Positions 1 through 64,000 of a DNA stretch of 64,000 bases are shown here, in pieces. This stretch comes from an uncultured Bacteroidota bacterium. GTDB taxonomy: Bacteria > Bacteroidota > Bacteroidia > Bacteroidales > P3. The stretch spans positions 62,001-126,000 of the forward strand of contig CACWPQ010000003.1 of NCBI GenBank assembly GCA_902762805.1, written 5' to 3'. The notes under the pieces were generated by a model, which worked only from the letters and a program-made list of their open reading frames with translations, ran no database searches and was not told where the DNA came from. A program made the position numbers and the translations under genes. Within the stretch, counting starts at the first letter, position 1. Every line of letters begins with the position of its first letter.

Positions 1-1480
1 CATATATCGCATCGTCGTCTATGGTGATGATGCAAGCCTCTGGGTTCTGCTTTAGCGTGTATATCAACTTCTTATAGCTTTTGATATCCTTGCAAAAGCA
101 AATCTCTAGTCCACGGCGTTGCTGCCTCAGCAACGTGGAAGGAATGGGCTGGTTTTTAAACTCCTCCTCGGAAAGCCACAGCACTATTCTATTGGGACGA
201 ATAGAACCCTGCATGATCGACTCTATCGCCAAATACACATCATATATACGTTGCCCGAACGATGTCAGCGAGACTATCACTTCATGGTCGCACATCTTTT
301 CGTCCGTAACGCCCTTTTCCTGACATGTCTGTGTGAAGTAGCGCATCTGATTAATGCGTATCTTCACTAACTCTAATTCAGCAACTTCTTGTCGCCGATG
401 CACCTCCCGTAGCAGCGCACGGGTATTCCTGTCATGGCGGACTATGTTGCTAATATATCGAGTGATTCCCATCAGTGTGTGTTTTTTTTGAAGATTTTTT
501 TTTACAGATTGTTTCATGTAGGACTTGCACCTCATGTAGTAATAGTTTCCATAAAGGAGACGATGTTTCCAGCCCCTGCTCCATCCATTCTCAGGCCAGA
601 AGGCAGCATCTGTATCGTTTAAGTGCCTTACGGCAAGCCGAAATCCTTTATGCGACGAACTGTCAAGCGCCTGCTGTGCAGCTCTCTTTAGGTAGTGAAG
701 TTTTGCAACGACAATTTGCTGATAATAGACGGCCTCTTTATTTGAAAGGAAATTTTCAACGGCTTCCCAGCTGGCAAACTCCTGGCGAAATAGTTCTGTC
801 TGGAATTTTTTGCTCTGCTTGGCCACAAGCGATGACTGATTTAACCTATTATAGTGATACAAGGCTTTCTCTAAATGCCCAAATGTCCGCGTATAGTAGG
901 CGGCCTGCACCAGTAGCAATTTGTCTTCAGAATAGTTGCAACCAGGGATACAGTGTATATTGTGGTCTTGGAAAAGCGAGTGTCGGATGAGTCTCCGCCA
1001 CAAAACCATGATATAACCAGCCACCATATTGCTGTATGCCATCATCATTTCGTGCTTGTCCTTGTAGCACGGCTCCACCAAGGGCCTTTCCCCATCATCA
1101 GTATGCATCACAGCATCGCACCACACCATGTCGTAGTCGCCCTCCGTTTGCTTGGTCACCAACTGTTCTACCATGTCAGGCTCTACCCAGTCGTCAGCAT
1201 CCACAAAGCACACAAAGTCGCCGGTGGCCTTCTCGATGGCTTCATTGCGGGATGCGGCTATGCCCAGGTTTGTCTCATGGTGAGCAATGATAATCCTGTC
1301 CGGGCGACAAGCATACTCTTTCACCAACGATTTCAGCAAATGTGCGCTGCCATCCGTGGAAGAATCATCAATGAATACATACTCCAAGTGCTGATATGTT
1401 TGCTCAAACAAACTCCTGACGCTCCGCTCAAAGTATTGACCGGGATTGTAAAATGGGACAAGCACACTGACCTTGTACAT
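1..1480 (-). CDS. Two-domain glycosyltransferase, 3' end outside the window
   Basis: The frame starts at ATG 1480 and stays open for 493 codons to the left edge, so the C-terminus is missing. Residues 1 to about 230 have a GT2 fold: a start reading MYKVSVLVPFYNPG, a DDSSTDGS nucleotide-binding segment at about 38-45 and DADDW at about 94-98 for metal and sugar nucleotide. From about residue 398 a second transferase-like domain begins (VSLTSFGQRI, later RGLEICFCKD and TIDDDA near the edge, a second DxD-like motif). It probably adds two sugars to the repeat unit on the cytoplasmic side of the membrane. The stop of the preceding gene is six bases upstream, so it belongs to the same operon. GT2 membership is clear; donor and acceptor cannot be read from the sequence. 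Confidence 0.8.
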   Translation of the reverse strand, partial: MYKVSVLVPFYNPGQYFERSVRSLFEQTYQHLEYVFIDDSSTDGSAHLLKSLVKEYACRPDRIIIAHHETNLGIAASRNEAIEKATGDFVCFVDADDWVEPDMVEQLVTKQTEGDYDMVWCDAVMHTDDGERPLVEPCYKDKHEMMMAYSNMVAGYIMVLWRRLIRHSLFQDHNIHCIPGCNYSEDKLLLVQAAYYTRTFGHLEKALYHYNRLNQSSLVAKQSKKFQTELFRQEFASWEAVENFLSNKEAVYYQQIVVAKLHYLKRAAQQALDSSSHKGFRLAVRHLNDTDAAFWPENGWSRGWKHRLLYGNYYYMRCKSYMKQSVKKNLQKKHTLMGITRYISNIVRHDRNTRALLREVHRRQEVAELELVKIRINQMRYFTQTCQEKGVTDEKMCDHEVIVSLTSFGQRIYDVYLAIESIMQGSIRPNRIVLWLSEEEFKNQPIPSTLLRQQRRGLEICFCKDIKSYKKLIYTLKQNPEACIITIDDDAIY

Positions 1481-1486
1481 GCTGCA

Positions 1487-2392
1487 CTATATGAATGGTA
1501 TGCGGGAAATACTGTGACTCCGACAGTACTCAGAATAGTCTCTCCATGCCTTGCGCCAGCCTAGCGTGTAACCTTCTTTGATGGCACAGCGAATCAACCG
1601 GTAACGATGCTCTTGGAAAGCGTCGTAGAACAAGAGCGGCTGGTCATATACAGAGTATCCGCCTTGTTTGATAAGCAACTCTTTCAGAAGCAATCCATCC
1701 CACCTTATCATCAGCGCTTTTATATCAGTCGATCCCACCAGCCCCGTTGATAGTTTCTCATAGTGATATATGGGAAGGTTCACCTTTCCGAAATGTTTCA
1801 CTGCAAGTGCCACTCTGGCAGAATAGACCTCGTCGTTGCCATACATGACTTCTTCAAACCGTATACCATGCCGTTGTATCAACGCCCTCTTGACCATCTT
1901 TATCCACGGCGTAACCAAACGTCGATAAAGAAAGGGTATGTGAGTGTCATCCACAATAACGGTGGAGTCTGGTTCTTTATCATTGTATGCGCCATACCAG
2001 TGTTCAGACTTATCGCTGCATACATATCTCGCACCGTATGCAACTACGTCATATTCGTCAGGTATGTCCATGTCCAAAAGCTTGATGAGGTTTTCGGTGT
2101 AGAAGTAGTCGTCGGCATCGGCAAAAAGTATCCATTCGCCACGCGCGTGGTTCAATCCGACGTTCCTGGCGTAGCCTGCTCCGCGTCCCTCTTTGGTGAA
2201 ATAGATGGTTGTGTCGCTTCGGTCTTCCCCAGGGAACTGGGTGAAGTTGACTATGGCGGGGTCGCTGTTGTCATCAATGACAATTATCTCCAAATCATCT
2301 CTCATCGGGACAGAGTCCAGGCACCGTTGCAGCAACTGAGGACTGTTGTGGTGAGGAATGATGAGCGTGTATTTTGTGGTAGATGGGGGCAT
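1487..2392 (-). CDS. GT2 family glycosyltransferase
   Basis: This 301-residue protein has a GT-A fold of family GT2. It begins TLIIPHHNSPQLLQRCLDSV, then shows VIDDNSDP and the acidic motif FADADDYF expected to hold the metal and nucleotide sugar. The C-terminal part carries conserved aromatic and basic stretches but no membrane span, so it is probably a peripheral cytoplasmic enzyme acting on the lipid-linked repeat unit. It lies six bases after the previous transferase gene and six before the next. The start at ATG 2392 fits the family N-terminus. The sugar transferred is unknown. Confidence 0.82.
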   Translation of the reverse strand: MPPSTTKYTLIIPHHNSPQLLQRCLDSVPMRDDLEIIVIDDNSDPAIVNFTQFPGEDRSDTTIYFTKEGRGAGYARNVGLNHARGEWILFADADDYFYTENLIKLLDMDIPDEYDVVAYGARYVCSDKSEHWYGAYNDKEPDSTVIVDDTHIPFLYRRLVTPWIKMVKRALIQRHGIRFEEVMYGNDEVYSARVALAVKHFGKVNLPIYHYEKLSTGLVGSTDIKALMIRWDGLLLKELLIKQGGYSVYDQPLLFYDAFQEHRYRLIRCAIKEGYTLGWRKAWRDYSEYCRSHSISRIPFI

Positions 2393-2398
2393 GTTTTT

Positions 2399-3292
2399 TT
2401 ACAGCCAATGGGTACCGGCGGTTCTGTTTTGTTGACGAGATTGGCCTATTAGTTGCCAGTTGGAAATCTGCTCGTCGATCTGTTTTATACCTTTCAGTTG
2501 CCCGGTGAGAATTCGTCTGACCTTCTTTCTCTTGAGCAGTTGTATTTCTTTATCGATGTTGATATTCTGGTTAACATCGCCCATTTTTTTCCTTAGTTCG
2601 TAGAAGGGGGTCTGACTGGATATTGTGAGATACTTCTGGTGGTCGCCTTGTAAACTTTCCCTATCGTGGCAAATGGTACATGCAGTATTTACGATGATTC
2701 TGAATCCATGGAAGTATACCCGTTGGCAATAATTGTTGTCCTCTCCGTAGTGGCGGAAAAGCAATGTGTCAAACCCCCCGACGGTTTCAAGACACAGACG
2801 GCTGATTAGCCATGCGGCGGCATTGACAAAGGGCACTTCGTAGCAGGGTTTGATGCTGTGCATGTAGGCATCAGAGGTAAACTTTGACCCCATATACTGC
2901 GCAAATTTGAAATCGAGTTCGCTATATGCCCCATTCAGATGCACGGGCGCTGCGATACCCACTTTGTCGTTGTCTTGGAATGTTTTGACCAGCTCTGTCA
3001 GTGTGTTTGGTTCTACCCAGGCATCCTGATTCAGCAGGAAGACGTAGTCGGCGCCGTCGTTGAGTGCCTTACGCATGCCGATGTTGTTGGCTTTGGCGAA
3101 GCCGAGGTTTTCTTGGGATTCGATGAGGTGCACCTCGGGGAAGCGCTCTTTGATATATTCGGCACTGCCGTCGGTCGAGGCGTTGTCGATGACGACGACG
3201 CTGGTGGGTGTCTCCGAATTGCGCAGGCTGCCCAGACAGCGGTCGTACCAGCGCATGCCGTTGTAGGTGACTATGATGGTGAAGATGTTCAT
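2399..3292 (-). CDS. GT2 family glycosyltransferase, rhamnosyltransferase-like
   Basis: An open frame extends further upstream, but the internal ATG at 3292 gives the expected beginning MNIFTIIVTYNGMRWYDRC, so I use that start (297 residues). Family motifs are VVVIDNASTDGS, the segment ENLGFAKANNIGM, and LLNQDAW in the DxD position. This combination is typical of the rhamnosyltransferase-like branch of GT2, which would fit the rmlACD genes elsewhere in the window, but substrate assignment is inference. A 207-base gap with an 11-bp tandem repeat separates it from the gene upstream, the longest gap in this operon. Confidence 0.8.
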   Translation of the reverse strand: MNIFTIIVTYNGMRWYDRCLGSLRNSETPTSVVVIDNASTDGSAEYIKERFPEVHLIESQENLGFAKANNIGMRKALNDGADYVFLLNQDAWVEPNTLTELVKTFQDNDKVGIAAPVHLNGAYSELDFKFAQYMGSKFTSDAYMHSIKPCYEVPFVNAAAWLISRLCLETVGGFDTLLFRHYGEDNNYCQRVYFHGFRIIVNTACTICHDRESLQGDHQKYLTISSQTPFYELRKKMGDVNQNINIDKEIQLLKRKKVRRILTGQLKGIKQIDEQISNWQLIGQSRQQNRTAGTHWL

Positions 3293-3409
3293 GCTTGGTT
3301 TAAAGATGTCGGATGACGTCGGCGACGCGCTGAACGAACGCGTCAGAGAACCTTTTAATAGTGGACAAAGTATCGTGTATTGACCTGTCATTCACCTACT
3401 ATTTATTAA

Positions 3410-3460
3410 TCAACCCTAGAATTACCCTAGAATTACCCTAGAGTTACCCTAGAATTACCC
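3410..3460. repeat. 11-bp tandem repeat, about 4.6 units
   Basis: Units tcaaccctaga, attaccctaga (twice), gttaccctaga and a partial attaccc follow one another with an exact 11-base period. They lie inside the gap between two glycosyltransferase genes of the operon. No gene is visible in this gap. Confidence 0.9.
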
Positions 3461-3499
3461 AGGCTTTATGGTGACGTAAAATGGTGCTGATACTCAATG

Positions 3500-4522
3500 C
3501 TATAGTTGTAAGTTCTGTTTCGTATGGTTTTCTTGCGCGGGGCATTCTTTTTTTTGTGCTGCGAGATGCAGAGCCCTATGTGCAATTTTCTTGACACGAG
3601 TGCGGAAAATAGAGCGGTCGTAGGAAATGAAGTGTCGGTACATGGTACCGTATTGTTGCCTGTAGGTGGCGAGGTGGCGCAGTATGTAGAGGTAGCAGAA
3701 GATTGAGCGCGAGAAACGTGCTCGCTCCTTCGCAAACCGCAGGTAGGCCAAAGTATCGTCCGTCAAGGGGAAGCGCCACCGATGAGCGCGCGAGATATTG
3801 ACATTGGGGTCAAGGATATGCAGCTCGTTGAATCGCCTTTCGGCACTCTGCATGTTTTGGGGGATGCTCATCTCTTGGCTGTCGTGCATGCGGTATCGTA
3901 TCAGGGCTTGAGGAAGGTACCCGAGTGAGTGACTCTGTATGGCCAAGAGTGAGATCACCTCATCATGCAGTATTTGTGGTGTGCAGTAGGCGGCGAAGTC
4001 CATCTTCCCCCGTATGGCCATTGCGGCGCCCGTGGCATGGTTGCAGTAGAAGACGGGAAGTTCGCATCCTGCATCAAAATAGGCTTGGTATTTTGGTCCA
4101 AAACCGATTCTGTTGAATAAAGTGTCGATTTCATTGTCCGCCTCCGATGTGCTAAAAAGATGGGCATTGGAAAACACTACTTTCTTTGATGGGTTTTCGC
4201 GAAACCACTGTAAGATAATTTCAACTTTGTTGGGATACCAAATGTCGTCTTGGTCAGACAAGAATATGATATCGCCATAACATAAATTTACGGCTTTCTG
4301 AAAATTGGCGCAAACCCCGAGGTTGGTTTCATTGCGGTAAATCCGAATTTTGGTCGGTGTTTCCGAACGGAAAGATTCAATGATTTGCAGTGTATTATCA
4401 GTACTTCCGTCATCGCACACAACAATCTCATCGACGGGCATGGATTGTCGTAGAATGGATTCAATCTGTTCCCGGATGTATTGGCCGCCATTGTAGGTGC
4501 AAAGTGCGACAGAAAGTCTCAT
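3500..4522 (-). CDS. GT2 family glycosyltransferase
   Basis: The protein of about 340 residues starts MRLSVALCTYNGGQYIREQI, followed by VCDDGSTDNT and the metal-binding SDQDDIW, all standard for GT2 enzymes of O-antigen and capsule clusters. I choose ATG 4522; a TTG three codons upstream is possible but would overlap the previous stop. The C-terminal third is basic and aromatic, suggesting peripheral membrane contact. It follows the DUF616-type gene closely and is probably co-translated with it. The sugar specificity cannot be inferred. Confidence 0.82.
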   Translation of the reverse strand: MRLSVALCTYNGGQYIREQIESILRQSMPVDEIVVCDDGSTDNTLQIIESFRSETPTKIRIYRNETNLGVCANFQKAVNLCYGDIIFLSDQDDIWYPNKVEIILQWFRENPSKKVVFSNAHLFSTSEADNEIDTLFNRIGFGPKYQAYFDAGCELPVFYCNHATGAAMAIRGKMDFAAYCTPQILHDEVISLLAIQSHSLGYLPQALIRYRMHDSQEMSIPQNMQSAERRFNELHILDPNVNISRAHRWRFPLTDDTLAYLRFAKERARFSRSIFCYLYILRHLATYRQQYGTMYRHFISYDRSIFRTRVKKIAHRALHLAAQKKECPAQENHTKQNLQL

Positions 4523-4527
4523 GTTGT

Positions 4528-5400
4528 TCAACCCCGTTTGGTTTTTAAGGATGATTGCCAGAGTTTTAATCTGAAGTATTGACGCATGAGAAAAGCTATG
4601 AGTCTTGGGTTTGGGGAACTAGCAATCTTCCTGTATAACAGAAGCAGCTGCTCTCTTTTGTCAGTTCCATGTAGTTTATCGTAGTAGTAGAGGATTGTGT
4701 TTTTGCTTAAAGGAAGTCGCTTGTTTTTCCCAGTATCATGATAGATATACTTAAAATGTGGTGAATTCCTGACATTTTCATGGTCGGATAGGAAGTAAGG
4801 ACATGCCAGTTTTGTTTTCCATAACGCGTAAGGGAATGATAATTGGTCCCGTCGCGAATATTTGTCGATGCAGTCCCACCATAGTCTATCGAAATCCTGT
4901 ATTATCTTCTGGGAATGTACGCGGAATAGAAATCCCGTTTCCCACAAGCCATTGTCGGACGGATATTTTTCTTTCAGAAGACGGTGTGTCCAGTCAAGAT
5001 ACGTGCGTTCTTGTTCCCATCCGATTAGGATTAATTTATCAGCCTCGGAATATACACAGTTGCGCTCCGTGTGACACATACTGGATATTAGTACTCCGCT
5101 ATCAAAAAGGTCTTTTATGCGTGAAAAAACAAAGTCAGACGTGATAATTATATTGCCATCAACCCAAACACTAGCTTGATATTCAGTCAATAGTTGTTCG
5201 GGATGGGTTTTCACCCAGCGTGCAATTCGTGTTGGGTCTGGGTTGGTGTACGGGATTTTGCGCACCTGCCAAATGCCCAATTTCTCTTCAGAAACATCGT
5301 TGGAAAACAAGATATAGTCAAACCGTTCGTCAACTGCTTCCGGTTGGAGAATGTTGTCATAGCCACCAACGATTGCTGTATAGACGGCAAAACGGTTCAT
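4528..5400 (-). CDS. DUF616-type glycosyltransferase
   Basis: The 290-residue product begins RFAVYTAIVGGYDNILQP and contains WVDGNIIITSDF and ETGFLFRVHS. This pattern matches the DUF616 (TOD1/MUCI70-like) glycosyltransferase family often found in bacterial capsule clusters. The WVDGN segment sits where GT-A enzymes carry their acidic metal site. There is no signal peptide or membrane span. It lies four bases after the acyltransferase gene. The assignment rests on remembered family motifs, and the transferred sugar is unknown. Confidence 0.7.
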   Translation of the reverse strand: MNRFAVYTAIVGGYDNILQPEAVDERFDYILFSNDVSEEKLGIWQVRKIPYTNPDPTRIARWVKTHPEQLLTEYQASVWVDGNIIITSDFVFSRIKDLFDSGVLISSMCHTERNCVYSEADKLILIGWEQERTYLDWTHRLLKEKYPSDNGLWETGFLFRVHSQKIIQDFDRLWWDCIDKYSRRDQLSFPYALWKTKLACPYFLSDHENVRNSPHFKYIYHDTGKNKRLPLSKNTILYYYDKLHGTDKREQLLLLYRKIASSPNPRLIAFLMRQYFRLKLWQSSLKTKRG

Positions 5401-5404
5401 GATG

Positions 5405-6430
5405 TTACCTTTGTTTTACTGTTGCCTGGTTCCATATACGATCAACAGGAATCATGCAGAGCTTTCTAATTTGGTCTAGGGTTACCGACACACAGAATCT
5501 GACGACTATCCATACAACAGCCACACCAATATAGGTTATGCCAAATAATTGTCCCAGGAATTCTTCTGGTAGACATTTGAAGACAGGCAGATTAAATAGA
5601 TATACGGCCAAAGAACTTTTGGCAATGATGTTGATGTATTTGTTATGGAAATCAAGGGTGGTAAATAGGCAGAAAAATGAAATCGATGCAGACAAAGTAA
5701 ACGGATTATTATATGTGGTAGGTCTCCATGTTGGTATGTGTATCCATGTGTAATTGACTATTGTCAAGAAAGCCCAAATAAGGCTGGATCCTATAAATAC
5801 ACAATACAACTTGTTTTTATGTTGCTTGATTTTATTCGCGGTAATGTATTTGCGAATATAGCCAGCAATCAGGTATAACCAGATGAAATGTCCTACAGAA
5901 TAGCCAGTGTTGTTAAAAATGTCTACATTGCGGATAAAACCAAAATACAGGCAATAAACAGAAAGGATGATAATTGCTCGCCTATAATTGGTTTTACTCA
6001 TTTGTTCCATTGCTGAATTAAGCACTGGAGAGAGGAAGTATAACGCCGTATAAGCCAAGATAAACCACTTGGAGGTTTGTGTCATGGATGTAAGCGATTT
6101 GAGGATAATAGTTCCAAAGGAAAGCAATTCCCGATGAAAGACGTAGGTATCCATCAAACAGTTAATGAACATATAGAACGCACAGAAGATAAATAGATTT
6201 AAGACACCTTTCCATTTAATTTTTATGCCAAAATAACCAGATATAAGAACGAAAAGATTGACTCCTATATAAACAAAACTATTGGCGACTGTGGCGATTT
6301 GCCACCCATCATCAAACACATTACCATATACAATGCTCCCTTTGTATTTTTCAATGATTGTATGGTGCATTGTAATCATCAAAATGGCAATTATTCGCAA
6401 TAATTCCATGTTTGATTGGCGTGACTTCAT
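5405..6430 (-). CDS. Acyltransferase 3 family membrane protein
   Basis: The protein of 341 residues is a multi-span membrane protein of the acyltransferase-3 family, which O-acetylates or otherwise acylates surface glycans. Near the N-terminus it has NMELLRIIAILMITMHHT, with the His of the family's active-site region, and about ten hydrophobic segments follow. I choose ATG 6430, whose bases overlap the upstream stop as ATGA; a GTG eight codons further upstream is also open. The DNA is markedly AT-rich compared with the genes at 12-18 kb, a sign of acquisition by transfer. The acceptor sugar is unknown. Confidence 0.85.
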   Translation of the reverse strand: MKSRQSNMELLRIIAILMITMHHTIIEKYKGSIVYGNVFDDGWQIATVANSFVYIGVNLFVLISGYFGIKIKWKGVLNLFIFCAFYMFINCLMDTYVFHRELLSFGTIILKSLTSMTQTSKWFILAYTALYFLSPVLNSAMEQMSKTNYRRAIIILSVYCLYFGFIRNVDIFNNTGYSVGHFIWLYLIAGYIRKYITANKIKQHKNKLYCVFIGSSLIWAFLTIVNYTWIHIPTWRPTTYNNPFTLSASISFFCLFTTLDFHNKYINIIAKSSLAVYLFNLPVFKCLPEEFLGQLFGITYIGVAVVWIVVRFCVSVTLDQIRKLCMIPVDRIWNQATVKQR

Positions 6431-7587
6431 TTTAGACTCCAGATTATTTTCCACATCTCCCTTACCTTATTTTGAATTTTGGACACGCTGGCCTCCAAAG
6501 AGGCTCTTTGTTTTTTGTTCTTTTCTTCGTCCAGTATATTTTGTAGCAATACTTGTTGATTTTCGGGAGAATCGTTTATCTCAATCATGCCATTCTCTAC
6601 ACCATAATCTTTGAATAACTCTTGGTATTTGTGGCTCCATCCGGTGGCAATACAGGGTACACATGTGTTTAATGCAGATGCCACTCCATGAAAACGGGAT
6701 GAAATAACACAATAAGCAGTAGAGATCATGCCTTTTACTTCTAGTGCATTCAGGTTATCAACAAGTTCTATGGGAGAGTCAAGGTTCTGTATTATTTGTG
6801 TTGCAATTTTTGTATCGGCGTCTCCTTCGTGATTTAGAAGATAAGGAATCTTGCCATAAGTCTGAGCATGAGAGATTATTTTTTTGACGAAACCAAGATA
6901 CTCATCGAAAGTTAAGTCGGATTTGTCAAATAAACGGCAATTGGGGATAATGCAGACGCCTCCATACAAATGTTTGTATTCTGGAGGAATAATTGGGGTG
7001 ACCAACGACGTGTAATCACAGAACCTCTTTACTTTTGACATGTTAATTTGAGCACACTCCTCAAGGTATGCCCACGATACATCATCCCGACAAAACACAA
7101 TGTCAGCATATTTGTCGACTTCTCTGATTCCGTCTTTCATGCTCTTTTTGTTGAGAGGCCCAAATGCTTGTGGCATTAAAACGATTTTTGCACCATGTCG
7201 TTTATGCGACTCTAATAGATGACGTCGGTTTTCCATCCTCTTCTGAGAGTGGTTCCATACATCCGAGTAATGAAATCCACTCCCATCAATGAGATAGTCA
7301 GTCCCATTAACATAATATTTATCCTCAAAAATAGTTGATATCGGGATATGCAGTCTTTTACAAATACCTATGATATGGTTTCGTTTGCACCAGTCGCGAA
7401 TTTTTTGAACGGGTTTTAGTCTTACATCTAATGTCGTGGAAATATAGTTCAACCCCTGTTTGGCCGAGTCAATGGGTAGATAAACAATGGAGCCTGGATC
7501 TTTTTTTTCTATCTCCTGCAGCATTGCATACATCATCAATTCTGCTCCCTTATTTAGCGTTCCAATACCTTCTAAAGTAACAATCAT
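6427..7587 (-). CDS. Polysaccharide pyruvyl transferase family protein
   Basis: This 386-residue protein matches the polysaccharide pyruvyl transferase family (CsaB/WcaK type), which moves a ketal pyruvate from phosphoenolpyruvate to a sugar. Diagnostic segments are GIGTLNKGAELMMYAML at the N-terminus, LMPQAFGPLN in the middle, and SSRFHGVASALNTCVPCIA near the C-terminus, the usual His- and Arg-containing signature. It overlaps the aldo/keto reductase gene upstream and the acyltransferase downstream by four bases each (ATGA), so the three are translationally coupled. It lies next to an FrhB-like gene, a common pairing in capsule clusters. Confidence 0.88.
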   Translation of the reverse strand: MIVTLEGIGTLNKGAELMMYAMLQEIEKKDPGSIVYLPIDSAKQGLNYISTTLDVRLKPVQKIRDWCKRNHIIGICKRLHIPISTIFEDKYYVNGTDYLIDGSGFHYSDVWNHSQKRMENRRHLLESHKRHGAKIVLMPQAFGPLNKKSMKDGIREVDKYADIVFCRDDVSWAYLEECAQINMSKVKRFCDYTSLVTPIIPPEYKHLYGGVCIIPNCRLFDKSDLTFDEYLGFVKKIISHAQTYGKIPYLLNHEGDADTKIATQIIQNLDSPIELVDNLNALEVKGMISTAYCVISSRFHGVASALNTCVPCIATGWSHKYQELFKDYGVENGMIEINDSPENQQVLLQNILDEEKNKKQRASLEASVSKIQNKVREMWKIIWSLK

Positions 7588-8489
7588 CTTATTTTTTGCT
7601 TTTTATAAAAATCAATGGTTTTCGCTATGAGTGTGTTAGAAAGCCTCAATCGTTGTAATAAAAATTTTTTCTTACTTTTCTTGTCAAATCTTGTTCTAGG
7701 ATTAAAGCGAACCCTTTTTCCACGGTCCATTTGATTTATGGCACAAATATCTTCCTCATTTAATTGGAAATCAAATACACCAATGTTTTCTTTTATATGT
7801 ATTTCGGAGGATGATGCTGGTATTGGTATACATTGGGTATCAATGTTCCATCTTAAAATAACTTGATTTACGGTCTTGTGATATTTGTTCGCAATATGTC
7901 TTAAAGTTTCATTGGCATTTAGTTCGTTGTCCATTCTCGCCAGGGGAGAATAGGACATTACTTGAATATTCTCATTTTTGCATAATTTGACCACCTCTTC
8001 TTGCTGAAATAGTGGGTGTCGTTCAAACTGGTTTATCATCGGTTTGACACGACATATTCTCAATATTTCTTTTAGATACCCGACATCAAAATTACATACA
8101 CCAATAGCCGCGCATTTGCCAGTTAGATACAAATCTTCCATTGCTTTCCACTGCATTTTCCATAAATACGGGAAAGGCCAGTGCAGGAGATAGATGGTTC
8201 TATCTGCTTTTGTACCAAGTGCAGACATACTCTCAGCAAAGCACTCTTCAAGGTCTTTTGAACGCAAGGGTTGAGAGAATTTGGTAATAACGGTTATGTT
8301 CGAGTCGCCTACTTTGTGCAGTCCATTGCCGACGTATGCTTCGTTGAGATAGTTGTCGGAAGTGTCTATCATACGATATCCCTCATTGTACGCAATCGGA
8401 ACATTATCTTCTAATACCTCCCGTTGTGGGAATGTTCCATAGCCAATGATTGGTATTTTGTAGCCGTTGTACAACTCTAATTCCTGCAT
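7584..8489 (-). CDS. Aldo/keto reductase
   Basis: A complete 301-residue aldo/keto reductase with a TIM-barrel fold using NAD(P)H. The catalytic tetrad is visible: Asp42 in RMIDTSDNY, Tyr47, Lys70 in VITKFSQ and His103 in YLLHWPFP. The C-terminal segment CIPIPASSSEIHIKENI is the cofactor phosphate-binding stretch. Inside a capsule operon it may reduce a sugar or polyol precursor, but this is inference; the substrate cannot be read from sequence. It starts one base after the stop of the fusion gene upstream and overlaps the pyruvyl transferase start by four bases. It is AT-rich like its neighbours. Confidence 0.88.
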   Translation of the reverse strand: MQELELYNGYKIPIIGYGTFPQREVLEDNVPIAYNEGYRMIDTSDNYLNEAYVGNGLHKVGDSNITVITKFSQPLRSKDLEECFAESMSALGTKADRTIYLLHWPFPYLWKMQWKAMEDLYLTGKCAAIGVCNFDVGYLKEILRICRVKPMINQFERHPLFQQEEVVKLCKNENIQVMSYSPLARMDNELNANETLRHIANKYHKTVNQVILRWNIDTQCIPIPASSSEIHIKENIGVFDFQLNEEDICAINQMDRGKRVRFNPRTRFDKKSKKKFLLQRLRLSNTLIAKTIDFYKKQKIR

Positions 8490-8490
8490 T

Positions 8491-11364
8491 TCAAACGAAT
8501 GTATATCTTGCTTTTAGGATTTGCAATGTGCTGTCGGGAACAAATCTGGAGATTTCGTCAAAATTCTTCTCTTTTAGCAATTGACGTACCAATGTGGCAT
8601 TAATAATGGTTTTGTCCTCCGTGGCCAGACGTGGTATCTCTATAAATTCGATTCCATAGCGCGGTAGAATTTCATTCATTGTTTCATTGTACTTTTTAGT
8701 CACCACGTCGAATGGTTCTTCTCCGACAAAGCGTTTTGTGATATGGAGTGCAGGGGCAATTTTGCTTCCAAATATCTCTACATCTGAGGACATGTCAAAC
8801 TCTTTCTCTTTCACATAATCTTTCATGAAGTATTCGGGGAAGGTTAGTGCAGATATGATATAATTTCCACTAGGTATTACACAAACGTTAGGCAGGTCTG
8901 CTGTACCATTTTTCACCATTTCAAAACGATCTTTGAATTTGAAGAAGGATTTATCCTCCTCTACTACGAAAATATACAACCGATCCACTGAAGAAGAAGA
9001 TGCCTTTTCTATTAAGTAGCGATGTCCGAGGGTAAACGGATTGCAATTCATAACAATCGCGCCACACAAAGAAGCATTGTCATCTGGGTATTGTTCCTTT
9101 ATTTGCTGGATATATTGTGTAATTTCACTATCAAAAGCCTCGTTGTGAGCATGTTTTTTGAGGTAATAGTTGATGTGGTTGGACGCGAGTTTGTTTGTAT
9201 GGGTGTCGTCAAGGGGGCGGCATTTAAACTCGTGACTTATTAAATCCTGGCAGATTATCTGTGCAGCATTCCGATATCCGATAGCATTCATGTGTCCAGG
9301 ATAATTGTAATAGCACCATGCTGCCTCTGGATACTGATGCCATTCATGTGTGATATCTTTATACCACATCCCACGATGTTCAAATTGTTTTAATAGGTGA
9401 GGATCCGGGTGGTGTGTGTAAAACAGTACCATGTCACCTTCTTTCATGCCAAGCATGTCCAACAAGAAATTGTGGTTGATATTTTTGTCCTCACCTCCCC
9501 ATAAGCCATGGTTTATAACTTTTATATCACCATGGCCAGATTTATTAAGAATACATTGTATTTGGCTTGGAAGCGTGTCGCAATCCTCTACGGCATAACC
9601 AAATGCGCCGCAACGACCATATATGTGTAACGTCTGTTTATTGTCCAATGGTTGATGTGCGGTAATGCGTTTTCCTTCAACGATGTTAACGCATGTGCCT
9701 ACAATGTCTTCATGGCATAAATATTTGCCTTTTTTAATGATTTGGGTTATTTTACCTAGATCTTCGATATGTTCTTTTGTTACATCATCCCCGATAAGTT
9801 CTTTGAATTCTGACATATAGAAGTCAATGTCTTCATACATCTTCGGAAAACTTAAGTCGTTTTTCATTCGACGTAGTCCAGAAGGGGTGTATGGATAGTC
9901 CTCTTCTTTGCCTACACGGTGGTAGAAGTATACTGGAACTTTCTTATGATGCAGAAGTAGTAGTGCTTCTTTGAATGCAGCATATTGCTGAGCAGTAGTT
10001 GTGATTTTTTGTGGCTCAACAATGTTTTTTATTCCGCATTTTTGAGCAAGTTTTCTAATAATCTTGTTTGATGATATTAGTATACGATGTCTGTGAGATA
10101 ATACTCGCCAACTTTCCCTAAATGATTCTGCAAAAATGGCTTTCATGCCTAACTCCGAATAGTATTGTTCTATGAGAAGTCTGTCCTCTTGTGGTGTTTT
10201 TTTGCAAGAATAATTTAATGCTTTTTGAACCAAGCGATACACTTTTTTTAGATTATTTGTCTTGGGGGAAATTTGTTTTGACAAACACATTTCTAGTGCC
10301 TTGTTGTAACCATGTTTTGCAAGCAAAGAAAAGAACAATCTTCTTTTTTTATGTTGTAATGGAGGATGGGTAAGATGTCGGCAGCTTTCTATTGCGCAGT
10401 CTAAAGACGTAGTTTCATATGCAAGGTATTTGTCTGAATGATTCAACCACTCCTCACCTTTGGGTGAGTGCGTAATGACTAGTGATACGCCATTGGTTGG
10501 GTCCAGTGTAGTCCCCTTGTATTGCCAATAATCAGCTAGTGAGATGTCTGAAACTCTGTGCAGTGTCGCAAATGGGCATGATGCACACGAGGGGCGGTTG
10601 AACAAACCGTGAAGATAACCTCGGTGGAATGGATGTAATGCGGATAAGCAATGTTCGACACTGCCTTCATCAAATGTTATCTTGTACTGGTTGTTTCTCC
10701 ATCCCTGTGACTTGTCTCGAAAAATGACATCAATTATTTTTCGATTTTCGCTTTTCTCCTTTTCATCCCGGTATGCATTCCACACACGTTTAGAGGGAAT
10801 GCCATGGCACACAATATCACATGTAATGAGATTGTCATATTTTTTTTGCAGGAATGCCGTGAGCCCAGCAATCTGACATCCGACACCAGAAAACAAAACG
10901 AGTGTTCCCGAATCCAAGTCGGCTTTTACTTTTTCATAGATTCCGTCAATGTTGCTGGGAAGGTATTTGCTCCGTCGTAGTTTCTTAGCATCAAGTATAT
11001 TGTCAGCACGAATATGTTTTACATGGTCGATGTCTGCTAGACAGGCACCGTAAATAATGCCGCCATGATCCAGCACAGTCTCTGTCAGTGCCCAAAACGC
11101 ACCGCCCGAAGACACTTCAAGTAGTTCTTCATCGTTTCTTAATTGAGCAGCGAATGCTTGTGTTTTTTGAACAGGGGAGTCTGTTTTATGCACGATGACA
11201 GGACACGTATTCTCGCATTTATGACAAGAAATGCATGAATTGGTATCAATGTGCGGTTGAAGGAAGCCTTCACTATCCTCTTGCATAGTAATACTATTTG
11301 TCGGACAAATAGCTTTGCAAGCTTCACAACCACAGCATTCTGTGCTACCTGCAAGGGAGATCAT
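8491..11364 (-). CDS. Fusion: ferredoxin/FrhB-like + SGNH-like + citrate-lyase-ligase-like nucleotidyltransferase
   Basis: A 957-residue protein joins three modules. Residues 1-55 hold two 4Fe-4S motifs (Cys10, 13, 16, 20 and Cys44, 47, 50, 54), followed to about 430 by an F420-hydrogenase beta-subunit (FrhB)-like flavin and iron-sulfur region of the type seen in polysaccharide clusters (SSGGAFWAL, FSGVGCQIAGL, HGIPSKRVW). Residues about 579-710 resemble an SGNH hydrolase, with GRCGAFG at the nucleophile block and PGHMNAIGYRNAA at the His block. Residues 768-957 match the nucleotidyltransferase part of citrate lyase ligase (CitC), with NPFTLGHRYLIE as the HIGH-like motif and INATLVRQLL as the second signature. 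I choose ATG 11364, seven residues before the first cluster; ATG 11403 inside wzt is also open. The function is unknown; a role in activating or attaching a glycan substituent is inference. AT-rich. Confidence 0.72.
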   Translation of the reverse strand: MISLAGSTECCGCEACKAICPTNSITMQEDSEGFLQPHIDTNSCISCHKCENTCPVIVHKTDSPVQKTQAFAAQLRNDEELLEVSSGGAFWALTETVLDHGGIIYGACLADIDHVKHIRADNILDAKKLRRSKYLPSNIDGIYEKVKADLDSGTLVLFSGVGCQIAGLTAFLQKKYDNLITCDIVCHGIPSKRVWNAYRDEKEKSENRKIIDVIFRDKSQGWRNNQYKITFDEGSVEHCLSALHPFHRGYLHGLFNRPSCASCPFATLHRVSDISLADYWQYKGTTLDPTNGVSLVITHSPKGEEWLNHSDKYLAYETTSLDCAIESCRHLTHPPLQHKKRRLFFSLLAKHGYNKALEMCLSKQISPKTNNLKKVYRLVQKALNYSCKKTPQEDRLLIEQYYSELGMKAIFAESFRESWRVLSHRHRILISSNKIIRKLAQKCGIKNIVEPQKITTTAQQYAAFKEALLLLHHKKVPVYFYHRVGKEEDYPYTPSGLRRMKNDLSFPKMYEDIDFYMSEFKELIGDDVTKEHIEDLGKITQIIKKGKYLCHEDIVGTCVNIVEGKRITAHQPLDNKQTLHIYGRCGAFGYAVEDCDTLPSQIQCILNKSGHGDIKVINHGLWGGEDKNINHNFLLDMLGMKEGDMVLFYTHHPDPHLLKQFEHRGMWYKDITHEWHQYPEAAWCYYNYPGHMNAIGYRNAAQIICQDLISHEFKCRPLDDTHTNKLASNHINYYLKKHAHNEAFDSEITQYIQQIKEQYPDDNASLCGAIVMNCNPFTLGHRYLIEKASSSSVDRLYIFVVEEDKSFFKFKDRFEMVKNGTADLPNVCVIPSGNYIISALTFPEYFMKDYVKEKEFDMSSDVEIFGSKIAPALHITKRFVGEEPFDVVTKKYNETMNEILPRYGIEFIEIPRLATEDKTIINATLVRQLLKEKNFDEISRFVPDSTLQILKARYTFV

Positions 11365-11380
11365 GGTGGGTGTTATGGTT

Positions 11381-12697
11381 TTAGTATTCGAGCTCTTTCC
11401 CATCAATGCACCAGCAATGCTCTGCCAGCACGATGTGCCCTGAAACGTGCGTTGGCATTGAATGCCCTCCCACGTGGAAGAAATCATCGTCAAGCACCTC
11501 CATCGGAATTTTTGACCTTATAAAGTCCCCGGCATACTTGTTTACATTTATAAGAACGCTTAATTTGTATTTCCCTGCGGTGAGTGGTAAATGGGGGATG
11601 ATCAAATCCGCGTAGTGAGATCCTTTGTGCATGTTAAAGTTAGAGTACTTCAAGTATGAAGCAAATGACATTAATGACATGTTTCGGTCGTCATTAACTC
11701 CAATGGATATATAACAGTTACTGGCAAAACTCTCTATGAGGTTCTCTATTTCGTAATGTATTCGTATTTTCAGTGCTCGGCCTGTATAAGGATATGTGGG
11801 AGTGTCATCGGTTGGATTAAGATACTGTAAATCAGTGATACGGGCTTGCCCAGTAACACCGGGTTCACGGGTTAATTCGGGGATGGCAATGTCCTCGTGT
11901 TCTGTATTCGCTTCAAGGTAGAAGTCTATCGAGTCGGTTGCTGTTCCCATAAATTCAACTGTACCATTTTTCAGCACAACACCGCTCCTGCACAGGCTTC
12001 TTACGCTATCCATATTGTGTGAAACAAATAACACCGTTCTCCCCTCTCCTTTAGAAATTGTTTGCATCTTCCCGATGGCCTTCTTCTGGAATTCGGCGTC
12101 GCCGACGGCAAGTACCTCGTCCACGACGAGGATGTCGGGGTCGAGGTGGGCGGCGACGGCGAAGCCGAGGCGGACGCGCATGCCGCTCGAGTAGCGCTTG
12201 ACGGGAGTGTCGATATAGCGCTCGCAACCGCTGAAGTCTATGATCTCGTCCAGCTTGCGGGTGATTTCGGCTTTGGTCATGCCGAGGATGGCACCGTTGA
12301 GGAAGATGTTCTCGCGACCGGTCATCTCGGGATGCATGCCGGTGCCCACCTCGAGCAGCGAGGCGATGCGTCCCTTGGCACGAATGTCGCCGGTGGTGGG
12401 GCTGGTGATGCGGGAGAGGAGTTTCAGCAGGGTGCTCTTGCCGGCTCCGTTCTTGCCGATGATGCCCACGACGTCGCCCTGCTCCACCTTGAAGTCGATA
12501 TCGCGCAGCGCCCAGACGAAGTTGCTTTCGCCCTTGGTGCCGCGGTCGTTGGTCTCGCCGATGGTCAGGTAGGGGTCTTCTTTCTTTTGCACGCTGGTAA
12601 TCCACCAGCGCTTGATATCTTCGCGGAAGGTGCCGGTGGAGACGAGTCCGAGGCGGTAGAGTTTGCTGACGTGGTTGAATTCTATTGCTGTTGCCAT
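11381..12697 (-). CDS. wzt: Wzt-type ABC transporter ATPase with C-terminal carbohydrate-binding domain
   Basis: This 438-residue protein is the ATPase of a polysaccharide ABC exporter. Its Walker A is [17 protein letters not shown], the signature is [14 protein letters not shown], Walker B is [13 protein letters not shown] and the H-loop is [10 protein letters not shown]. The remaining 170 or so residues form a beta-rich domain like the Wzt C-terminal domain that reads the glycan end. It pairs with the permease at 15823-16692. The start overlaps the end of fcl by 16 bases. Base composition changes abruptly at about 12062: the nucleotide-binding half is GC-rich, and everything after it, including this C-terminal domain, is AT-rich. 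Confidence 0.92.
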
Positions 12698-13623
12698 TCT
12701 TTATGGTTTAGAAAGTCGTTGTATGCGAGGCGGATGCCTTCTTTCAGTTCGGTTCGGTAGGTCCAGCCGAGGGCGGCGGCCTTGCTCACATCGAGCAGTT
12801 TGCGCGGGGTGCCGTTGGGGCGGGTGGAGTCCCAGCGGATTTCGCCGCGGTAGCCCACGATGTCGGCCACGGTTTCGGCCAGGGCCTTGATGCTGATTTC
12901 CTTGCCGGTGCCAGCATTCACGGTCTCGTTACCCGAATAGCGTTCCATAAGGAACACGCACAATTCTGCAAGGTCGTCGACATAGAGGAACTCGCGCAGC
13001 GCGCTGCCGTCGCCCCAGCAGGTGACCTCGGGCAGCTCCCGCAGCTTGGCCTCGTGGAAACGGCGTATCATGGCGGGCAGCACATGGCTGTGCTCGGGGT
13101 GGTAGTTGTCGTTGGGGCCGTAGAGGTTGGTGGGCATAACGGAAATGTAGTCGGTGCCGTACTGCCGGTTGAGGTATTCGCAGTATTTCAGGCCGCTAAT
13201 TTTGGCCAGGGCGTAGGCTTCGTTGGTGGGCTCGAGGGCGGAGGTGAGCAGGCAGTCTTCGCGCATGGGCTGCGGTGCCAAGCGGGGATAGATGCAGCTG
13301 GAGCCGAGGAAGAGCAGTTTCTTTACCCCATTTTGCCAGGCGGCGTGTATGACGTTCATTTCGAGTGTCATGTTGAGGTACATGAAGTCGGCCAGTGCCG
13401 CGCTGTTGGCGCCGATACCGCCCACCTTGGCGGCGGCGAGGAAGACGTATTCGGGCTTCTCGTCGGCAAAAAAACGTTCCACGTCGGCCTGCCGTGTGAG
13501 GTCGAGCTCGGTGTGCGTGCGGGTGACGAGGTTGGTGAACCCGTTGCGTTGCAATTCGCGCACGATGGCCGAACCCACCATACCGCGGTGTCCGGCAACG
13601 TATATTTTGGAGTCTTTCTGCAT
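12682..13623 (-). CDS. fcl: GDP-L-fucose synthase
   Basis: A 313-residue short-chain dehydrogenase that converts GDP-4-keto-6-deoxy-mannose to GDP-L-fucose with NADPH. It begins [19 protein letters not shown] (nucleotide-binding glycine motif). It has the family stretches [11 protein letters not shown] and FLGSSCIYP with the catalytic Ser, [14 protein letters not shown] with Tyr (in NEAYALAK) and Lys, and [17 protein letters not shown]. The reading frame is open upstream, but ATG 13623 gives the family N-terminus and sits eight bases after gmd. Together with gmd it makes GDP-fucose from GDP-mannose for the glycan built by this operon. Confidence 0.95.
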
Positions 13624-13631
13624 GGAGGTGG

Positions 13632-14720
13632 TTATTTCACGATGCCTTTTTCGAGGTATTCTTCGAGGTTGACTTTCACGCGGTGGGCTGCGTCGTCGGC
13701 GGCCACCTTGCGCATGTCGTGGTCCACCATAAGGCGCACCAGTTCTGTGAAGGGTGTTTTGGCGGGGTTCCAGCCGAGTTTGGCTTTGGCCTTGGCGGGG
13801 TCGCCGAGGAGGTTGACCACGTCGGTGGGGCGGTAGAAGTCGGGGCTCACCTCGACCAGCACGCGGCCGGTGGCCGTGTCGATGCCTTTCTCGTCGACGC
13901 CCTCGCCCTCGAAGCGTAGCTCGATGCCTGCTTCGCGGAAGGCCAGCTGGCAGAATTCGCGCACGGAGTGCTGTTCGCCAGTAGCCACCACGAAGTCGTC
14001 GGGCTCGGGTTGCTGCAGCATGAGCCACATGCATTCCACATAGTCGCGCGCATAGCCCCAATCGCGCAGCGAGTCGAGGTTGCCCAGCAACAGTTTCTGC
14101 TGTTTTCCTTGCTTGATGCGTGCGGCAGCGAGGGTAATCTTGCGGGTGACGAAGTTTTCGCCGCGGCGCTCGCTCTCGTGGTTGAAGAGGATGCCGTTGC
14201 AGCAGAACATGTTGTAGGCGTCGCGGTATTCCTTGATAATCCAGTAGCTGTAGAGTTTGGCCACGGCGTAGGGGCTGTAGGGGTGGAAGGGGGTCTCTTC
14301 GTTCTGCGGCACGGCTTCGACGCGTCCGTAGAGTTCGGAGGTGCTGGCGTGGTAGATGCGGCAGGTTTGGGCCAGGCCGCAGAGGCGCACGGCTTCGAGG
14401 ATGCGGAGGGTGCCGGTGGCGTCGACGTTGGCGGTGTATTCCGGCACATCGAAGCTCACCTGCACGTGGCTCTGCGCGGCGAGGTTGTATATCTCGTCGG
14501 GTCGCACGGCAGCCACCACCTGCTGGATGCCCATCGAGTCGGCGAGGTCGCCATAGTGGAGGTGGAAATGCTCGCGCCCCTCAAGGTGTGCGATGCGTTC
14601 GCGGTAGTCGACGGAGCTGCGGCGGATGATGCCGTGGACGTCGTAGCCTTTCTCCAGCAGGAATTCGGCCAGATAGCTGCCGTCCTGTCCGGTGATGCCG
14701 GTGATGAGTGCTTTTTTCAT
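13632..14720 (-). CDS. gmd: GDP-mannose 4,6-dehydratase
   Basis: A complete 362-residue GDP-mannose dehydratase, the first step of GDP-fucose synthesis. It has [20 protein letters not shown] at the N-terminus, [27 protein letters not shown], and the catalytic segment HASTSELYG with the [10 protein letters not shown] Tyr-x3-Lys pair. The later stretches [17 protein letters not shown] and [11 protein letters not shown] are hallmarks of the family. Length is normal. It lies eleven bases after the nucleotidyltransferase gene and eight before fcl. GC-rich, like the rest of the upstream half of the operon. Confidence 0.96.
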
Positions 14721-14731
14721 TCTAGGGGGGG

Positions 14732-15769
14732 TTACATTTTATGCAGTATGCTGCGGGGTTTGGCGGCGTGGGCCGTGAGGCTGGCCATGAAGAGGCGCCA
14801 TGCGGGGTCGTGGCTGTAGGCCAGGCGGTGTTTCCAGCGGTTGGCGCGGTAGCGGCGCAGCTTCCACAGCAGGCGTCCAAGGTTTTCTTCCTTATGCTCT
14901 TCGAGCGAGCCGTAGACGGTGTCGTGTTCCACGCGCCCGATGAGGGCTGTGTCTTCGCTGCGGTGCAGCGGGTTCTCGTTGCCGAAGCGGTGCGCTACTA
15001 TCGCGTTGAGCACACCTACAAACCCTTCCATTCCGGAGTCTTTGGCCGCTTTTGCAACGACGTCCCAGTCGGCATCGCTGCGGTGGGCAGAGGCCAGCAG
15101 GTGCCAGTCGACGAGGTCGCGCAGGGTGATGCGGCTGGCGGCGAAGTGGCCTGCCATGTGGCGCAGGAGGAAGAGGATTTCGAAGGTGGGCAGTTGGGAG
15201 TGGGTAGTTGCCAGTTCTTTGAGTTGCGCCTCGAAGCGGCGGTTGCTGGGGGGAGTGTGGCGGTTGACGAAGTCGTAGTGGCTTTCGACGGTGACGCCGC
15301 GGTAGTCGTATTTGGTGTGGTGGTGCGAGTCGTTGCTCACCTGCACGCCCAGGTGTTTGGCTGCCAACTGGTCGGCTTCGTGGTGGCGAGAGTAGAAGTA
15401 GAGGTCGAGGTCGCTGAACTCGCGCAGTTCGGCTTGCGGATAGAGCCGGGCCAGCCGTGTGCCTTTGAGTACGAGGGTTTCGATGCCATGCTGTTGCATG
15501 AGGGCTTCGATTTCCTGCTGCACGCCCAGTTGGTGGCGGTACCAGGCGGCTGCTTTCTCGCGCTCGGAGAGCCAGGGGATGAGCACGTTGCGCGGCGGCT
15601 TCTGCTCTTGGGGCAGGTGGCTGAAGGCCTCGCTGGCGAGGGCGGCCACGTGGTTCTGTTGCAGCAGTTGGAAGAGGCGTTGCCAGTCGGTGCCTGCAGG
15701 AGCATCCGTGGGTTCACCCGTCAATGCACTGCGCAATAACCCAAACAATACCGCTACTTCTCCTGTCAT
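14732..15769 (-). CDS. Nucleotidyltransferase-fold protein of capsule clusters
   Basis: A 345-residue protein with the signature of the NTP_transf_5-type nucleotidyltransferase family: [14 protein letters not shown], then [10 protein letters not shown] supplying the two metal-binding Asp residues, and a third acidic position in VESHYDF. The N-terminal third is helical. Such genes are frequent in Bacteroidota and Firmicutes polysaccharide operons, but no defined substrate is known to me. The stretch around residues 185-195 is encoded by a low-complexity repeat (15187-15217) that seems to be an in-frame insertion. Start at ATG 15769, 53 bases after the permease stop. Confidence 0.75.
15187..15217. 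repeat. Low-complexity in-frame insert in the nucleotidyltransferase gene
   Basis: On the coding strand the bases read as repeats of caact or ccaact with small changes (caactacccactcccaact), encoding roughly [11 protein letters not shown]. The composition differs from the GC-rich gene around it and resembles short pyrimidine repeats found between genes in this phylum. Confidence 0.5.
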
Positions 15770-15822
15770 ATCCCCCTTTACCTCCTCACTCCTTTACCTC
15801 CTTACTCCTTACCTACTCAAAA

Positions 15823-16692
15823 TCAAACCGTATCCATGAAGTTGCGCTGCTTCTGGTTGAAGACGATGACGCCGAAGAGCAGCAGCACAACCATTACGAT
15901 GAAACTGTAGCCCAGCCAGTTCCAGCTGAATTCGCCTGCTCCGAGGAATCCGTATTTGAAACCCTCGAAGATGCTGGTCACGGGATTGATTTGCATGATG
16001 AATTTCAGCGTTGGGTTGGTGACGGTGCTCAAGGGGTAGATGATAGGCGTGGCATACATCCAGAGGCTGGTGACGTAGTTGAGCAGCAACGAGATGTCGC
16101 GGTATTTGGTGCTGAAGCTCGAGAAGATGATGCCGAAGCCGAGTCCCAGACCGGCCAGCATCACCACGTAAAGGGGGAAGAGGAGGGCATAGGCGTTGAT
16201 GTTCAGATACTCGTAGCCAGGCAGTTGCCAGTAGATGTAGACGCCATAGACGATAAAGAACAGCGCCAGCTGGATGCCGAAATTCAAGAGGCCTGTCACC
16301 AGGCCCGAAATCGGCACGATGAGGCGCGGAAAATAGACTTTGCCGAAGAGGTTGGCGTTGCCGGCAAATGTGCCGCGTGCCTTTCCTAGACAGCCGCTGA
16401 AGTAGCCCCACAGGCTGACGCCGGCCAGGTAGAACAGCGGTTGAGGCAGGCCGTCGGTGGGGATTTTGGCGATGTTGCCGAAGACAACGGTGTAGAGCAA
16501 CACCGTCATCGTGGGCTGTATGATGAACCACAGCGGACCGAGCACGGTCTGTTTGAACATGGTCGTAATGTCGCGCCGGATGAACAGACTGCAGAGGTCG
16601 CGGTAGTCCCACAACTCCTTCATGTTCAGCGACCAAATGCTCTCTTTCGGTCGTATGATGGTGGTCCATTCTCCGTTGTTGTTTTTAGCCAT
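15823..16692 (-). CDS. wzm: Wzm-type polysaccharide ABC transporter permease
   Basis: This 289-residue permease of the ABC-2 class exports polysaccharide across the inner membrane together with Wzt. It begins with a cytoplasmic amphipathic region (KELWDYRDLCSLFIRRDITT) and has about six membrane spans, including LGPLWFIIQPTMTVLLYTVV and ALFFIVYGVYIYW. The RNLF-like segment GNANLFGKVYFPRLIVPISG and the conserved MYATPIIYP near the fifth span are typical. Its ATPase gene lies 3 kb downstream, separated by the GDP-fucose genes, an arrangement often seen in Bacteroidota. It sits nine bases after the sugar transferase gene. Confidence 0.93.
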   Translation of the reverse strand: MAKNNNGEWTTIIRPKESIWSLNMKELWDYRDLCSLFIRRDITTMFKQTVLGPLWFIIQPTMTVLLYTVVFGNIAKIPTDGLPQPLFYLAGVSLWGYFSGCLGKARGTFAGNANLFGKVYFPRLIVPISGLVTGLLNFGIQLALFFIVYGVYIYWQLPGYEYLNINAYALLFPLYVVMLAGLGLGFGIIFSSFSTKYRDISLLLNYVTSLWMYATPIIYPLSTVTNPTLKFIMQINPVTSIFEGFKYGFLGAGEFSWNWLGYSFIVMVVLLLFGVIVFNQKQRNFMDTV

Positions 16693-16701
16693 TGTGTTTG
16701 T

Positions 16702-17871
16702 TTAGTGTGATTGTTTATGGTGAAAGATGATATTGCCAACGATGCCCCAGAAGTAGCGCCAGTCGGTGCGCCGCGGGGCTTTGAGGTAGGCTTCCAGGTA
16801 GCGGCGCTCGCTCTCCTGCACCTCCTCGATGGTCTCGGGCGACTTGCGGTCGTAGTAGAACGGCGGCAGCAGCCCGGGTTTGGTCTGGGTGCGCAGCTCC
16901 TGCATCTCGGGGGTGTAGAGGCTGAAGTAGTGGCGGCTCAACGGGCGCACACCCACCAGCTTCATGTCGCCACGCAGCATGTTCCACACCATCGGCAGCT
17001 CGTCGAGCCACACCTTGCGCAGGAATGTCCCCCAGAAGTTCACTCGGTAGTCGTCCTTGAACTTGCCGCCCTTCTCCAGGTGCTGATATTCATAGACATA
17101 CGACTGGATATACTCCGAGTAGGTGTACATGGTGCGGAATTTGTGCACCTGTATCTCCTTGCCGTTCAGCCCGATGCGGCGCAGGTGGATGATGGGCGAG
17201 CCCGTGGGCGGCGTGTCGTTCACGGGTGCCTTCACCTTGTGGGCCACCACGAAGAACTCGCCGTGGCGGAACTGCTCGTCGATGACTTCGAACCCGGCCC
17301 TATAGAGGCGGCCGAGCACCTCCACGCGGGGGAAGGTGCGGTTCTTGCCATGGGTCAGCGTGTAGTACAACTTGTTGGTCAGCCGCAGTTTCGGACACAC
17401 GCGATGCCACAGGTAGTGCGCCCCCACCACCAAGGTTCGGATGCCCCAAGGGTATTTCTGCTCGAGCATCATACGCTTGAGCGACGCCGTCATCGAGTGG
17501 CAGCAGATGTAGGCGCCCTGCTCCAGGTGCTCGTTGGCTGTGCAGAGGAACTGGTTGAGGTTCTCTATCGTGTGCAGCGGACGCGTGATATACAGCAACT
17601 TGGGCTTCTTCTCGCCGATGCGGTAGCTCAAAGCCTCGGGCGTGATGGTAGTCAGCGGGATGACCACCGTCGAGGGGTAGTTCGACTGATTGATATTCAG
17701 CCATTTGAGCAACTCCTTCTGCGTCAGGTCGGCCGTCTCCTTGAGCAGGCGCTTCACCTCCCCGTCCTCGATGTTGTCGATGGAGAGTTTGGCACCGTTG
17801 TCGGCCCCCCTTTCGGTGTAGGCCTCGTCTTGCTCGATTTCGTATTGCAGATGAAAAAGCGGGGTTTTCAT
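16702..17871 (-). CDS. Sugar-phosphate transferase (bacterial sugar transferase family) with extra N-terminal domain
   Basis: The C-terminal half of this 389-residue protein is a bacterial sugar transferase, the family that starts glycan synthesis by moving a sugar phosphate to undecaprenyl phosphate. Visible motifs are IGLNGKEIQVHKFRTMY, LRKVWLDELPMVWNMLRGDM and LVGVRPLSRHYF. The hydrophobic re-entrant hairpin that normally precedes the catalytic part is not visible. Instead residues 1-215 are a soluble domain ending GRLYRAGFEVIDEQF, which recalls a degenerate methyltransferase-like fold. This form recurs in Bacteroidota capsule clusters. As second gene of the operon it is the likely committing enzyme. 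Gap to the antiterminator gene is three bases. Confidence 0.85.
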   Translation of the reverse strand: MKTPLFHLQYEIEQDEAYTERGADNGAKLSIDNIEDGEVKRLLKETADLTQKELLKWLNINQSNYPSTVVIPLTTITPEALSYRIGEKKPKLLYITRPLHTIENLNQFLCTANEHLEQGAYICCHSMTASLKRMMLEQKYPWGIRTLVVGAHYLWHRVCPKLRLTNKLYYTLTHGKNRTFPRVEVLGRLYRAGFEVIDEQFRHGEFFVVAHKVKAPVNDTPPTGSPIIHLRRIGLNGKEIQVHKFRTMYTYSEYIQSYVYEYQHLEKGGKFKDDYRVNFWGTFLRKVWLDELPMVWNMLRGDMKLVGVRPLSRHYFSLYTPEMQELRTQTKPGLLPPFYYDRKSPETIEEVQESERRYLEAYLKAPRRTDWRYFWGIVGNIIFHHKQSH

Positions 17872-17874
17872 CCC

Positions 17875-18402
17875 TCAATCTATTTTCTTCAAGAAGTCGG
17901 GGTGGATATAGGCTGTAGCCACAGCCACCACGCCCGGTATCGTCACCACCAGCCGGCGGTCGCGCTTGATGCGCTTGATGTGTCCTTCGGCCCCTTTGAA
18001 CGGCCCCTGGGTCACCACCACACGGTCCCCCATGTGGTACTCCGGGCGGTCGTCGCCCAGCAGCGTCAGCCCCTGACGCCCGGCAGTCACCACAAAGCGG
18101 AACACCTCCATCTCCCTGTCGCCGATGCGCGCCGGCTTGCGGCTGCCGGGCAGGCGGTAGACTGCCATGCTGTCGTGGTGCTGCGCCGCGAGGTCGGCAA
18201 TCTGCTGCTCCGTGCAGCGAACAAACAGCAGCGACGCTATCACCTCGCTCGGCCTGAAACTCTCCCACCGCCGCTCCGCCACGTCGCTCAGCAGCGCAGC
18301 CCAACGGTTGAAAAACACCCTCATGGCATACCACCCTGCGGCAGTGCAGGGCATCGCTGCGGGCGATGCGGAGAGTCCGTGTGTCGGGTCGTTGTGTTCC
18401 AT
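17875..18402 (-). CDS. NusG-family transcription antiterminator (UpxY/RfaH-like)
   Basis: A 175-residue NusG paralogue and first gene of the capsule operon. The N-terminal domain starts GWYAMRVFFNRW, the NGN pattern of UpxY proteins. The C-terminal KOW domain reads GDRVVVTQGPFKGAEGHIKR. In Bacteroides such proteins bind RNA polymerase in the operon leader and let it read through long capsule operons, and that role is inferred here. The ATG at 18402 precedes a 16-residue extension; Met17 is an alternative start. A promoter and a roughly 165-base leader with a hairpin lie upstream. It is transcribed away from the DUF438 gene. Confidence 0.88.
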   Translation of the reverse strand: MEHNDPTHGLSASPAAMPCTAAGWYAMRVFFNRWAALLSDVAERRWESFRPSEVIASLLFVRCTEQQIADLAAQHHDSMAVYRLPGSRKPARIGDREMEVFRFVVTAGRQGLTLLGDDRPEYHMGDRVVVTQGPFKGAEGHIKRIKRDRRLVVTIPGVVAVATAYIHPDFLKKID

Positions 18403-18498
18403 TCTGTTTTTTTCGTTCAGGTCAAAATCCTCTCCTCCCCGTATCTGCGGTCGGAGTTTCAGCAGGTTTTTCGGTCGGTCGGTTCCGATTTGCGGACG

Positions 18499-18512
18499 CT
18501 CCTGTCCAGGAG
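18499..18512 (-). promoter_or_regulatory. Hairpin in the capsule-operon leader
   Basis: The bases form CTCCTG-TC-CAGGAG, a perfect six-base-pair inverted repeat about 90 bases upstream of the antiterminator start and within the likely leader RNA. It could be a pause or recruitment site for the NusG-like protein. There is no T-run, so it is not an ordinary terminator. The regulatory role is inference. Confidence 0.35.
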
Positions 18513-18574
18513 TGGAGCCGTAACCCTATCATTCTCAATGCGAAATCCCAATGCTCCGCTTGAGAACTATTCTG

Positions 18575-18607
18575 CAAATATACAACTTTTTTCTTTATAG
18601 ATACAAA
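18575..18607 (-). promoter_or_regulatory. Bacteroidota promoter of the capsule operon
   Basis: On the minus strand TTTG (18604-18607) and TATATTTG (18575-18582) are separated by 21 bases, matching the phylum's -33/-7 form. The start point would be near 18568, leaving a leader of about 165 bases before the antiterminator gene. Confidence 0.65.
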
Positions 18608-18668
18608 AAAGTGTAGATTTTTTTGTACCGTGGTAACATTTATCACACCCTGCTCTTCCCTCTCTATG

Positions 18669-18676
18669 TACTTTTG
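18669..18676 (+). promoter_or_regulatory. -7 element of the DUF438 gene
   Basis: TACTTTTG matches TAnnTTTG and lies 37 bases before the ATG of the DUF438 gene. A -33 TTTG at normal spacing is not seen. Confidence 0.5.
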
Positions 18677-18713
18677 CATCATCAGAACAAATCACCAAAA
18701 TACACACAATACT

Positions 18714-20150
18714 ATGGCAAACAAAACTTTAGATCTTTCCAAGTCGGTCTACGACCTGGTTCAGCAGCATCCCGAGGTGGCCGACATTATGGCCTCGCTG
18801 GGCTTCTCCGAAATCACCAAAAAGGCCATGCTTCACTCCGTGGGCCGGATGATGACCATCCCCAAAGGCTCCGAAGTCAAGGGCATCCCGATGGAGAAAA
18901 TCGTTTCCGCTTTCCGCGAGCGCGGATTCGAGCCGGTGGGTCTGGCCTCCGAGCCTTCCGCCCCCACTGCCTCTGCAACACCCGCCAGTCGCACCGAACA
19001 ACTCAAGTCCTACCTCCGGCGCCTAGGCGAGGGCGAAGAGCTCGAAAGCGTGCGTGCCGACTTCGTGGCCCACTTCTCCGAGGTCGACGCCTCCGAAATC
19101 ATGGAGGCCGAGCAGTCGCTTCTGCGCGACGGTACCCCGCTCGAGGAGGTGCAGCGCCTCTGCGATGTCCATTCCGCCCTCTTCCACGGCAGCACCTGTG
19201 GCGAAAGCGGCCAGGCTCCCGAGGGGGGCAACAAGTTCGTCGCCGCCATGTTCGCCGGCATCGAGGGGCATCCGCTCTATACCTTCAGCCGTGAAAATGA
19301 GGCCATTGCGCCCCTCATCGCCTCCGCCCGCAAGGCCCTCGCCGACGGACAGGATGCGTACGACGATTTCGTCCGCCTGCGCGACATCAGCATCCACTAC
19401 GCCAAAAAGGGCGACCTCCTCTACCCGTTGCTCAAGGTGAAATACAATGTCATCGGCCCCTCAGAGGTGATGTGGACCGTCGACGATGAAATCCGCGACG
19501 TGATGGGAAAGCTGGAAAAAGAACCCCTCCGCGACGCCCACTGGCGACTCCGCGCCGACGCCGTCCTGCAACGCGCCGAGGAGATGATCTACAAAGAGCA
19601 AAACATTCTCTTCCCCATCTGCGCCGAACATTTCACCGAGGCCGAATGGCAGGGCATCTACCGCGACAGCAAGGACTATGCTCCCTGCCTCGGCGTGGAG
19701 AATCTCCGGTGGAACTTCGTGCCCACCACCGACCCCATCGCCGCCACCGCCACTGCCCCGCAGGACGAAATCCGCATGCCTGGCGGACACCTCTCCCTCC
19801 CGCAACTCACCGCCATGCTCAACATCATACCGTTGGAAATTAGCTTTGTGGATGATCAAAACATCAATCGCTTCTTCAACGAGGGCCCCAAGGTATTCAA
19901 ACGCCCGGCAATGGCCATCGATCGCGAGGTGTTCTCGTGCCATCCGCCAAAAATCGAGCCTATGGTGCGCAGCATCATCGAAAGCTTCCGCTCGGGGAAA
20001 GCCAACGTGGTGCCCGTATGGATGGAGAAAGGCGGCCGCTCGATGCTGGTGCAATACATGGCCGTGCGCGACGCCGACGGACAATATCTCGGCACCATGG
20101 AGATTGTGCAAGACATGGAGTTCGCCCGCGAACACTTCCAGGGCAAATAG
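18714..20150 (+). CDS. DUF1858/DUF438 hemerythrin and PAS domain protein
   Basis: A 478-residue soluble protein. Residues 5-60 match DUF1858 (SVYDLVQQHPEVADIMASLG). About 85-150 match DUF438. About 170-300 look like a hemerythrin-type HHE bundle (HPLYTFSRENEAI, ISIHYAKKGDLLYPLL). The last 110 residues are a PAS-like domain ending YLGTMEIVQDMEFAREH. The family is thought to sense redox or metal state and is common in anaerobes; no exact role is established. GTG 18630 would extend the frame, but ATG 18714 gives the family start and lies after the promoter. It is followed by a strong terminator and divergent from the capsule operon. Confidence 0.85.
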   Translation: MANKTLDLSKSVYDLVQQHPEVADIMASLGFSEITKKAMLHSVGRMMTIPKGSEVKGIPMEKIVSAFRERGFEPVGLASEPSAPTASATPASRTEQLKSYLRRLGEGEELESVRADFVAHFSEVDASEIMEAEQSLLRDGTPLEEVQRLCDVHSALFHGSTCGESGQAPEGGNKFVAAMFAGIEGHPLYTFSRENEAIAPLIASARKALADGQDAYDDFVRLRDISIHYAKKGDLLYPLLKVKYNVIGPSEVMWTVDDEIRDVMGKLEKEPLRDAHWRLRADAVLQRAEEMIYKEQNILFPICAEHFTEAEWQGIYRDSKDYAPCLGVENLRWNFVPTTDPIAATATAPQDEIRMPGGHLSLPQLTAMLNIIPLEISFVDDQNINRFFNEGPKVFKRPAMAIDREVFSCHPPKIEPMVRSIIESFRSGKANVVPVWMEKGGRSMLVQYMAVRDADGQYLGTMEIVQDMEFAREHFQGK

Positions 20151-20174
20151 CCCTGGCGCCTGTCCTGCCACCCT

Positions 20175-20205
20175 GCCACCTCGCCTCCAGCGGGGTGGCT
20201 TTTTT
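20175..20205 (+). terminator. Rho-independent terminator of the DUF438 gene
   Basis: GCCACC and GGTGGC form a stem over a GC-rich loop, directly followed by six T, 25 bases after the stop codon. Confidence 0.8.
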
Positions 20206-20209
20206 CGTT

Positions 20210-20239
20210 CCCCTAGAGAGGAAGAAGAGGGGAAGAAGA
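20210..20239. repeat. Purine-rich 11-bp repeat element, copy A
   Basis: After CCCCT the units agaggaagaag and aggggaagaag follow with an 11-base period. The next 60 bases share patches with copies B and C (a gat-acct segment, then ctgataatta, then gtgccattttg). It lies between two convergent genes. Confidence 0.7.
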
Positions 20240-20320
20240 TGATACCTTCAATGCGCTGATAATTACCGGGTTGCGATCGTGCCATTTTGCCCCCAAAATC
20301 CACTTTTTTCACATAAAATC

Positions 20321-20348
20321 GGGCCGGAAGTCATGCGACTTCCGGCCC
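20321..20348 (-). terminator. Hairpin terminator of the M49-like peptidase gene
   Basis: GGGCCGGAAGTC, loop ATGC, GACTTCCGGCCC: a perfect 12-base-pair stem 28 bases past the stop on the minus strand, followed by a short T-rich stretch. It may work in both directions between the convergent genes. Confidence 0.7.
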
Positions 20349-20376
20349 GTAAGGCGAAGGGGTGTAATATGTTGAT

Positions 20377-22014
20377 TTAGAGGCCTAACACGTCGGCACC
20401 CTGCTTGTACACGATGTCGCGCGGGATGTTGGCGTCGCGGATGGCGTCGAGGTCCTTCTGAAGGTCGGCGCTGATCTTGCCGTTCTTCTCGCTGTAGGCC
20501 TTGGCGGCGGCCATATCGCCCTCGCCTTCCATGGCGATGATGATGGCGGCCCAGCCACGGGCGGCCTCGCGGGCCTTCTCTACATTGATCACATACTTGC
20601 CCTCGGCGTTGCGGCTGAAGGCGCCGTGCTCGAGGAAGTAGTTGTAGCACATGATGTTGGCGCGGCCGTGGGCCTCGGTGGCACCGAAGCGCACCGAGCG
20701 CAACAGGCCGGCGATGAAGGTGATATAGTTTTGGGCGATGGTGGTGTTGGTGATCTCGCCGCGCTCGATAAGCTGCTCGGTCAGGAACAGGCCGCACACA
20801 TCGGCCTTGGCCTCCTCCCAGGCGCTGTATTCGGCGCCGAGGGCCTGGCGGCAGGGAATGCCGGTGGTGACGGTGTTCTTGATGCCCAGTCCGTGGGCCA
20901 CCTCGTGGTAGCAGGTATTGCCAAAGAAGGCGTTGAACGTGACGCTGTCCACCTGCTCGGGGCAGAGAATCTGCTTCGCGATGGGCACCATGATGTTGTC
21001 GTACTTGGCGCGCATGGCGTTCTTCAGCTGCAGGCGGCGGCTGCCTTTGGCCAGCTGCACACGCTCGTCGTTGGGCAGGTTGATGGCGATGGTCTTCGAG
21101 CCCGCATTGCAGTCGCCGGCGTAGTAGACCACGTCGTAGACGTTGATGTCGCAGTCCGTGCCCGGCACCTCTTTCTTATATTTCGGGTCGCAGGGCAGCA
21201 GCTTCTGCATCTCGGGCAGCATGGCGGCGAACTTGCTCAGGTCGTTGCTCCACTGCTCGTCCTTCACCAGCACGAAAGCCTCGTGCGAGCACTTCAGGCC
21301 GTGCAGCGCGTCGTCGTAGTTCTCGATGGGACCCACCACGAAGTCCAGCTTGCTGTCCTTCATGTCCATCCACACCATGTCGCTCTCGAAGTAGTCGTCG
21401 GTCTTGAACGCCTGGCGGCGGGCCGCGAGGTACTTCTTCAGGCCGGCGTTGTCGGCCAGGGCGATGGCTTTCTCCATCAGGGCGTCCACCTTGGCCAGCT
21501 CCTCTTTGTAGGCCTCATGGTAGGGCAGCACGTAGAGCTTGCCCTCGGCATCGCGGCGGATGACGCTGTACTGGCTCTCCTTCAGCGGGTCTTCCAGCGC
21601 TTCATACTCCTCGGCCGTCATGTCGGCAGGGTAGAAGTTGCAGCCCGCGGGGCGCTCGCCGTAGCCGGGCAGGAAGGGCTTCTCGCTGTCCAGTCGGTCC
21701 CAGGCGCCGTATTGTATGTTCGCGAAGGCGCGCATGGCGGGGTCGGTCAGCGTGTCCAGCGAGGCGCGGTTCTCCTTGCCGAAGTACTGGTCCCAGTAGA
21801 TTTCGTCCATCACCTTGCCAATCTCGATGAAGATCTTTACCAGCTCTTTCTCGTTGGCGCTGAGGGTGTTGATGAGGTCCGACTTCAGTTCGAACACGGC
21901 ATACTCATCCACTTTTTGCTGAATTTCCGATTTTTCGGCGGTTGCATTCTTGGTTTTGCAACCCACGGTGGCTAACATTGTTAGTGCCATTCCAAAAATA
22001 ATTAACTTTTTCAT
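20377..22014 (-). CDS. M49-like (dipeptidyl-peptidase III related) zinc peptidase lipoprotein
   Basis: The protein of 545 residues has a lipoprotein signal peptide (LTMLATVGC, lipidated Cys19), so it is anchored at the outer membrane or periplasm. The zinc site is read as YHEVAHGLG at about residue 370 and EEAKADVCGL about 30 residues later, the arrangement of dipeptidyl-peptidase III relatives. Classical members have HExxGH, whereas here the motif is HExxH. Length fits the Bacteroidota branch of the family. It is likely a peptidase acting on imported peptides; exact specificity is unknown. It is a single gene with its own promoter and a strong hairpin terminator. Confidence 0.8.
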   Translation of the reverse strand: MKKLIIFGMALTMLATVGCKTKNATAEKSEIQQKVDEYAVFELKSDLINTLSANEKELVKIFIEIGKVMDEIYWDQYFGKENRASLDTLTDPAMRAFANIQYGAWDRLDSEKPFLPGYGERPAGCNFYPADMTAEEYEALEDPLKESQYSVIRRDAEGKLYVLPYHEAYKEELAKVDALMEKAIALADNAGLKKYLAARRQAFKTDDYFESDMVWMDMKDSKLDFVVGPIENYDDALHGLKCSHEAFVLVKDEQWSNDLSKFAAMLPEMQKLLPCDPKYKKEVPGTDCDINVYDVVYYAGDCNAGSKTIAINLPNDERVQLAKGSRRLQLKNAMRAKYDNIMVPIAKQILCPEQVDSVTFNAFFGNTCYHEVAHGLGIKNTVTTGIPCRQALGAEYSAWEEAKADVCGLFLTEQLIERGEITNTTIAQNYITFIAGLLRSVRFGATEAHGRANIMCYNYFLEHGAFSRNAEGKYVINVEKAREAARGWAAIIIAMEGEGDMAAAKAYSEKNGKISADLQKDLDAIRDANIPRDIVYKQGADVLGL

Positions 22015-22056
22015 TATTAATGAGTTTTGATGTTTTTATGTCCTGTTTTCATTTTG

Positions 22057-22085
22057 CAAAGTTACATTTTTTTTGTCATATCAAA
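22057..22085 (-). promoter_or_regulatory. Promoter of the M49-like peptidase gene
   Basis: Minus-strand TTTG (22082-22085) and TAACTTTG (22057-22064) are spaced by 17 bases, slightly short of the usual 19-21. The -7 element lies 42 bases before the ATG. Confidence 0.45.
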
Positions 22086-22102
22086 AAATTGTTGTAATTT
22101 TG
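22072..22102 (+). promoter_or_regulatory. Promoter of tRNA-Ser
   Basis: TTTG at 22072-22075, a 19-base spacer and TAATTTTG at 22095-22102 match the phylum consensus. The tRNA begins 17 bases later. Confidence 0.65.
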
Positions 22103-22119
22103 CACCCCGATTTGGAAAC

Positions 22120-22207
22120 GGAAAGGTGCTCGAGTGGTTGAAGAGGCCCGCCTGGAAAGCGAGTAAGCGTTAACAGCGCTTCAGGGGTTCGAATCCCCTC
22201 CTTTCCG
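22120..22207 (+). tRNA. tRNA-Ser (anticodon GGA)
   Basis: Acceptor arms GGAAAGG (22120-22126) and CCTTTCC (22200-22206) pair perfectly. The T arm contains ggttcgaatcc. The anticodon GGA is at 22154-22156 in loop ctGGAaa, and a long variable arm typical of class II serine tRNAs follows. CCA is encoded at 22208-22210. The anticodon stem shows one C-A mismatch. Confidence 0.92.
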
Positions 22208-22212
22208 CCAGA

Positions 22213-22249
22213 AGGTTGCACGCAAGGTATTGTGTGCAATCTTTTTTTT
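22213..22249 (+). terminator. Terminator after tRNA-Ser
   Basis: aggttgcac and gtgcaatct pair (one G-T) and are followed by eight T, immediately after the tRNA. Confidence 0.75.
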
Positions 22250-22269
22250 CTCTGTGTCCTTTTTTTTCG

Positions 22270-22277
22270 TATTTTTG
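22270..22277 (+). promoter_or_regulatory. -7 element of the alpha-2-macroglobulin gene
   Basis: TATTTTTG matches TAnnTTTG and lies 23 bases before the ATG at 22301. No clear -33 TTTG at the usual distance. Confidence 0.45.
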
Positions 22278-22300
22278 CACTTCCAAAATCAACATGGAAT

Positions 22301-25300
22301 ATGGCGTATATTAGAATTGTTGTTATCGTGGTGGCTGTGTTTTCAGCGCTCTCTGCCCGTGGGCAGGACATCTTTTGCCGACTGGACTCCCTGATTGGGA
22401 ACCGGCAATATGCCACGGCCTACCCCTTGGCGCAGGAGCAGTATCGGCAGGCGTTGCAGAAGGGCGGGAGCAACCTGCTTTCGTCGGCCTTCTACCTGAC
22501 GGCCCTCGACTATGCCTACAGCAAGAGTCCCGAGGACTCGGCTTTGGCGCGCTACAGCCGGCTGACGCGCCGTCTGCAGGGGGCGGACCGTGCGGTGGCC
22601 TATGTGTTCCTCTACCAGACGTACCGGAAGCTGTACGAGCGTTTTTCCTACCGTATGCGGCATGGCAACAAGCCCTCCGACGACCCCGAGCTGCTGCCTG
22701 CCCGTTGGCATTGGCAGCGCATGGAGGACACACTGAGGGTTTGCGCAGACAGCGTTTTGGCACAGGCCGAAGTCCTGCGGACGGCCGATGTGCGGAACTA
22801 CGGTTGGACAGGGGTTGGCGAGACAAGTGCGCCCGTGGCCGACAGCAGCCTGCTGGGCACGCTGGTGCAGGCCTTGCTCAGCCCGTGCCATGCTTTTTCG
22901 GATTCTCTGGAGCAGGCGCTCCATCGGCGTGTGTCGACGTTGTATGCCGACGGCAGCGACGAGATGCGTCTGTGGCTCGACCTCTATTGCCTCGAGGGCA
23001 ACTGTCACGATTCGGTCCTCGCAGCCCTCGACAGCCTCAAGCAATACTATATGCCCCGCCTCCAGAGCCTCGAGATGAAGGCCTGGATGGACTACCGGCG
23101 GGCCTTTTGCCTCTCCTACGCCGAGCGCAAAGTGGAGGCCGAGCGGCTGTGCCTGGAGGTGGAGCGCACCTATGCGGGCACCTGTGGCGCACGCTGGTGC
23201 CACGAGTTGAGGCGTGAGATTTGTGCCCCCGGCTTCAAGGTGAGCTACGATGCCACCGAGTCGTCGCGCCGCAGCCGTCTGGCCATGGTGGAGGGGCGCA
23301 ATATGCGGTGGGTGGATTTCCGCCTCGTGCCCCGCGACAGCGTCCCCGACAGCCTGCGGCGTGCCAATAGGTTGGACACCCTGCGCACCCTGCCTGCCAC
23401 GAAGGAGTGGCGGCAGGAGCTGCCCGATGCCGCCGACCACCTGACGCACCGCCACCTGGTGGCCCTGCCGCCGGTGCCGCAGGGCGACTACTACCTCGTG
23501 GCCATGACCGACAGCCTCTTCTGCTACAACGATTACCAGTCGGTCGATGCCGTCTTCATCGCCTATAATTTCGACCGCGCTGCCGGCAAGCTGACGCGCC
23601 TGCAGCCCTCGTCGGGCTACCTGGTGGACCGCGTGACGGGCCAGCCGTTGGCAGGTCGCCGTGTGACGCTGCACCTCGAAGGCACGCTGACCGACCGCGA
23701 CTACACCCGTCGTCGCCGCACCGACAAGGAGGGCTATTTCCACTTCCCCGTCTCCTCGTCGCGCTATATGCTTCAGGTTGCCCACGGACTTTCGGCCGAT
23801 GTGGACGGCTACGAGTATGAATATGGGAATGACCAATACTATCGTGATGTCTGGTCGAACATGGTGGCCAAACCAGATTCGAAACACTTGGAGATTATCA
23901 TGACCGACCGCCCCATCTACCGCCTGGGCGACACGGTGCGATTCAGCTGTGTGGCCTACAAGGAGAAGAACAGCGGCGAAGAGTGGGAAAAGAGGCTGAA
24001 GCCTGCCTCGAAGGTGAAGCTCCTGGCAACCTTTGGCGATACCGACTACGATGCGAAAGACACCCTGTTCCTCACCACCGACAAGCATGGCCGCTGCTGG
24101 GGAGAGTTCGTCATTCCGCCCGACGGGAAGAACGGCACCTACTCCCTGTGGGTGGTGGAGCCGGACTATGAAAGCACTCTGCGGGAGACCTACAACGGCT
24201 ACTGCGAGGTGGAGGTGGAGGCCTACAAGGCGCCGCGTTTTGCCGTGACGCTCTCCACCACCGCCGAAGGGGCCGCCGACACGGGTTCGGCGCGCCGTTT
24301 CGGCCAGCCTATCACCGTCTACGGTGCCGCCATGAGCTTCAGCGGTGCACCCATGACTGGGGCGAAGGTGAAGTGGGAGGTGTCGTGCGAGCGGATGGTC
24401 GACCCGTGGCAGAGTACCTCCATAGCCAACGATTTCCCCTATGCCGACAGCCTGGTGGTGGACGACGACGGATTGTTCCAGTTTACCTTCACCCCCCAGC
24501 GCGACGATATTGCCGGCGGGACGCCGGCACTCCGGACCTATATCTATACCGCCTACGTGCGTGTCATGGATGCCGACGGCGAGCTGCACGAGCAGCGCCT
24601 GGCGTTCCACGTGAGCGATGCCGACGGCTACTGCGTGGTTACCACCGACGACCTGAGCCACCTGGCGTTCGTCTACAACAACTTCGACCATCAGCCCCTG
24701 AAAGGCGATGTGCACGTGGAACTCTACCAGCTGCGGCAGCCCGACACGCTGCGTGTGCTCCATCGCCTGATGCAGGAGCATCCCGATGCGCGGTGGGTGG
24801 ACAGTCGCGCGGCTTTCCGTGAGGCCTTTCCCCATCTGGCCTTCAGCCCCGAGGAGGGCGACCGGCACCTGTGGCCCGTGGTGGCCAAACGCTACGAGGG
24901 TACCACCGGCGAGCGCCGTCTGGACATCGACGGTCTGCCGTCGGGCCTCTACCGCGTCAGCATCAGCACCCCCGACGGCGAGCGGCACGACACGCTGATT
25001 AACCACGTGGCCCGCGGCGGGAGGGTGACGGGCAACGACGTGGTGTGGTTGCGCTCCACGCCGGACAGGGGGAACCCTTACGCGGCTGTCAGCGTCCGCG
25101 TGGGCGACACCGTGCGCTTCGAGCTGGGCAGCCCCTTTGGCGAGCAGCCGCTCTACTACTGCGTCAGCCATGCCGCCAAGGTCTACCGCCGCGGCATGAT
25201 GGTGCTCGACAGCAGCCGTGCCACCGAGTTTGTCATCCCCGTGACGAGCGATATGAAAGACGGTTTCGTGGTGAACCTGACGGCTGTGCGCGACGGCCGG

Positions 25301-28300
25301 ACCTTTAATTATCAATACAGGGCGTTTGTCGTCAGGCCCGACCTGCGGCTGACGGTGGACATAGAGACCTTCCGCGACCGCCTGCAGCCCGGCGAGCAGG
25401 AGCGGTGGCGTCTGCGCATCGCCAGCGGCGACACCCTGGGCGGGCAGGCGCTGAAGACCCCTCAGTCCTCCGGACAGCTCCCCTTGGCAAGGGGAGCAGG
25501 TGTGGAGGCCAACCTCTGCCTGACGATGTACGACAAGGCGTTGGACGAGCTCCGGGACCACCGCTATGGTTTCTGGCCATGGTTCTTCGAGTCGCAGGAT
25601 GTCAGGGTGTATGAGATGGGTACGCGTACCGGCACAATGACAGGAAGAGGGAATTTGCCGCCCTCCAGCAGCCGGCAGATTGCCAGCAAGAATCGGCCGA
25701 TGTTCGGACTTGCCCTGCCGTCGTCGGACGACTATTGCCGTCAGGTGGCCCTGCGTTTCTATCCCGGTGATGTCAGTGGCACCATCGTCGATGCCAAGAC
25801 CGGCGAGGTGTTGCCGTTTGTGAATGTCGTGCTGAAGAGGAACGGCAGAAGTGTGACAGGTTCCACCACTGACTTAGACGGAAATTTTGTCATGCGGGCA
25901 ATCCCCGCAGGCGAATATGAATTGGAGGTGATCACCGTGGGTTACAAGCGCCTGAATCAACGGGTGACTATCGGCGCAGGCATTGGCCAACGGTGGAACA
26001 TCGCGTTGTCGTCCACGGCAACCAGACTTGAATGTGTGGAGATAGTGGCAGACAAGGTACCGGTCATCGAGGTTGGCACCCCCGAGAGCGGCGCACGCCT
26101 GTCGGCAGATGACATCGCCCGCATGCCGGGAAACAGTGTCGGGGAGATTGTGGCTGCCGTGGGTGGCTTAGGCTACAGCGATGCCCGAGGAGAGGTGACC
26201 ATGCAGGGCAACGTGCGCAAGCGCACGGGGGTGAATGTGCCCAAGGAGGCCATAGCGGAGTTTCAGCCCCTGCTGCAGTTCGATGGACGCGCTGGCGAGG
26301 CCCCGGCACTGAGGAAGAACCTGTCGGCCGTGGCTCTGTTCGAGCCAGCCCTGCGCAGCGACAAGGAGGGCAGGGTGGAGGTGTCGTTCACCATGCCCGA
26401 CGGCCTCACACAATGGCAGCTGCACGGCTTTGCCTGGACCGACGACTTCCAGGTGGGCGTCCTCGACCGCACGCTCTACACGCAGAAGGACCTGATGGTG
26501 CAGCCCCTCATGTCCCGCTTCCTGCGTCAGGGCGACACCACAGAAATCCGCGCCAAGGTCTCCAACCTCACCGACAGCGCCATGACCGTGGAGGTGGTGC
26601 TTGAAGTGGAAAGTGTGAAGAGGAAAGCGGAGTGCCACGTGGCGGCACACAGCAGCTCTGTTGTCTCCTTCCGGATTCCGGTGGAGAACGACTGGCACAT
26701 GGCCGACTACAAAATAGCAGCCACACAATCGGTCAGTCCCTCGGCCACTCGCCGTCACACCGACGGCGAACAGGGGCGGCTGCCCGTGCTCTCGAACCGC
26801 GAGCGCGTCACCACAAGCCACCTACTCTACATTGCCGGTACCACCGACCCTGCGCGTCCGAAGACGGCCAGCTACAGCTTCAGTTTCTCTCCCTTCGACT
26901 CGGTCTCCGTGGCGTTCAACGCCAGCCCGATGGACTATGCCGTGCAGGCGTTGCCGCAGTTCAAGCGCCATCGTATGCCGGGCAATCTCTATATGGCCAA
27001 CAGCATCTATGTCAACCATCTCTCCTCGACCCTCTTGCCGCTCAGCGACAAGGAGCGCAACCGCAAGGTCAAGCAGGTGCGCGACGATTTGCACAGCCTC
27101 CTGCAGGAGCAGACTTCGCAGGGCGGATGGAGCTGGATGCCCGGAGGCAAGAAGACAAGTCTCCACATCACCGCCGCCATCCTCGAACGCCTCGCCTGCT
27201 GTACCTCGCTCACGTCGGGCGACTACTACAAGCGCTATTGGAAGACCGCCGTCGCAGCCCTCGACAAAGAGGTGGTCCGGCGCTATCAGCAGTCAACTTC
27301 CAACCCTCAACTTTCTACTCTCTTCGCCCGCAGTTTCTACCTCGATAAGTTTCCCCTCGCTGGGTGCGACAGCATTACCCGCGAGGCCTACGACTACTAC
27401 TACCGCCGTTGCAGGGTGCAGTCGGAGCAGGAGCTCTCCCTCATGAGTCAGGGGCAGCTTGCGCTCCTCATGCTTCGCATGGGTGATACGGTCGAGGCCG
27501 TCGCTATGGCCAACCGCATCAAAGAGATGGCCCATACGGACGAGCAACAGGGCATGTATTGGGTCAGGAACGTCGCCGGCTACGGCTGGCACCAGCGTCC
27601 GGTGGAGACGGCATCGCTGCTGGTGGATGTCTTCGCCGATGTGCTGAAGGACTGGGAGTCCGTGAACCGCATACAGCAATGGCTCCTCTCCGCCAAGCAG
27701 GGCACCACGTGGAAGACCGATATGGCCACGGCCAGCGCCGTCGCCGCCCTTGTGCGCCAGCCTGCCGACACCGTCCGCTCCCTCCCTGTCACCCTCACTG
27801 TCAACGGCCAGCCCTATGAGGAATTCAAGCGCGAGGACGCCGGCGCTCCAAACGCGTCAGCCAACTCTCAATTCTCAACTTTCAATTTTCAATTGGAGAA
27901 CCCCTCCCCATATCCCGCCTGGGGCGCGGTCTTCTGCAGCCGCGAGCTGCCGCTGGACAGCATCCGTTACGACGGCACCGCCATCAGCCTGCGCAAGACC
28001 CTCAGCCTGGTCGCTGCCGACGGCAGCCTCCGCCTCCTCGGCCCCGACGCCGTGCTGCATGTCGGCGACCGTGTGCGTGTGCATATTGACATATACTGCG
28101 AGCGCGACATGGACAACATGGTTCTCGTCGACCAGCGTGCCGCCGCCTTCGAGCCGGTGAGCACTGCCAGCGGATGGCAGTGGAATGACGGCCTGCACTA
28201 CTATGTCGACGTGCGCGACGAAAGCCACAACTGCTACATCGACCGCCTCAACGAGGGCCGCTACTACGTGGAGTACGACCTCTGGGTCCGCCATGCCGGC

Positions 28301-28393
28301 ACATTCGAGTGCGGCATCGGAGTGCTCCGCAGCGTCTACGCCCCCGAATTCCGCGCCAACACCCTGTCCGCCAAACTCCGGGTAGCGGATTGA
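22301..28393 (+). CDS. Alpha-2-macroglobulin family protein with inserted carboxypeptidase-regulatory-like domain
   Basis: A 2030-residue envelope protein with a signal peptide (MAYIRIVVIVVAVFSALSA). Macroglobulin repeats occupy the first half (TDRPIYRLGDTVRFSCVAYK is the family hallmark near residue 535). The alpha-2-macroglobulin core resumes at about 1340 (LFEPALRSDKEGRVEVSFTM, then MPDGLTQWQL). The C-terminal helical region follows (SQGGWSWMPGGKKTS). No CxEQ thioester motif is visible, so it cannot trap proteases covalently. Between about 1158 and 1300 lie a carboxypeptidase-regulatory-like domain (GTIVDAKTGEVLPFVNVVL) and a piece resembling a TonB-receptor plug (LSADDIARMPGNSVGEIVAAV). 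ATG 22301 is chosen because the signal peptide starts there. Three short in-frame repeat inserts are present. Confidence 0.88.
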   Translation: MAYIRIVVIVVAVFSALSARGQDIFCRLDSLIGNRQYATAYPLAQEQYRQALQKGGSNLLSSAFYLTALDYAYSKSPEDSALARYSRLTRRLQGADRAVAYVFLYQTYRKLYERFSYRMRHGNKPSDDPELLPARWHWQRMEDTLRVCADSVLAQAEVLRTADVRNYGWTGVGETSAPVADSSLLGTLVQALLSPCHAFSDSLEQALHRRVSTLYADGSDEMRLWLDLYCLEGNCHDSVLAALDSLKQYYMPRLQSLEMKAWMDYRRAFCLSYAERKVEAERLCLEVERTYAGTCGARWCHELRREICAPGFKVSYDATESSRRSRLAMVEGRNMRWVDFRLVPRDSVPDSLRRANRLDTLRTLPATKEWRQELPDAADHLTHRHLVALPPVPQGDYYLVAMTDSLFCYNDYQSVDAVFIAYNFDRAAGKLTRLQPSSGYLVDRVTGQPLAGRRVTLHLEGTLTDRDYTRRRRTDKEGYFHFPVSSSRYMLQVAHGLSADVDGYEYEYGNDQYYRDVWSNMVAKPDSKHLEIIMTDRPIYRLGDTVRFSCVAYKEKNSGEEWEKRLKPASKVKLLATFGDTDYDAKDTLFLTTDKHGRCWGEFVIPPDGKNGTYSLWVVEPDYESTLRETYNGYCEVEVEAYKAPRFAVTLSTTAEGAADTGSARRFGQPITVYGAAMSFSGAPMTGAKVKWEVSCERMVDPWQSTSIANDFPYADSLVVDDDGLFQFTFTPQRDDIAGGTPALRTYIYTAYVRVMDADGELHEQRLAFHVSDADGYCVVTTDDLSHLAFVYNNFDHQPLKGDVHVELYQLRQPDTLRVLHRLMQEHPDARWVDSRAAFREAFPHLAFSPEEGDRHLWPVVAKRYEGTTGERRLDIDGLPSGLYRVSISTPDGERHDTLINHVARGGRVTGNDVVWLRSTPDRGNPYAAVSVRVGDTVRFELGSPFGEQPLYYCVSHAAKVYRRGMMVLDSSRATEFVIPVTSDMKDGFVVNLTAVRDGRTFNYQYRAFVVRPDLRLTVDIETFRDRLQPGEQERWRLRIASGDTLGGQALKTPQSSGQLPLARGAGVEANLCLTMYDKALDELRDHRYGFWPWFFESQDVRVYEMGTRTGTMTGRGNLPPSSSRQIASKNRPMFGLALPSSDDYCRQVALRFYPGDVSGTIVDAKTGEVLPFVNVVLKRNGRSVTGSTTDLDGNFVMRAIPAGEYELEVITVGYKRLNQRVTIGAGIGQRWNIALSSTATRLECVEIVADKVPVIEVGTPESGARLSADDIARMPGNSVGEIVAAVGGLGYSDARGEVTMQGNVRKRTGVNVPKEAIAEFQPLLQFDGRAGEAPALRKNLSAVALFEPALRSDKEGRVEVSFTMPDGLTQWQLHGFAWTDDFQVGVLDRTLYTQKDLMVQPLMSRFLRQGDTTEIRAKVSNLTDSAMTVEVVLEVESVKRKAECHVAAHSSSVVSFRIPVENDWHMADYKIAATQSVSPSATRRHTDGEQGRLPVLSNRERVTTSHLLYIAGTTDPARPKTASYSFSFSPFDSVSVAFNASPMDYAVQALPQFKRHRMPGNLYMANSIYVNHLSSTLLPLSDKERNRKVKQVRDDLHSLLQEQTSQGGWSWMPGGKKTSLHITAAILERLACCTSLTSGDYYKRYWKTAVAALDKEVVRRYQQSTSNPQLSTLFARSFYLDKFPLAGCDSITREAYDYYYRRCRVQSEQELSLMSQGQLALLMLRMGDTVEAVAMANRIKEMAHTDEQQGMYWVRNVAGYGWHQRPVETASLLVDVFADVLKDWESVNRIQQWLLSAKQGTTWKTDMATASAVAALVRQPADTVRSLPVTLTVNGQPYEEFKREDAGAPNASANSQFSTFNFQLENPSPYPAWGAVFCSRELPLDSIRYDGTAISLRKTLSLVAADGSLRLLGPDAVLHVGDRVRVHIDIYCERDMDNMVLVDQRAAAFEPVSTASGWQWNDGLHYYVDVRDESHNCYIDRLNEGRYYVEYDLWVRHAGTFECGIGVLRSVYAPEFRANTLSAKLRVAD
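25477..25497. repeat. Palindromic repeat inside the alpha-2-macroglobulin gene
   Basis: GCTCCCCTT, spacer ggc, AAGGGGAGC form a perfect stem. Together with the flanking cccctcagtcctccggaca it looks like a common dispersed intergenic repeat, here translated as about TPQSSGQLPLARGAG. Confidence 0.6.
27290..27326. repeat. Low-complexity in-frame insert 1 in the alpha-2-macroglobulin gene
   Basis: The bases are repeats of caact/ccaac (for example ccaaccctcaactttc), encoding about STSNPQLSTLF between GC-rich coding sequence on both sides. Confidence 0.5.
27857..27900. repeat. Low-complexity in-frame insert 2 in the alpha-2-macroglobulin gene
   Basis: The stretch runs caactctcaattctcaact, then ttcaattttcaattgg, encoding about SANSQFSTFNFQLEN. 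It is AT-rich and repetitive inside a GC-rich gene. Confidence 0.55.
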
Positions 28394-28431
28394 TTTTCAC
28401 GATGGGAGAACATCGGAGGTGAGTCTATAGG

Positions 28432-28475
28432 TTTTACTCTCCTTTTACTCCCCTTTTTATCATCCTTTACTCAAA
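28432..28475. repeat. 11-bp tandem repeat, four units
   Basis: ttttactctcc, ttttactcccc, tttttatcatc and ctttactcaaa follow with an exact 11-base period, 38 bases after the alpha-2-macroglobulin stop. Confidence 0.8.
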
Positions 28476-28593
28476 TTCTGCCTGGGTATAGGGTAGGTCT
28501 AGGGATCGTCCTATATCGCTAAGGTGCTTTTTTTCAGTGTTGCATTTGTTTCACTTCGTAGTGTGGCGTATTTCAAGAGGACAAGGAAATTTC

Positions 28594-28633
28594 GAAAAAA
28601 AGGATGACTCTGTGTGAAATCAGTGTCATCCTT
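28594..28633 (-). terminator. Terminator of the CrtC-like gene
   Basis: On the minus strand AAGGATGAC and GTCATCCTT pair and are followed by a run of seven T, 23 bases after the stop at 28656. Confidence 0.75.
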
Positions 28634-28655
28634 GGACGATTATAGGTGCGCCGCA

Positions 28656-29774
28656 TCAGACGTGGGCGGCGGGGTCGGGCATGCCCATGTAGGCGTATTC
28701 GTAGATCATGTCGCCGTGGGCTTCGCGGGTCTGGCCGCCGGCGGGGGTGAAGCGGACTCCGCCCTTGGCGTAGTAGCGGCAGTACTGCATACGCATGCCG
28801 ATGGCATCGTAGCGGCGCTTGAGCTCTTCGCCGGCCATCTCGTACATGTCCCAGAACTCGAGCTGGTCCTCCCATTCAACGTCGAACTCGGCACGCGAGC
28901 CGTCGGCGTTGGTGAAGACGTAGTGGCTTTCCTTGGGGAATTCGCGGCCCTGGTGTACCTCGGGTTCCAGACGGGTGTGGAGGTCGAAGTGGCCGTCGGT
29001 CATGAAGACCACTTTGCCGGTCTTGTTGTCCATCAGGCCGAACATGGGCAGCTGCTTGTAGCCGTACTGGCGGGCGGCGACGAAGTCATAAATATAGATG
29101 GTGTAGAGGTCGGTGTACATACGGCCCCACAGCCAGTGGTGGTAGAGGGCGAAGTGCATGGTGTTCATCCACTGATGGTCGTGGTAGCCGAGGCCCTTCA
29201 CCTCGTGCCACTCGCCGTCGTAAAAGAGTCGGCCACTGACCTGGTTCTTGGGCACGGCGAGGTCGGTGTGGTAGAACTCGTCGTTGTCGCCGAAGGCCAG
29301 CAAGGAGGTGCCCTGGCGGAAGGGCTCGGTGAGGGCATCGTAGTGCAGGTCGAGGCCTACGCCGTGGACGGGCTCGAAGTGGAGGTCGTAGTGCTTGAAG
29401 TCGCCGCGGCACCAGTGGGGACCCACCTTGGTGTCGCATTGCTCGCGGCTGAAGCTGCCCTCCTCGGCGGGGTAGACGATGTCGTCACGGAACTCCTTGC
29501 CCGCAGGACTCTTGATGTAGATGTTCACATGGGGAGAGTCGACCGTCTTGGTCATGCCGTTCATCGATTTGGGGCGGTAGCCGACCATGAACTTGGTGCC
29601 GTCGTCCATCGTGCCGTCGAAGTACCACACCTCGCTGCCCACCTCCTCGGTGCGCGTGCGGCGTCCGTCTTCCCAGGTCTCCACCTTTTCGGGGTTGATG
29701 CCGAGGCGTGCAAAATCCTCGGGCTGATCCATCAGTCGTGCGCGGAGCACTTTTGCGTTGGTTGTGTTTTCCAT
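28656..29774 (-). CDS. CrtC/AttH-like lipocalin-fold protein
   Basis: A 372-residue soluble protein without signal peptide. The central block GLGYHDHQWMNTMHF followed by HHWLWGRMYTD is the signature of the double-lipocalin family that includes hydroxyneurosporene synthase (CrtC) and AttH-like proteins. Family members act on hydrophobic small molecules such as carotenoids or lipids, but no carotenoid genes are nearby and the substrate here is unknown. I use ATG 29774; a GTG at 29825 would extend it over the promoter. It is divergent from an AraC-type regulator, which may control it. Confidence 0.7.
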   Translation of the reverse strand: MENTTNAKVLRARLMDQPEDFARLGINPEKVETWEDGRRTRTEEVGSEVWYFDGTMDDGTKFMVGYRPKSMNGMTKTVDSPHVNIYIKSPAGKEFRDDIVYPAEEGSFSREQCDTKVGPHWCRGDFKHYDLHFEPVHGVGLDLHYDALTEPFRQGTSLLAFGDNDEFYHTDLAVPKNQVSGRLFYDGEWHEVKGLGYHDHQWMNTMHFALYHHWLWGRMYTDLYTIYIYDFVAARQYGYKQLPMFGLMDNKTGKVVFMTDGHFDLHTRLEPEVHQGREFPKESHYVFTNADGSRAEFDVEWEDQLEFWDMYEMAGEELKRRYDAIGMRMQYCRYYAKGGVRFTPAGGQTREAHGDMIYEYAYMGMPDPAAHV

Positions 29775-29825
29775 AACTTGTTGTGTTTTAATGTTAAACT
29801 TTAATTTATTTCTCTTTGTTTTCAC

Positions 29826-29878
29826 AATGCAAAAGTACTACCATAAAATGACCTAAAATACGACTATCCAATGCAAAA
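29826..29878. promoter_or_regulatory. Promoter and possible regulator-binding direct repeat
   Basis: The minus-strand -7 element TACTTTTG is at 29830-29837, 56 bases before the CrtC-like start. The nine-mer aatgcaaaa occurs twice (29826-29834 and 29870-29878), 44 bases apart, in the space shared with the AraC-type gene. A direct repeat here could be the regulator's site; that is inference. Confidence 0.4.
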
Positions 29879-29953
29879 ATGTCCATTTTCTACGATGTGC
29901 ATATACTAAAAGCAGGGGGATTGCGTTAATGGTGGTAAAAAAAATATAATAAT

Positions 29954-30781
29954 ATGGATATACGCAGCCTTGACTCGAAGTTGGCGATGAACGAGCTGGT
30001 GCGCAAAGGCTACCGCCATGAGGGGGACTATGGCATCATGGTGAACGCGAGTGCGGTGAATGCTGATTTTTTCAAGCTTGGGCAGCCATACCGGACGCTC
30101 GACGGACGCATCATCGTCGTGCAACACGGAACGATGGATGTGGAGATTGACCTGGTGCGGCATGTGCTGCATGGGGGTGACATAGCGGTTGTGTTGCCCG
30201 AAGCCCTAATGCTCATTGAGAGCGCCAGTAGCGACTGTGTAGTCAGTGCCGTTGTGTACCGCCAGATGCCACAGGTGCAGGACGTTGTGGAGAGTTTTGT
30301 GGTGAGCGGCGACAGCGTGGCTTTCGCGAGGGCGAACCAATACTTGACGATGATTTTCGACCAGTTCGACCGCAATCCCGTCTTCACCGACATAATAGTA
30401 CATTTCTACGATGCGCTGATACTCGACATGTTCAGCTTGCGGCAGGAGGAACAGCTGTCGCACGGCGGCGAGTTTATGCACCGTTTTTTGCATTTGCTCA
30501 GCCAGGAGGGACGTGTCAAACACTCCATCGGTTTCTATGCTGATCGGTTGTGTGTGTCGACCAACTATATGAGCGCACTTGTCAAGCGTGAGAGTGGTTT
30601 GACCGTCCTCCAGTGGATTGACCGCGCCTTGGTCCGCGAGGCTAAAGTTTTGCTGCACCACACGCAGATGCCAGTTGCTGAGGTGGCCGAGACGCTGGGT
30701 TTCGCCACGCCCTCGTTCTTCATACGCTTTTTCCGCCAGCAGACGGGACAGACGCCGCTGCAGTACCGCAAGCAGGGGTGA
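29954..30781 (+). CDS. AraC family transcriptional regulator
   Basis: A 275-residue regulator. The N-terminal 170 residues are a cupin-like sensing region (RIIVVQHGTMDVEIDLVRHV). The C-terminal 100 residues carry two helix-turn-helix motifs of AraC type: IGFYADRLCVSTNYMSALVK and VAEVAETLGFATPSFFIRFF, closing with QTGQTPLQYRKQG. It stands divergent from the CrtC-like gene with a 179-base shared upstream region, so local control of that gene is likely. The effector is unknown. The stop is three bases before the end of the convergent DUF6261-like gene. Confidence 0.88.
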   Translation: MDIRSLDSKLAMNELVRKGYRHEGDYGIMVNASAVNADFFKLGQPYRTLDGRIIVVQHGTMDVEIDLVRHVLHGGDIAVVLPEALMLIESASSDCVVSAVVYRQMPQVQDVVESFVVSGDSVAFARANQYLTMIFDQFDRNPVFTDIIVHFYDALILDMFSLRQEEQLSHGGEFMHRFLHLLSQEGRVKHSIGFYADRLCVSTNYMSALVKRESGLTVLQWIDRALVREAKVLLHHTQMPVAEVAETLGFATPSFFIRFFRQQTGQTPLQYRKQG

Positions 30782-30784
30782 AGT

Positions 30785-31213
30785 CTATCTGTCGCTTTTG
30801 GCCGCCAGCTTCTGCTCCATATTGTGGATTTTGGCGTTCTCGGCCACCAGCGCCTCGCTGGTGCGGAAGCCGTGGTCGCGAAACACCTGCGCCACCCTGC
30901 GGCCGTGCGCCGCCAGCGCCTCGTCCTCTAGTTTCGCGGCCCACACCTCGGCCACCTTCTGCATCACGTAGGCATAGCCGTTCCTCTCCTTGTCGAGGGC
31001 GGTGATTTTGGCCGTCAGCTCGCTCTTCTGCGTCCGCTTGTAGGCCTCGTCAAACCTGCGGAACAGGTCGCCGTACTCGTCCCGCATCCTCTGGAACCGC
31101 TCCAGCCCGCACTCCGCCGCGCGGATGCGCTCCTCAAATGCTTTCGTGGCACTGAAATAAAACGCCACGGGGTACCGCGACAGCGATCTTTCGTCAAATT
31201 TGATTGCTTCCAT
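30785..31213 (-). CDS. Hypothetical protein, DUF6261-like, short form
   Basis: A 142-residue, highly charged, predicted all-helical protein (KAFEERIRAAECGLERF, YAYVMQKVAEVWAAKLEDE). It resembles the Bacteroidales family DUF6261 but is shorter than the 200 or more residues I expect for that family, so it may be a truncated or divergent member. No catalytic motif or membrane segment is visible. ATG 31213 is the only sensible start. The region directly upstream is filled by a 42-bp tandem hairpin array. The function is unknown. Confidence 0.55.
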   Translation of the reverse strand: MEAIKFDERSLSRYPVAFYFSATKAFEERIRAAECGLERFQRMRDEYGDLFRRFDEAYKRTQKSELTAKITALDKERNGYAYVMQKVAEVWAAKLEDEALAAHGRRVAQVFRDHGFRTSEALVAENAKIHNMEQKLAAKSDR

Positions 31214-31243
31214 ATCTTTTGGTATTACGTTGTTAATATTTCA

Positions 31244-31410
31244 TTCCGAAAGGCCGCGTTGCAGCCCTGCAAAACTATGTTTTCGTTTCAAAACACCCCG
31301 TTGCAACCCTGCAAAACCCTGTTTTCAATCCGAAAGGCCCTTTCGCACCCTGCGAAACCTTGTTTCAATTTCAAAACCCATTTTCGCAAACCGCGACATC
31401 TGTTTTCAAA
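31244..31410. repeat. 42-bp tandem repeat array with a hairpin in each unit
   Basis: Four imperfect units of about 42 bases start at 31244, 31286, 31328 and 31369. Each has a small stem: TTGCA-gccc-TGCAA, TTGCA-accc-TGCAA, TTCGCA-ccc-TGCGAA and TCGC-aaacc-GCGA. Units alternate between beginnings ccgaaaggcc and ttcaaaac. The array lies upstream of the DUF6261-like gene and contains no open frame that looks coding. Confidence 0.75.
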
Positions 31411-31437
31411 ACCATTTTGGGGTATTGCTGCATTTTT

Positions 31438-32580
31438 TTAGTAGCATTGGAAAACGCACATCACCTCGCTGCTGAAATCAAGGCGGCGCAGATTGCCGGA
31501 GTTGATGAAAAGGCGCACTGACCCGCAGTCGCCCCAGATGGTGTCATATTGGTAATCGTCAATTGTATCGTCTGTAGCATCAATTGTTGGAATTTGCAAC
31601 AATAATGTATCAAATTGACTTCCTACCTCATCATATTGTTCGAAGGCAGGATAACCGAGCATTTGGAAATTCTCTTCTGAGACAGCCTGGAACATTGTGT
31701 TGTCGCCCAGTGCAAGTTCGTCAGTTGTCTGTTCCCGTTTCTCTTCGGGAAGTATCTTCTTCACGTAGTCTGCCACATAAGAGGTCCCCATTTCCTCGCC
31801 GTACAGGTTGCGGACAGCTTGGGCGGCAGCATCCTCAAAATCGAAATCCGACTGATTAATGCAGGATTCACTTTGCCGAACGCACAACGCAAACTCGTCC
31901 ATCACTGGGCTTCCTTCGATTGTTTCAATCCGTGGGTATTGACCAAGCAAAGAGATATCTGCGCCTTTGTCAACTACTTTGTGATATACTACACGGAAGT
32001 TGGTTTGAGAAACTGGATTGTCAATATCCACACCATAGCCCTCGGCTATTATGTTTTCGTCTGCGGATATGAAATATTGCAGAATACCCTCCTGTGGCAA
32101 TGGGTCAAGGTGTGGCACATCGCCAAAATTCACTTGTATCACCATTGCCATAGGCTTCCCATTAGCATCGGTGGGATATGGTTGGGTATTATCCCAGTAA
32201 GGCATACCGCCAAGTTTGCTTTCAAAGACGGATGGCTTTCTGTTGTGATCAATGGCAAACCGCAAGCATTGCTTTGGAGGGTGCAAGCGATTGATCTCTT
32301 CTATGATAGCGGCCGTTTTCTTCTGCATAGCATCAATTATAGATGGTTCGGGAATATACTCAGGCAATCCTCGTGCTGCTAAACTTTTCTCAAGGTGTTT
32401 AGTCGCTTTGCGCAACTTGTATTGTCCTATTAGAAGTGTTCCCTTTGAAATGACAAAAAGGATGGCAAGAAAGATAAATGCCTTCCAATGGCCAGTGCTG
32501 ATTCCGCGAGCTAAAGCAATTACAAGCAAGATTGCCCACAGAATATTACGTATCAATGATGTTTTCTTTTCTGTTTCCAT
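31438..32580 (-). CDS. DUF1963 (YwqG-like) protein with N-terminal membrane spans
   Basis: A 380-residue protein. Two hydrophobic segments (ILWAILLVIALARGI and AFIFLAILFVISKGTLLI) anchor the N-terminus. The rest is the DUF1963 domain: SKLGGMPYWDNTQPYPTDANG, then MVIQVNFGDVPHLDPLPQEG, and a C-terminal part with WGDCGSVRLFIN. The family is widespread and uncharacterised, often near toxin-immunity genes. ATG 32580 is preferred to an upstream TTG. The DNA is somewhat more AT-rich than the neighbours. Confidence 0.8.
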   Translation of the reverse strand: METEKKTSLIRNILWAILLVIALARGISTGHWKAFIFLAILFVISKGTLLIGQYKLRKATKHLEKSLAARGLPEYIPEPSIIDAMQKKTAAIIEEINRLHPPKQCLRFAIDHNRKPSVFESKLGGMPYWDNTQPYPTDANGKPMAMVIQVNFGDVPHLDPLPQEGILQYFISADENIIAEGYGVDIDNPVSQTNFRVVYHKVVDKGADISLLGQYPRIETIEGSPVMDEFALCVRQSESCINQSDFDFEDAAAQAVRNLYGEEMGTSYVADYVKKILPEEKREQTTDELALGDNTMFQAVSEENFQMLGYPAFEQYDEVGSQFDTLLLQIPTIDATDDTIDDYQYDTIWGDCGSVRLFINSGNLRRLDFSSEVMCVFQCY

Positions 32581-32633
32581 TTTTTTTGACAATTATATAT
32601 TTTCTACCAAACCCGCCCCGCAGTAAATTTTGC

Positions 32634-32726
32634 GGCAGGTGCAGGCAAAAGAATTAAAAACAAAGAGGAAATCCTCCCGGCGATTACTTGTGCAATTCGT
32701 GGGGAGGATAAAAATCAGCGAGTTAT
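32634..32726. repeat. Duplicated hairpin element, copy 1
   Basis: This copy begins ggcaggtgcaggcaaa and ends aaaaatcagcgagttat. Between them CCTCCC (32673) and GGGAGG (32702) can pair around the sequence cttgtgcaattcg. Copy 2 at 33290-33425 has the same ends, and the two bracket the toxin-antitoxin genes in direct orientation. Confidence 0.75.
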
Positions 32727-32749
32727 GGATGCTGCTGCCAATCATTTTT

Positions 32750-33058
32750 CTAAAAGGCTATACGGCTTGAACGGATTATTCGGTCTACCACAACATATTC
32801 ACCGTTGATGTGAAACACCACCGTCCAACGGTGGTTGATGATGTTCATCGTCTTGGCGTGTGGGTGGATGAGTTTGACCATTGCATAGGGACTGTCGCGG
32901 TAGGTGCCTGCGGAATAGGAAAGAGCCTGTATTTGACCGAGAATGCGGTTGACAAAATTATGCCCACTCGCCGACCGAAATACAGTAGCGATGTAGTTGG
33001 CTATCTCGTCAAGGTCACCGGTGGCCTCCTTGCTCACTATCACTGTGTAGCTTTGCAT
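32750..33058 (-). CDS. ParE/RelE family toxin
   Basis: A 102-residue protein beginning MQSYTVIVSKEATGDLDEIA, with AMVKLIHPHAKTMNII and WTVVFHINGEYVVVDRIIRS at the C-terminus. These match the ParE/RelE toxin fold, which poisons gyrase or cuts mRNA on ribosomes. I use ATG 33058; it overlaps the antitoxin gene by 44 bases, and an ATG three codons earlier is possible. The pair is transcribed from a consensus promoter ahead of the antitoxin. Whether it is ParE- or RelE-like in action cannot be told from the sequence. Confidence 0.82.
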   Translation of the reverse strand: MQSYTVIVSKEATGDLDEIANYIATVFRSASGHNFVNRILGQIQALSYSAGTYRDSPYAMVKLIHPHAKTMNIINHRWTVVFHINGEYVVVDRIIRSSRIAF

Positions 33059-33206
33059 AAGCCTCATCCAGTTTGCGGTGGAAAATGCTTCCGAATTCGT
33101 CCAGCGACATATAGCCTTCGGGAATGGGTTTCGCTTTCCGCACCTCTTTGCGAGTGTGCGAAACATTAGGTTTCATCGGCGTTGTGTATGCTACTTGTGT
33201 TTCCAT
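33015..33206 (-). CDS. Antitoxin of the ParE/RelE pair
   Basis: A small charged protein of 63 residues directly upstream of and overlapping the toxin gene. It contains KPIPEGYMSLDEFGSIFHRK and ends in a hydrophilic tail. This pattern is typical of short Bacteroidales antitoxins that pair with ParE-type toxins. ATG 33206 is chosen; a TTG at 33230 lies inside the -7 promoter element and is unlikely. It probably represses its own promoter. No DNA-binding motif is obvious from sequence alone. Confidence 0.7.
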   Translation of the reverse strand: METQVAYTTPMKPNVSHTRKEVRKAKPIPEGYMSLDEFGSIFHRKLDEAYAKLHSDSEQGGHR

Positions 33207-33227
33207 TTTGTTATTGTTTTCGATTTG

Positions 33228-33258
33228 CAAAAGTACGAAGAATTATCGAATTGACAAA
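33228..33258 (-). promoter_or_regulatory. Promoter of the toxin-antitoxin operon
   Basis: Minus-strand TTTG (33255-33258), a 19-base spacer and TACTTTTG (33228-33235) match the phylum consensus exactly, 21 bases before the antitoxin ATG. Confidence 0.7.
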
Positions 33259-33289
33259 ATGCAATTTAAATCACGTTGTTATTTCTTGT

Positions 33290-33425
33290 GGCAGGTGCAG
33301 GCAAATGAATTAAAAAGAAAGAGGAAATTTTTGTTCTCCGCTGCGCTATCGGAACGGCCACCGGCAGTTCCTTCATCCTCTCCGATTTCTTGTGCAATCC
33401 GTAGAGGGAAAAATCAGCGAGTTAT
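33290..33425. repeat. Duplicated hairpin element, copy 2
   Basis: It shares both ends with copy 1. The central stem here is CCTCT with AGAGG, where copy 1 has CCTCCC with GGGAGG, so one pair changed together. An extra 46 or so bases contain a second inverted repeat, GGAAC-ggccaccggca-GTTCC. Confidence 0.75.
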
Positions 33426-33630
33426 AAATAAATCTATCCTTTCATCCGAAAATCATTTACGCCCACAATAACACATCCCTCCCGCTTTTATTGCCCCGGT
33501 TATCAGATGATTCTATCGCCGTAGCGCACCACGGCACCCGCCTCGGCCTGACTGATGAGGCCCGTCTCGGGCCCGTCGCCGGCAGGGCTATGGTAAGATA
33601 TTGTGGAAAAGGCAGCGTGACAATGGGGTT
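33426..33630. other. Intergenic stretch without a supported gene
   Basis: The first 60 bases are AT-rich. From 33500 the sequence is GC-rich, with a small inverted repeat GCCCG-tct-CGGGC at 33560-33572. A short minus-strand open frame ends at 33503, but it has no start or recognisable family, so no gene is called. There is no promoter motif that I can see. Confidence 0.4.
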
Positions 33631-35019
33631 CTAATGGTTGATATTCTCCTGCGCCAGGCTGATGAGCTGCTCGTCGCAGCCGAGGATGGAGGCTATGCGC
33701 AGGGCCTCGTGGGGCACGTTGTCGCTTTGATCCTCGGTGAGCGAGTAGTCGATGAAGCGGTTGATGTTCTGCGGCGTCAGCGGTGCGTTCTCCATCCCTT
33801 CCACAAACCCTTTCACCCGCAGGCGCCGGCATCCGTTGCCCAGCTGGCCATAATGGGTGGTGATCATGGTGGTGGAAGCAGCTGGTTCCATGAGGGTTAT
33901 GATGGCTTGTACGAGGGCTTTGCCTTCTATGGGGTTGGTGGTGCGCGCCGGCTCGTCGATGAGCACCAGCATGCGCTCCTCGCGGCTGCGGCGCACGATG
34001 TCGCTGATCTTGATGATTTCCGAGGCGTAGCTTGATAGGCCATTCATCTCGTCCTGCTCGTCGCCGATGGATTTCACCACGGCGTCAAATATCATGGTAT
34101 CAGCACTTTCAGCCGGCACATAGAAGCCGCATTGCGCCATCGCCTGTGCCGTGCCTACACTTTTGAGCAGCACTGTCTTGCCCGCCATGTTGGCGCCGGT
34201 GATGAGGGTTACGCCGTTCGTAAGTGCTATGTCTACAGGCTGATAGCGCAGCCCGAGCTCTTCGTTTCGGTGCTTCAGGCGCGGGTTCCAAAGGCTGCGG
34301 TAGTGGATGCTCTCGGTCAGGTGCGGACGCGTGAGCTGCCAGCGCACGGCGAGTTCGGCCTTGGCCAGCAGGAAATCGGCGTAAGCCATTTGTTCCATGG
34401 TCTTTACGAGCCGTTCTGTCCATGGGTGCAGTTGGTCGGAGAGCATGGTGCAGAGGCGGTTCTGTATGTCGCTCTGTTCGGCCAGCAGCTGACCGATGCG
34501 CCCGGCGTCGCCGTCGTGCTCCTGCAGGGCTTTCAGCTCGCGCCGCAGGGGTGCCAGCCTTGGGTCGTAACTGTCATAGATATAGAAGTTTGCGATGCCG
34601 GTGCTGTCGGGGTCCAGCAGGCGGAACACCTCCGTGGTGTCTGGCAGTGGCAGGGCAGGGGAGAGGCCGAGTTCGGCGATGGCCTTGGCGGCGGCGGTGG
34701 ATATGTGGCTAAGGTTTTTGATTTCAAACAGTTCCACCTCGTTCAGCGTGGTGTGGCTGCCCAGCGAGGCCAGGGTGCCCTGCAGGTCGTGCAGTTGCAT
34801 CAGGCAGTGGCGCAAGTCGGTGTAACTGCGCTTGGTATCAGCATTTTGCATGGCGTCGATGGTGGCTTGCAGCCGGTTCCATTCCCCCTCCAGTGCATCG
34901 GCGTCGGTGCTGAACTCGCTGTTGAGCATCGCACGCCGTCCGGCCGACGACATAAATTCCATGCTGTCAATTACATATTGAAATCCTGCGTCCTGTTTTA
35001 TCAGCTCTTTTATCTTCAT
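33631..35019 (-). CDS. MutS-like ATPase of the lysine/ornithine aminomutase-associated type (KamC-like)
   Basis: A 462-residue protein with the MutS family ATPase core but no mismatch-recognition domain. The Walker A is TLITGANMAGKTVLLKSVG, and Walker B with the following loop reads MLVLIDEPARTTNPIEGKAL. The N-terminus (IKELIKQDAGFQYVIDSMEF) matches the small MutS-related proteins encoded in lysine (kam) and ornithine fermentation operons. These are thought to maintain or reactivate the cobalamin aminomutase. It overlaps the KamB-like gene by four bases. No aminomutase gene lies in the window, so its partner is elsewhere or absent. Confidence 0.78.
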   Translation of the reverse strand: MKIKELIKQDAGFQYVIDSMEFMSSAGRRAMLNSEFSTDADALEGEWNRLQATIDAMQNADTKRSYTDLRHCLMQLHDLQGTLASLGSHTTLNEVELFEIKNLSHISTAAAKAIAELGLSPALPLPDTTEVFRLLDPDSTGIANFYIYDSYDPRLAPLRRELKALQEHDGDAGRIGQLLAEQSDIQNRLCTMLSDQLHPWTERLVKTMEQMAYADFLLAKAELAVRWQLTRPHLTESIHYRSLWNPRLKHRNEELGLRYQPVDIALTNGVTLITGANMAGKTVLLKSVGTAQAMAQCGFYVPAESADTMIFDAVVKSIGDEQDEMNGLSSYASEIIKISDIVRRSREERMLVLIDEPARTTNPIEGKALVQAIITLMEPAASTTMITTHYGQLGNGCRRLRVKGFVEGMENAPLTPQNINRFIDYSLTEDQSDNVPHEALRIASILGCDEQLISLAQENINH

Positions 35020-36023
35020 TGTTCAATCTGTTTCACATCGTAGACGGGTGTTTGCAGAGCCTCGCTCAGTGCCTCGCAAGTGCTCTTGGAATCAAGCAGA
35101 TAGCCCTGTGGCGAGGTGGGGTTGAGGGTGACGGCAATCAGTTTCGACCGCTGCAGCACCTGCATGCGGTGGCCGCGGCGTAGGAAGTCGGTGTAGACCT
35201 CCGGCGTGGCGAATATTTTTGTGAAGTCCCTTGCTATCAGCGTGATACCGCTTTTCTGCGGGGTGAGCAGTTTCAGCAGGCGGTCGCTCACGGCGCCGGC
35301 CACAAAGAGCGTGGTCTCGTGGCGCAGCAGGTTGCCGCTCTCGCTCCCGAGCAGGAATACCGACTGCACGCCCAGGTCGTGTGTTGTTCCCTGCTCATCA
35401 ATTGCCCATAATCCTGATTCTATGCCGTTTAGCTTCGTTTGCGTGGCGGAGTCCACCTCCTCGAGGTTCACCAGGCGGTAGAGGTGTTTGGTTTTGGAAA
35501 TCAGCTGCTTGACATTGGGCGACACGGCGGCGCCCGTGGCCAGTATCATCGCCTCGGTCACCGTCGGCGAGGCGAGGCTCAGGCGCGACAGGGCTCCGTC
35601 GACGATAGAGAGGTCAACTCCCATGGAATCAAATGCTTTGATCTGCTCGCGCAGGGCGCCCGTAGTGGCTGCGCCGGAGAGCAGCACTTTGCCTGGCACC
35701 AGCACCCGCGCCGTCACCAGCGGGCCGAGCGAGGTGCGCCGGCTGTCGACCGCCACGAGTTCCGACACCGCCTGCCGCACCAGGTAGTGTTTCTCCGAAG
35801 TGATGAAATGGGTGCCTTCGTAGAGGGTGATTTCGGGTTTGGCGGTGGCGAACACGCTGTCCACCTGCTCGCCGTCCACCCCGATGGAAGTCACCCCCAC
35901 ATGTACGCGCAACTCGTTGAGTCGGCGCAAGATATAGTTGAGGCACACCGTCTTGCCGGTGTTCTTCTCAAGCCCCACGATCGAGAGGCTCCTGTGCTTC
36001 AATATGTCCGCTACAAATGGCAT
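35016..36023 (-). CDS. P-loop protein partner of the MutS-like ATPase (KamB-like)
   Basis: A 335-residue protein with a P-loop near the N-terminus (SIVGLEKNTGKTVCLNYIL) and the conserved stretches VGVTSIGVDGEQVD and LYEGTHFITSEKHYL. These match the KamB-like companion of the MutS-like protein in lysine-fermentation clusters. The last residues overlap the next gene as ATGA, so the two are translated together. I use ATG 36023; the frame is open further upstream through a repeat element. The exact biochemical role is not settled; nucleotide-dependent reactivation of an aminomutase is the usual proposal. Confidence 0.7.
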   Translation of the reverse strand: MPFVADILKHRSLSIVGLEKNTGKTVCLNYILRRLNELRVHVGVTSIGVDGEQVDSVFATAKPEITLYEGTHFITSEKHYLVRQAVSELVAVDSRRTSLGPLVTARVLVPGKVLLSGAATTGALREQIKAFDSMGVDLSIVDGALSRLSLASPTVTEAMILATGAAVSPNVKQLISKTKHLYRLVNLEEVDSATQTKLNGIESGLWAIDEQGTTHDLGVQSVFLLGSESGNLLRHETTLFVAGAVSDRLLKLLTPQKSGITLIARDFTKIFATPEVYTDFLRRGHRMQVLQRSKLIAVTLNPTSPQGYLLDSKSTCEALSEALQTPVYDVKQIEQ

Positions 36024-36035
36024 CGTTTCCGGCTG

Positions 36036-36043
36036 CAAAATTA
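36036..36043 (-). promoter_or_regulatory. -7 element of the KamB/KamC-like pair
   Basis: Minus-strand TAATTTTG lies 12 bases before the ATG at 36023, so the leader would be only a few bases long. Confidence 0.45.
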
Positions 36044-36082
36044 CGAAATAAAATCCACACCGCCAACACCCCCCATTCTCAT

Positions 36083-36117
36083 CCCCTGGAGAGGAAGAAG
36101 AGAGGAAGAAGAGGGTC
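36083..36117. repeat. Purine-rich 11-bp repeat element, copy B
   Basis: CCCCT is followed by two exact agaggaagaag units (36090-36111). Further on come aatcagccagttat and gtgccatttggg, patches shared with copies A and C. It lies between divergent genes. The rest of the 311-base gap is AT-rich and holds the wza promoter. Confidence 0.7.
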
Positions 36118-36246
36118 CATCTTATTTCCACTTAATCAGCCAGTTATGAAAGTGCCATTTGGGACTGTTTTTCCATTTTTTTCTAAAAAATTTCGGCTTT
36201 TTTTCTGCGTTCTGCAAATATTTTTTCTGTGTTCAATAAAAAATTG

Positions 36247-36254
36247 TATATTTG
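36247..36254 (+). promoter_or_regulatory. -7 element of the wza-wzc operon
   Basis: TATATTTG matches the consensus and lies 80 bases before the wza ATG, which gives a leader of about 75 bases. A -33 TTTG is not clear. Confidence 0.5.
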
Positions 36255-36334
36255 CAAAATCATCAGACCATGTGCTTTCGGTGCATGTGCCTAATAATTA
36301 ATACGATATATAAAAAAGAAACATTATATGATAT

Positions 36335-37156
36335 ATGAAAAATAAATTCATCAAGTTAGCCTTGGCAATGGTATTTGGCGTGATGCTTTTTGCCTCGTGC
36401 GGTACCCCAGTCGAACTCTCTTACATCAAGGATGCTCCTCGCGATACCCCCATGGAGCAGGAAGGCCAGTTCTCGAAAGGCATCCAGACCAACGACCTGC
36501 TCTACATTTACGTCGAGAGCCGTACCCCTGAAGCCACCGTGCGCTTCAACCAGGAGACCAACAAAGTGGCCGTCAGCAACGGCACGGTGATGAACCCCGC
36601 CTCGACGGCAGTCTCCGGCTACCTCGTCGATGCCGATGGCGAAATCACTTTCCCCGTGCTCGGCCGTATGCAGGTGCTGGGCAAAACCCACTCGGAGCTG
36701 GCCAGCGAAATCGCTCGACGGCTCATCAGCGAGGGACATGTGCTCGACGCTGTGGTCACTGTTAAACTGCTCAACTTCAAGGTCAGCGTCCTGGGCGAAG
36801 TGGTCCGTCCCGGCCAGATTGAGGCCACCGGCGAGCGCCTCACCATCTTCGAAGCCATCAGCATGGTGGGCGACCTCACTATCTACGGCCTCCGCGACAA
36901 CGTCACCGTCATCCGCGAGGAGAACGGCCAACGCACCATCGGCCAGCTCGACCTCACCTCCAAGGAGGTGTTCAACTCGCCCTACTATTACCTCCACCAG
37001 AACGATGTTGTCTATGTGGAACCCAACGCCAAGCGCAAGCGCACCGCCGATCGCGACCCGATGACCATGAGCTATATCTCGGCTGCCATTTCGATCCTTT
37101 CCACTGCCGTCTCAGCGTGGTACTACTACCTCATGGTGCAGAAAGTCAACAGGTAG
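36335..37156 (+). CDS. wza: Wza-type polysaccharide export lipoprotein
   Basis: A 273-residue outer-membrane lipoprotein (signal ending MLFASCG). The polysaccharide export domain is at about 45-130 (GIQTNDLLYIYVESRTPEA, YLVDADGEITFPVLGRMQV). SLBB-like repeats follow (VKLLNFKVSVLGEVVRPGQI, YLHQNDVVYVEPN). A hydrophobic C-terminal helix (YISAAISILSTAVSAWYYYL) is the expected outer-membrane span. It forms the outer-membrane exit channel for capsule and works with the Wzc protein encoded 29 bases downstream. Confidence 0.93.
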   Translation: MKNKFIKLALAMVFGVMLFASCGTPVELSYIKDAPRDTPMEQEGQFSKGIQTNDLLYIYVESRTPEATVRFNQETNKVAVSNGTVMNPASTAVSGYLVDADGEITFPVLGRMQVLGKTHSELASEIARRLISEGHVLDAVVTVKLLNFKVSVLGEVVRPGQIEATGERLTIFEAISMVGDLTIYGLRDNVTVIREENGQRTIGQLDLTSKEVFNSPYYYLHQNDVVYVEPNAKRKRTADRDPMTMSYISAAISILSTAVSAWYYYLMVQKVNR

Positions 37157-37185
37157 AATTTAACACGTAAATCATTTTCCCAACG

Positions 37186-39624
37186 ATGGAACGATACAAT
37201 AACAACAATCAGCAGCAACTCGGCCAGGGTGCCGAGGCGCAGCAGAATGAGAGCATAATCTCCGTTCGCGACCTTATCTTTCTGGTGCTCAACAACTGGT
37301 ACTGGTTTGTCATCTCGGTGCTGGTGTGCTTGGTTGTGGCCGCTTTTGTGTACAAGGCACAGCCCAAGACCTACACCGCCTCGGGTACCATTATGGTCCG
37401 CGACAACGGCAACCAAGTCAAGTACCAAAGCCGCAACATGGACCAAATTCTCAGCAACATGGGAATGGACAACTCCAACCTCTCTCTGGAGAATGAAATC
37501 TACATGCTGCGCTCTTCGTGGTTGATGAGCCAGGTAGTGGAGCGCCTCAATCTCAACTACCCCTGCACACGCAACGACCTCTTCAAGAAAATCACCTACT
37601 ATCGCGACGCCCCATTGGAACTCTCGGTTGGAGACTCAGCGGAAGGCGAGCGCGACCTCACGTTCAGAGTGCGAGTGACGCCCAAGCCCAACAACAAGTA
37701 CGAGTTCCGTGCGTACAAATTCGGTCACGAGATCTCCGCCGAGGCCTACTATAGCCAGCAGGTGAAGTTCGACGACACAGTCACCTTCAAGGTCGAGAAG
37801 ACCGACCACTACACGGATGCTTTCGAAGATGTGGACCTCAACCTCGCCGCGCTGCCGGTCATTCCGTTGGCTCGCGAGATGATTCACAGGCTCACCATCA
37901 GCCGTGTCGACAAGATGGCTTCCGTGATTGCCATCTCCTTCAAGGACCCCAACCGCAAGCGTGCCAACGAGATTGTCGACACCCTTATCGCCGTCTACAA
38001 CGACGATGCCGTCGACGACAAGAACAAAGTGGCGCAGAAGACCGAGGCCTTCATCACCGAGCGCATCGCCCTCATCTCCGGCGAACTCGGCGCGGTCGAC
38101 GCCCAAGTGGCCTCCATCAAGAGTGCCTCGGGTCTGGGCGAACTCAGCGGCGCCTCCGGCACCGTGCTCCAAGCCAGCCAGCGCTACAGCGAGGAGGTCG
38201 TCAAGCTCGAGACCGAACTGAACCTTATCAGCTCTGTGCGCAACTACGTCTCCGACCCTGTCAACAAAGAGGAACTCATCCCGGTCAACGTCGGTGTGGC
38301 CGACCCAGGCATCCAGACGATGATTGTCTCCTACAACAACAACGTCTCGGCCTACAAGCGCCTCAAGACCACTGCCGGCCCGAACCACCCCGATGTGAAA
38401 GCCCTCAAGCAGAAGATGGACGACGAGCTGGCCGCCATCAACTCGGCCGTCTCCAACCTCCACAACGCTACCCGCGTTCGCCTGCAGGAGGCCCGCGGCC
38501 AGGAAGCCCGCACCCGCAGCCAGATCGCCTCGCTGCCCACCCAGAACAAGGCTGTGGCCGAGGTGCAGCGCGAGCAGAAAATCAAGGAGGAACTCTTCCT
38601 CTACCTCCTCTCCAAGCGCGAGGAAACGGCCATGAACCTCGCCGTCACCATTGCCAACGCCAAGGTGGTCGAGCCCGCCATCGTCACCCTCACGGCTCCG
38701 CGCCTGATGATGTTCGCTCTCGTCGCCATCGTGCTTGGCCTGGCCCTGCCTGCATTGGTCATGTTCGCCATCAGCTTCTTCGATGTCAAGCTACGCTCGA
38801 AGGTCGATGTGGAGAAAGCCACTTCGCTCCCCATCCTGGGCGAGATACCCGAGAAGCCCGCCGCTCGCGTCAACGACGAAATCATAGTCACCGCCAACGG
38901 TACCGACGTCGTAACCGAGGCCTTCCGCCTCCTGCATTCCAACATCCCATTCTTCCTGCATGATGGAATGAAGGTGATCCAGACCGTCTCCACTGTGCCC
39001 GGCGAGGGCAAGTCCTACACCGCCCTCAACCTCGCCCTCTCGCTGGCCTATGTGGGCAAGCGCACCCTGCTGGCCGACTTCGACCTCCGCAAGCGCAGCC
39101 TCTCCAAGACCATCGACCGCCACAACCGCATGGGTCTCATCCACTACCTGCTCGACCAGGAGGATAACTTCGACAAGTACATCATGCACAGCGAGACCTC
39201 CGACCACCTCGACTACATCGTCTGCGAGAAGACCCCACCCAATGCCACCCAGCTCCTGATGGGCGACAAACTCGACCGCCTCGTGGCCTACCTTCGCAAG
39301 CACTACGACTACATCATCTTCGACTCCACGCCTGCCCAGATTGTGGCCGATGCCGCCATCATCAACCGCGTGGCCGACCTCACCACCTATGTCATGCGTG
39401 TGGGCTACCTCAACAAAAACTCGCTCCCCTTCATCCAAGAAATGGCCGACAAAGAACGCTTCAAGAACATGGCCGTCATCCTCACCGACGTGCCCCTCAT
39501 CAAGAAGCGTTACGGTGGCTATGGCTACGGCTACGGCTATGGTTATGGCTACGGTTACGGCTATGGCTACGGTTACGGTTATGGCTATGGCGAAGAGAGC
39601 GATGCCGCAAGCGAGAAACACTAA
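37186..39624 (+). CDS. wzc: Wzc-type chain-length determinant and tyrosine autokinase
   Basis: An 812-residue inner-membrane protein. The Wzz domain has its first span at about 38-56 (WYWFVISVLVCLVVAAFVY), a long periplasmic coiled-coil region, and a second span at about 505-530 (LMMFALVAIVLGLALPALVM). The cytoplasmic BY-kinase has Walker A STVPGEGKSYTALNLALSLA near 603, Walker A' LLADFDLRKR and Walker B YDYIIFDSTP. It controls chain length and export by cycles of tyrosine phosphorylation. The C-terminal tail is remarkable: 13 tyrosines alternating with glycine, encoded by a hexanucleotide repeat. First cistrons of the rml-wlb operon follow within 21 bases. Confidence 0.94.
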   Translation: MERYNNNNQQQLGQGAEAQQNESIISVRDLIFLVLNNWYWFVISVLVCLVVAAFVYKAQPKTYTASGTIMVRDNGNQVKYQSRNMDQILSNMGMDNSNLSLENEIYMLRSSWLMSQVVERLNLNYPCTRNDLFKKITYYRDAPLELSVGDSAEGERDLTFRVRVTPKPNNKYEFRAYKFGHEISAEAYYSQQVKFDDTVTFKVEKTDHYTDAFEDVDLNLAALPVIPLAREMIHRLTISRVDKMASVIAISFKDPNRKRANEIVDTLIAVYNDDAVDDKNKVAQKTEAFITERIALISGELGAVDAQVASIKSASGLGELSGASGTVLQASQRYSEEVVKLETELNLISSVRNYVSDPVNKEELIPVNVGVADPGIQTMIVSYNNNVSAYKRLKTTAGPNHPDVKALKQKMDDELAAINSAVSNLHNATRVRLQEARGQEARTRSQIASLPTQNKAVAEVQREQKIKEELFLYLLSKREETAMNLAVTIANAKVVEPAIVTLTAPRLMMFALVAIVLGLALPALVMFAISFFDVKLRSKVDVEKATSLPILGEIPEKPAARVNDEIIVTANGTDVVTEAFRLLHSNIPFFLHDGMKVIQTVSTVPGEGKSYTALNLALSLAYVGKRTLLADFDLRKRSLSKTIDRHNRMGLIHYLLDQEDNFDKYIMHSETSDHLDYIVCEKTPPNATQLLMGDKLDRLVAYLRKHYDYIIFDSTPAQIVADAAIINRVADLTTYVMRVGYLNKNSLPFIQEMADKERFKNMAVILTDVPLIKKRYGGYGYGYGYGYGYGYGYGYGYGYGYGEESDAASEKH
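39511..39591. repeat. Hexanucleotide repeat encoding the Tyr-Gly tail of Wzc
   Basis: The 27 codons read Tyr-Gly-Gly followed by twelve Tyr-Gly pairs, using tat/tac and ggc/ggt in varied order. Gain or loss of units by slippage would keep the frame and change the number of phosphorylatable tyrosines. Confidence 0.95.
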
Positions 39625-39645
39625 ACACATCACTTATATCAAGAT

Positions 39646-40521
39646 ATGAAAGGAATAGTCCTCGCCGGAGGCTCCGGCACCCGTCTCTACCCCATCACCA
39701 AGGGTGTCAGCAAACAGCTCCTGCCCATCTACGACAAGCCGATGGTCTACTACCCCATCTCTGTCCTCATGCTTGCCGGCATCCGCGACATACTGATTAT
39801 TTCCACGCCGCACGACCTCCCCGGCTTCCGCCGCCTGCTGGGCGACGGCTCCGACTTCGGCGTCCGCTTCTCCTATGCCGAGCAGCCCTCGCCCGACGGC
39901 CTGGCCCAGGCCTTCATCATCGGCGAGGAGTTCATCGGCGACGACAGCGCCTGCCTCGTACTCGGCGACAACATCTTCCACGGCAGCGGCCTCAGCCAGA
40001 TGCTGCGCAAGGCCGTGGCCACCGCCGAGCAGGACCAGCAGGCCACCGTCTTTGGCTACTGGGTGGCCGACCCCGAACGCTACGGCGTGGCCGAGTTCGA
40101 CTCAAGCGGCCGCGTCCTCTCCATCGAAGAGAAACCCAAGGAGCCCAAGTCCAACTATGCCGTCGTCGGCCTCTACTTCTACCCCAACAAGGTGGTCCGC
40201 GTGGCCAAGACCATCAAGCCCTCCGCCCGCGGCGAGCTCGAAATCACCACCGTCAACCAGGAGTTCCTGAAAGACGGCGAGCTCAATGTGCAGCTCATGG
40301 GCCGCGGCTTCGCCTGGCTCGACACCGGCACCCACGACTCCCTCTCCGAGGCCTCCACCTTCATCGAGGTCATCGAGAAGCGCCAGGGCCTCAAAATCGC
40401 CTGCCTCGAGAGCATCGCCTACGAGCAGGGATGGCTCTCCGCCGACGACATACGCCGCATCGCCAAGCCCATGGAGAAGAACCAGTACGGCCAGTTCCTA
40501 CTCAAAATGATCGAACAGTAA
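39646..40521 (+). CDS. rmlA: Glucose-1-phosphate thymidylyltransferase
   Basis: A complete 291-residue enzyme that makes dTDP-glucose from dTTP and glucose-1-phosphate, the first step to dTDP-rhamnose. It begins [19 protein letters not shown] and continues [20 protein letters not shown]. It has [16 protein letters not shown], and the later [16 protein letters not shown], all diagnostic. It starts 21 bases after wzc and ends three bases before rmlC. rmlB, needed for the second step, is not found anywhere in the window. Confidence 0.97.
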
Positions 40522-40524
40522 GCC

Positions 40525-41076
40525 ATGAACGTCATCAATACCGACATCGAAGGCCTCAAAATCATCGAGCCGCGCCTCTTCGGCGACGACCGGGGCTACT
40601 TCTTCGAGAGCTTCAGCGCCCGCAACTTCGAGGAACTCGTCTGCCCCGGCATCCGCTTCGTGCAGGACAACGAGTCCAAGTCGCGCTACGGTGTCGTCCG
40701 TGGCCTCCACTTCCAAAAGCCGCCCTTCGCCCAGTCGAAGCTCGTCCGCGTCATCCGCGGCGAGGTGCTCGACGTGGCTGTCGACATCCGCCGTGGCTCG
40801 CCCACCTACGGCCGCCACGTGGCCGTCCTCCTCACCGGCGACAACCACCGCCAGTTCTTCATCCCCAAGGGCTTCGCCCACGGCTTCGCCGTGCTGAGCG
40901 ACGAGGCTTTGTTCCAGTACAAGTGCGACGAGTTCTACCACCCCGAGGCCGAAGGCGCCCTGGCGTGGAACGACCCCCAGCTCGCCATCGACTGGCGCCT
41001 CCCCGCCGCCGACGCCCTCCTCTCCGAGAAGGACAGCCGCAACCCGCGCCTGGCCGAATTCACCTCTCCCTTCTGA
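40525..41076 (+). CDS. rmlC: dTDP-4-dehydrorhamnose 3,5-epimerase
   Basis: A 183-residue cupin-fold epimerase of the dTDP-rhamnose pathway. The N-terminus reads DIEGLKIIEPRLFGDDRGYF, the catalytic region GVVRGLHFQKPPFAQSKLVR, then DVAVDIRRGSPTYG and IPKGFAHGFAVLSDEALFQY. The length is as expected. It follows rmlA by three bases and is clearly co-transcribed. The rml genes are commonly grouped as here, but without rmlB the pathway must take its dehydratase from another locus. Confidence 0.97.
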   Translation: MNVINTDIEGLKIIEPRLFGDDRGYFFESFSARNFEELVCPGIRFVQDNESKSRYGVVRGLHFQKPPFAQSKLVRVIRGEVLDVAVDIRRGSPTYGRHVAVLLTGDNHRQFFIPKGFAHGFAVLSDEALFQYKCDEFYHPEAEGALAWNDPQLAIDWRLPAADALLSEKDSRNPRLAEFTSPF

Positions 41077-41114
41077 ATTCCTGATTGCTAATTCCTAATC
41101 CCTAACCCCGCAAA

Positions 41115-41978
41115 GTGAACATCCTCCTCACAGGTTCCAACGGCCAGCTCGGCACCCACTTCCGCCTCCTCGCGCCGCAGTCGCAGCACCGGTGGCTCTT
41201 CACCGATGTGGCCGAGCTCGACATCACCTCCCGAGAGGCCGTCGACGCCTTCGTGGCGCAAAACAACATCCAACTCATCGTCAACTGCGCCGCCTACACC
41301 AACGTGGACCGCGCCGAGAGCGAAGAAGACCTCGCACTGAAAATCAACGCCGAAGCGGTATCCCATCTCGCCCAGGCCATGAAGCGCGCGGACGGCACCC
41401 TCATCCACGTCTCCACCGACTATGTCTTCGGCGGCACGCAAAACAACACCCCCTGCCGCGAGGACCAGCCCTCCAACCCCACCGGCGCCTACGGCCGCAC
41501 CAAGCTCGCTGGCGAGCAGGCCGCCGCCCAGTGCCGCAGCCTCGTCTTCCGCACCGCCTGGCTCTACAGCGAGTACGGCAAGAACTTCCTCCTCACCATG
41601 CTCGCCCTCACCGCCACCAAACCCCAACTCAACGTCGTCTTCGACCAGGCCGGCACCCCCACCTACGCCGGCGACCTCGCGCGCGCGATATTCAATATTA
41701 TTGAAGACGGCTCCTACCGCGACCACCCAGGCATCTACCACTACAGCAACGAGGGCGTCTGCTCCTGGTTCGACTTCACCAAGGAAATCGCCCGCCAGAG
41801 CGGCCACACCCAGTGCGACATCCGACCCTGCCACAGCGACGAGTTCCCCTCGCCCGTCAAACGGCCCGCCTACTCCGTCCTCGACAAGACTAAATATAAA
41901 GAGACCTTCCACACCACCGTACCCTACTGGACCGACAGCCTCGCACGCTGCCTGGCGAATATAAAAAATAGCAAGTAA
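41115..41978 (+). CDS. rmlD: dTDP-4-dehydrorhamnose reductase
   Basis: A 287-residue short-chain dehydrogenase that makes dTDP-L-rhamnose with NADPH. It begins with GTG at 41115 ([20 protein letters not shown]); no ATG is available nearby. Typical motifs are [29 protein letters not shown] with the catalytic Ser-Thr-Asp, and the Tyr-x3-Lys pair in [12 protein letters not shown]. The C-terminal region carries [12 protein letters not shown]. The stop codon is immediately followed by a 30-base perfect palindrome. Confidence 0.95.
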
Positions 41979-42008
41979 CCATTATTACCCATCGATGGGT
42001 AATAATGG
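41979..42008. repeat. Perfect 30-bp palindrome after rmlD
   Basis: The left half CCATTATTACCCATC is exactly the reverse complement of the right half. It begins on the base after the rmlD stop codon. There is no T-run after it in either direction, so a simple terminator is not supported. Confidence 0.9.
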
Positions 42009-42025
42009 GAAAAGGCCTAACTATT

Positions 42026-42069
42026 CCCCTAGAGAACCCCTACCATCCCCCTAGAGAACCTCATCAAAT
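42026..42069. repeat. 11-bp repeat between rmlD and wlbA
   Basis: cccctagagaa, cccctaccatc, cccctagagaa and cctcatcaaat follow with an 11-base period and end 14 bases before the wlbA ATG. The motif cccctagag recurs at the start of repeat element copy A. Confidence 0.75.
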
Positions 42070-42083
42070 CCGAAACACAAACA

Positions 42084-43049
42084 ATGAAAAATTTTGCCAT
42101 CATAGGTGTCGGCGGCTACATCGCCCCGCGCCACCTCAAAGCCATCAAAGAGACCGGCAACGAGCTCATCTCCGCCTACGACAAGAACGACTCCGTCGGC
42201 ATCATCGACAGATACTTCCCCAAGGCCTCCTTCTTCACCGAGCACGAACTCTTCGACCGCCACAACAACCACGTCTGCTCCACCGGCACCCAGATCGACT
42301 ACGTCTCCGTCTGCTCCCCCAACTACCTCCACGACGCCCACACCCGCTACGGCCTCCGCCTCGGCGCCGACGTCATCTGCGAAAAGCCCGTCGTCCTCTC
42401 GCCCTGGAACATCGACGGCCTCGAGCGCATCGAGCAGGAGACCGGCCACCGCGCCTACACCATCTTCCAGCTCCGCCTCCACCCCTCCGTCATCGCCCTC
42501 AAAAAGCAGATAGAGGAAGGCCCCAAGGACAAAGTCTACGACGTCGACCTCACCTATATCACCTCGCGCGGCTACTGGTACTACGCCTCCTGGAAAGGCA
42601 ACCTCCAGAAGTCCGGCGGCCTGGCCACCAACATCGGTGTCCACTTCTACGACATGCTCTCCTGGGTCTTCGGCCCTGTGCAGAAGAGCGTCGTCCACAT
42701 CTCCACCCACGACCGCGTGGCCGGCTACCTCGAGCTGCGCCAGGCTCGCGTGCGCTACTTCCTCAGCATCAACTCCGACACCCTCCCCGCCGAAGCGCGC
42801 GAGGCCGGCAAGACCACCTTCCGCTCCATCACCGTCGGCGGCTCGGAGTTCGAGTTCAGCCAGGGCTTCACCGACCTCCACACCCGCTCCTACGAGGAGG
42901 TGCTCGCCGGACGCGGCTTCCGCATCTCCGAGGCCAAGGAGTGCATCCAGACCGTCTACGACATACGCCATGCCCAGCCCGTCGGCCTCACCGGCGACTA
43001 CCACCCCCTGGCCCGTCTCCCACTTGTAAATCACCCCTTCGGATGGTAA
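42084..43049 (+). CDS. wlbA: UDP-N-acetylglucosaminuronate 3-dehydrogenase (WlbA/WbpB-like)
   Basis: A 321-residue Gfo/Idh/MocA oxidoreductase that makes the 3-keto form of UDP-GlcNAc uronate. The N-terminus reads [20 protein letters not shown]. The catalytic Lys lies in [15 protein letters not shown], and the HxxHP-like segment is [12 protein letters not shown]. The central [20 protein letters not shown] is typical of WlbA/WbpB. It is followed by the matching acetyltransferase and aminotransferase genes, which supports this role over a generic oxidoreductase. Start at ATG 42084. Confidence 0.93.
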
Positions 43050-43603
43050 AGCCCCCGTTCATACACGAAAGCGCCTACGTCGACGAAGGCGCCACCCTCG
43101 GCAACGGCACCAAGGTGTGGCACTTCTGCCACGTCCAGTCCGGCGCCTCCCTGGGCGACAACTGCTCGCTCGGCCAAAATGTCAACATCGGCCCCAACGT
43201 CCGCATCGGCAACGGCGTCCGCATACAGAACAATGTCTCTGTCTATGAGGGTGTTGAAATCGAAGACAACGTCTTCTGCGGCCCCTCCTGCGTCTTCACC
43301 AACGTGGTCACCCCCCGCGCCCACTTCCCCGTCCACGGCGTCTATGCCCGCACGCTCATCAAGGAAGGCGCCTCGCTTGGCGCCAACTGCACCGTCGTCT
43401 GCGGCCACACCGTGGGCCGTTCGGCCCTCATCGCCGCTGGCGCCGTCGTCACCAAGGATGTCGACGACTATGCCCTCATGGCCGGCGTGCCCGCCCGCCG
43501 TATCGGCTGGGTCTGCGAGTGCGGCCAGCGGCTGGGCGAAAGCCTGCAGTGCGAATGCGGCCGTAGCTATGAATTGAAAGGCAATAAATTATACAAAAAG
43601 TGA
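43043..43603 (+). CDS. wlbB: UDP-3-amino-glucuronate N-acetyltransferase (WlbB/WbpD-like)
   Basis: A 186-residue left-handed beta-helix acetyltransferase with hexapeptide repeats ([40 protein letters not shown]). It adds the 3-acetamido group from acetyl-CoA. ATG 43043 overlaps the stop region of wlbA by seven bases; a longer open frame upstream is a GC-rich artefact. The C-terminus has Cys pairs (CECG twice) suggesting a small metal-binding knuckle, which is an extension some family members carry. The order wlbA-wlbB-wlbC strongly supports the call. Confidence 0.92.
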
Positions 43604-44712
43604 TGCAGTTCCGCGACCTCAACCGCCAGTATCAGGCCCTGAAACCCGAAATCGACGCCGCCATGCTCCGCGTGGCCGCCTCGGGTGCCTTCATCATGGG
43701 CCCCCAAGTGGCCGAACTGGAGCAGCAGCTGGCCGACTATGTGGGGGTCAAGCACTGCATCTCCTGCGCCAACGGCACCGACGCCCTCTCGCTGGCCCTC
43801 ATGGCCTGGGGGGTGGGCGCGGGCGACGCCGTCTTCGTGCCCAACTTCACCTTCTTCTCGTCGGCCGAGGTGGTCTCGCACATTGGCGCCACGCCCATCT
43901 TCGTCGATGTGGAGATGGACACCTTCAATATCTCGCTCTCCGACCTCGAGGCCAAGTTGGCCGCCCTGCCCGCCGGGCTCACCCCCCGCGCCGTGGTGGC
44001 CGTCGACCTCTTCGGCCTGCCGGCCGACTTCCGCGCCCTGCGTGCCTTTGCCAACCGTCATGGTCTTCTGATTCTCGAAGATGCCGCACAGGGCTTCGGC
44101 GGAAGCATCGATGGGCAAAAGGCCTGCTCTTTCGGCCACATCGCCACCACCTCCTTCTTCCCCGCCAAGCCCCTGGGTTGCTATGGCGACGGCGGCGCCC
44201 TCTTCACCGACAATGACGACTGGGCCGCCCTCCTGCGCTCCTTCCGTGTCCACGGCAAAGGCTCGGACAAGTACGACAACGTCCGCATCGGCCTCAACTC
44301 GCGCCTCGACACCCTCCAGGCTGCCATCCTGCAGGTCAAACTGAAGGCCTTCGCCGACAGCGAGCTGGATGCCGTCAACCGTGTGGCCAGCCGCTACACG
44401 GCCTATCTTGCCGGCCGCGTGGCCACGCCGCATATCCCTGCAGGCTTCCGCTCCTCGTGGGCGCAATACACCGTCCAACTCGCTGACCGCGACCGCGTGC
44501 AGGCCGCCCTCAAGGCCGACGGCATACCCTCGATGGTCTACTATCCCAAACCCATGAGCGCGCAGACCGCCTTTGCACCCGTGGCCCACCTCCAGAGCCC
44601 CTGCCCCAATGCCGCCCGCCTCTCCGCCACCGTCCTCTCACTCCCCATGCACCCCTATATGACGGATGCCGAAGTGACCCTTGTATCCGAAAAACTCCTC
44701 GCTGCAATATGA
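43603..44712 (+). CDS. wlbC: UDP-3-keto-glucuronate aminotransferase (WlbC/WbpE-like)
   Basis: A 369-residue PLP enzyme of the DegT/DnrJ/EryC1 family that places the 3-amino group using glutamate. It starts [20 protein letters not shown]. It has the cofactor segment CANGTDALSLALMAWGV, ILEDAAQGFGG, and the catalytic Lys in TSFFPAKPLGCYGDGGALFT. Substrate-binding NSRLDTLQAAILQVKL follows. The ATG shares one base with the wlbB stop (TGATG). It works between the dehydrogenase and acetyltransferase steps. Confidence 0.93.
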   Translation: MQFRDLNRQYQALKPEIDAAMLRVAASGAFIMGPQVAELEQQLADYVGVKHCISCANGTDALSLALMAWGVGAGDAVFVPNFTFFSSAEVVSHIGATPIFVDVEMDTFNISLSDLEAKLAALPAGLTPRAVVAVDLFGLPADFRALRAFANRHGLLILEDAAQGFGGSIDGQKACSFGHIATTSFFPAKPLGCYGDGGALFTDNDDWAALLRSFRVHGKGSDKYDNVRIGLNSRLDTLQAAILQVKLKAFADSELDAVNRVASRYTAYLAGRVATPHIPAGFRSSWAQYTVQLADRDRVQAALKADGIPSMVYYPKPMSAQTAFAPVAHLQSPCPNAARLSATVLSLPMHPYMTDAEVTLVSEKLLAAI

Positions 44713-45986
44713 TGAACATCAATGATATAAAGATTTGCGTCATCGGCCTCGGCTACGTAGGCCTCCCCTTGGCGCGCCTCTTTTCCACCAAGTTCCCCAC
44801 CATCGGTTTCGACATCAACCAGCGCCGCGTCGATGCCCTGATGCAGGGCCACGACGCCACGCTCGAAGTGGAGGACGACCTGCTCCAGGAGGCCATCCAT
44901 AAGCACGGTTTCCGCTGCACTTCCAGCCTCGACGACATACGCCACTGCAACATGTACATCGTCGCCGTCCCCACGCCCGTCGACCACAACAACCACCCCG
45001 ACCTCACCCCCCTCGTGGGTGCCTCCGAGGTGGTGGGCAAGGTAATTGCGAAAGGCGACGTGGTGGTCTACGAGTCAACCGTCTACCCCGGCGTCACCGA
45101 GGAGGAGTGCCTCCCCGTGGTCGAGCGCGTCAGCGGGCTGCGGTTCAATACCGACTTCTATGCCGGCTACAGCCCCGAGCGCATCAACCCCGGCGACAAG
45201 GAGCACCGCGTCGAAACCATCCGCAAGGTAACCTCCGGCTCCACGCCCGAGGTGGCCGACCTGGTCGATGCCATGTACAACGCCGTCCTCGTCAACGGCA
45301 CCCACAAAGCCCCCAGCATCAAGGTGGCCGAGGCATCCAAGATTATAGAAAACTCGCAGCGCGACGTCAACATTGCCTTCATGAACGAGCTGGCCAAAAT
45401 TTTCAACGCCATGGGGATCGACACCCACGACGTCATCGAAGCCGCCGCCAGCAAGTGGAACTTCATCCGCCTTTCGCCCGGCCTCGTCGGCGGCCACTGC
45501 ATATCCGTCGACCCCTACTACCTCATCCAGAAGGCCCAGGTCTACGGCGTACTGCCGCGCGTCATGAGCAGCGCCCGCCGCCTCAACGACGGCATGGGTG
45601 CCTATGTAGCCAACCAGACCATCAAGCAGATGAACCTCCGCGGCGTGCCCGTCAAGGACGCCCGCATCCTCATCCTCGGCTTCGCCTTCAAGGAGAACTG
45701 CCCCGACCTGCGCAACACCAAGGTGGTCGACATCCACAACACCCTCCGCGAGTACACCCCCAACATCACCGTCTACGACCCCTGGGTCAACGCCGACCAC
45801 GCCCGCCACGAATACGGCGTCGAGGTGACGGGACAGTTGCCTGACGGCCAGTTCGATGCCGTGATCTTGGCCGTCGCCCACGAGCAATTCCTCGGCCTCG
45901 ACGTGCGCAAATTGGTCCGCACGCCCGGTGTGGTCTACGACGTCAAAGGCGTCCTGCCGCGTGATGTGGTCGATGCCCGCCTATAG
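44709..45986 (+). CDS. UDP-N-acetylglucosamine 6-dehydrogenase (WbpA/WbpO/VipA type)
   Basis: A 425-residue UDP-sugar dehydrogenase that oxidises C6 of UDP-GlcNAc to the uronate. The N-terminus reads KICVIGLGYVGLPLARLF. It has AVPTPVDHNNHPDLTPL, YESTVYPGVTEEECLPVVE, and the later GLVGGHCISVDPYYLIQKAQ with the catalytic Cys. ATG 44709 overlaps the wlbC stop as ATGA. Together with wlbA, wlbB and wlbC it completes synthesis of UDP-2,3-diacetamido-2,3-dideoxy-glucuronate. No 2-epimerase for the manno form is present. Confidence 0.92.
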   Translation: MMNINDIKICVIGLGYVGLPLARLFSTKFPTIGFDINQRRVDALMQGHDATLEVEDDLLQEAIHKHGFRCTSSLDDIRHCNMYIVAVPTPVDHNNHPDLTPLVGASEVVGKVIAKGDVVVYESTVYPGVTEEECLPVVERVSGLRFNTDFYAGYSPERINPGDKEHRVETIRKVTSGSTPEVADLVDAMYNAVLVNGTHKAPSIKVAEASKIIENSQRDVNIAFMNELAKIFNAMGIDTHDVIEAAASKWNFIRLSPGLVGGHCISVDPYYLIQKAQVYGVLPRVMSSARRLNDGMGAYVANQTIKQMNLRGVPVKDARILILGFAFKENCPDLRNTKVVDIHNTLREYTPNITVYDPWVNADHARHEYGVEVTGQLPDGQFDAVILAVAHEQFLGLDVRKLVRTPGVVYDVKGVLPRDVVDARL

Positions 45987-46031
45987 AAAACCATGTAAAT
46001 CAGAGACGAAGAAATTTTAACAATTTTCCAC

Positions 46032-46062
46032 TTGCAAGTATCACATTTTTAGCGTACTTTTG
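46032..46062 (+). promoter_or_regulatory. Promoter of the 4,6-dehydratase gene
   Basis: TTG at 46032-46034, a 20-base spacer and TACTTTTG at 46055-46062 fit the consensus. The leader of about 105 bases contains an 11-bp repeat. Confidence 0.6.
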
Positions 46063-46096
46063 CAATTCCGACACTGACCGCCCACCCCTCCTCCGA

Positions 46097-46129
46097 CCGA
46101 AGAACAACCGAAGAACAACCGAAGAACAG
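46097..46129. repeat. 11-bp tandem repeat in the 4,6-dehydratase leader, three units
   Basis: ccgaagaacaa occurs twice exactly and then as ccgaagaacag, with an exact 11-base period, between the promoter and the ATG at 46174. Confidence 0.9.
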
Positions 46130-46173
46130 CCCTAGTTGATACCTGGAAAACATCCACCGAACACCTGCCACCT

Positions 46174-48108
46174 ATGTTGAAAAAAATACCCTTTTACATT
46201 GTCAAGAAATACCGCCACAGCACAGTTCCACAATGGTACATCCTCATTATGGACATTGTGCTCTTCATACTGGCCTTCTTCTTGATGGAAGCCTTCCGCG
46301 TCAACGGCCTGGCCAACCTCCACATGCGCGGCATGCTGGTGAAGTTCGTCGTCTCGCTGATGCTCACCATCATCTTCTATTTCTTCACCGGCTCCTACAA
46401 AAGCATCATCCGCCACGCCGGCATGAGCGACATCTACAAGATACTCCTCACCACCGTCGGCCCCGCGCTCGTCTGCTGGCTCGTCAATATTGTCAACTAC
46501 CAGTTCCGCCCGCCGATTATCCCCGGCGGCTACCTGCTATCCTATCGCGAGTCGCTGATGCTCTATGCTATCCTGGCGGTGCTGCTCACCGTGTCGCGCC
46601 TCTTCATGCAAAGCGTCTACAACCGCTACTTCCGCCGGCGCCGCCCCACCTTCAACGTTGTCATCTACGGTGCCGGCGCCGCCGGTATCATCGCCTACAA
46701 CGCCCTCAAACAGGAACCCAACTACGAGTACCGCATCGTCGCCTTCATCGACGACGACATGTCCAAGGTCAACCAAGAACTCAACGGCGTGCCTGTCATG
46801 CGCGCCCGCACCGTCCTCACCCCCAAGTTCATCGAGCAGAAAAAGGTCAAGCAACTCATCATCGCCATCCCCTCCATCCGCGTCCTCCACAAGCAGGCCA
46901 TCACCAACAAAGCCCTCGACCTCGGCCTCACCGTCAAAGCCGTCCCCCACGCCTCCACTTGGCTCAACGGCACCTTCTCGGCCAACCAGATCCAGGACAT
47001 CAAGATTGAAGACCTCCTCGAGCGCGAGAGCATCAAGCTCGACAATGTCAACATCGTCCGCGAGGTGGCCGACAAGACCGTCCTCGTCACCGGCGCTGCT
47101 GGCTCCATAGGCTCCGAAATCTGCCGCCAGCTCATGACCTACCACCCCGCCAAGGTCATCATGCTCGACCAAGCCGAAAGCCCCATGTACGACCTCCAGT
47201 TCGAACTCCGCAACACCTTCGCCGACCAGTTGGACCGCATGGAGTTCGTCATCGCCAACGTCAAGGACCGCCCCCGCATCGAGGAAGTCTTCCAGCAGTT
47301 CCGCCCCCAGCTCGTCTACCACGCTGCCGCCTACAAGCACGTCCCCTTCATGGAGGAAAACCCCTACGAGGCCGTCTATATCAACGTCTTCGGCACCCGC
47401 AACCTCGCCGACCTCTCGCTCCAGTACGGCGTGCAAAAATTCGTCATGATCTCCACCGACAAGGCCGTCAACCCCACCAACGTCATGGGCGCCACCAAGC
47501 GCATGGCCGAAATCTACATCCAAAGCCGCTCCAACCCCACCACCCACTTCATCACCACCCGCTTCGGCAACGTCCTCGGCTCCAACGGCTCCGTCATACC
47601 CCTCTTCAAGAAGCAGCTCGCCGCCGGCGGCCCCCTCACCGTCACCCACCGCGACATCATCCGCTACTTCATGACCATCCCCGAGGCCTGCAACCTCGTT
47701 CTCGAGGCCGGTGCCATGGGCGAGGGCGGCGATATCTTCGTCTTCGACATGGGCAAGCCCGTCCGCATCTACGACATGGCCCGCAAGATGATCCAGCTCT
47801 CCGGCATGCAAGGCATCGAAATCAAGGAGATAGGCCTCCGCCCGGGCGAGAAACTCTACGAGGAGCTCCTCGCCACCAAGGAGAACACCATCCCCACCTA
47901 CCACCCCAAAATCATGCGCGCCCAGGTGCGCCGCTACCCCATTGACGCCATCGACCGCGAGTACGACGACCTCTGGCACATCCTCGAGGGCATGGACGAC
48001 ATGGCCATCGTCGCCAAAATGAAGGCCATCGTCCCCGAGTTCCTTTCAAACAACTCAATTTACTGTAAATTAGATACTTCCACCCCCCCCAGCGCTCTGA
48101 ATGAGTAA
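46174..48108 (+). CDS. Membrane-bound nucleoside-diphosphate-sugar 4,6-dehydratase (WbpM/PglF/CapD-like)
   Basis: A 644-residue inner-membrane protein. Four spans occupy the first 150 residues (including ILIMDIVLFILAFFLMEAF and FVVSLMLTIIFYFFT). A first Rossmann fold starts at NVVIYGAGAAGIIAYNAL. The catalytic dehydratase domain starts at KTVLVTGAAGSIGSEICRQL, with FVMISTDKAVNPTNVMGATK. The usual Tyr of Tyr-x3-Lys is Met, as is typical for this class. It makes a UDP-4-keto-6-deoxy-HexNAc, precursor of FucNAc- or bacillosamine-type sugars, often the first sugar of the unit. It has its own promoter after the wlb genes. Confidence 0.92.
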   Translation: MLKKIPFYIVKKYRHSTVPQWYILIMDIVLFILAFFLMEAFRVNGLANLHMRGMLVKFVVSLMLTIIFYFFTGSYKSIIRHAGMSDIYKILLTTVGPALVCWLVNIVNYQFRPPIIPGGYLLSYRESLMLYAILAVLLTVSRLFMQSVYNRYFRRRRPTFNVVIYGAGAAGIIAYNALKQEPNYEYRIVAFIDDDMSKVNQELNGVPVMRARTVLTPKFIEQKKVKQLIIAIPSIRVLHKQAITNKALDLGLTVKAVPHASTWLNGTFSANQIQDIKIEDLLERESIKLDNVNIVREVADKTVLVTGAAGSIGSEICRQLMTYHPAKVIMLDQAESPMYDLQFELRNTFADQLDRMEFVIANVKDRPRIEEVFQQFRPQLVYHAAAYKHVPFMEENPYEAVYINVFGTRNLADLSLQYGVQKFVMISTDKAVNPTNVMGATKRMAEIYIQSRSNPTTHFITTRFGNVLGSNGSVIPLFKKQLAAGGPLTVTHRDIIRYFMTIPEACNLVLEAGAMGEGGDIFVFDMGKPVRIYDMARKMIQLSGMQGIEIKEIGLRPGEKLYEELLATKENTIPTYHPKIMRAQVRRYPIDAIDREYDDLWHILEGMDDMAIVAKMKAIVPEFLSNNSIYCKLDTSTPPSALNE

Positions 48109-48117
48109 CTTAACACT

Positions 48118-49920
48118 ATGCGACTGCGTTACCTCTTCCGCTACTTCCTCACCTGGATCCTCATCTTCGTTACCCAGAAGATAGTCTTCATGCTTGTCAA
48201 CATGGGCCTGGCCGACGGTGCCCCCTTTGGGAGCTGTGTCGCCGCCCTGTGGCATGGCCTCCGCCTCGATGTCACCACCGCCTCCTACCTCGCCATCCTG
48301 CCCACCCTCGTGGTGCTCGTCAGCTACTTCTTCCGCCGCTTCCCGCTGCGCAAGGTGCTGGTGCCCTACTACTGGCTCACCGCCGTCGTCATCGCCGTTG
48401 CCTTCCTGGCCGACACCATCCTCTACTTCTTTTGGGGCGCCAAGCTCGACGCCAACGAGCTCCTTTACGTCTCCAAGCCCAAGGACATGCTCGCCAGCCT
48501 CCCCGTTTGGCAGGCCGTCCTGGCCTTCGTGCTGATGGGTGCCGTGGCCTGGCACTACTTCCGTCGCCAGCGCCGCGCCACCCCCGCCGAACTTCCCGCT
48601 CCCCGCTCCAAATTCTCCGCCCTCTTCATCCTTCCTCTGGCCGGACTCATCTTCCTCGGCATGCGTGGCGGCACCACCCAGTCCACCGCCAACCCCTCCT
48701 ATGCCTACTTCTCCCCCCACCAGTTCTGCAACCACGCCGCCCTCAACCCTACCTTCAACATCCTCCACTCGCTCTTCAAGGCCCAGGACCTCGAAAAAGA
48801 GTTCGACTCCTTCTCCGAGCCCGACCTCGAGGTGCTGCTCGACGGCGCCTACGAGACCGACTCCCTCCTCTCCGACACCCTCCTTGCCCTGCGGCGCCCC
48901 AACGTGCTCTTCATCGTGTGGGAAGGCGCCGGCACCGCTATGGTGGGTTCTGACTCCGTGGCCCCCTGCCTCCAGGCCCTGCGCCGCGAGGGGGTCTTCT
49001 TCTCCAACTGCTATGCCAACAGCTTCCGCACCGACCGCGGCATCCTCTCCGTCTTCAGCGGCTGGCCCGGCATGCCCACCCTCTCCCTCATCAAGCGCAC
49101 CGACCTCTGCCGCTGCCTCCCCTCCGTGGCCTCCTCGCTGCGCGACGAAGGCTATGCCACCAGCCTCACCTATGGCGGCGATGTCGACTATGCCAATATG
49201 CGCCTCTATTTCAACGAGACGGGCTTCTCCACCGTCCGCGGTAGCCACTTCTTCCCCGCCAGCCAGAACACCAGTGCCTGGGGTGTCCACGACCAGTACC
49301 TCCTCGCCCCCGACGTGCTCATCCCCGCCGAGCGCCCCTTCTTCTCCGCTGCCCTCACCCTCAGTAGCCACGAGCCCTGGGAGGTGTCCATGCAGCGCCT
49401 TCAGGATCCCCGCTGGAACTCCTTCGCCTACACCGATTCCTGCCTCGGTGCCTTCGTCGACCGGCTGAAAAATTCCCCCCTGTGGGACAGCCTCCTGGTG
49501 GTCATCCTGCCCGACCACGGCATCACCTATCCGGGTGTCCACTCCACGGCCGACCTCCGCGTCTCCCACATCCCCATGCTTTGGGTCGGCGGTGCCCTGG
49601 CCAAACACGGTGAATACGATATGCTCCTCAACCAGAGCGACCTCGCCGCCACCCTGCTGGCACAGATGGGCATCGACATATCCGACTTCACCTTCAGCCG
49701 CAACGTCTTCAGCCCCTCCTTCCCGCAGCGGCGTCAGTTCGCCATGCATGCCGACAAGAACGGCGTCACCCTCATCCAGCCCGACGGCCACTGGGTCTAC
49801 GACTGCGTAAGCCGCTCCCTGCAGCCCGTCTCCGAGCCGCATCGGCTTTTCATCGAGGCCAGCCTGCAGCGTCTCTATCAGACCTCGGCTGCCCTGCCGC
49901 TCCACGTCAGGGAGCAATAA
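48118..49920 (+). CDS. LTA-synthase-like sulfatase-fold membrane protein
   Basis: A 600-residue protein with five membrane spans in the first 190 residues (YFLTWILIFVTQKIVFMLVN; ALFILPLAGLIFLGM) and a periplasmic alkaline-phosphatase/sulfatase fold. Motifs are RPNVLFIVWEGAGTAMVG for the first metal ligand, NSFRTDRGILSVFSG with the Thr nucleophile position, and VVILPDHGITYPG with Asp-His. The family includes lipoteichoic acid synthase and MdoB phosphoglycerol transferases, and in Bacteroidota it probably adds phospho-substituents to surface lipids or glycans. It starts nine bases after the dehydratase stop. Its end overlaps the convergent lamin-tail gene by 14 bases. Confidence 0.86.
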   Translation: MRLRYLFRYFLTWILIFVTQKIVFMLVNMGLADGAPFGSCVAALWHGLRLDVTTASYLAILPTLVVLVSYFFRRFPLRKVLVPYYWLTAVVIAVAFLADTILYFFWGAKLDANELLYVSKPKDMLASLPVWQAVLAFVLMGAVAWHYFRRQRRATPAELPAPRSKFSALFILPLAGLIFLGMRGGTTQSTANPSYAYFSPHQFCNHAALNPTFNILHSLFKAQDLEKEFDSFSEPDLEVLLDGAYETDSLLSDTLLALRRPNVLFIVWEGAGTAMVGSDSVAPCLQALRREGVFFSNCYANSFRTDRGILSVFSGWPGMPTLSLIKRTDLCRCLPSVASSLRDEGYATSLTYGGDVDYANMRLYFNETGFSTVRGSHFFPASQNTSAWGVHDQYLLAPDVLIPAERPFFSAALTLSSHEPWEVSMQRLQDPRWNSFAYTDSCLGAFVDRLKNSPLWDSLLVVILPDHGITYPGVHSTADLRVSHIPMLWVGGALAKHGEYDMLLNQSDLAATLLAQMGIDISDFTFSRNVFSPSFPQRRQFAMHADKNGVTLIQPDGHWVYDCVSRSLQPVSEPHRLFIEASLQRLYQTSAALPLHVREQ

Positions 49921-50803
49921 TGGCCACCGTGCGCCGCAGTGTCTGCCGGGTGCCTTGAAGATTGTAGAGTTTGATAATGAGTGCATAGCGTCCTTGCCGC
50001 AAGGCAGAGCCGCCTTCGCCCATGCCGTTCCATACAATGGTGCCATGGGTGCCAAGCAGCGCGTTGTTCAGCAGCCTGCATACCGGGCGGCCCGCTGCGT
50101 CGTAGATATCAATGCTGGCGTAGACATCGCCGTCCTCCAGTGTGTATTCTATCGTCAGCTCGTCCTGGTAGCCGTCGTCGTCGGGCGAAAGTAGCTTCGA
50201 CGAGAAAGCGAAACTGGCCTCCTCGGCCACATATTCCATGCTCTGCGAGTTGGGCAGGGTTGGGGTGCCGTAGCCCGCCGTCGAGGCGGCAGAGAACCAG
50301 TTCCCCGCCTCGTTGCAGGGCCTCTCGAAGCTCCTCCGCTCCAGGCTAACGCCCGCCTTGTTGCGCAGCAGGCGGCTGTGCATCGCCGGGCTGTAGTCCA
50401 GCCGCTCGGCAATGGTGCCGTCGGCCGTGGCCACCACCACCGCGCCGCCCTCGTTGGGATACGGCGGCAGGCTGCATTCCACCACCTTCTGCCGCTCCGC
50501 CTTCGGAAACGCCGCCGCCACCGCAGCCGCATCCTTCGTCAGCACCACATAGTCCCTCGCACCCACTCGGTGCGAGGGTAGGGGATAGCGTGTCCCCAGC
50601 GAGTTGCCCACCCAGCGGATAATCATATAGTCCGACAGCTCAACAGCCTCGTCCCCTGCATTGTACAGCTCCACATACTCCGCCTCGCCCACCCGCGGCT
50701 GGAACATCACCTCGCTCAGCAGCAGGGTCTCTTGACTCCATGCCACACCTGTTTCGATCAGAATAAAAAGAGCTATGAGCCTGAGTTTTAACATAGTGGT
50801 CAT
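49907..50803 (-). CDS. Secreted lamin-tail domain protein with FlgD-like C-terminal domain
   Basis: A 298-residue protein with a signal peptide (LKLRLIALFILIETGVAWS). Residues about 28-130 form a lamin-tail-type Ig-like domain (LLLSEVMFQPRVGEAEYVEL, YMIIRWVGN). The C-terminal 95 residues resemble the FlgD/T9SS-type Ig module (LEDGDVYASIDIYDAAGRPV, then TIVWNGMGEGGSALRQGRYA). This is a common layout of exported Bacteroidota proteins. Met4 (50794) is an alternative start. The role at the cell surface is unknown. Convergent with the sulfatase-fold gene and divergent from glmS. Confidence 0.8.
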   Translation of the reverse strand: MTTMLKLRLIALFILIETGVAWSQETLLLSEVMFQPRVGEAEYVELYNAGDEAVELSDYMIIRWVGNSLGTRYPLPSHRVGARDYVVLTKDAAAVAAAFPKAERQKVVECSLPPYPNEGGAVVVATADGTIAERLDYSPAMHSRLLRNKAGVSLERRSFERPCNEAGNWFSAASTAGYGTPTLPNSQSMEYVAEEASFAFSSKLLSPDDDGYQDELTIEYTLEDGDVYASIDIYDAAGRPVCRLLNNALLGTHGTIVWNGMGEGGSALRQGRYALIIKLYNLQGTRQTLRRTVAIIAP

Positions 50804-50885
50804 TAGTTTGTCATTGCCTGTAACGTCAATATTCTTGTTTTTATTGCCCTAATAATTAGAGATTTGCAAAAGTTTTTTGTTTTTT

Positions 50886-50919
50886 TTTGATTTCCGCATC
50901 AAAAAAAGTTGTATCTTTG
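50886..50919 (+). promoter_or_regulatory. Promoter of glmS
   Basis: TTTG (50886-50889) and TATCTTTG (50912-50919) are separated by 22 bases, slightly long for the consensus. The ATG follows 34 bases later. I see no GlmS-type ribozyme. Confidence 0.5.
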
Positions 50920-50953
50920 CATTTCAAATCAAACACCATTTATACACAGAATT

Positions 50954-52816
50954 ATGTGCGGAATTGTAGGATACATCGGGGAGCAGCAGGCCTTCCCCAT
51001 CTTGATCAAAGGCCTCCATCGTCTTGAATATCGCGGCTACGACTCGGCCGGCGTCTCCATGATTGCCCCCAGCGGCAACCTCAACGTCTACAAGGCCACC
51101 GGCAAAGTGTCGGCCCTCGAGGAGAAATGCGCTGCCGAGGATACCACCGGCACCATCGGCATCGCCCACACCCGCTGGGCCACCCACGGCGAGCCCAACA
51201 CCACCAACGCCCACCCTCACCGCAGCCAGAGCGGCAACCTCAGCCTCGTCCACAACGGCATCATCGAGAACTACAAGACCCTCCGCGCCATGCTCGAGAA
51301 AGAAGGCTACACCTTCTGCTCCGACACCGACACCGAGGTGCTCGTCCAGCTCATCGAATACACCCAGCGCCTCAACCAGTGCGACCTCTTCACCGCCGTG
51401 CAGCGCGCCCTGAAACACGTCGTCGGCGCCTACGCCATCGCCATCCTCGAGAAGGAACACCCCGACCGGCTGGTCTGCGCCCGCAAGGGCTCTCCGCTGG
51501 TAATTGGTGTCGGCACCGATGCCCGCGGCCACAAGGAGTTCTACATCGGCTCCGACGCCACTCCCCTCATCGAATACACCAACCAGGTCATCTACCTCAA
51601 GGACGAGGAGGTGGCTCTCATGACACGCTCCAGCGACCTGCCGGAAATTGTCGACCTCTCCCATGTCCACCAGACACCCGAGATGCACACCCTCACCCTC
51701 AGCCTCGACGAGCTCGAGAAAGGCGGCTACCCCCACTTCATGCTCAAAGAAATATGGGAGCAGCCCGGCGCCCTGCGCACCTGCATCCGCGGACGCATCC
51801 ACGTGCAGCAGAAAGAGGTACGCCTCAGCGGCATCGTCGACCACAAGGATAAATTCCTCAACGCCCGCCGCATCATCATCTGCGCCTGCGGCACCTCGTG
51901 GCACTCCGCACTCATCGGAAAATACTTCATCGAAGAGGCCGCACAGATACCCGTCGAGGTAGAGTACGCCTCCGAATTCCGCTACCGCAACCCCGTCATC
52001 TATCAGGACGACATCGTCATCGCCGTCTCCCAAAGCGGCGAGACCGCCGACACCCTGGCCGCCATACAGCTCGCCGAGCAGAAAGGCGCCTTCCTCTACG
52101 GCATCTGCAATGTCATCGGCTCCTCCATCGCCCGCGCCACCCACAGCGGCACCTACATCCACGTCGGCCCCGAAATCGGCGTCGCCTCCACCAAGGCCTT
52201 CACCGGCCAGGTCGTCACCCTCTGCCTCCTCGGCCTCGCCATCGCCAGAATCAAGAACACCCTCAGCGACGAACTCTACCATACGCTTGTCGACGAGCTC
52301 CAGGCCATCCCCGACAAAATCCAGTGGACCCTCGAGAACAACAAGAACATCGACCAGTTCGCCCAGATGTTCACCTACTGCCGCAACTTCCTCTTCCTCG
52401 GCCGCGGCTACAACTTCCCCGTCGCCCTCGAAGGCGCCCTCAAACTCAAGGAAATCTCCTACATCCACGCCGAAGGCTACCCCGCCGCCGAAATGAAGCA
52501 CGGCCCCATCGCACTCGTCGACGAAGAGATGCCCTGCGTCTTCATCGCACCCAAGCGCGGCATGTACGACAAGGTGGTCTCCAACATCCAGGAAATCAAA
52601 TCGCGCAAAGGCAAAATCATCTCCGTCGTCACCGAAGGCGACAAGACCGTCTCCGACATGAGCGACTACACCTTCGTCATCCCCGACACGCGCGACTGCT
52701 TCGTCCCCCTCCTGGCCGTCATCCCGCTCCAGCTGCTCTCCTACTACGTCGCCACCGCCAAAGGCCGCAACGTCGACCAGCCCCGCAACCTCGCCAAGAG
52801 CGTCACCGTGGAATAA
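50954..52816 (+). CDS. glmS: Glutamine-fructose-6-phosphate aminotransferase (isomerizing)
   Basis: A 620-residue enzyme that makes glucosamine-6-phosphate, feeding UDP-GlcNAc for cell wall and for the amino sugars of the nearby cluster. The start at ATG 50954 puts the catalytic Cys at position 2 (MCGIVGYIGEQQAFPILIKG). The glutaminase domain shows HTRWATHGEPNTTNAHPH. Two SIS domains follow (IICACGTSWHSALIGKYFIE, VAVSQSGETADTLAAIQLAE). The end reads NVDQPRNLAKSVTVE as in all family members. It is a single gene with its own promoter. Confidence 0.97.
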   Translation: MCGIVGYIGEQQAFPILIKGLHRLEYRGYDSAGVSMIAPSGNLNVYKATGKVSALEEKCAAEDTTGTIGIAHTRWATHGEPNTTNAHPHRSQSGNLSLVHNGIIENYKTLRAMLEKEGYTFCSDTDTEVLVQLIEYTQRLNQCDLFTAVQRALKHVVGAYAIAILEKEHPDRLVCARKGSPLVIGVGTDARGHKEFYIGSDATPLIEYTNQVIYLKDEEVALMTRSSDLPEIVDLSHVHQTPEMHTLTLSLDELEKGGYPHFMLKEIWEQPGALRTCIRGRIHVQQKEVRLSGIVDHKDKFLNARRIIICACGTSWHSALIGKYFIEEAAQIPVEVEYASEFRYRNPVIYQDDIVIAVSQSGETADTLAAIQLAEQKGAFLYGICNVIGSSIARATHSGTYIHVGPEIGVASTKAFTGQVVTLCLLGLAIARIKNTLSDELYHTLVDELQAIPDKIQWTLENNKNIDQFAQMFTYCRNFLFLGRGYNFPVALEGALKLKEISYIHAEGYPAAEMKHGPIALVDEEMPCVFIAPKRGMYDKVVSNIQEIKSRKGKIISVVTEGDKTVSDMSDYTFVIPDTRDCFVPLLAVIPLQLLSYYVATAKGRNVDQPRNLAKSVTVE

Positions 52817-52836
52817 ACACCCCTACATACCTATAT

Positions 52837-52874
52837 AGAACAGGGTGGCGCTGCACGCAGCGCCACCCTGTTCT
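52837..52874. terminator. Bidirectional hairpin between glmS and the transglutaminase gene
   Basis: AGAACAGGGTGGCGCTG, loop CACG and the exact complement form a perfect 17-base-pair stem between two convergent genes. There is no long T-run, but the position fits a shared terminator. Confidence 0.65.
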
Positions 52875-52879
52875 GCCAT

Positions 52880-55561
52880 CTACCGGCGCGCGGCCTTCAG
52901 CACCTGCTCCACCACGCCGATCTTGTAGCCGGTGCTGTGGTAGAGGATGCGGCCCTCCTTGTCGACCAGGGCCACCAGGGGATACTGCACGTTGGCGATG
53001 CCCGTGGCCTCCACGATGAGCCGTTCCAGATCGCCCTTGTGGTAGGCGATGTCGGTGTTGGCCAGCTGCCACTCGTGCATGTTGAGCGTGGCGGGGCCCA
53101 CCATGAAAGTCATGCCGCCCCACTGGCGCATTTCCCTCTGCTGCTGGCGCAGCTCGACGACGAGGTGCTTCGACGGCTCGCTGTAGTTGCCCAGGTTGAT
53201 GTAGAGCATGCCCGGCTCGCCGGCATAGTCCCACAACTCGATGCCGTCGAAGAGTTCGAGCATGGGGTCGAGTGAGGAATGAGGAGTGAGGAGTGGGGAG
53301 TCAAGCGGCAGGAGGATAATCTCCTTGCTCACCTTCTCGCCGGCCTTCACCTCGAAGAACTCCATGCGCGAGCGCACAGATCCGTCGGCGGCGCGGTTGC
53401 CGGTGCTGAGGCAGTAGGTGCCGGGCTCCAGCTCGATGGTGGCGGGGAAGGAGGCCATGCGCGGGTCGTCCTCGAAGTCGAAGGTGCGCAAGTCGCCATT
53501 CTCCAACTTGGCCAGCGTGAAGTGCGGCCAGTAGACGGGCTTGGCGGGCTCCTTGCCGCTGTAGGTCAGGGTGAGAACTGTAGGGACGCGGCGTGCCGCG
53601 TCCGCAGCAGGTTGCCCATTGTCGCTTGCGGACATGGCACGCCATGTCCCTACATATACATAGATGGTGTTGGTGGCATTGTCCAGATAGGCAGGTATTC
53701 CGGCAGCGCGGCAGGCGGCTACGAAGAAGATGTCGCGGCTGTGGCGGTCGGCACGGCGCAGTTTGTAGACGCCCACGGGCGAGATGGGGCAGTTGTAGTA
53801 GTTGCTCGTGTCGTCAACAACGATGCTGTCGAGGGTCCACTGACGTATCTCTTCGGCCGTCATACCCTTGAAGCACGAGAGTTCTTCGCGATAGGGACGC
53901 ACCATCTCATTGCTGATGCGGGCAGGAAGGATACCTTTCTTATATACATCATAAGTGTATGGATTGTTGGTGCAAGTACCCTTACTACGATTCAGCCAGT
54001 CGAAGCCGGTCTCTTGAGCTTGGAGCAAATCGGCGGTGATGTCGCGCAGGTCTTTGTCGGAATAGGATTTGAGATAATCATATATGTGTTCACCCGAGCG
54101 ATATTGGCCAGCCCAATGTTCAAAGAACTTGTATATCTCCGCATAGTTGCCTTCTGACTTATGGATGATTTCCCACACTTGCTCGTCGGAAAATAAACGG
54201 GGATTCCAGCACCAATCCTTGGGCAGGAACGACTTGTAGTTGTCCTTGGTGGGGAAAGTAGCAGTGTAAGCGTTGCGCAGCGAGTCCTCGTAGGCCAGAC
54301 GCTTGGCGTTGGCGGCGGTCTCCTCCTCGGTGGCCACCACTTTGGGTTCACCGGCCACAGGGGGCACCATATCGAACAGCCTCACCCCCGGCCCCTCTCC
54401 CAGAGGAGAGGGGAGTAGGATGTCCTTGTCGGCATCCTTCTTTAATATCAATGTCAGCGTGCTATCCTTCCGCACATCAATCTTGGCAAAGGCAAAGCGG
54501 TATCCACTCCCCTCTCCTCTGGGAGAGGGGTCGGGGGTGAGGCTCCAGATAAGCAGGTCGCCCAGACCGGTGGTCAGACTGGCCTTGCCCTCCTTGTCCG
54601 CAATCTGCGTGCTGAGGGTGTAATATTCAGCGTAGTTGTAGAGCTTGAACTTCACCTGCGCGCCCTCCAGCGGCTTGCCGCTCTCGTCCTGCACCGTGAC
54701 GGTCACGCGGCGCGTGGGGGCGTAGTGGCTCAGCAGATTCAGCTCGCTATAGAGGCTGGTGCGCTTCACCACCTCCTCGTCGCCCTTGTACTTGCCGAAG
54801 GCCTTCGAGTGCACCATCATGCAGCGCGTGCTCGGCACGGAGAACCAGCCCATATTGAGCCGCGGGTCGGGCTCGCAGGCCCCAAGGAACTTCCATTCGC
54901 CATTGACATAGACCTCCACCCATGCATGGTTGTCGTCGCAGTGCGCCCAGCGCGGCGTGTAGCACTGCCTCGCGGGTATGCCCACGGCGCGCATGGCCGT
55001 GACGGCGAAGGTGCTCTCCTCGCCGCAGCGGCCCAGCGACGTGCGCATCGTGGCCAACGGGGCGCTGGTGCGGCTGTCCGAGGCGCGGTAGGCCACATGC
55101 TCGTGGCACCAGTGGTTCACCTCCAGCGCCGCCTCCTCGATGCTCATCCCCTGCACCCGCTCTTTCAGCTCGCGGTAGAAAACCATGCGCGCCGTGTCGA
55201 GGTTCTCGTTATTCACGCGGTACACCAGCACGAAGTGGCGGAACACGTCTTCGGGGATGTCCTTGCCCCACGGCATCTCCTCCCTCGCCTTGAAAGCATA
55301 GCGCACCTGCTGCAGGAAGAACTGCGGCTCGTAGTCCGCCAGGTCGCTCAGCGGCATGTAGGCGTAGAGGAACTCCATGGCCTCGCGCTCGGCGCGGCTA
55401 AGGTTGTCGAACTCCAAACTCAAACCTTGGAACTCCGCCTTCCGACTTAAAAAGTCTTCGTGTACCTCGTCGCGGTAGCTGCGGTCGGTGATGAAATGCG
55501 GGTCGCGGTGGCAGGCGGCCAGGGTGAGGGTGGCGGCCAGCAGAAGAATAAAGCGTTTCAT
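52880..55561 (-). CDS. Transglutaminase-domain lipoprotein with repeated in-frame inserts
   Basis: An 893-residue lipoprotein (TLTLAACHRD, Cys17). Residues about 150-260 are a transglutaminase core: catalytic Cys in SLGRCGEESTFAV, His and Asp in HCDDNHAWVEVYVNGEW. A second, degenerate transglutaminase-like piece follows later (RDIFFVAACRAAGIPAYLD). The last 150 residues look thioredoxin-like (MLYINLGNYSEPS; YPLVALVDKEGRILYHSTGY). ATG 55561 overlaps the cutC stop by four bases. Four short repeat elements are translated in frame (at 53270, 53579, 54378 and 54506). The substrate is unknown; a role in processing envelope peptides or glycoproteins is inference. Confidence 0.82.
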   Translation of the reverse strand: MKRFILLLAATLTLAACHRDPHFITDRSYRDEVHEDFLSRKAEFQGLSLEFDNLSRAEREAMEFLYAYMPLSDLADYEPQFFLQQVRYAFKAREEMPWGKDIPEDVFRHFVLVYRVNNENLDTARMVFYRELKERVQGMSIEEAALEVNHWCHEHVAYRASDSRTSAPLATMRTSLGRCGEESTFAVTAMRAVGIPARQCYTPRWAHCDDNHAWVEVYVNGEWKFLGACEPDPRLNMGWFSVPSTRCMMVHSKAFGKYKGDEEVVKRTSLYSELNLLSHYAPTRRVTVTVQDESGKPLEGAQVKFKLYNYAEYYTLSTQIADKEGKASLTTGLGDLLIWSLTPDPSPRGEGSGYRFAFAKIDVRKDSTLTLILKKDADKDILLPSPLGEGPGVRLFDMVPPVAGEPKVVATEEETAANAKRLAYEDSLRNAYTATFPTKDNYKSFLPKDWCWNPRLFSDEQVWEIIHKSEGNYAEIYKFFEHWAGQYRSGEHIYDYLKSYSDKDLRDITADLLQAQETGFDWLNRSKGTCTNNPYTYDVYKKGILPARISNEMVRPYREELSCFKGMTAEEIRQWTLDSIVVDDTSNYYNCPISPVGVYKLRRADRHSRDIFFVAACRAAGIPAYLDNATNTIYVYVGTWRAMSASDNGQPAADAARRVPTVLTLTYSGKEPAKPVYWPHFTLAKLENGDLRTFDFEDDPRMASFPATIELEPGTYCLSTGNRAADGSVRSRMEFFEVKAGEKVSKEIILLPLDSPLLTPHSSLDPMLELFDGIELWDYAGEPGMLYINLGNYSEPSKHLVVELRQQQREMRQWGGMTFMVGPATLNMHEWQLANTDIAYHKGDLERLIVEATGIANVQYPLVALVDKEGRILYHSTGYKIGVVEQVLKAARR
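53270..53305. repeat. Low-complexity in-frame insert in the transglutaminase gene
   Basis: On the coding strand it reads ctcctcactcctcattcctc with flanking variants, encoding about LDSPLLTPHSSLDP. The same kind of pyrimidine repeat occurs between genes at 15774-15820. Confidence 0.55.
53579..53653. repeat. 75-bp palindromic element inside the transglutaminase gene
   Basis: The element is bounded by TGTAGGGAC and GTCCCTACA. It holds two perfect hairpins, GGACGCGGC-gt-GCCGCGTCC (53584-53603) and GGACATGGC-ac-GCCATGTCC (53630-53649). Its length of 75 bases adds 25 codons without changing the frame. Confidence 0.8.
54378..54416. repeat. 39-bp palindromic repeat, arm 1, inside the transglutaminase gene
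   Basis: It contains CCCCTCTCC-caga-GGAGAGGGG and is translated as about LLPSPLGEGPGVRL. The same sequence occurs inverted at 54506-54544 with one mismatch. Confidence 0.8.
54506..54544. repeat. 39-bp palindromic repeat, arm 2, inside the transglutaminase gene
   Basis: This is the inverted copy of 54378-54416, translated as about LTPDPSPRGEGSG. The 89 bases between the arms encode ordinary-looking protein (YRFAFAKIDVRKDSTLTLIL). Confidence 0.8.
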
Positions 55562-56235
55562 ATCTGTGTGTTGTGTATCAACTGTTTCACTTGTTCGGCA
55601 TCGGTCCTCACCGTGCCGTCCGCGAGGGTGGTCTTGCACGAGCCGTGCACCTCGCCGACACCCGTCAGGGCAATCAGGCGGCCGACATTCTGCGGCGTCA
55701 CACCGCTGCCGGCCAGTATCTTGACCGCTGTCGCACCCACCAGCCGGCGGATGACCGCGGCCCCCTCCAGCGCCGTCGGCGCCTGGCCCGAGGTCAGCAG
55801 GCGGTGGCAGCCCGCTCGGGCTACAGCCTCCAGCGCCTCCAGCGGGTCCTGACGCGCCTCGTCGAACGCGCGGTGGAACGTCACCTCCATCGGAGCTGCC
55901 AGGCGGACGATATGCCGCGTAAGTGCCTCGTCTATGCGCCCCTGCGGCGTGAGGAAACCCACCACCACGGCCGCGGCGCCCAGCGTGCGGCAGCGCATCA
56001 GCGTCTCCTCGATCTCGATGATTTCGGCATCGCTGTAGCAGAAGTCGCCCGCCCGCGGACGCACCAGCACATGGGTGCGCAACCCGAGCTCGCGCACACA
56101 GCAGTCAATGGCCTCGTCCGCCGGCGTAAGTCCTCCGCACTCCAGGTCGCGGCAGAGCTCCACCCGGCGCGCGCCGCCGGCAGCGGCGGCGCGCGCCGAG
56201 GCAACCGAATTGCAACATATTTCCACTTCAATCAT
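55558..56235 (-). CDS. cutC: CutC family protein
   Basis: A 225-residue TIM-barrel protein of the CutC family, linked to copper homeostasis in other bacteria though the biochemical role is debated. It starts MIEVEICCNSVASARAAAAG. It has GGARRVELCRDLECGGLTP, VEVTFHRAFDE-like EVTFHRAFDEARQDPLEAL, RLLTSGQAPTALEG, and the C-terminal VKILAGSGVTPQNVG. I use ATG 56235, which gives this family start. It is the first gene of a two-gene operon with the transglutaminase lipoprotein and overlaps it as ATGA. Confidence 0.93.
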   Translation of the reverse strand: MIEVEICCNSVASARAAAAGGARRVELCRDLECGGLTPADEAIDCCVRELGLRTHVLVRPRAGDFCYSDAEIIEIEETLMRCRTLGAAAVVVGFLTPQGRIDEALTRHIVRLAAPMEVTFHRAFDEARQDPLEALEAVARAGCHRLLTSGQAPTALEGAAVIRRLVGATAVKILAGSGVTPQNVGRLIALTGVGEVHGSCKTTLADGTVRTDAEQVKQLIHNTQI

Positions 56236-56239
56236 GGTG

Positions 56240-56247
56240 CAAAGATA
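56240..56247 (-). promoter_or_regulatory. -7 element of cutC
   Basis: Minus-strand TATCTTTG ends only four bases before the cutC ATG, so transcription would begin at or very near the start codon. This suggests a leaderless mRNA. Confidence 0.5.
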
Positions 56248-56288
56248 CGAAACTTTTCCGACATACCGCCCACCCTTCTCCAAACCTT

Positions 56289-56333
56289 CCCCTACAGAGG
56301 AAGAAGAGGAGAAAAAGAGGAGAAGAAGAGGAT
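56289..56333. repeat. Purine-rich 11-bp repeat element, copy C
   Basis: CCCCT is followed by agaggaagaag, aggagaaaaag and aggagaagaag with an 11-base period, then gatgcctgcaa, ctaattatcag and ggccattttccg, patches shared with copies A and B. It lies between divergent genes. The remaining bases to 56487 show no gene or clear promoter. Confidence 0.7.
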
Positions 56334-56487
56334 GCCTGCAAACTGCTAATTATCAGCCTCTCCGCTCCAGGCCATTTTCCGCCTTTTTTGCCTTTCCTGA
56401 GCTAAAATTTTCATCTTTTTTTCACCCTCCACGTACTATATTCCCCCCCCGTGCGTTACCTCTTTATCAACAAATAGTTACCTTAAT

Positions 56488-57693
56488 ATGCACAACATAC
56501 AGCACATCACCCCCGACCTCGTCTACGTCGGTGCCAGCGACCGCCGCACCGCCCTCTTTGAAAACGTCTACCCCATCCCCCGGGGCGTCTCCTACAACAG
56601 CTACCTGCTCCTCGACGAAAAGACCGCCCTGCTCGACACCGCCGACGCCGCCGTCGCCAGCCAGTTCCTCGAGAACGTGGCCGCCGCCCTCGCCGGCCGT
56701 CAGTTGGACTACCTGATTGTCAACCACATGGAGCCCGACCATGCCGCCACCCTCGCCGACGTCCTCCTGCGCTACCCCCACGCCACCCTCGTCTGCACCG
56801 CCAAGGCCGCACAGATGATGGTGCAGTTCTTCGGCTCCAACATATCCGCCCACCAGCTCATCACCGTCAAAGAGGGCGACACCCTCGCCCTCGGCCGCCA
56901 CACCCTCGCCTTCGCCATGGCCCCCATGGTCCACTGGCCCGAGGTGATGGTCACCTACGACACCACCGACCACATCCTCTTCTCCGCCGACGCCTTCGGC
57001 ACCTTCGGCGCGCTCAGCGGCAACCTCTATGCCGACGAACTCAACTTCGCCGGCGAATGGCTCAACGACGCCCGACGCTACTTCATCAACATCGTCGGCA
57101 AATACGGCGTCCAGGTACAGGCCCTCCTCAAGAAAGCCGCCGCGCTGGACATCAAGATGATATGCCCACTCCACGGCCCCGTCTGGCGCGAGAATATCGA
57201 ATGGTTTGTCGCCAAGCACGACCTTTGGAGCCGCTACGAGCCCGAAGACAAGGCCGTCGTCATCATCTATGGCAGCATCTACGGCCACACCGAGGCCGCT
57301 GCACTCCGCCTTGGCACCCTCCTCGCCGGGCGCGGCGTCCGCAACATCAAGGCCTACGACGCCAGCCGCACCCATGCCAGCAAGCTCGTCGCCGAATGCT
57401 TCCGCGCCAGCCATATCGTCTTGGCCTCCAGCACCTACAACAACGGCATCTTCACCCCCATGGAAAACCTCCTGGCCGACCTCAAGGCCCACTGCTGGCA
57501 GAACCGCACCGTGGCCCTCATCGAGAACGGCACCTGGGCTCCGCAGAGCGGAAAACTGATGCGCGCCGAGCTGGAGCAGATGAAAGACATACGCATCGTC
57601 GGCGACACCCTCACCCTCAAGAGCGCCATCCAGCCCGACCAGGAAGCCCAGCTCGCCGCACTGGCCGACGCACTTATAGCCCAAGGTCTATGA
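56488..57693 (+). CDS. FprA family A-type flavoprotein (flavodiiron protein)
   Basis: A 401-residue cytoplasmic enzyme that reduces oxygen to water or nitric oxide to nitrous oxide, protecting anaerobes. The beta-lactamase-like domain carries the diiron ligands in YLIVNHMEPDHAATLADVLL (His-x-Glu-x-Asp-His). More ligands are in MVHWPEVMVTYDTTDHILFS and CPLHGPVW. The C-terminal flavodoxin domain begins at AVVIIYGSIYGHTEAAALRL (FMN-binding loop). The length is normal. Its stop overlaps the start of the rubredoxin-containing partner as ATGA. Confidence 0.95.
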   Translation: MHNIQHITPDLVYVGASDRRTALFENVYPIPRGVSYNSYLLLDEKTALLDTADAAVASQFLENVAAALAGRQLDYLIVNHMEPDHAATLADVLLRYPHATLVCTAKAAQMMVQFFGSNISAHQLITVKEGDTLALGRHTLAFAMAPMVHWPEVMVTYDTTDHILFSADAFGTFGALSGNLYADELNFAGEWLNDARRYFINIVGKYGVQVQALLKKAAALDIKMICPLHGPVWRENIEWFVAKHDLWSRYEPEDKAVVIIYGSIYGHTEAAALRLGTLLAGRGVRNIKAYDASRTHASKLVAECFRASHIVLASSTYNNGIFTPMENLLADLKAHCWQNRTVALIENGTWAPQSGKLMRAELEQMKDIRIVGDTLTLKSAIQPDQEAQLAALADALIAQGL

Positions 57694-58316
57694 TCGACAA
57701 CCAAGCCATCTTCAGCATCAGCTACGGACTCTACGTCCTCATTGCCCGCGAGGGTGAGAGGGACAACGGCTGCATCGTCAACGTGGCGCAGCAGGTAACC
57801 GACCAGCCGCTGCAGCTCATGCTCTGTGTCAACAAGAAGAACCTCACGCATGACATGGTGCTGAACACCAAGGTGTTCAACCTCTGTCCGTTGAGCGAGG
57901 AGGCCACCATGAAGCCCTTCGAGCATTTTGGCTTCCAAAGCGGTCGCGATGTGAACAAGTTCGCCGACTGCCAGCAGGAGCTGCGCACGGAGAACGGCCT
58001 GCGCTACCTGCCGAAGTACGTCAACGCGGTCATCTCCGGCCGCGTGGTGCAGACCCTCGACCTCGGCTCCCACACCATGTTCATCGCCGAAGTGACCGAG
58101 GCCCGCACCCTCTCCCCCTCGCCCAGCATCACCTACGCCTACTACCAGCAGCACATCAAGCCGAAGGCAGCCGTCGGTGGTCAGCCGTCAGTGGCCGGAA
58201 AGAAGAAGTGGGTCTGCGAGGTCTGCGGCTACGTCTACGAGGGCGACGAGGTGCCCGACGACTTTATCTGCCCATGGTGCAAGCACGGCAAGAGCGACTT
58301 TAAACTCATGGAATAA
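57690..58316 (+). CDS. Flavin reductase-like protein with C-terminal rubredoxin (high-molecular-weight rubredoxin)
   Basis: A 208-residue protein. Residues 1-150 are an FMN-binding split barrel (SISYGLYVLIAREGERDNGC, CVNKKNLTHDMVLNTKVFNL). Residues about 160-208 are a rubredoxin with VCEVCGYVYEGDEVPDDFIC followed by PWCKHGKSDF, giving the four Cys iron ligands. In clostridia and relatives such proteins pass electrons from NAD(P)H to the flavodiiron protein, which is encoded immediately upstream. The linker (AVGGQPSVAGKK) comes from a short gtcagtggc-like repeat and may be a small insertion. Confidence 0.93.
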   Translation: MIDNQAIFSISYGLYVLIAREGERDNGCIVNVAQQVTDQPLQLMLCVNKKNLTHDMVLNTKVFNLCPLSEEATMKPFEHFGFQSGRDVNKFADCQQELRTENGLRYLPKYVNAVISGRVVQTLDLGSHTMFIAEVTEARTLSPSPSITYAYYQQHIKPKAAVGGQPSVAGKKKWVCEVCGYVYEGDEVPDDFICPWCKHGKSDFKLME

Positions 58317-58339
58317 CTGTAACGCAAACATTTACAATT

Positions 58340-60010
<1,671 letters not shown>

Positions 60011-60029
60011 CCGAGGGGGATGTGGGCTC

Positions 60030-60106
60030 TGATAAATGTCTAATAATTCTCTAATAAATGTCTAACAAATGTCTAATAATTCTCTAACAAACCTCTAATA
60101 AACAGG
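60030..60106. repeat. 11-bp tandem repeat, seven units
   Basis: tgataaatgtc, taataattctc, taataaatgtc, taacaaatgtc, taataattctc, taacaaacctc and taataaacagg follow with an exact 11-base period. They fill most of the gap between ettA and the next gene and give stop codons in several frames. Confidence 0.92.
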
Positions 60107-60167
60107 CTGATTCTCCTTGAATAGCAAGTGATTTCCAGTACCTCACGTCCATCCAAACCATATCCTT

Positions 60168-61022
60168 ATGACGGCAAGAAAAACCAGCAATCCGCGAACC
60201 GAGCAGCAGCAGGCACACCGCGCAGGCTTCGGTCTTGTGGCGCGCCTCTCGTCGGACCTCAAAGCGCTGCACACCATAGGGCTCTACAAGGAGAGCACGC
60301 GTCGCCGCCGTGTCCAGAAGCGTCCGACCACCTACGATGCGTTCCGACGCCTCAATAAGCACTGTGTCAGGGCAGAAGGCGTCGACTACCGCGCTGTCGT
60401 GGTCAGCAAGGGGCCGTTGTCGGCGCCCGAATTCGAGCTGGTGCATCTCGGCTCAAATGGACGGCTGACGGTTGAGTTCAGCCGCGAGTTTTACACCGGC
60501 GAGGGCAGCGACCAGTTGCTGCTGGCCGTCTATTGCCCCGACCGTCGCGCGTGCTATTGTGCCGACGCTGTGAGCCGCGAGGAGGGCCGTCTGGTGGCGC
60601 AGCTGCCGGTCGAGTGGCTTGCCCACACGCTCCACCTCTACGCTTTCTTCTGTGGCCGCAATATGCTTGCCTCGAAGAGTGTCTACTACGCGTTGCATGG
60701 CTGCGATGCTGACCCGATAAAACGGAAGTCTGACCCGATAAAGCGGAAATCTGACCCGATAAAGGGCGGTTTTGACCCGATAAATGCTCCCGCTGACCCG
60801 ATAAAGGGCGATTTTGACCCGATAAAAGGCGATGCTGACCCGATAACCGCCCGCCTTTTCGCCGCCCTGCGTGCCGACGGCACCCTCACCTATGCCGCCT
60901 ATGCCGCGGAGCTAGGCATCAGCGAGGCCACCGTCAAGCGCCGCCTCGCCGCCCTGAAGGCGCAGAACCTGATTGCCCGCAGCGGTTCCAATAAATCCGG
61001 CCGCTGGGAGGTGCTCCAATAG
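60168..61022 (+). CDS. DUF6266-like protein fused through DPIK repeats to a winged-helix domain
   Basis: A 284-residue protein in three parts. Residues 1-180 resemble the Bacteroidales family DUF6266 (NPRTEQQQAHRAGFGLVARL, RAVVVSKGPLSAPE, LHLYAFFCGRNMLASKSVYY), whose function is unknown. Residues 182-227 are seven 7-residue repeats beginning Asp-Pro-Ile-Lys or close variants. Residues 230-284 form a winged helix (YAAYAAELGISEATVKRRLA, then IARSGSNKSGRWEVL), the kind of tail seen on AlbA_2-type regulators. The combination suggests a DNA-binding role for a family not known for it; this is inference. Start at ATG 60168, GC-rich. Confidence 0.68.
   Translation: MTARKTSNPRTEQQQAHRAGFGLVARLSSDLKALHTIGLYKESTRRRRVQKRPTTYDAFRRLNKHCVRAEGVDYRAVVVSKGPLSAPEFELVHLGSNGRLTVEFSREFYTGEGSDQLLLAVYCPDRRACYCADAVSREEGRLVAQLPVEWLAHTLHLYAFFCGRNMLASKSVYYALHGCDADPIKRKSDPIKRKSDPIKGGFDPINAPADPIKGDFDPIKGDADPITARLFAALRADGTLTYAAYAAELGISEATVKRRLAALKAQNLIARSGSNKSGRWEVLQ
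60711..60857. repeat. 21-bp tandem repeat encoding DPIK heptads
   Basis: Seven 21-base units each begin gacccgata and encode DPIKRKS, DPIKRKS, DPIKGGF, DPINAPA, DPIKGDF, DPIKGDA and DPITARL. The in-frame period allows change in linker length. Confidence 0.92.
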
Positions 61023-61043
61023 TCAAGGTTGGAGGGTGAAAGA

Positions 61044-61073
61044 AGAAGCCGTGAGTTGAGGCTCACGGCTTCT
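61044..61073. terminator. Bidirectional hairpin between convergent genes
   Basis: AGAAGCCGTGAG, a six-base loop and CTCACGGCTTCT form a perfect 12-base-pair stem between the DUF6266-like and FISUMP-like genes. The minus strand continues with tctttc. Confidence 0.65.
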
Positions 61074-61093
61074 TGCGTTGTGGAATTCAGCGT

Positions 61094-62275
61094 TCAATCC
61101 ATCACGGGGCGGACGGCGATGCCGGCGTAGCGGTCTTCGTCGTCCATGGACTCGACCTCTTCGCCGTCGAAGCTGATGGAGCGGGCGTCGTCGTTGTCGC
61201 CGTTGGTGGCGGACCAGTAGTTGCCGTCGACGCCGAAGTCGCGGACCACGGTGCCTTTGCGCTCGCCGGCGGCGGGCAGGAAGATGGCGCCGGCGGCCTC
61301 CATCTGGGCCCACTGGTCGAGGGTGTAGGCGTTGGCGCGGCTGTAGTCGTAGGACTCGCGGCCATAGAAGCCGGGCTGGAAGGCGAGGCCGGCGGGGAGG
61401 GTGAAGTGGTCGGGCAGGATGACCATGCCGTTGACGGTGCCGACGGTGGCGGCGCCGAGCTTGGCGTAAGCGTTGGCGCGGCCGCGGAGCAGGTACTGCC
61501 ACTCGGCGGCGGTCAGGGTGCGCCAGAGGTGGGGCTGGTTGCCGCCGTTGGAGATGGCGTTGTGCCAAGCCCAGTCGGCCTCGGCATAGGGGCCGGCGAG
61601 GGGATTGGTGAAGGCGCCGCCGGGGTAGTAGTGGGCGAAGAGGGTGCTGACGCTCCAGGGCTCGTAGGCCGTGGCGCCGCTGTTCCAGCCGCTGGTGCCC
61701 CAGCCGAAGAGGTCGACCCACTCGCTGTTGGTGGCGGAGATGGCGGCGTTGGCGCTGCCGAGGGCATCATACTGATTTTCAGCGAAGCGCCAGGTGGCGG
61801 TGGAGGCCTGGAACTGGAGGTTGCCGCGCGAGAAGCGCACCTGCTTGGAGGCGCTGACGGAGAAGAGGGCGTTGCTGGCGCCATCCTCGCGGAAGCCGCC
61901 GACCGAGGGCTCGCCGGGGTTGGGGTTGGGCTCCGGGTCCACGCTGGGCATGTCGGGGTTGGGGTCGTCGGCCTGGTTGCTGAAGAGGGCGACATAGGTG
62001 GCGTCGCCGCCGACGGTGATGGTGCGGGTGGCAGAGCGGTGGCCGTCGCTCCAGCGGATGAAGTAGTAGCCGGTGTTGGCCCATGCCGAGAGCTCGACCT
62101 GCGAGCCGATGACATAGCGGCCGCCGCCGGTGACATAGCCCATCTCGTCGTGATTGGCCACGCCGACGATGGTGCAGTTGACTTTGAGGTCGCGGAGGTC
62201 GTCGACCCCACAACTGGTCAGCCCGAAAAAGAAAAGGGCCGACAACAGCAGCATAATGTTGCGGATTGTTTTCAT
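61094..62275 (-). CDS. Lipoprotein with bacterial-repeat and FISUMP-like domain
   Basis: A 393-residue lipoprotein (ALFFFGLTSCG, Cys22). Residues about 45-100 form an InlB/Listeria-Bacteroides-like beta repeat (QVELSAWANTGYYFIRWSDG, GGDATYVALF). A Pro/Asp-rich linker follows (DPEPNPNPGEPS). The C-terminal 260 residues match the FISUMP-type domain (KQVRFSRGNLQFQAST; LTAAEWQYLLRGR; AIFLPAAGERKGT; GNYWSATNGDNDDARS). Such proteins are displayed on the surface in Bacteroidota and Fibrobacter. The function is unknown. A consensus promoter lies upstream and a hairpin terminator downstream. Confidence 0.8.
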   Translation of the reverse strand: MKTIRNIMLLLSALFFFGLTSCGVDDLRDLKVNCTIVGVANHDEMGYVTGGGRYVIGSQVELSAWANTGYYFIRWSDGHRSATRTITVGGDATYVALFSNQADDPNPDMPSVDPEPNPNPGEPSVGGFREDGASNALFSVSASKQVRFSRGNLQFQASTATWRFAENQYDALGSANAAISATNSEWVDLFGWGTSGWNSGATAYEPWSVSTLFAHYYPGGAFTNPLAGPYAEADWAWHNAISNGGNQPHLWRTLTAAEWQYLLRGRANAYAKLGAATVGTVNGMVILPDHFTLPAGLAFQPGFYGRESYDYSRANAYTLDQWAQMEAAGAIFLPAAGERKGTVVRDFGVDGNYWSATNGDNDDARSISFDGEEVESMDDEDRYAGIAVRPVMD

Positions 62276-62356
62276 AAGTTTGATGTTTTAATAAGTGATT
62301 GTTATTTAACTATTTAATAATTGCTCTCTATTAAATTCCAATCGGTTTTCACACGG

Positions 62357-62387
62357 CAAAGATACGAAGAAAAACGATAATGGCAAA
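62357..62387 (-). promoter_or_regulatory. Promoter of the FISUMP-type lipoprotein gene
   Basis: Minus-strand TTTG (62384-62387), a 19-base spacer and TATCTTTG (62357-62364) match the consensus. The leader is about 75 bases and AT-rich. Confidence 0.65.
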
Positions 62388-62449
62388 AAAAAACAGCTTT
62401 TGTGGGGTTATTTTGTATAAAAAACAATGATTTCTGGTTTTCCTGCAAT

Positions 62450-63256
62450 ATGGATTGCTGCATAAGAAACATCATCGCCGTTGATGAGCAAAACCAGCCC
62501 CTGCGCGACGAGGAGGGCCGCCTCATCTTCCGCCCGGGCGGACACGGCGCCCTGATAGAGAACCTCAACGAGCAACGCGCCGACCTTATATTTATAAAAA
62601 ATATAGACAACGTGGTACCCGACTGGATGAAGCACACCACGGTGATTTACAAGCAGGTGCTGGCCGGCATGCTGCTCGAGCTACGCGAGAAGGTGTTCGA
62701 TGCCCTCCGCACCCTCGACAGCCAGCCCGACAAGAAGACCCTGGACAAACTAGTCCGCTTCGCCAAACAGGAGCTTAATATCATGGTACCAGAGGGTTGC
62801 GACGCCAAGACGCTGCACCCCCTGCTCAACCGCCCCATGCGCATCTGCGGCATGGTGAAGAACCTCGGCGAACCCGGTGGTGGCCCCTTCTATACCATTG
62901 ATACCATGGGGAATAGAAGCCTGCAAATCGTGGAATCGGCACAGGTGAACCACAAAGAGCCGAGCCAGGAGGAGATCTTCCAAGCCTCGACCCACTTCAA
63001 CCCCGTGGACCTCGTCTGCAGCACCAAGAACTACCGCGGCCGCTACTTCGACCTGCGGCAGTATGTCGACCCCAAGACGGGCTTCATCAGCAAGAAGAGC
63101 AAAGGGGCGCAGACACTTAAATCCCAGGAACTTCCCGGTCTGTGGAACGGCGCCATGGCCCACTGGATTACCCTCTTCGTCGAGGTGCCCGTGGCCACCT
63201 TCAACCCCGTCAAAACCGTCAACGACCTGCTCCGCAAGGAGCACCGCGAAGGCTGA
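62450..63256 (+). pseudogene. DUF4301 protein, N-terminal half missing
   Basis: The 268 codons match the C-terminal half of the Bacteroidales family DUF4301, a nucleotidyltransferase-like protein of about 500 residues: EGRLIFRPGGHGALIENLNE, FIKNIDNVVPDWM, GMVKNLGEPGGGPFYT, and PVDLVCSTKNYRGRYFDL. Homology begins abruptly after ATG 62450, and the bases before it (62276-62449) are an AT-rich intergenic region with the promoter of the opposite gene. The N-terminal glycine-rich nucleotide-binding part is therefore lost. It may be a decaying remnant or a short form; no promoter for it is seen on the plus strand. Confidence 0.7.
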
Positions 63257-63459
63257 CCTGGCTTTTTCCACGACAACGCTGACAACAAAGACAACATAGC
63301 GGGCGGCGCAACACGCGCCGCCCCTCCCCCACCCTAAAAACACTAATTTCTGCGGTTGTAGTCCACAGAAAATTATAATATTTTGCGGATTATATCCGCA
63401 GAAATTTCTTTCAATTGAGGCATTTGCTGTCATTTCTTGAAGTTACCGAAGGAGAAAGA
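63257..63459. other. Intergenic stretch with small hairpins
   Basis: No gene is seen. A hairpin GGGCGGCGC-aacac-GCGCCGCCC (63301-63323) follows the DUF4301 remnant without a T-run. Further on AATTTCTGCGG (63345-63355) pairs with CCGCAGAAATT (63396-63406), enclosing a second small stem GCGGAT-tat-ATCCGC. These look like repeat elements rather than promoters. Confidence 0.5.
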
Positions 63460-63660
63460 GCCCGCGCAGCGGGCGACACCTTGATTAGCCGTGGGCGCAA
63501 GCCCACGGGGCACAAAAGGGGACCACACAACGGAGCCCCGTCAGGGGCGGCACAGCCAGCGTTGATGTGCCGCCCCTGACGGGGCTCCAGATTCTTGCTT
63601 GGGGGTGTCCGTGGGCTTGCGCCCACGGCTATATAAAGTATCGCCCTGACGGGCTCCCGC
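63460..63660. repeat. Nested inverted-repeat (REP-like) element
   Basis: The element has a hairpin at 63460-63474 and a palindrome at 63487-63508. Two 23-base inverted arms at 63532-63554 and 63566-63588 match perfectly. The palindrome of 63487-63508 is repeated inverted at 63609-63630, and a tail cgccctgacgggctcc repeats part of the central arms. It lies just past the end of the minus-strand gene at 63672. Confidence 0.85.
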
Positions 63661-63671
63661 AGGAACAAGGG

Positions 63672-64000
63672 TTAGTTCTGGCGCACAGCGCGGACGGAGA
63701 ACCCGATGGTGCGGACGGTGAAGTACATGAACTGGTCGTCCGAGTCGAAGGTGAAGCCCCACGCGAGGCCCGGGTAGTCCGAGTAGAGCGACGAGGACGA
63801 CCAGTAGTCTCCGCTCTCACCCGCGTAGAGCAGACGCGAATCGAAGCGGCCGCCGGCGGCGGGCAGGAAGAGACTGTTGCCGTTGGCGGCGGTGAACTTG
63901 CGGCCTGCGACGCCGTTCACGGTGGTCCACTCGGCTGTGGTGTTGGCGATGAGGTCTTCCCACTCCTCCCTGGTCGGCATGCGGGCGCCGTCGCCCAGCT
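63672..64000 (-). CDS. FISUMP-type protein, 5' part outside the window
   Basis: The last 109 codons of a gene that runs off the right edge. The visible end reads LGDGARMPTREEWEDLIANT, then NGVAGRKFTAANGNSLFLPA and GDYWSSSSLYSDYPGLAWGF, closing with VRAVRQN. This is the C-terminal part of the FISUMP-type domain found in surface lipoproteins of Bacteroidota and Fibrobacter. The ATG at 63980 lies inside the conserved R-M-P-T motif, so it is not the start. The gene at 61094 encodes a related domain. Confidence 0.75.
   Translation of the reverse strand, partial: LGDGARMPTREEWEDLIANTTAEWTTVNGVAGRKFTAANGNSLFLPAAGGRFDSRLLYAGESGDYWSSSSLYSDYPGLAWGFTFDSDDQFMYFTVRTIGFSVRAVRQN

Follow-up and report, generated by a model that had tools for sequence, protein, structure and literature searches.

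A FrhB-type reductase fused to a cysteine-bearing SGNH domain and a CitC-like ligase domain in a bacterial glycan cluster

Citrate lyase ligase (CitC; EC 6.2.1.22) converts ATP and acetate to acetyl-AMP and then delivers the acetyl group to a thiol on the acyl carrier protein of citrate lyase. For O- and N-acetylation of sugars, the general view is that the transferases draw on acetyl-CoA or on membrane relays. Known relatives of FrhB include the F420 enzymes and HCAR (7-hydroxymethyl chlorophyll a reductase, which turns CH2OH into CH3); the groups that such relatives reduce are C=C or C-OH in chlorophylls or F420, not thioesters. A further relative, BciB, is an 8-vinyl reductase (PMC4836224). 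Here, we describe a gene from an uncultured, gut-type Bacteroidota bacterium, found in a 64,000-nucleotide stretch of DNA (hereafter, the window), whose product joins parts related to FrhB and CitC through an SGNH-like domain. The original prediction had read this gene as a three-part fusion of iron-sulfur FrhB-like, SGNH-like, and CitC-type segments in one capsule protein, and all three parts were recovered (Table 1). Searches of the open-licence literature for FrhB with pyruvyl transferase, for CitC with SGNH, and for SGNH domains with a Cys nucleophile returned nothing relevant. This is a weak sign of novelty, in line with the earlier suggestion that the chemistry is undescribed.

The fusion gene and its low-GC neighbourhood

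The fusion gene runs from an ATG at 11364 to a stop codon at 8493-8491 on the minus strand. The open reading frame list started it at an upstream TTG; homologues encoded by split genes align from about the ATG at 11364. The full-length predicted model reached a pTM of 0.50, and its relative placement of the domains is unreliable. On inspection, neither a signal nor a membrane segment stood out, and the product is presumably a cytosolic, two-enzyme protein.

Table 1. Features of the fusion gene and its neighbours, in window coordinates
Feature	Position	Strand	Evidence
Fusion protein FrhB - SGNH(Cys) - CitC-like ligase, 957 aa	8491..11364	-	ORF and translation; same fusion in L033, L034, L035, L036, L090
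FrhB/HCAR-type reductase half, residues 1-365	10270..11364	-	FrhB_FdhB_C and Foldseek
Two [4Fe-4S] ferredoxin motifs, residues 10-56	11197..11337	-	Pfam Fer4_7 E 7e-08
N-terminal region of the SGNH-CitC half, residues 390-560 (unmatched stretch about 385-560)	9685..10197	-	No Pfam match; split genes start here
SGNH-fold domain, residues about 575-712	9229..9642	-	AF2/Foldseek, profile against PDB; L101 matches Lipase_GDSL
Block I Gly583-Arg584-Cys585, presumed nucleophile	9610..9618	-	GRC invariant in 14/14 aligned cassette members
Block V Gly-His691-Met-Asn	9286..9297	-	His invariant in 14/14 cassette members and 27/27 of the wider family
Citrate-lyase-ligase-type nucleotidyltransferase, residues 768-949	8518..9063	-	Pfam Citrate_ly_lig E 1.2e-65
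NPFTLGHR, HxGH-type ATP-binding signature, residues 775-782	9019..9042	-	N775, P776, F777, T778, G780, and H781 invariant, shared with true CitC
Aldo/keto reductase, cassette partner	7584..8489	-	Aldo_ket_red E 1.4e-43
Polysaccharide pyruvyl transferase, cassette partner	6427..7587	-	PS_pyruv_trans E 9.4e-25
Membrane acyltransferase (Acyl_transf_3), same low-GC island	5405..6454	-	E 1e-22; GC 36.2%
Wzt-type ABC exporter ATPase, upstream neighbour	11381..12697	-	ABC_tran, Wzt_C

A sequencing or assembly error could have fused two or three separate genes, and the two halves are indeed encoded by separate neighbouring genes in nine other genomes. However, the same in-frame fusion, with identical domain order, occurs in five further genomes from unrelated assemblies in several phyla (L033-L036 and L090), and the nearest of these fused homologues is 66% identical along its whole length. 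Given this recurrence, we rejected a joining artefact, to which we attach virtually no credence, and treat the fusion as real.

The fusion gene lies 16 bases after the gene for the Wzt-type ATPase and 1 base before the aldo/keto reductase gene, which in turn overlaps the pyruvyl transferase gene; the Acyl_transf_3 protein and glycosyltransferases follow. Upstream are genes for a GDP-mannose dehydratase, a second epimerase-family protein, an ABC-2 permease, and a sugar-phosphate transferase. From 5405 to 11364, a span that holds the fusion, aldo/keto reductase, pyruvyl transferase, and acyltransferase genes, GC content is 36-40% by gene vs. 59.6% over 20-64 kb of the window, and because of this difference the block looks to have been acquired together. 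Elsewhere in the window, an uncharacterised nucleotidyltransferase (NTP_transf_5; 14732-15769) sits between the GDP-mannose dehydratase and exporter permease genes. A NusG-like protein with a KOW motif, by analogy probably an UpxY-type antiterminator, is encoded at the operon head (17875-18402). A TOD1/MUCI70 glycosyltransferase-like protein (4528-5400), of a family named for plant proteins, has a homologue at the corresponding position in L033.

A CitC-like domain paired with an altered SGNH site

Profile searching placed the C-terminal segment firmly in Citrate_ly_lig, with both the NPFTxGH and the I(S/N)AT/SxxR motifs. The domain was 39-46% identical to reference CitC proteins, which came from E. 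coli, Klebsiella, Enterococcus, and Peptoclostridium loci annotated as citC-citDEF. Columns strongly conserved in CitC were common to the SGNH-linked group, with no switches beyond M/L and T/S.

The strength of this match (E 1.2e-65) could be explained by a citrate lyase ligase that had drifted into a capsule locus. However, the full-length TIGR00124 score was 207 bits, below the cut-off of 262, and no GNAT domain was matched in the window protein, which has the SGNH domain instead. Of 68 CitC-domain proteins, 39 carried a GNAT N-terminus, 28 an SGNH domain, and none both, with one outlier (L107). The GNAT-type CitC proteins formed one clade (98/98 support), and the window protein fell outside it. 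We found neither CitF nor a second Citrate_ly_lig domain in the window's genome (98% complete), and CitF was present in 1 of 22 other genomes holding the SGNH-CitC family; the domain therefore does not appear to serve citrate metabolism. On the score, the missing GNAT domain, the tree, and the missing CitF, we rejected a true citrate lyase ligase, and a drifted one is very improbable. Rather, the ligase domain appears to have been re-paired with another acceptor domain, one bearing its own thiol. The likeness to CitC (TIGR00124, PF08218) thus lies in the nucleotidyltransferase domain, its conserved positions and, by analogy, a putative ATP-dependent activation of acetate that ends on a thiol. 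The differences are an SGNH domain with its own Cys in place of GNAT, a separate branch of the tree, a setting in a glycan cluster, and a genome without citrate lyase.

CitC matches of 580-660 aa in the window's bacterial family seemed to be SGNH-CitC proteins but were read as GNAT-CitC-CitG, that is, as genuine citrate-lyase genes. In this family (L021-L032 and L058), a CitG-like C-terminus, identified by eye, is a common extension of CitC, giving proteins of about 580-660 aa. The outlier L107 (1-2736; Deltaproteobacteria bacterium Smac51) is a 911-aa hypothetical protein in which TPR repeats and a CitC domain accompany a GDS motif seen by eye; it is possibly a second, independent SGNH/CitC pairing.

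The original prediction of a fused CitC-type nucleotidyltransferase stood, with its role refined. With the strongly conserved CitC positions unswitched, this half most probably turns a carboxylic acid such as acetate into an acyl-adenylate and is less likely to be a nucleotidyltransferase of the sugar type. The domain does belong to the HxGH superfamily, its structural matches are phosphopantetheine adenylyltransferases, and a TagD-like cytidylyltransferase-type gene was seen by eye near one family member (L096). These observations would fit a plain nucleotidyltransferase reaction in which a nucleotide is joined to a phosphorylated substituent, in the style of TagD or LicC, with the SGNH domain attaching or trimming that substituent. 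Still, CitC proteins are by far the nearest sequences, the conserved positions are unswitched, and CTP_transf_like scores were far below Citrate_ly_lig scores in all members, so we consider such nucleotidyl transfer unlikely.

The SGNH part of the window protein alone had no direct match to any sequence family model. Its AF2 model (residues 390-762; pLDDT 88, pTM 0.86) resembled the GDSL lipases 1yzf and 4rw0 (Foldseek probability 0.97) and TesA (0.90), although with weak E values of 0.02-0.11; at these weak E values, the high-probability matches were SGNH enzymes, except CgnD. A profile built from the SGNH region of 16 family members and run against the PDB returned 9otv (E 2.9e-5), followed by 4rsh, 7c23, 1yzf, and TesA, all GDSL/SGNH esterases. 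One family member that retains GDS (L101) also matched Lipase_GDSL in Pfam (E 1.5e-6). The SGNH reading of this segment therefore holds.

As the original prediction stated, Gly-Arg-Cys stands where Gly-Asp-Ser is usual. Among the SGNH-CitC members examined, the nucleophile position held Cys in 24 of 27 and Ser in the other three (L092, L096, and L101). Because only Cys or Ser is tolerated at what is the nucleophile place of the fold, and because the block V His is invariant, the Cys is best read as a nucleophile, as had been suggested; replacement by Ser in this manner would be less expected of a structural Cys. In common with SGNH/GDSL hydrolases and SGNH acyltransferases (TesA-like esterases), the family has the flavodoxin-like fold (at weak Foldseek E values) and the block I Gly, block II NxG, and block V His, which are invariant across the diverse set. 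It differs in that the block I Ser of GDS is replaced by the Cys of GRC and the block III Asn (GxND) is missing, with FYxxH/D there instead. An Asp occurs at -4 from the block V His in 11 of 14 members and an Asn in 3 of 14, position -3 is variable, and the canonical DxxH Asp appears to be missing. Judging from the block III Asn and this Asp, the fusion would have an altered SGNH site with changed catalytic geometry.

The FrhB half and its cassette across genomes

The two complete 4Fe-4S motifs of the original prediction (C10xxC13xxC16xxxC20P and C44xxC47xxC50xxxC54P) were present, and none of their eight Cys varied among those cassette homologues whose sequence spans this part. C163, C186, C260, C263, and C328 of the FrhB half were likewise invariant. 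FrhB_FdhB_C matched residues 156-317 (E 1.7e-19), and the best Foldseek match to residues 1-365 was HCAR (5dqr, E 2.8e-11), followed by F420-reducing enzymes (6qii, E 7.7e-9). With this domain, two N-terminal [4Fe-4S] motifs, and an HCAR/FrhB fold, the N-terminal half reads as a putative reductase with [4Fe-4S] and flavin, akin to HCAR, BciB, and FrhB. It resembles HCAR, BciB, and FrhB/FpoF in these features but differs from them in being fused to an acyl-activating/transfer half, and its substrate is presumably a glycan precursor.

Of the 15 GRC-type SGNH-CitC loci (the window, L033-L045, and L090), 6 had FrhB fused and 9 had it as a neighbour; this 15/15 linkage includes some ascertainment because the search for loci relied partly on FrhB-derived patterns. 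In L037 and L039, FrhB and SGNH-CitC are separated by an acyltransferase gene or pieces of one (Acyl_transf_3 by Pfam in L037, homologous ORFs in L039). An aldo/keto reductase was found in 11 of the 15 cassettes, one of them degenerate and one fused to an SDR. A pyruvyl transferase gene was found in 13, in agreement with the earlier statement that FrhB-like and pyruvyl-transferase genes often sit together. By contrast, FrhB, aldo/keto reductase, and pyruvyl transferase were all absent from 12/12 other SGNH-CitC loci. The association of FrhB with GRC gave a Fisher p of 6e-8, a value uncorrected for relatedness and for the FrhB-derived search patterns.

The GRC, FrhB-linked members formed one group (100/99 support), in whose tree the fused and split forms require four changes and the hosts (Bacteroidota, Lachnospiraceae, Riflebacteria, and Lentisphaerae) are scrambled. 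From this pattern, the cassette appears to be mobile between phyla. Every named carrier of the cassette is a metagenome-assembled genome. A phylum-wide search of 395 genomes found no further cassette, and searches of the Lentisphaerae class and Riflebacteria phylum found none beyond those already known; the cassette is rare and patchy. Judged by their alignment and tree, the fused and split forms look equivalent, and the two halves probably work together in either state.

Other FrhB fusions probably point the same way, to two cassette halves that cooperate whether fused or not. In a genome of the window's genus (L007:1447-3282), FrhB is fused to a NeuD/WbbJ/maltose-O-acetyltransferase-like hexapeptide domain. 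This is an independent parallel in that FrhB and an acyltransferase share one chain, but the chain has, in place of SGNH-CitC, a left-handed beta-helix acetyltransferase domain of the acetyl-CoA type. A single ORF in L090 (12109-13980) joins FrhB to the N-terminal half of the pyruvyl transferase, the rest of which is in the next ORF; this transferase may be frameshifted or split.

The SGNH-CitC module is its own, wider family, mostly lacking FrhB, whose members occur in surface-polysaccharide loci but also in other places. The novelty of the fusion lies in the link to FrhB; the SGNH-CitC pairing is not unique to the window protein. In Lachnospiraceae (L091-L101), SGNH-CitC proteins of 500-800 aa that lack FrhB are numerous, both in surface-glycan loci and in others. 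Some of these have N-terminal CBS domains (L097, E 2.1e-6), which perhaps sense adenylates. In Riflebacteria, a 1146-aa ORF (L102:72-3509) fuses SGNH-CitC to a GT4-type glycosyltransferase, tying the module directly to glycan synthesis.

A proposed acylation chemistry and its implications

We propose that the fusion protein makes acetyl-AMP, loads the acetyl group onto its SGNH Cys, and acetylates a glycan precursor without acetyl-CoA, beside a flavin/Fe-S reduction step; we judge this scheme evenly poised between right and wrong. Its CitC-like domain would adenylate a small carboxylic acid, likely acetate (ATP + acetate -> acetyl-AMP + PPi), as conservation suggests. The acetyl group would then pass from acetyl-AMP to Cys585 as a thioester, a step suggested by the Cys/Ser pattern and the thiol chemistry of CitC. 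Gene context and the L007 parallel point to a final transfer from Cys585 to a hydroxyl or amino group of a cytosolic glycan precursor, which would be the attachment of a glycan substituent that the original prediction envisaged. The net activity would be that of a CoA-independent, ATP-powered acyltransferase. The FrhB half would probably reduce the same precursor, before or after acylation, with the cassette aldo/keto reductase and pyruvyl transferase.

A single scheme that covers the fusion, the Cys nucleophile, FrhB, and the aldo/keto reductase would be thiol-templated carboxylate reduction. The CitC-like domain would adenylate an acid, Cys585 would hold it as a thioester, FrhB would use low-potential electrons to take it to the aldehyde, and the aldo/keto reductase would carry it on to an alcohol, which would make the system a functional analogue of carboxylic acid reductase. 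Yet the occurrence of SGNH-CitC without FrhB or aldo/keto reductase in the 12 other loci argues that this half has a function of its own, and the reductions known for relatives of FrhB are of C=C or C-OH rather than of thioesters (BciB, PMC4836224). We therefore regard carboxylate reduction as quite doubtful. A little less probable still is that the acetyl serves as a disposable activating group, with SGNH-CitC acetylating a sugar hydroxyl from free acetate and ATP and FrhB, as a relative of HCAR, reductively removing the acetoxy group, in an acetate-assisted deoxygenation of the glycan precursor.

We also considered that the pyruvyl transferase and FrhB, as an enolpyruvyl reductase, might form a lactyl ether, and dropped this idea on comparison with Klebsiella cps loci. 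K22 carries 4-O-[(S)-1-carboxyethyl]-GlcA, according to the title of a reference listed in PMC7246685, and K22 and K37 share their cps genes (PMC3857182). In K8, K22, K37, and K66, pyruvyl-transferase genes are present although pyruvylation is absent (PMC4616057). Since an F420-hydrogenase gene occurred in only 1 of 79 cps loci and K22 and K37 share theirs, FrhB seems to be unneeded there.

Our preferred reading remains acetylation through the SGNH Cys. If it is true, a family that charges its own Cys from acetate and ATP would represent a different route to glycan acylation, one that would suit gut and rumen habitats, which are anaerobic and rich in acetate. Many polysaccharide-locus proteins whose annotation now stops at hypothetical or citrate lyase ligase would also gain a function. 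Finally, the fusion gives the puzzling FrhB proteins of capsule loci a definite chemical partner, and this makes their role testable.
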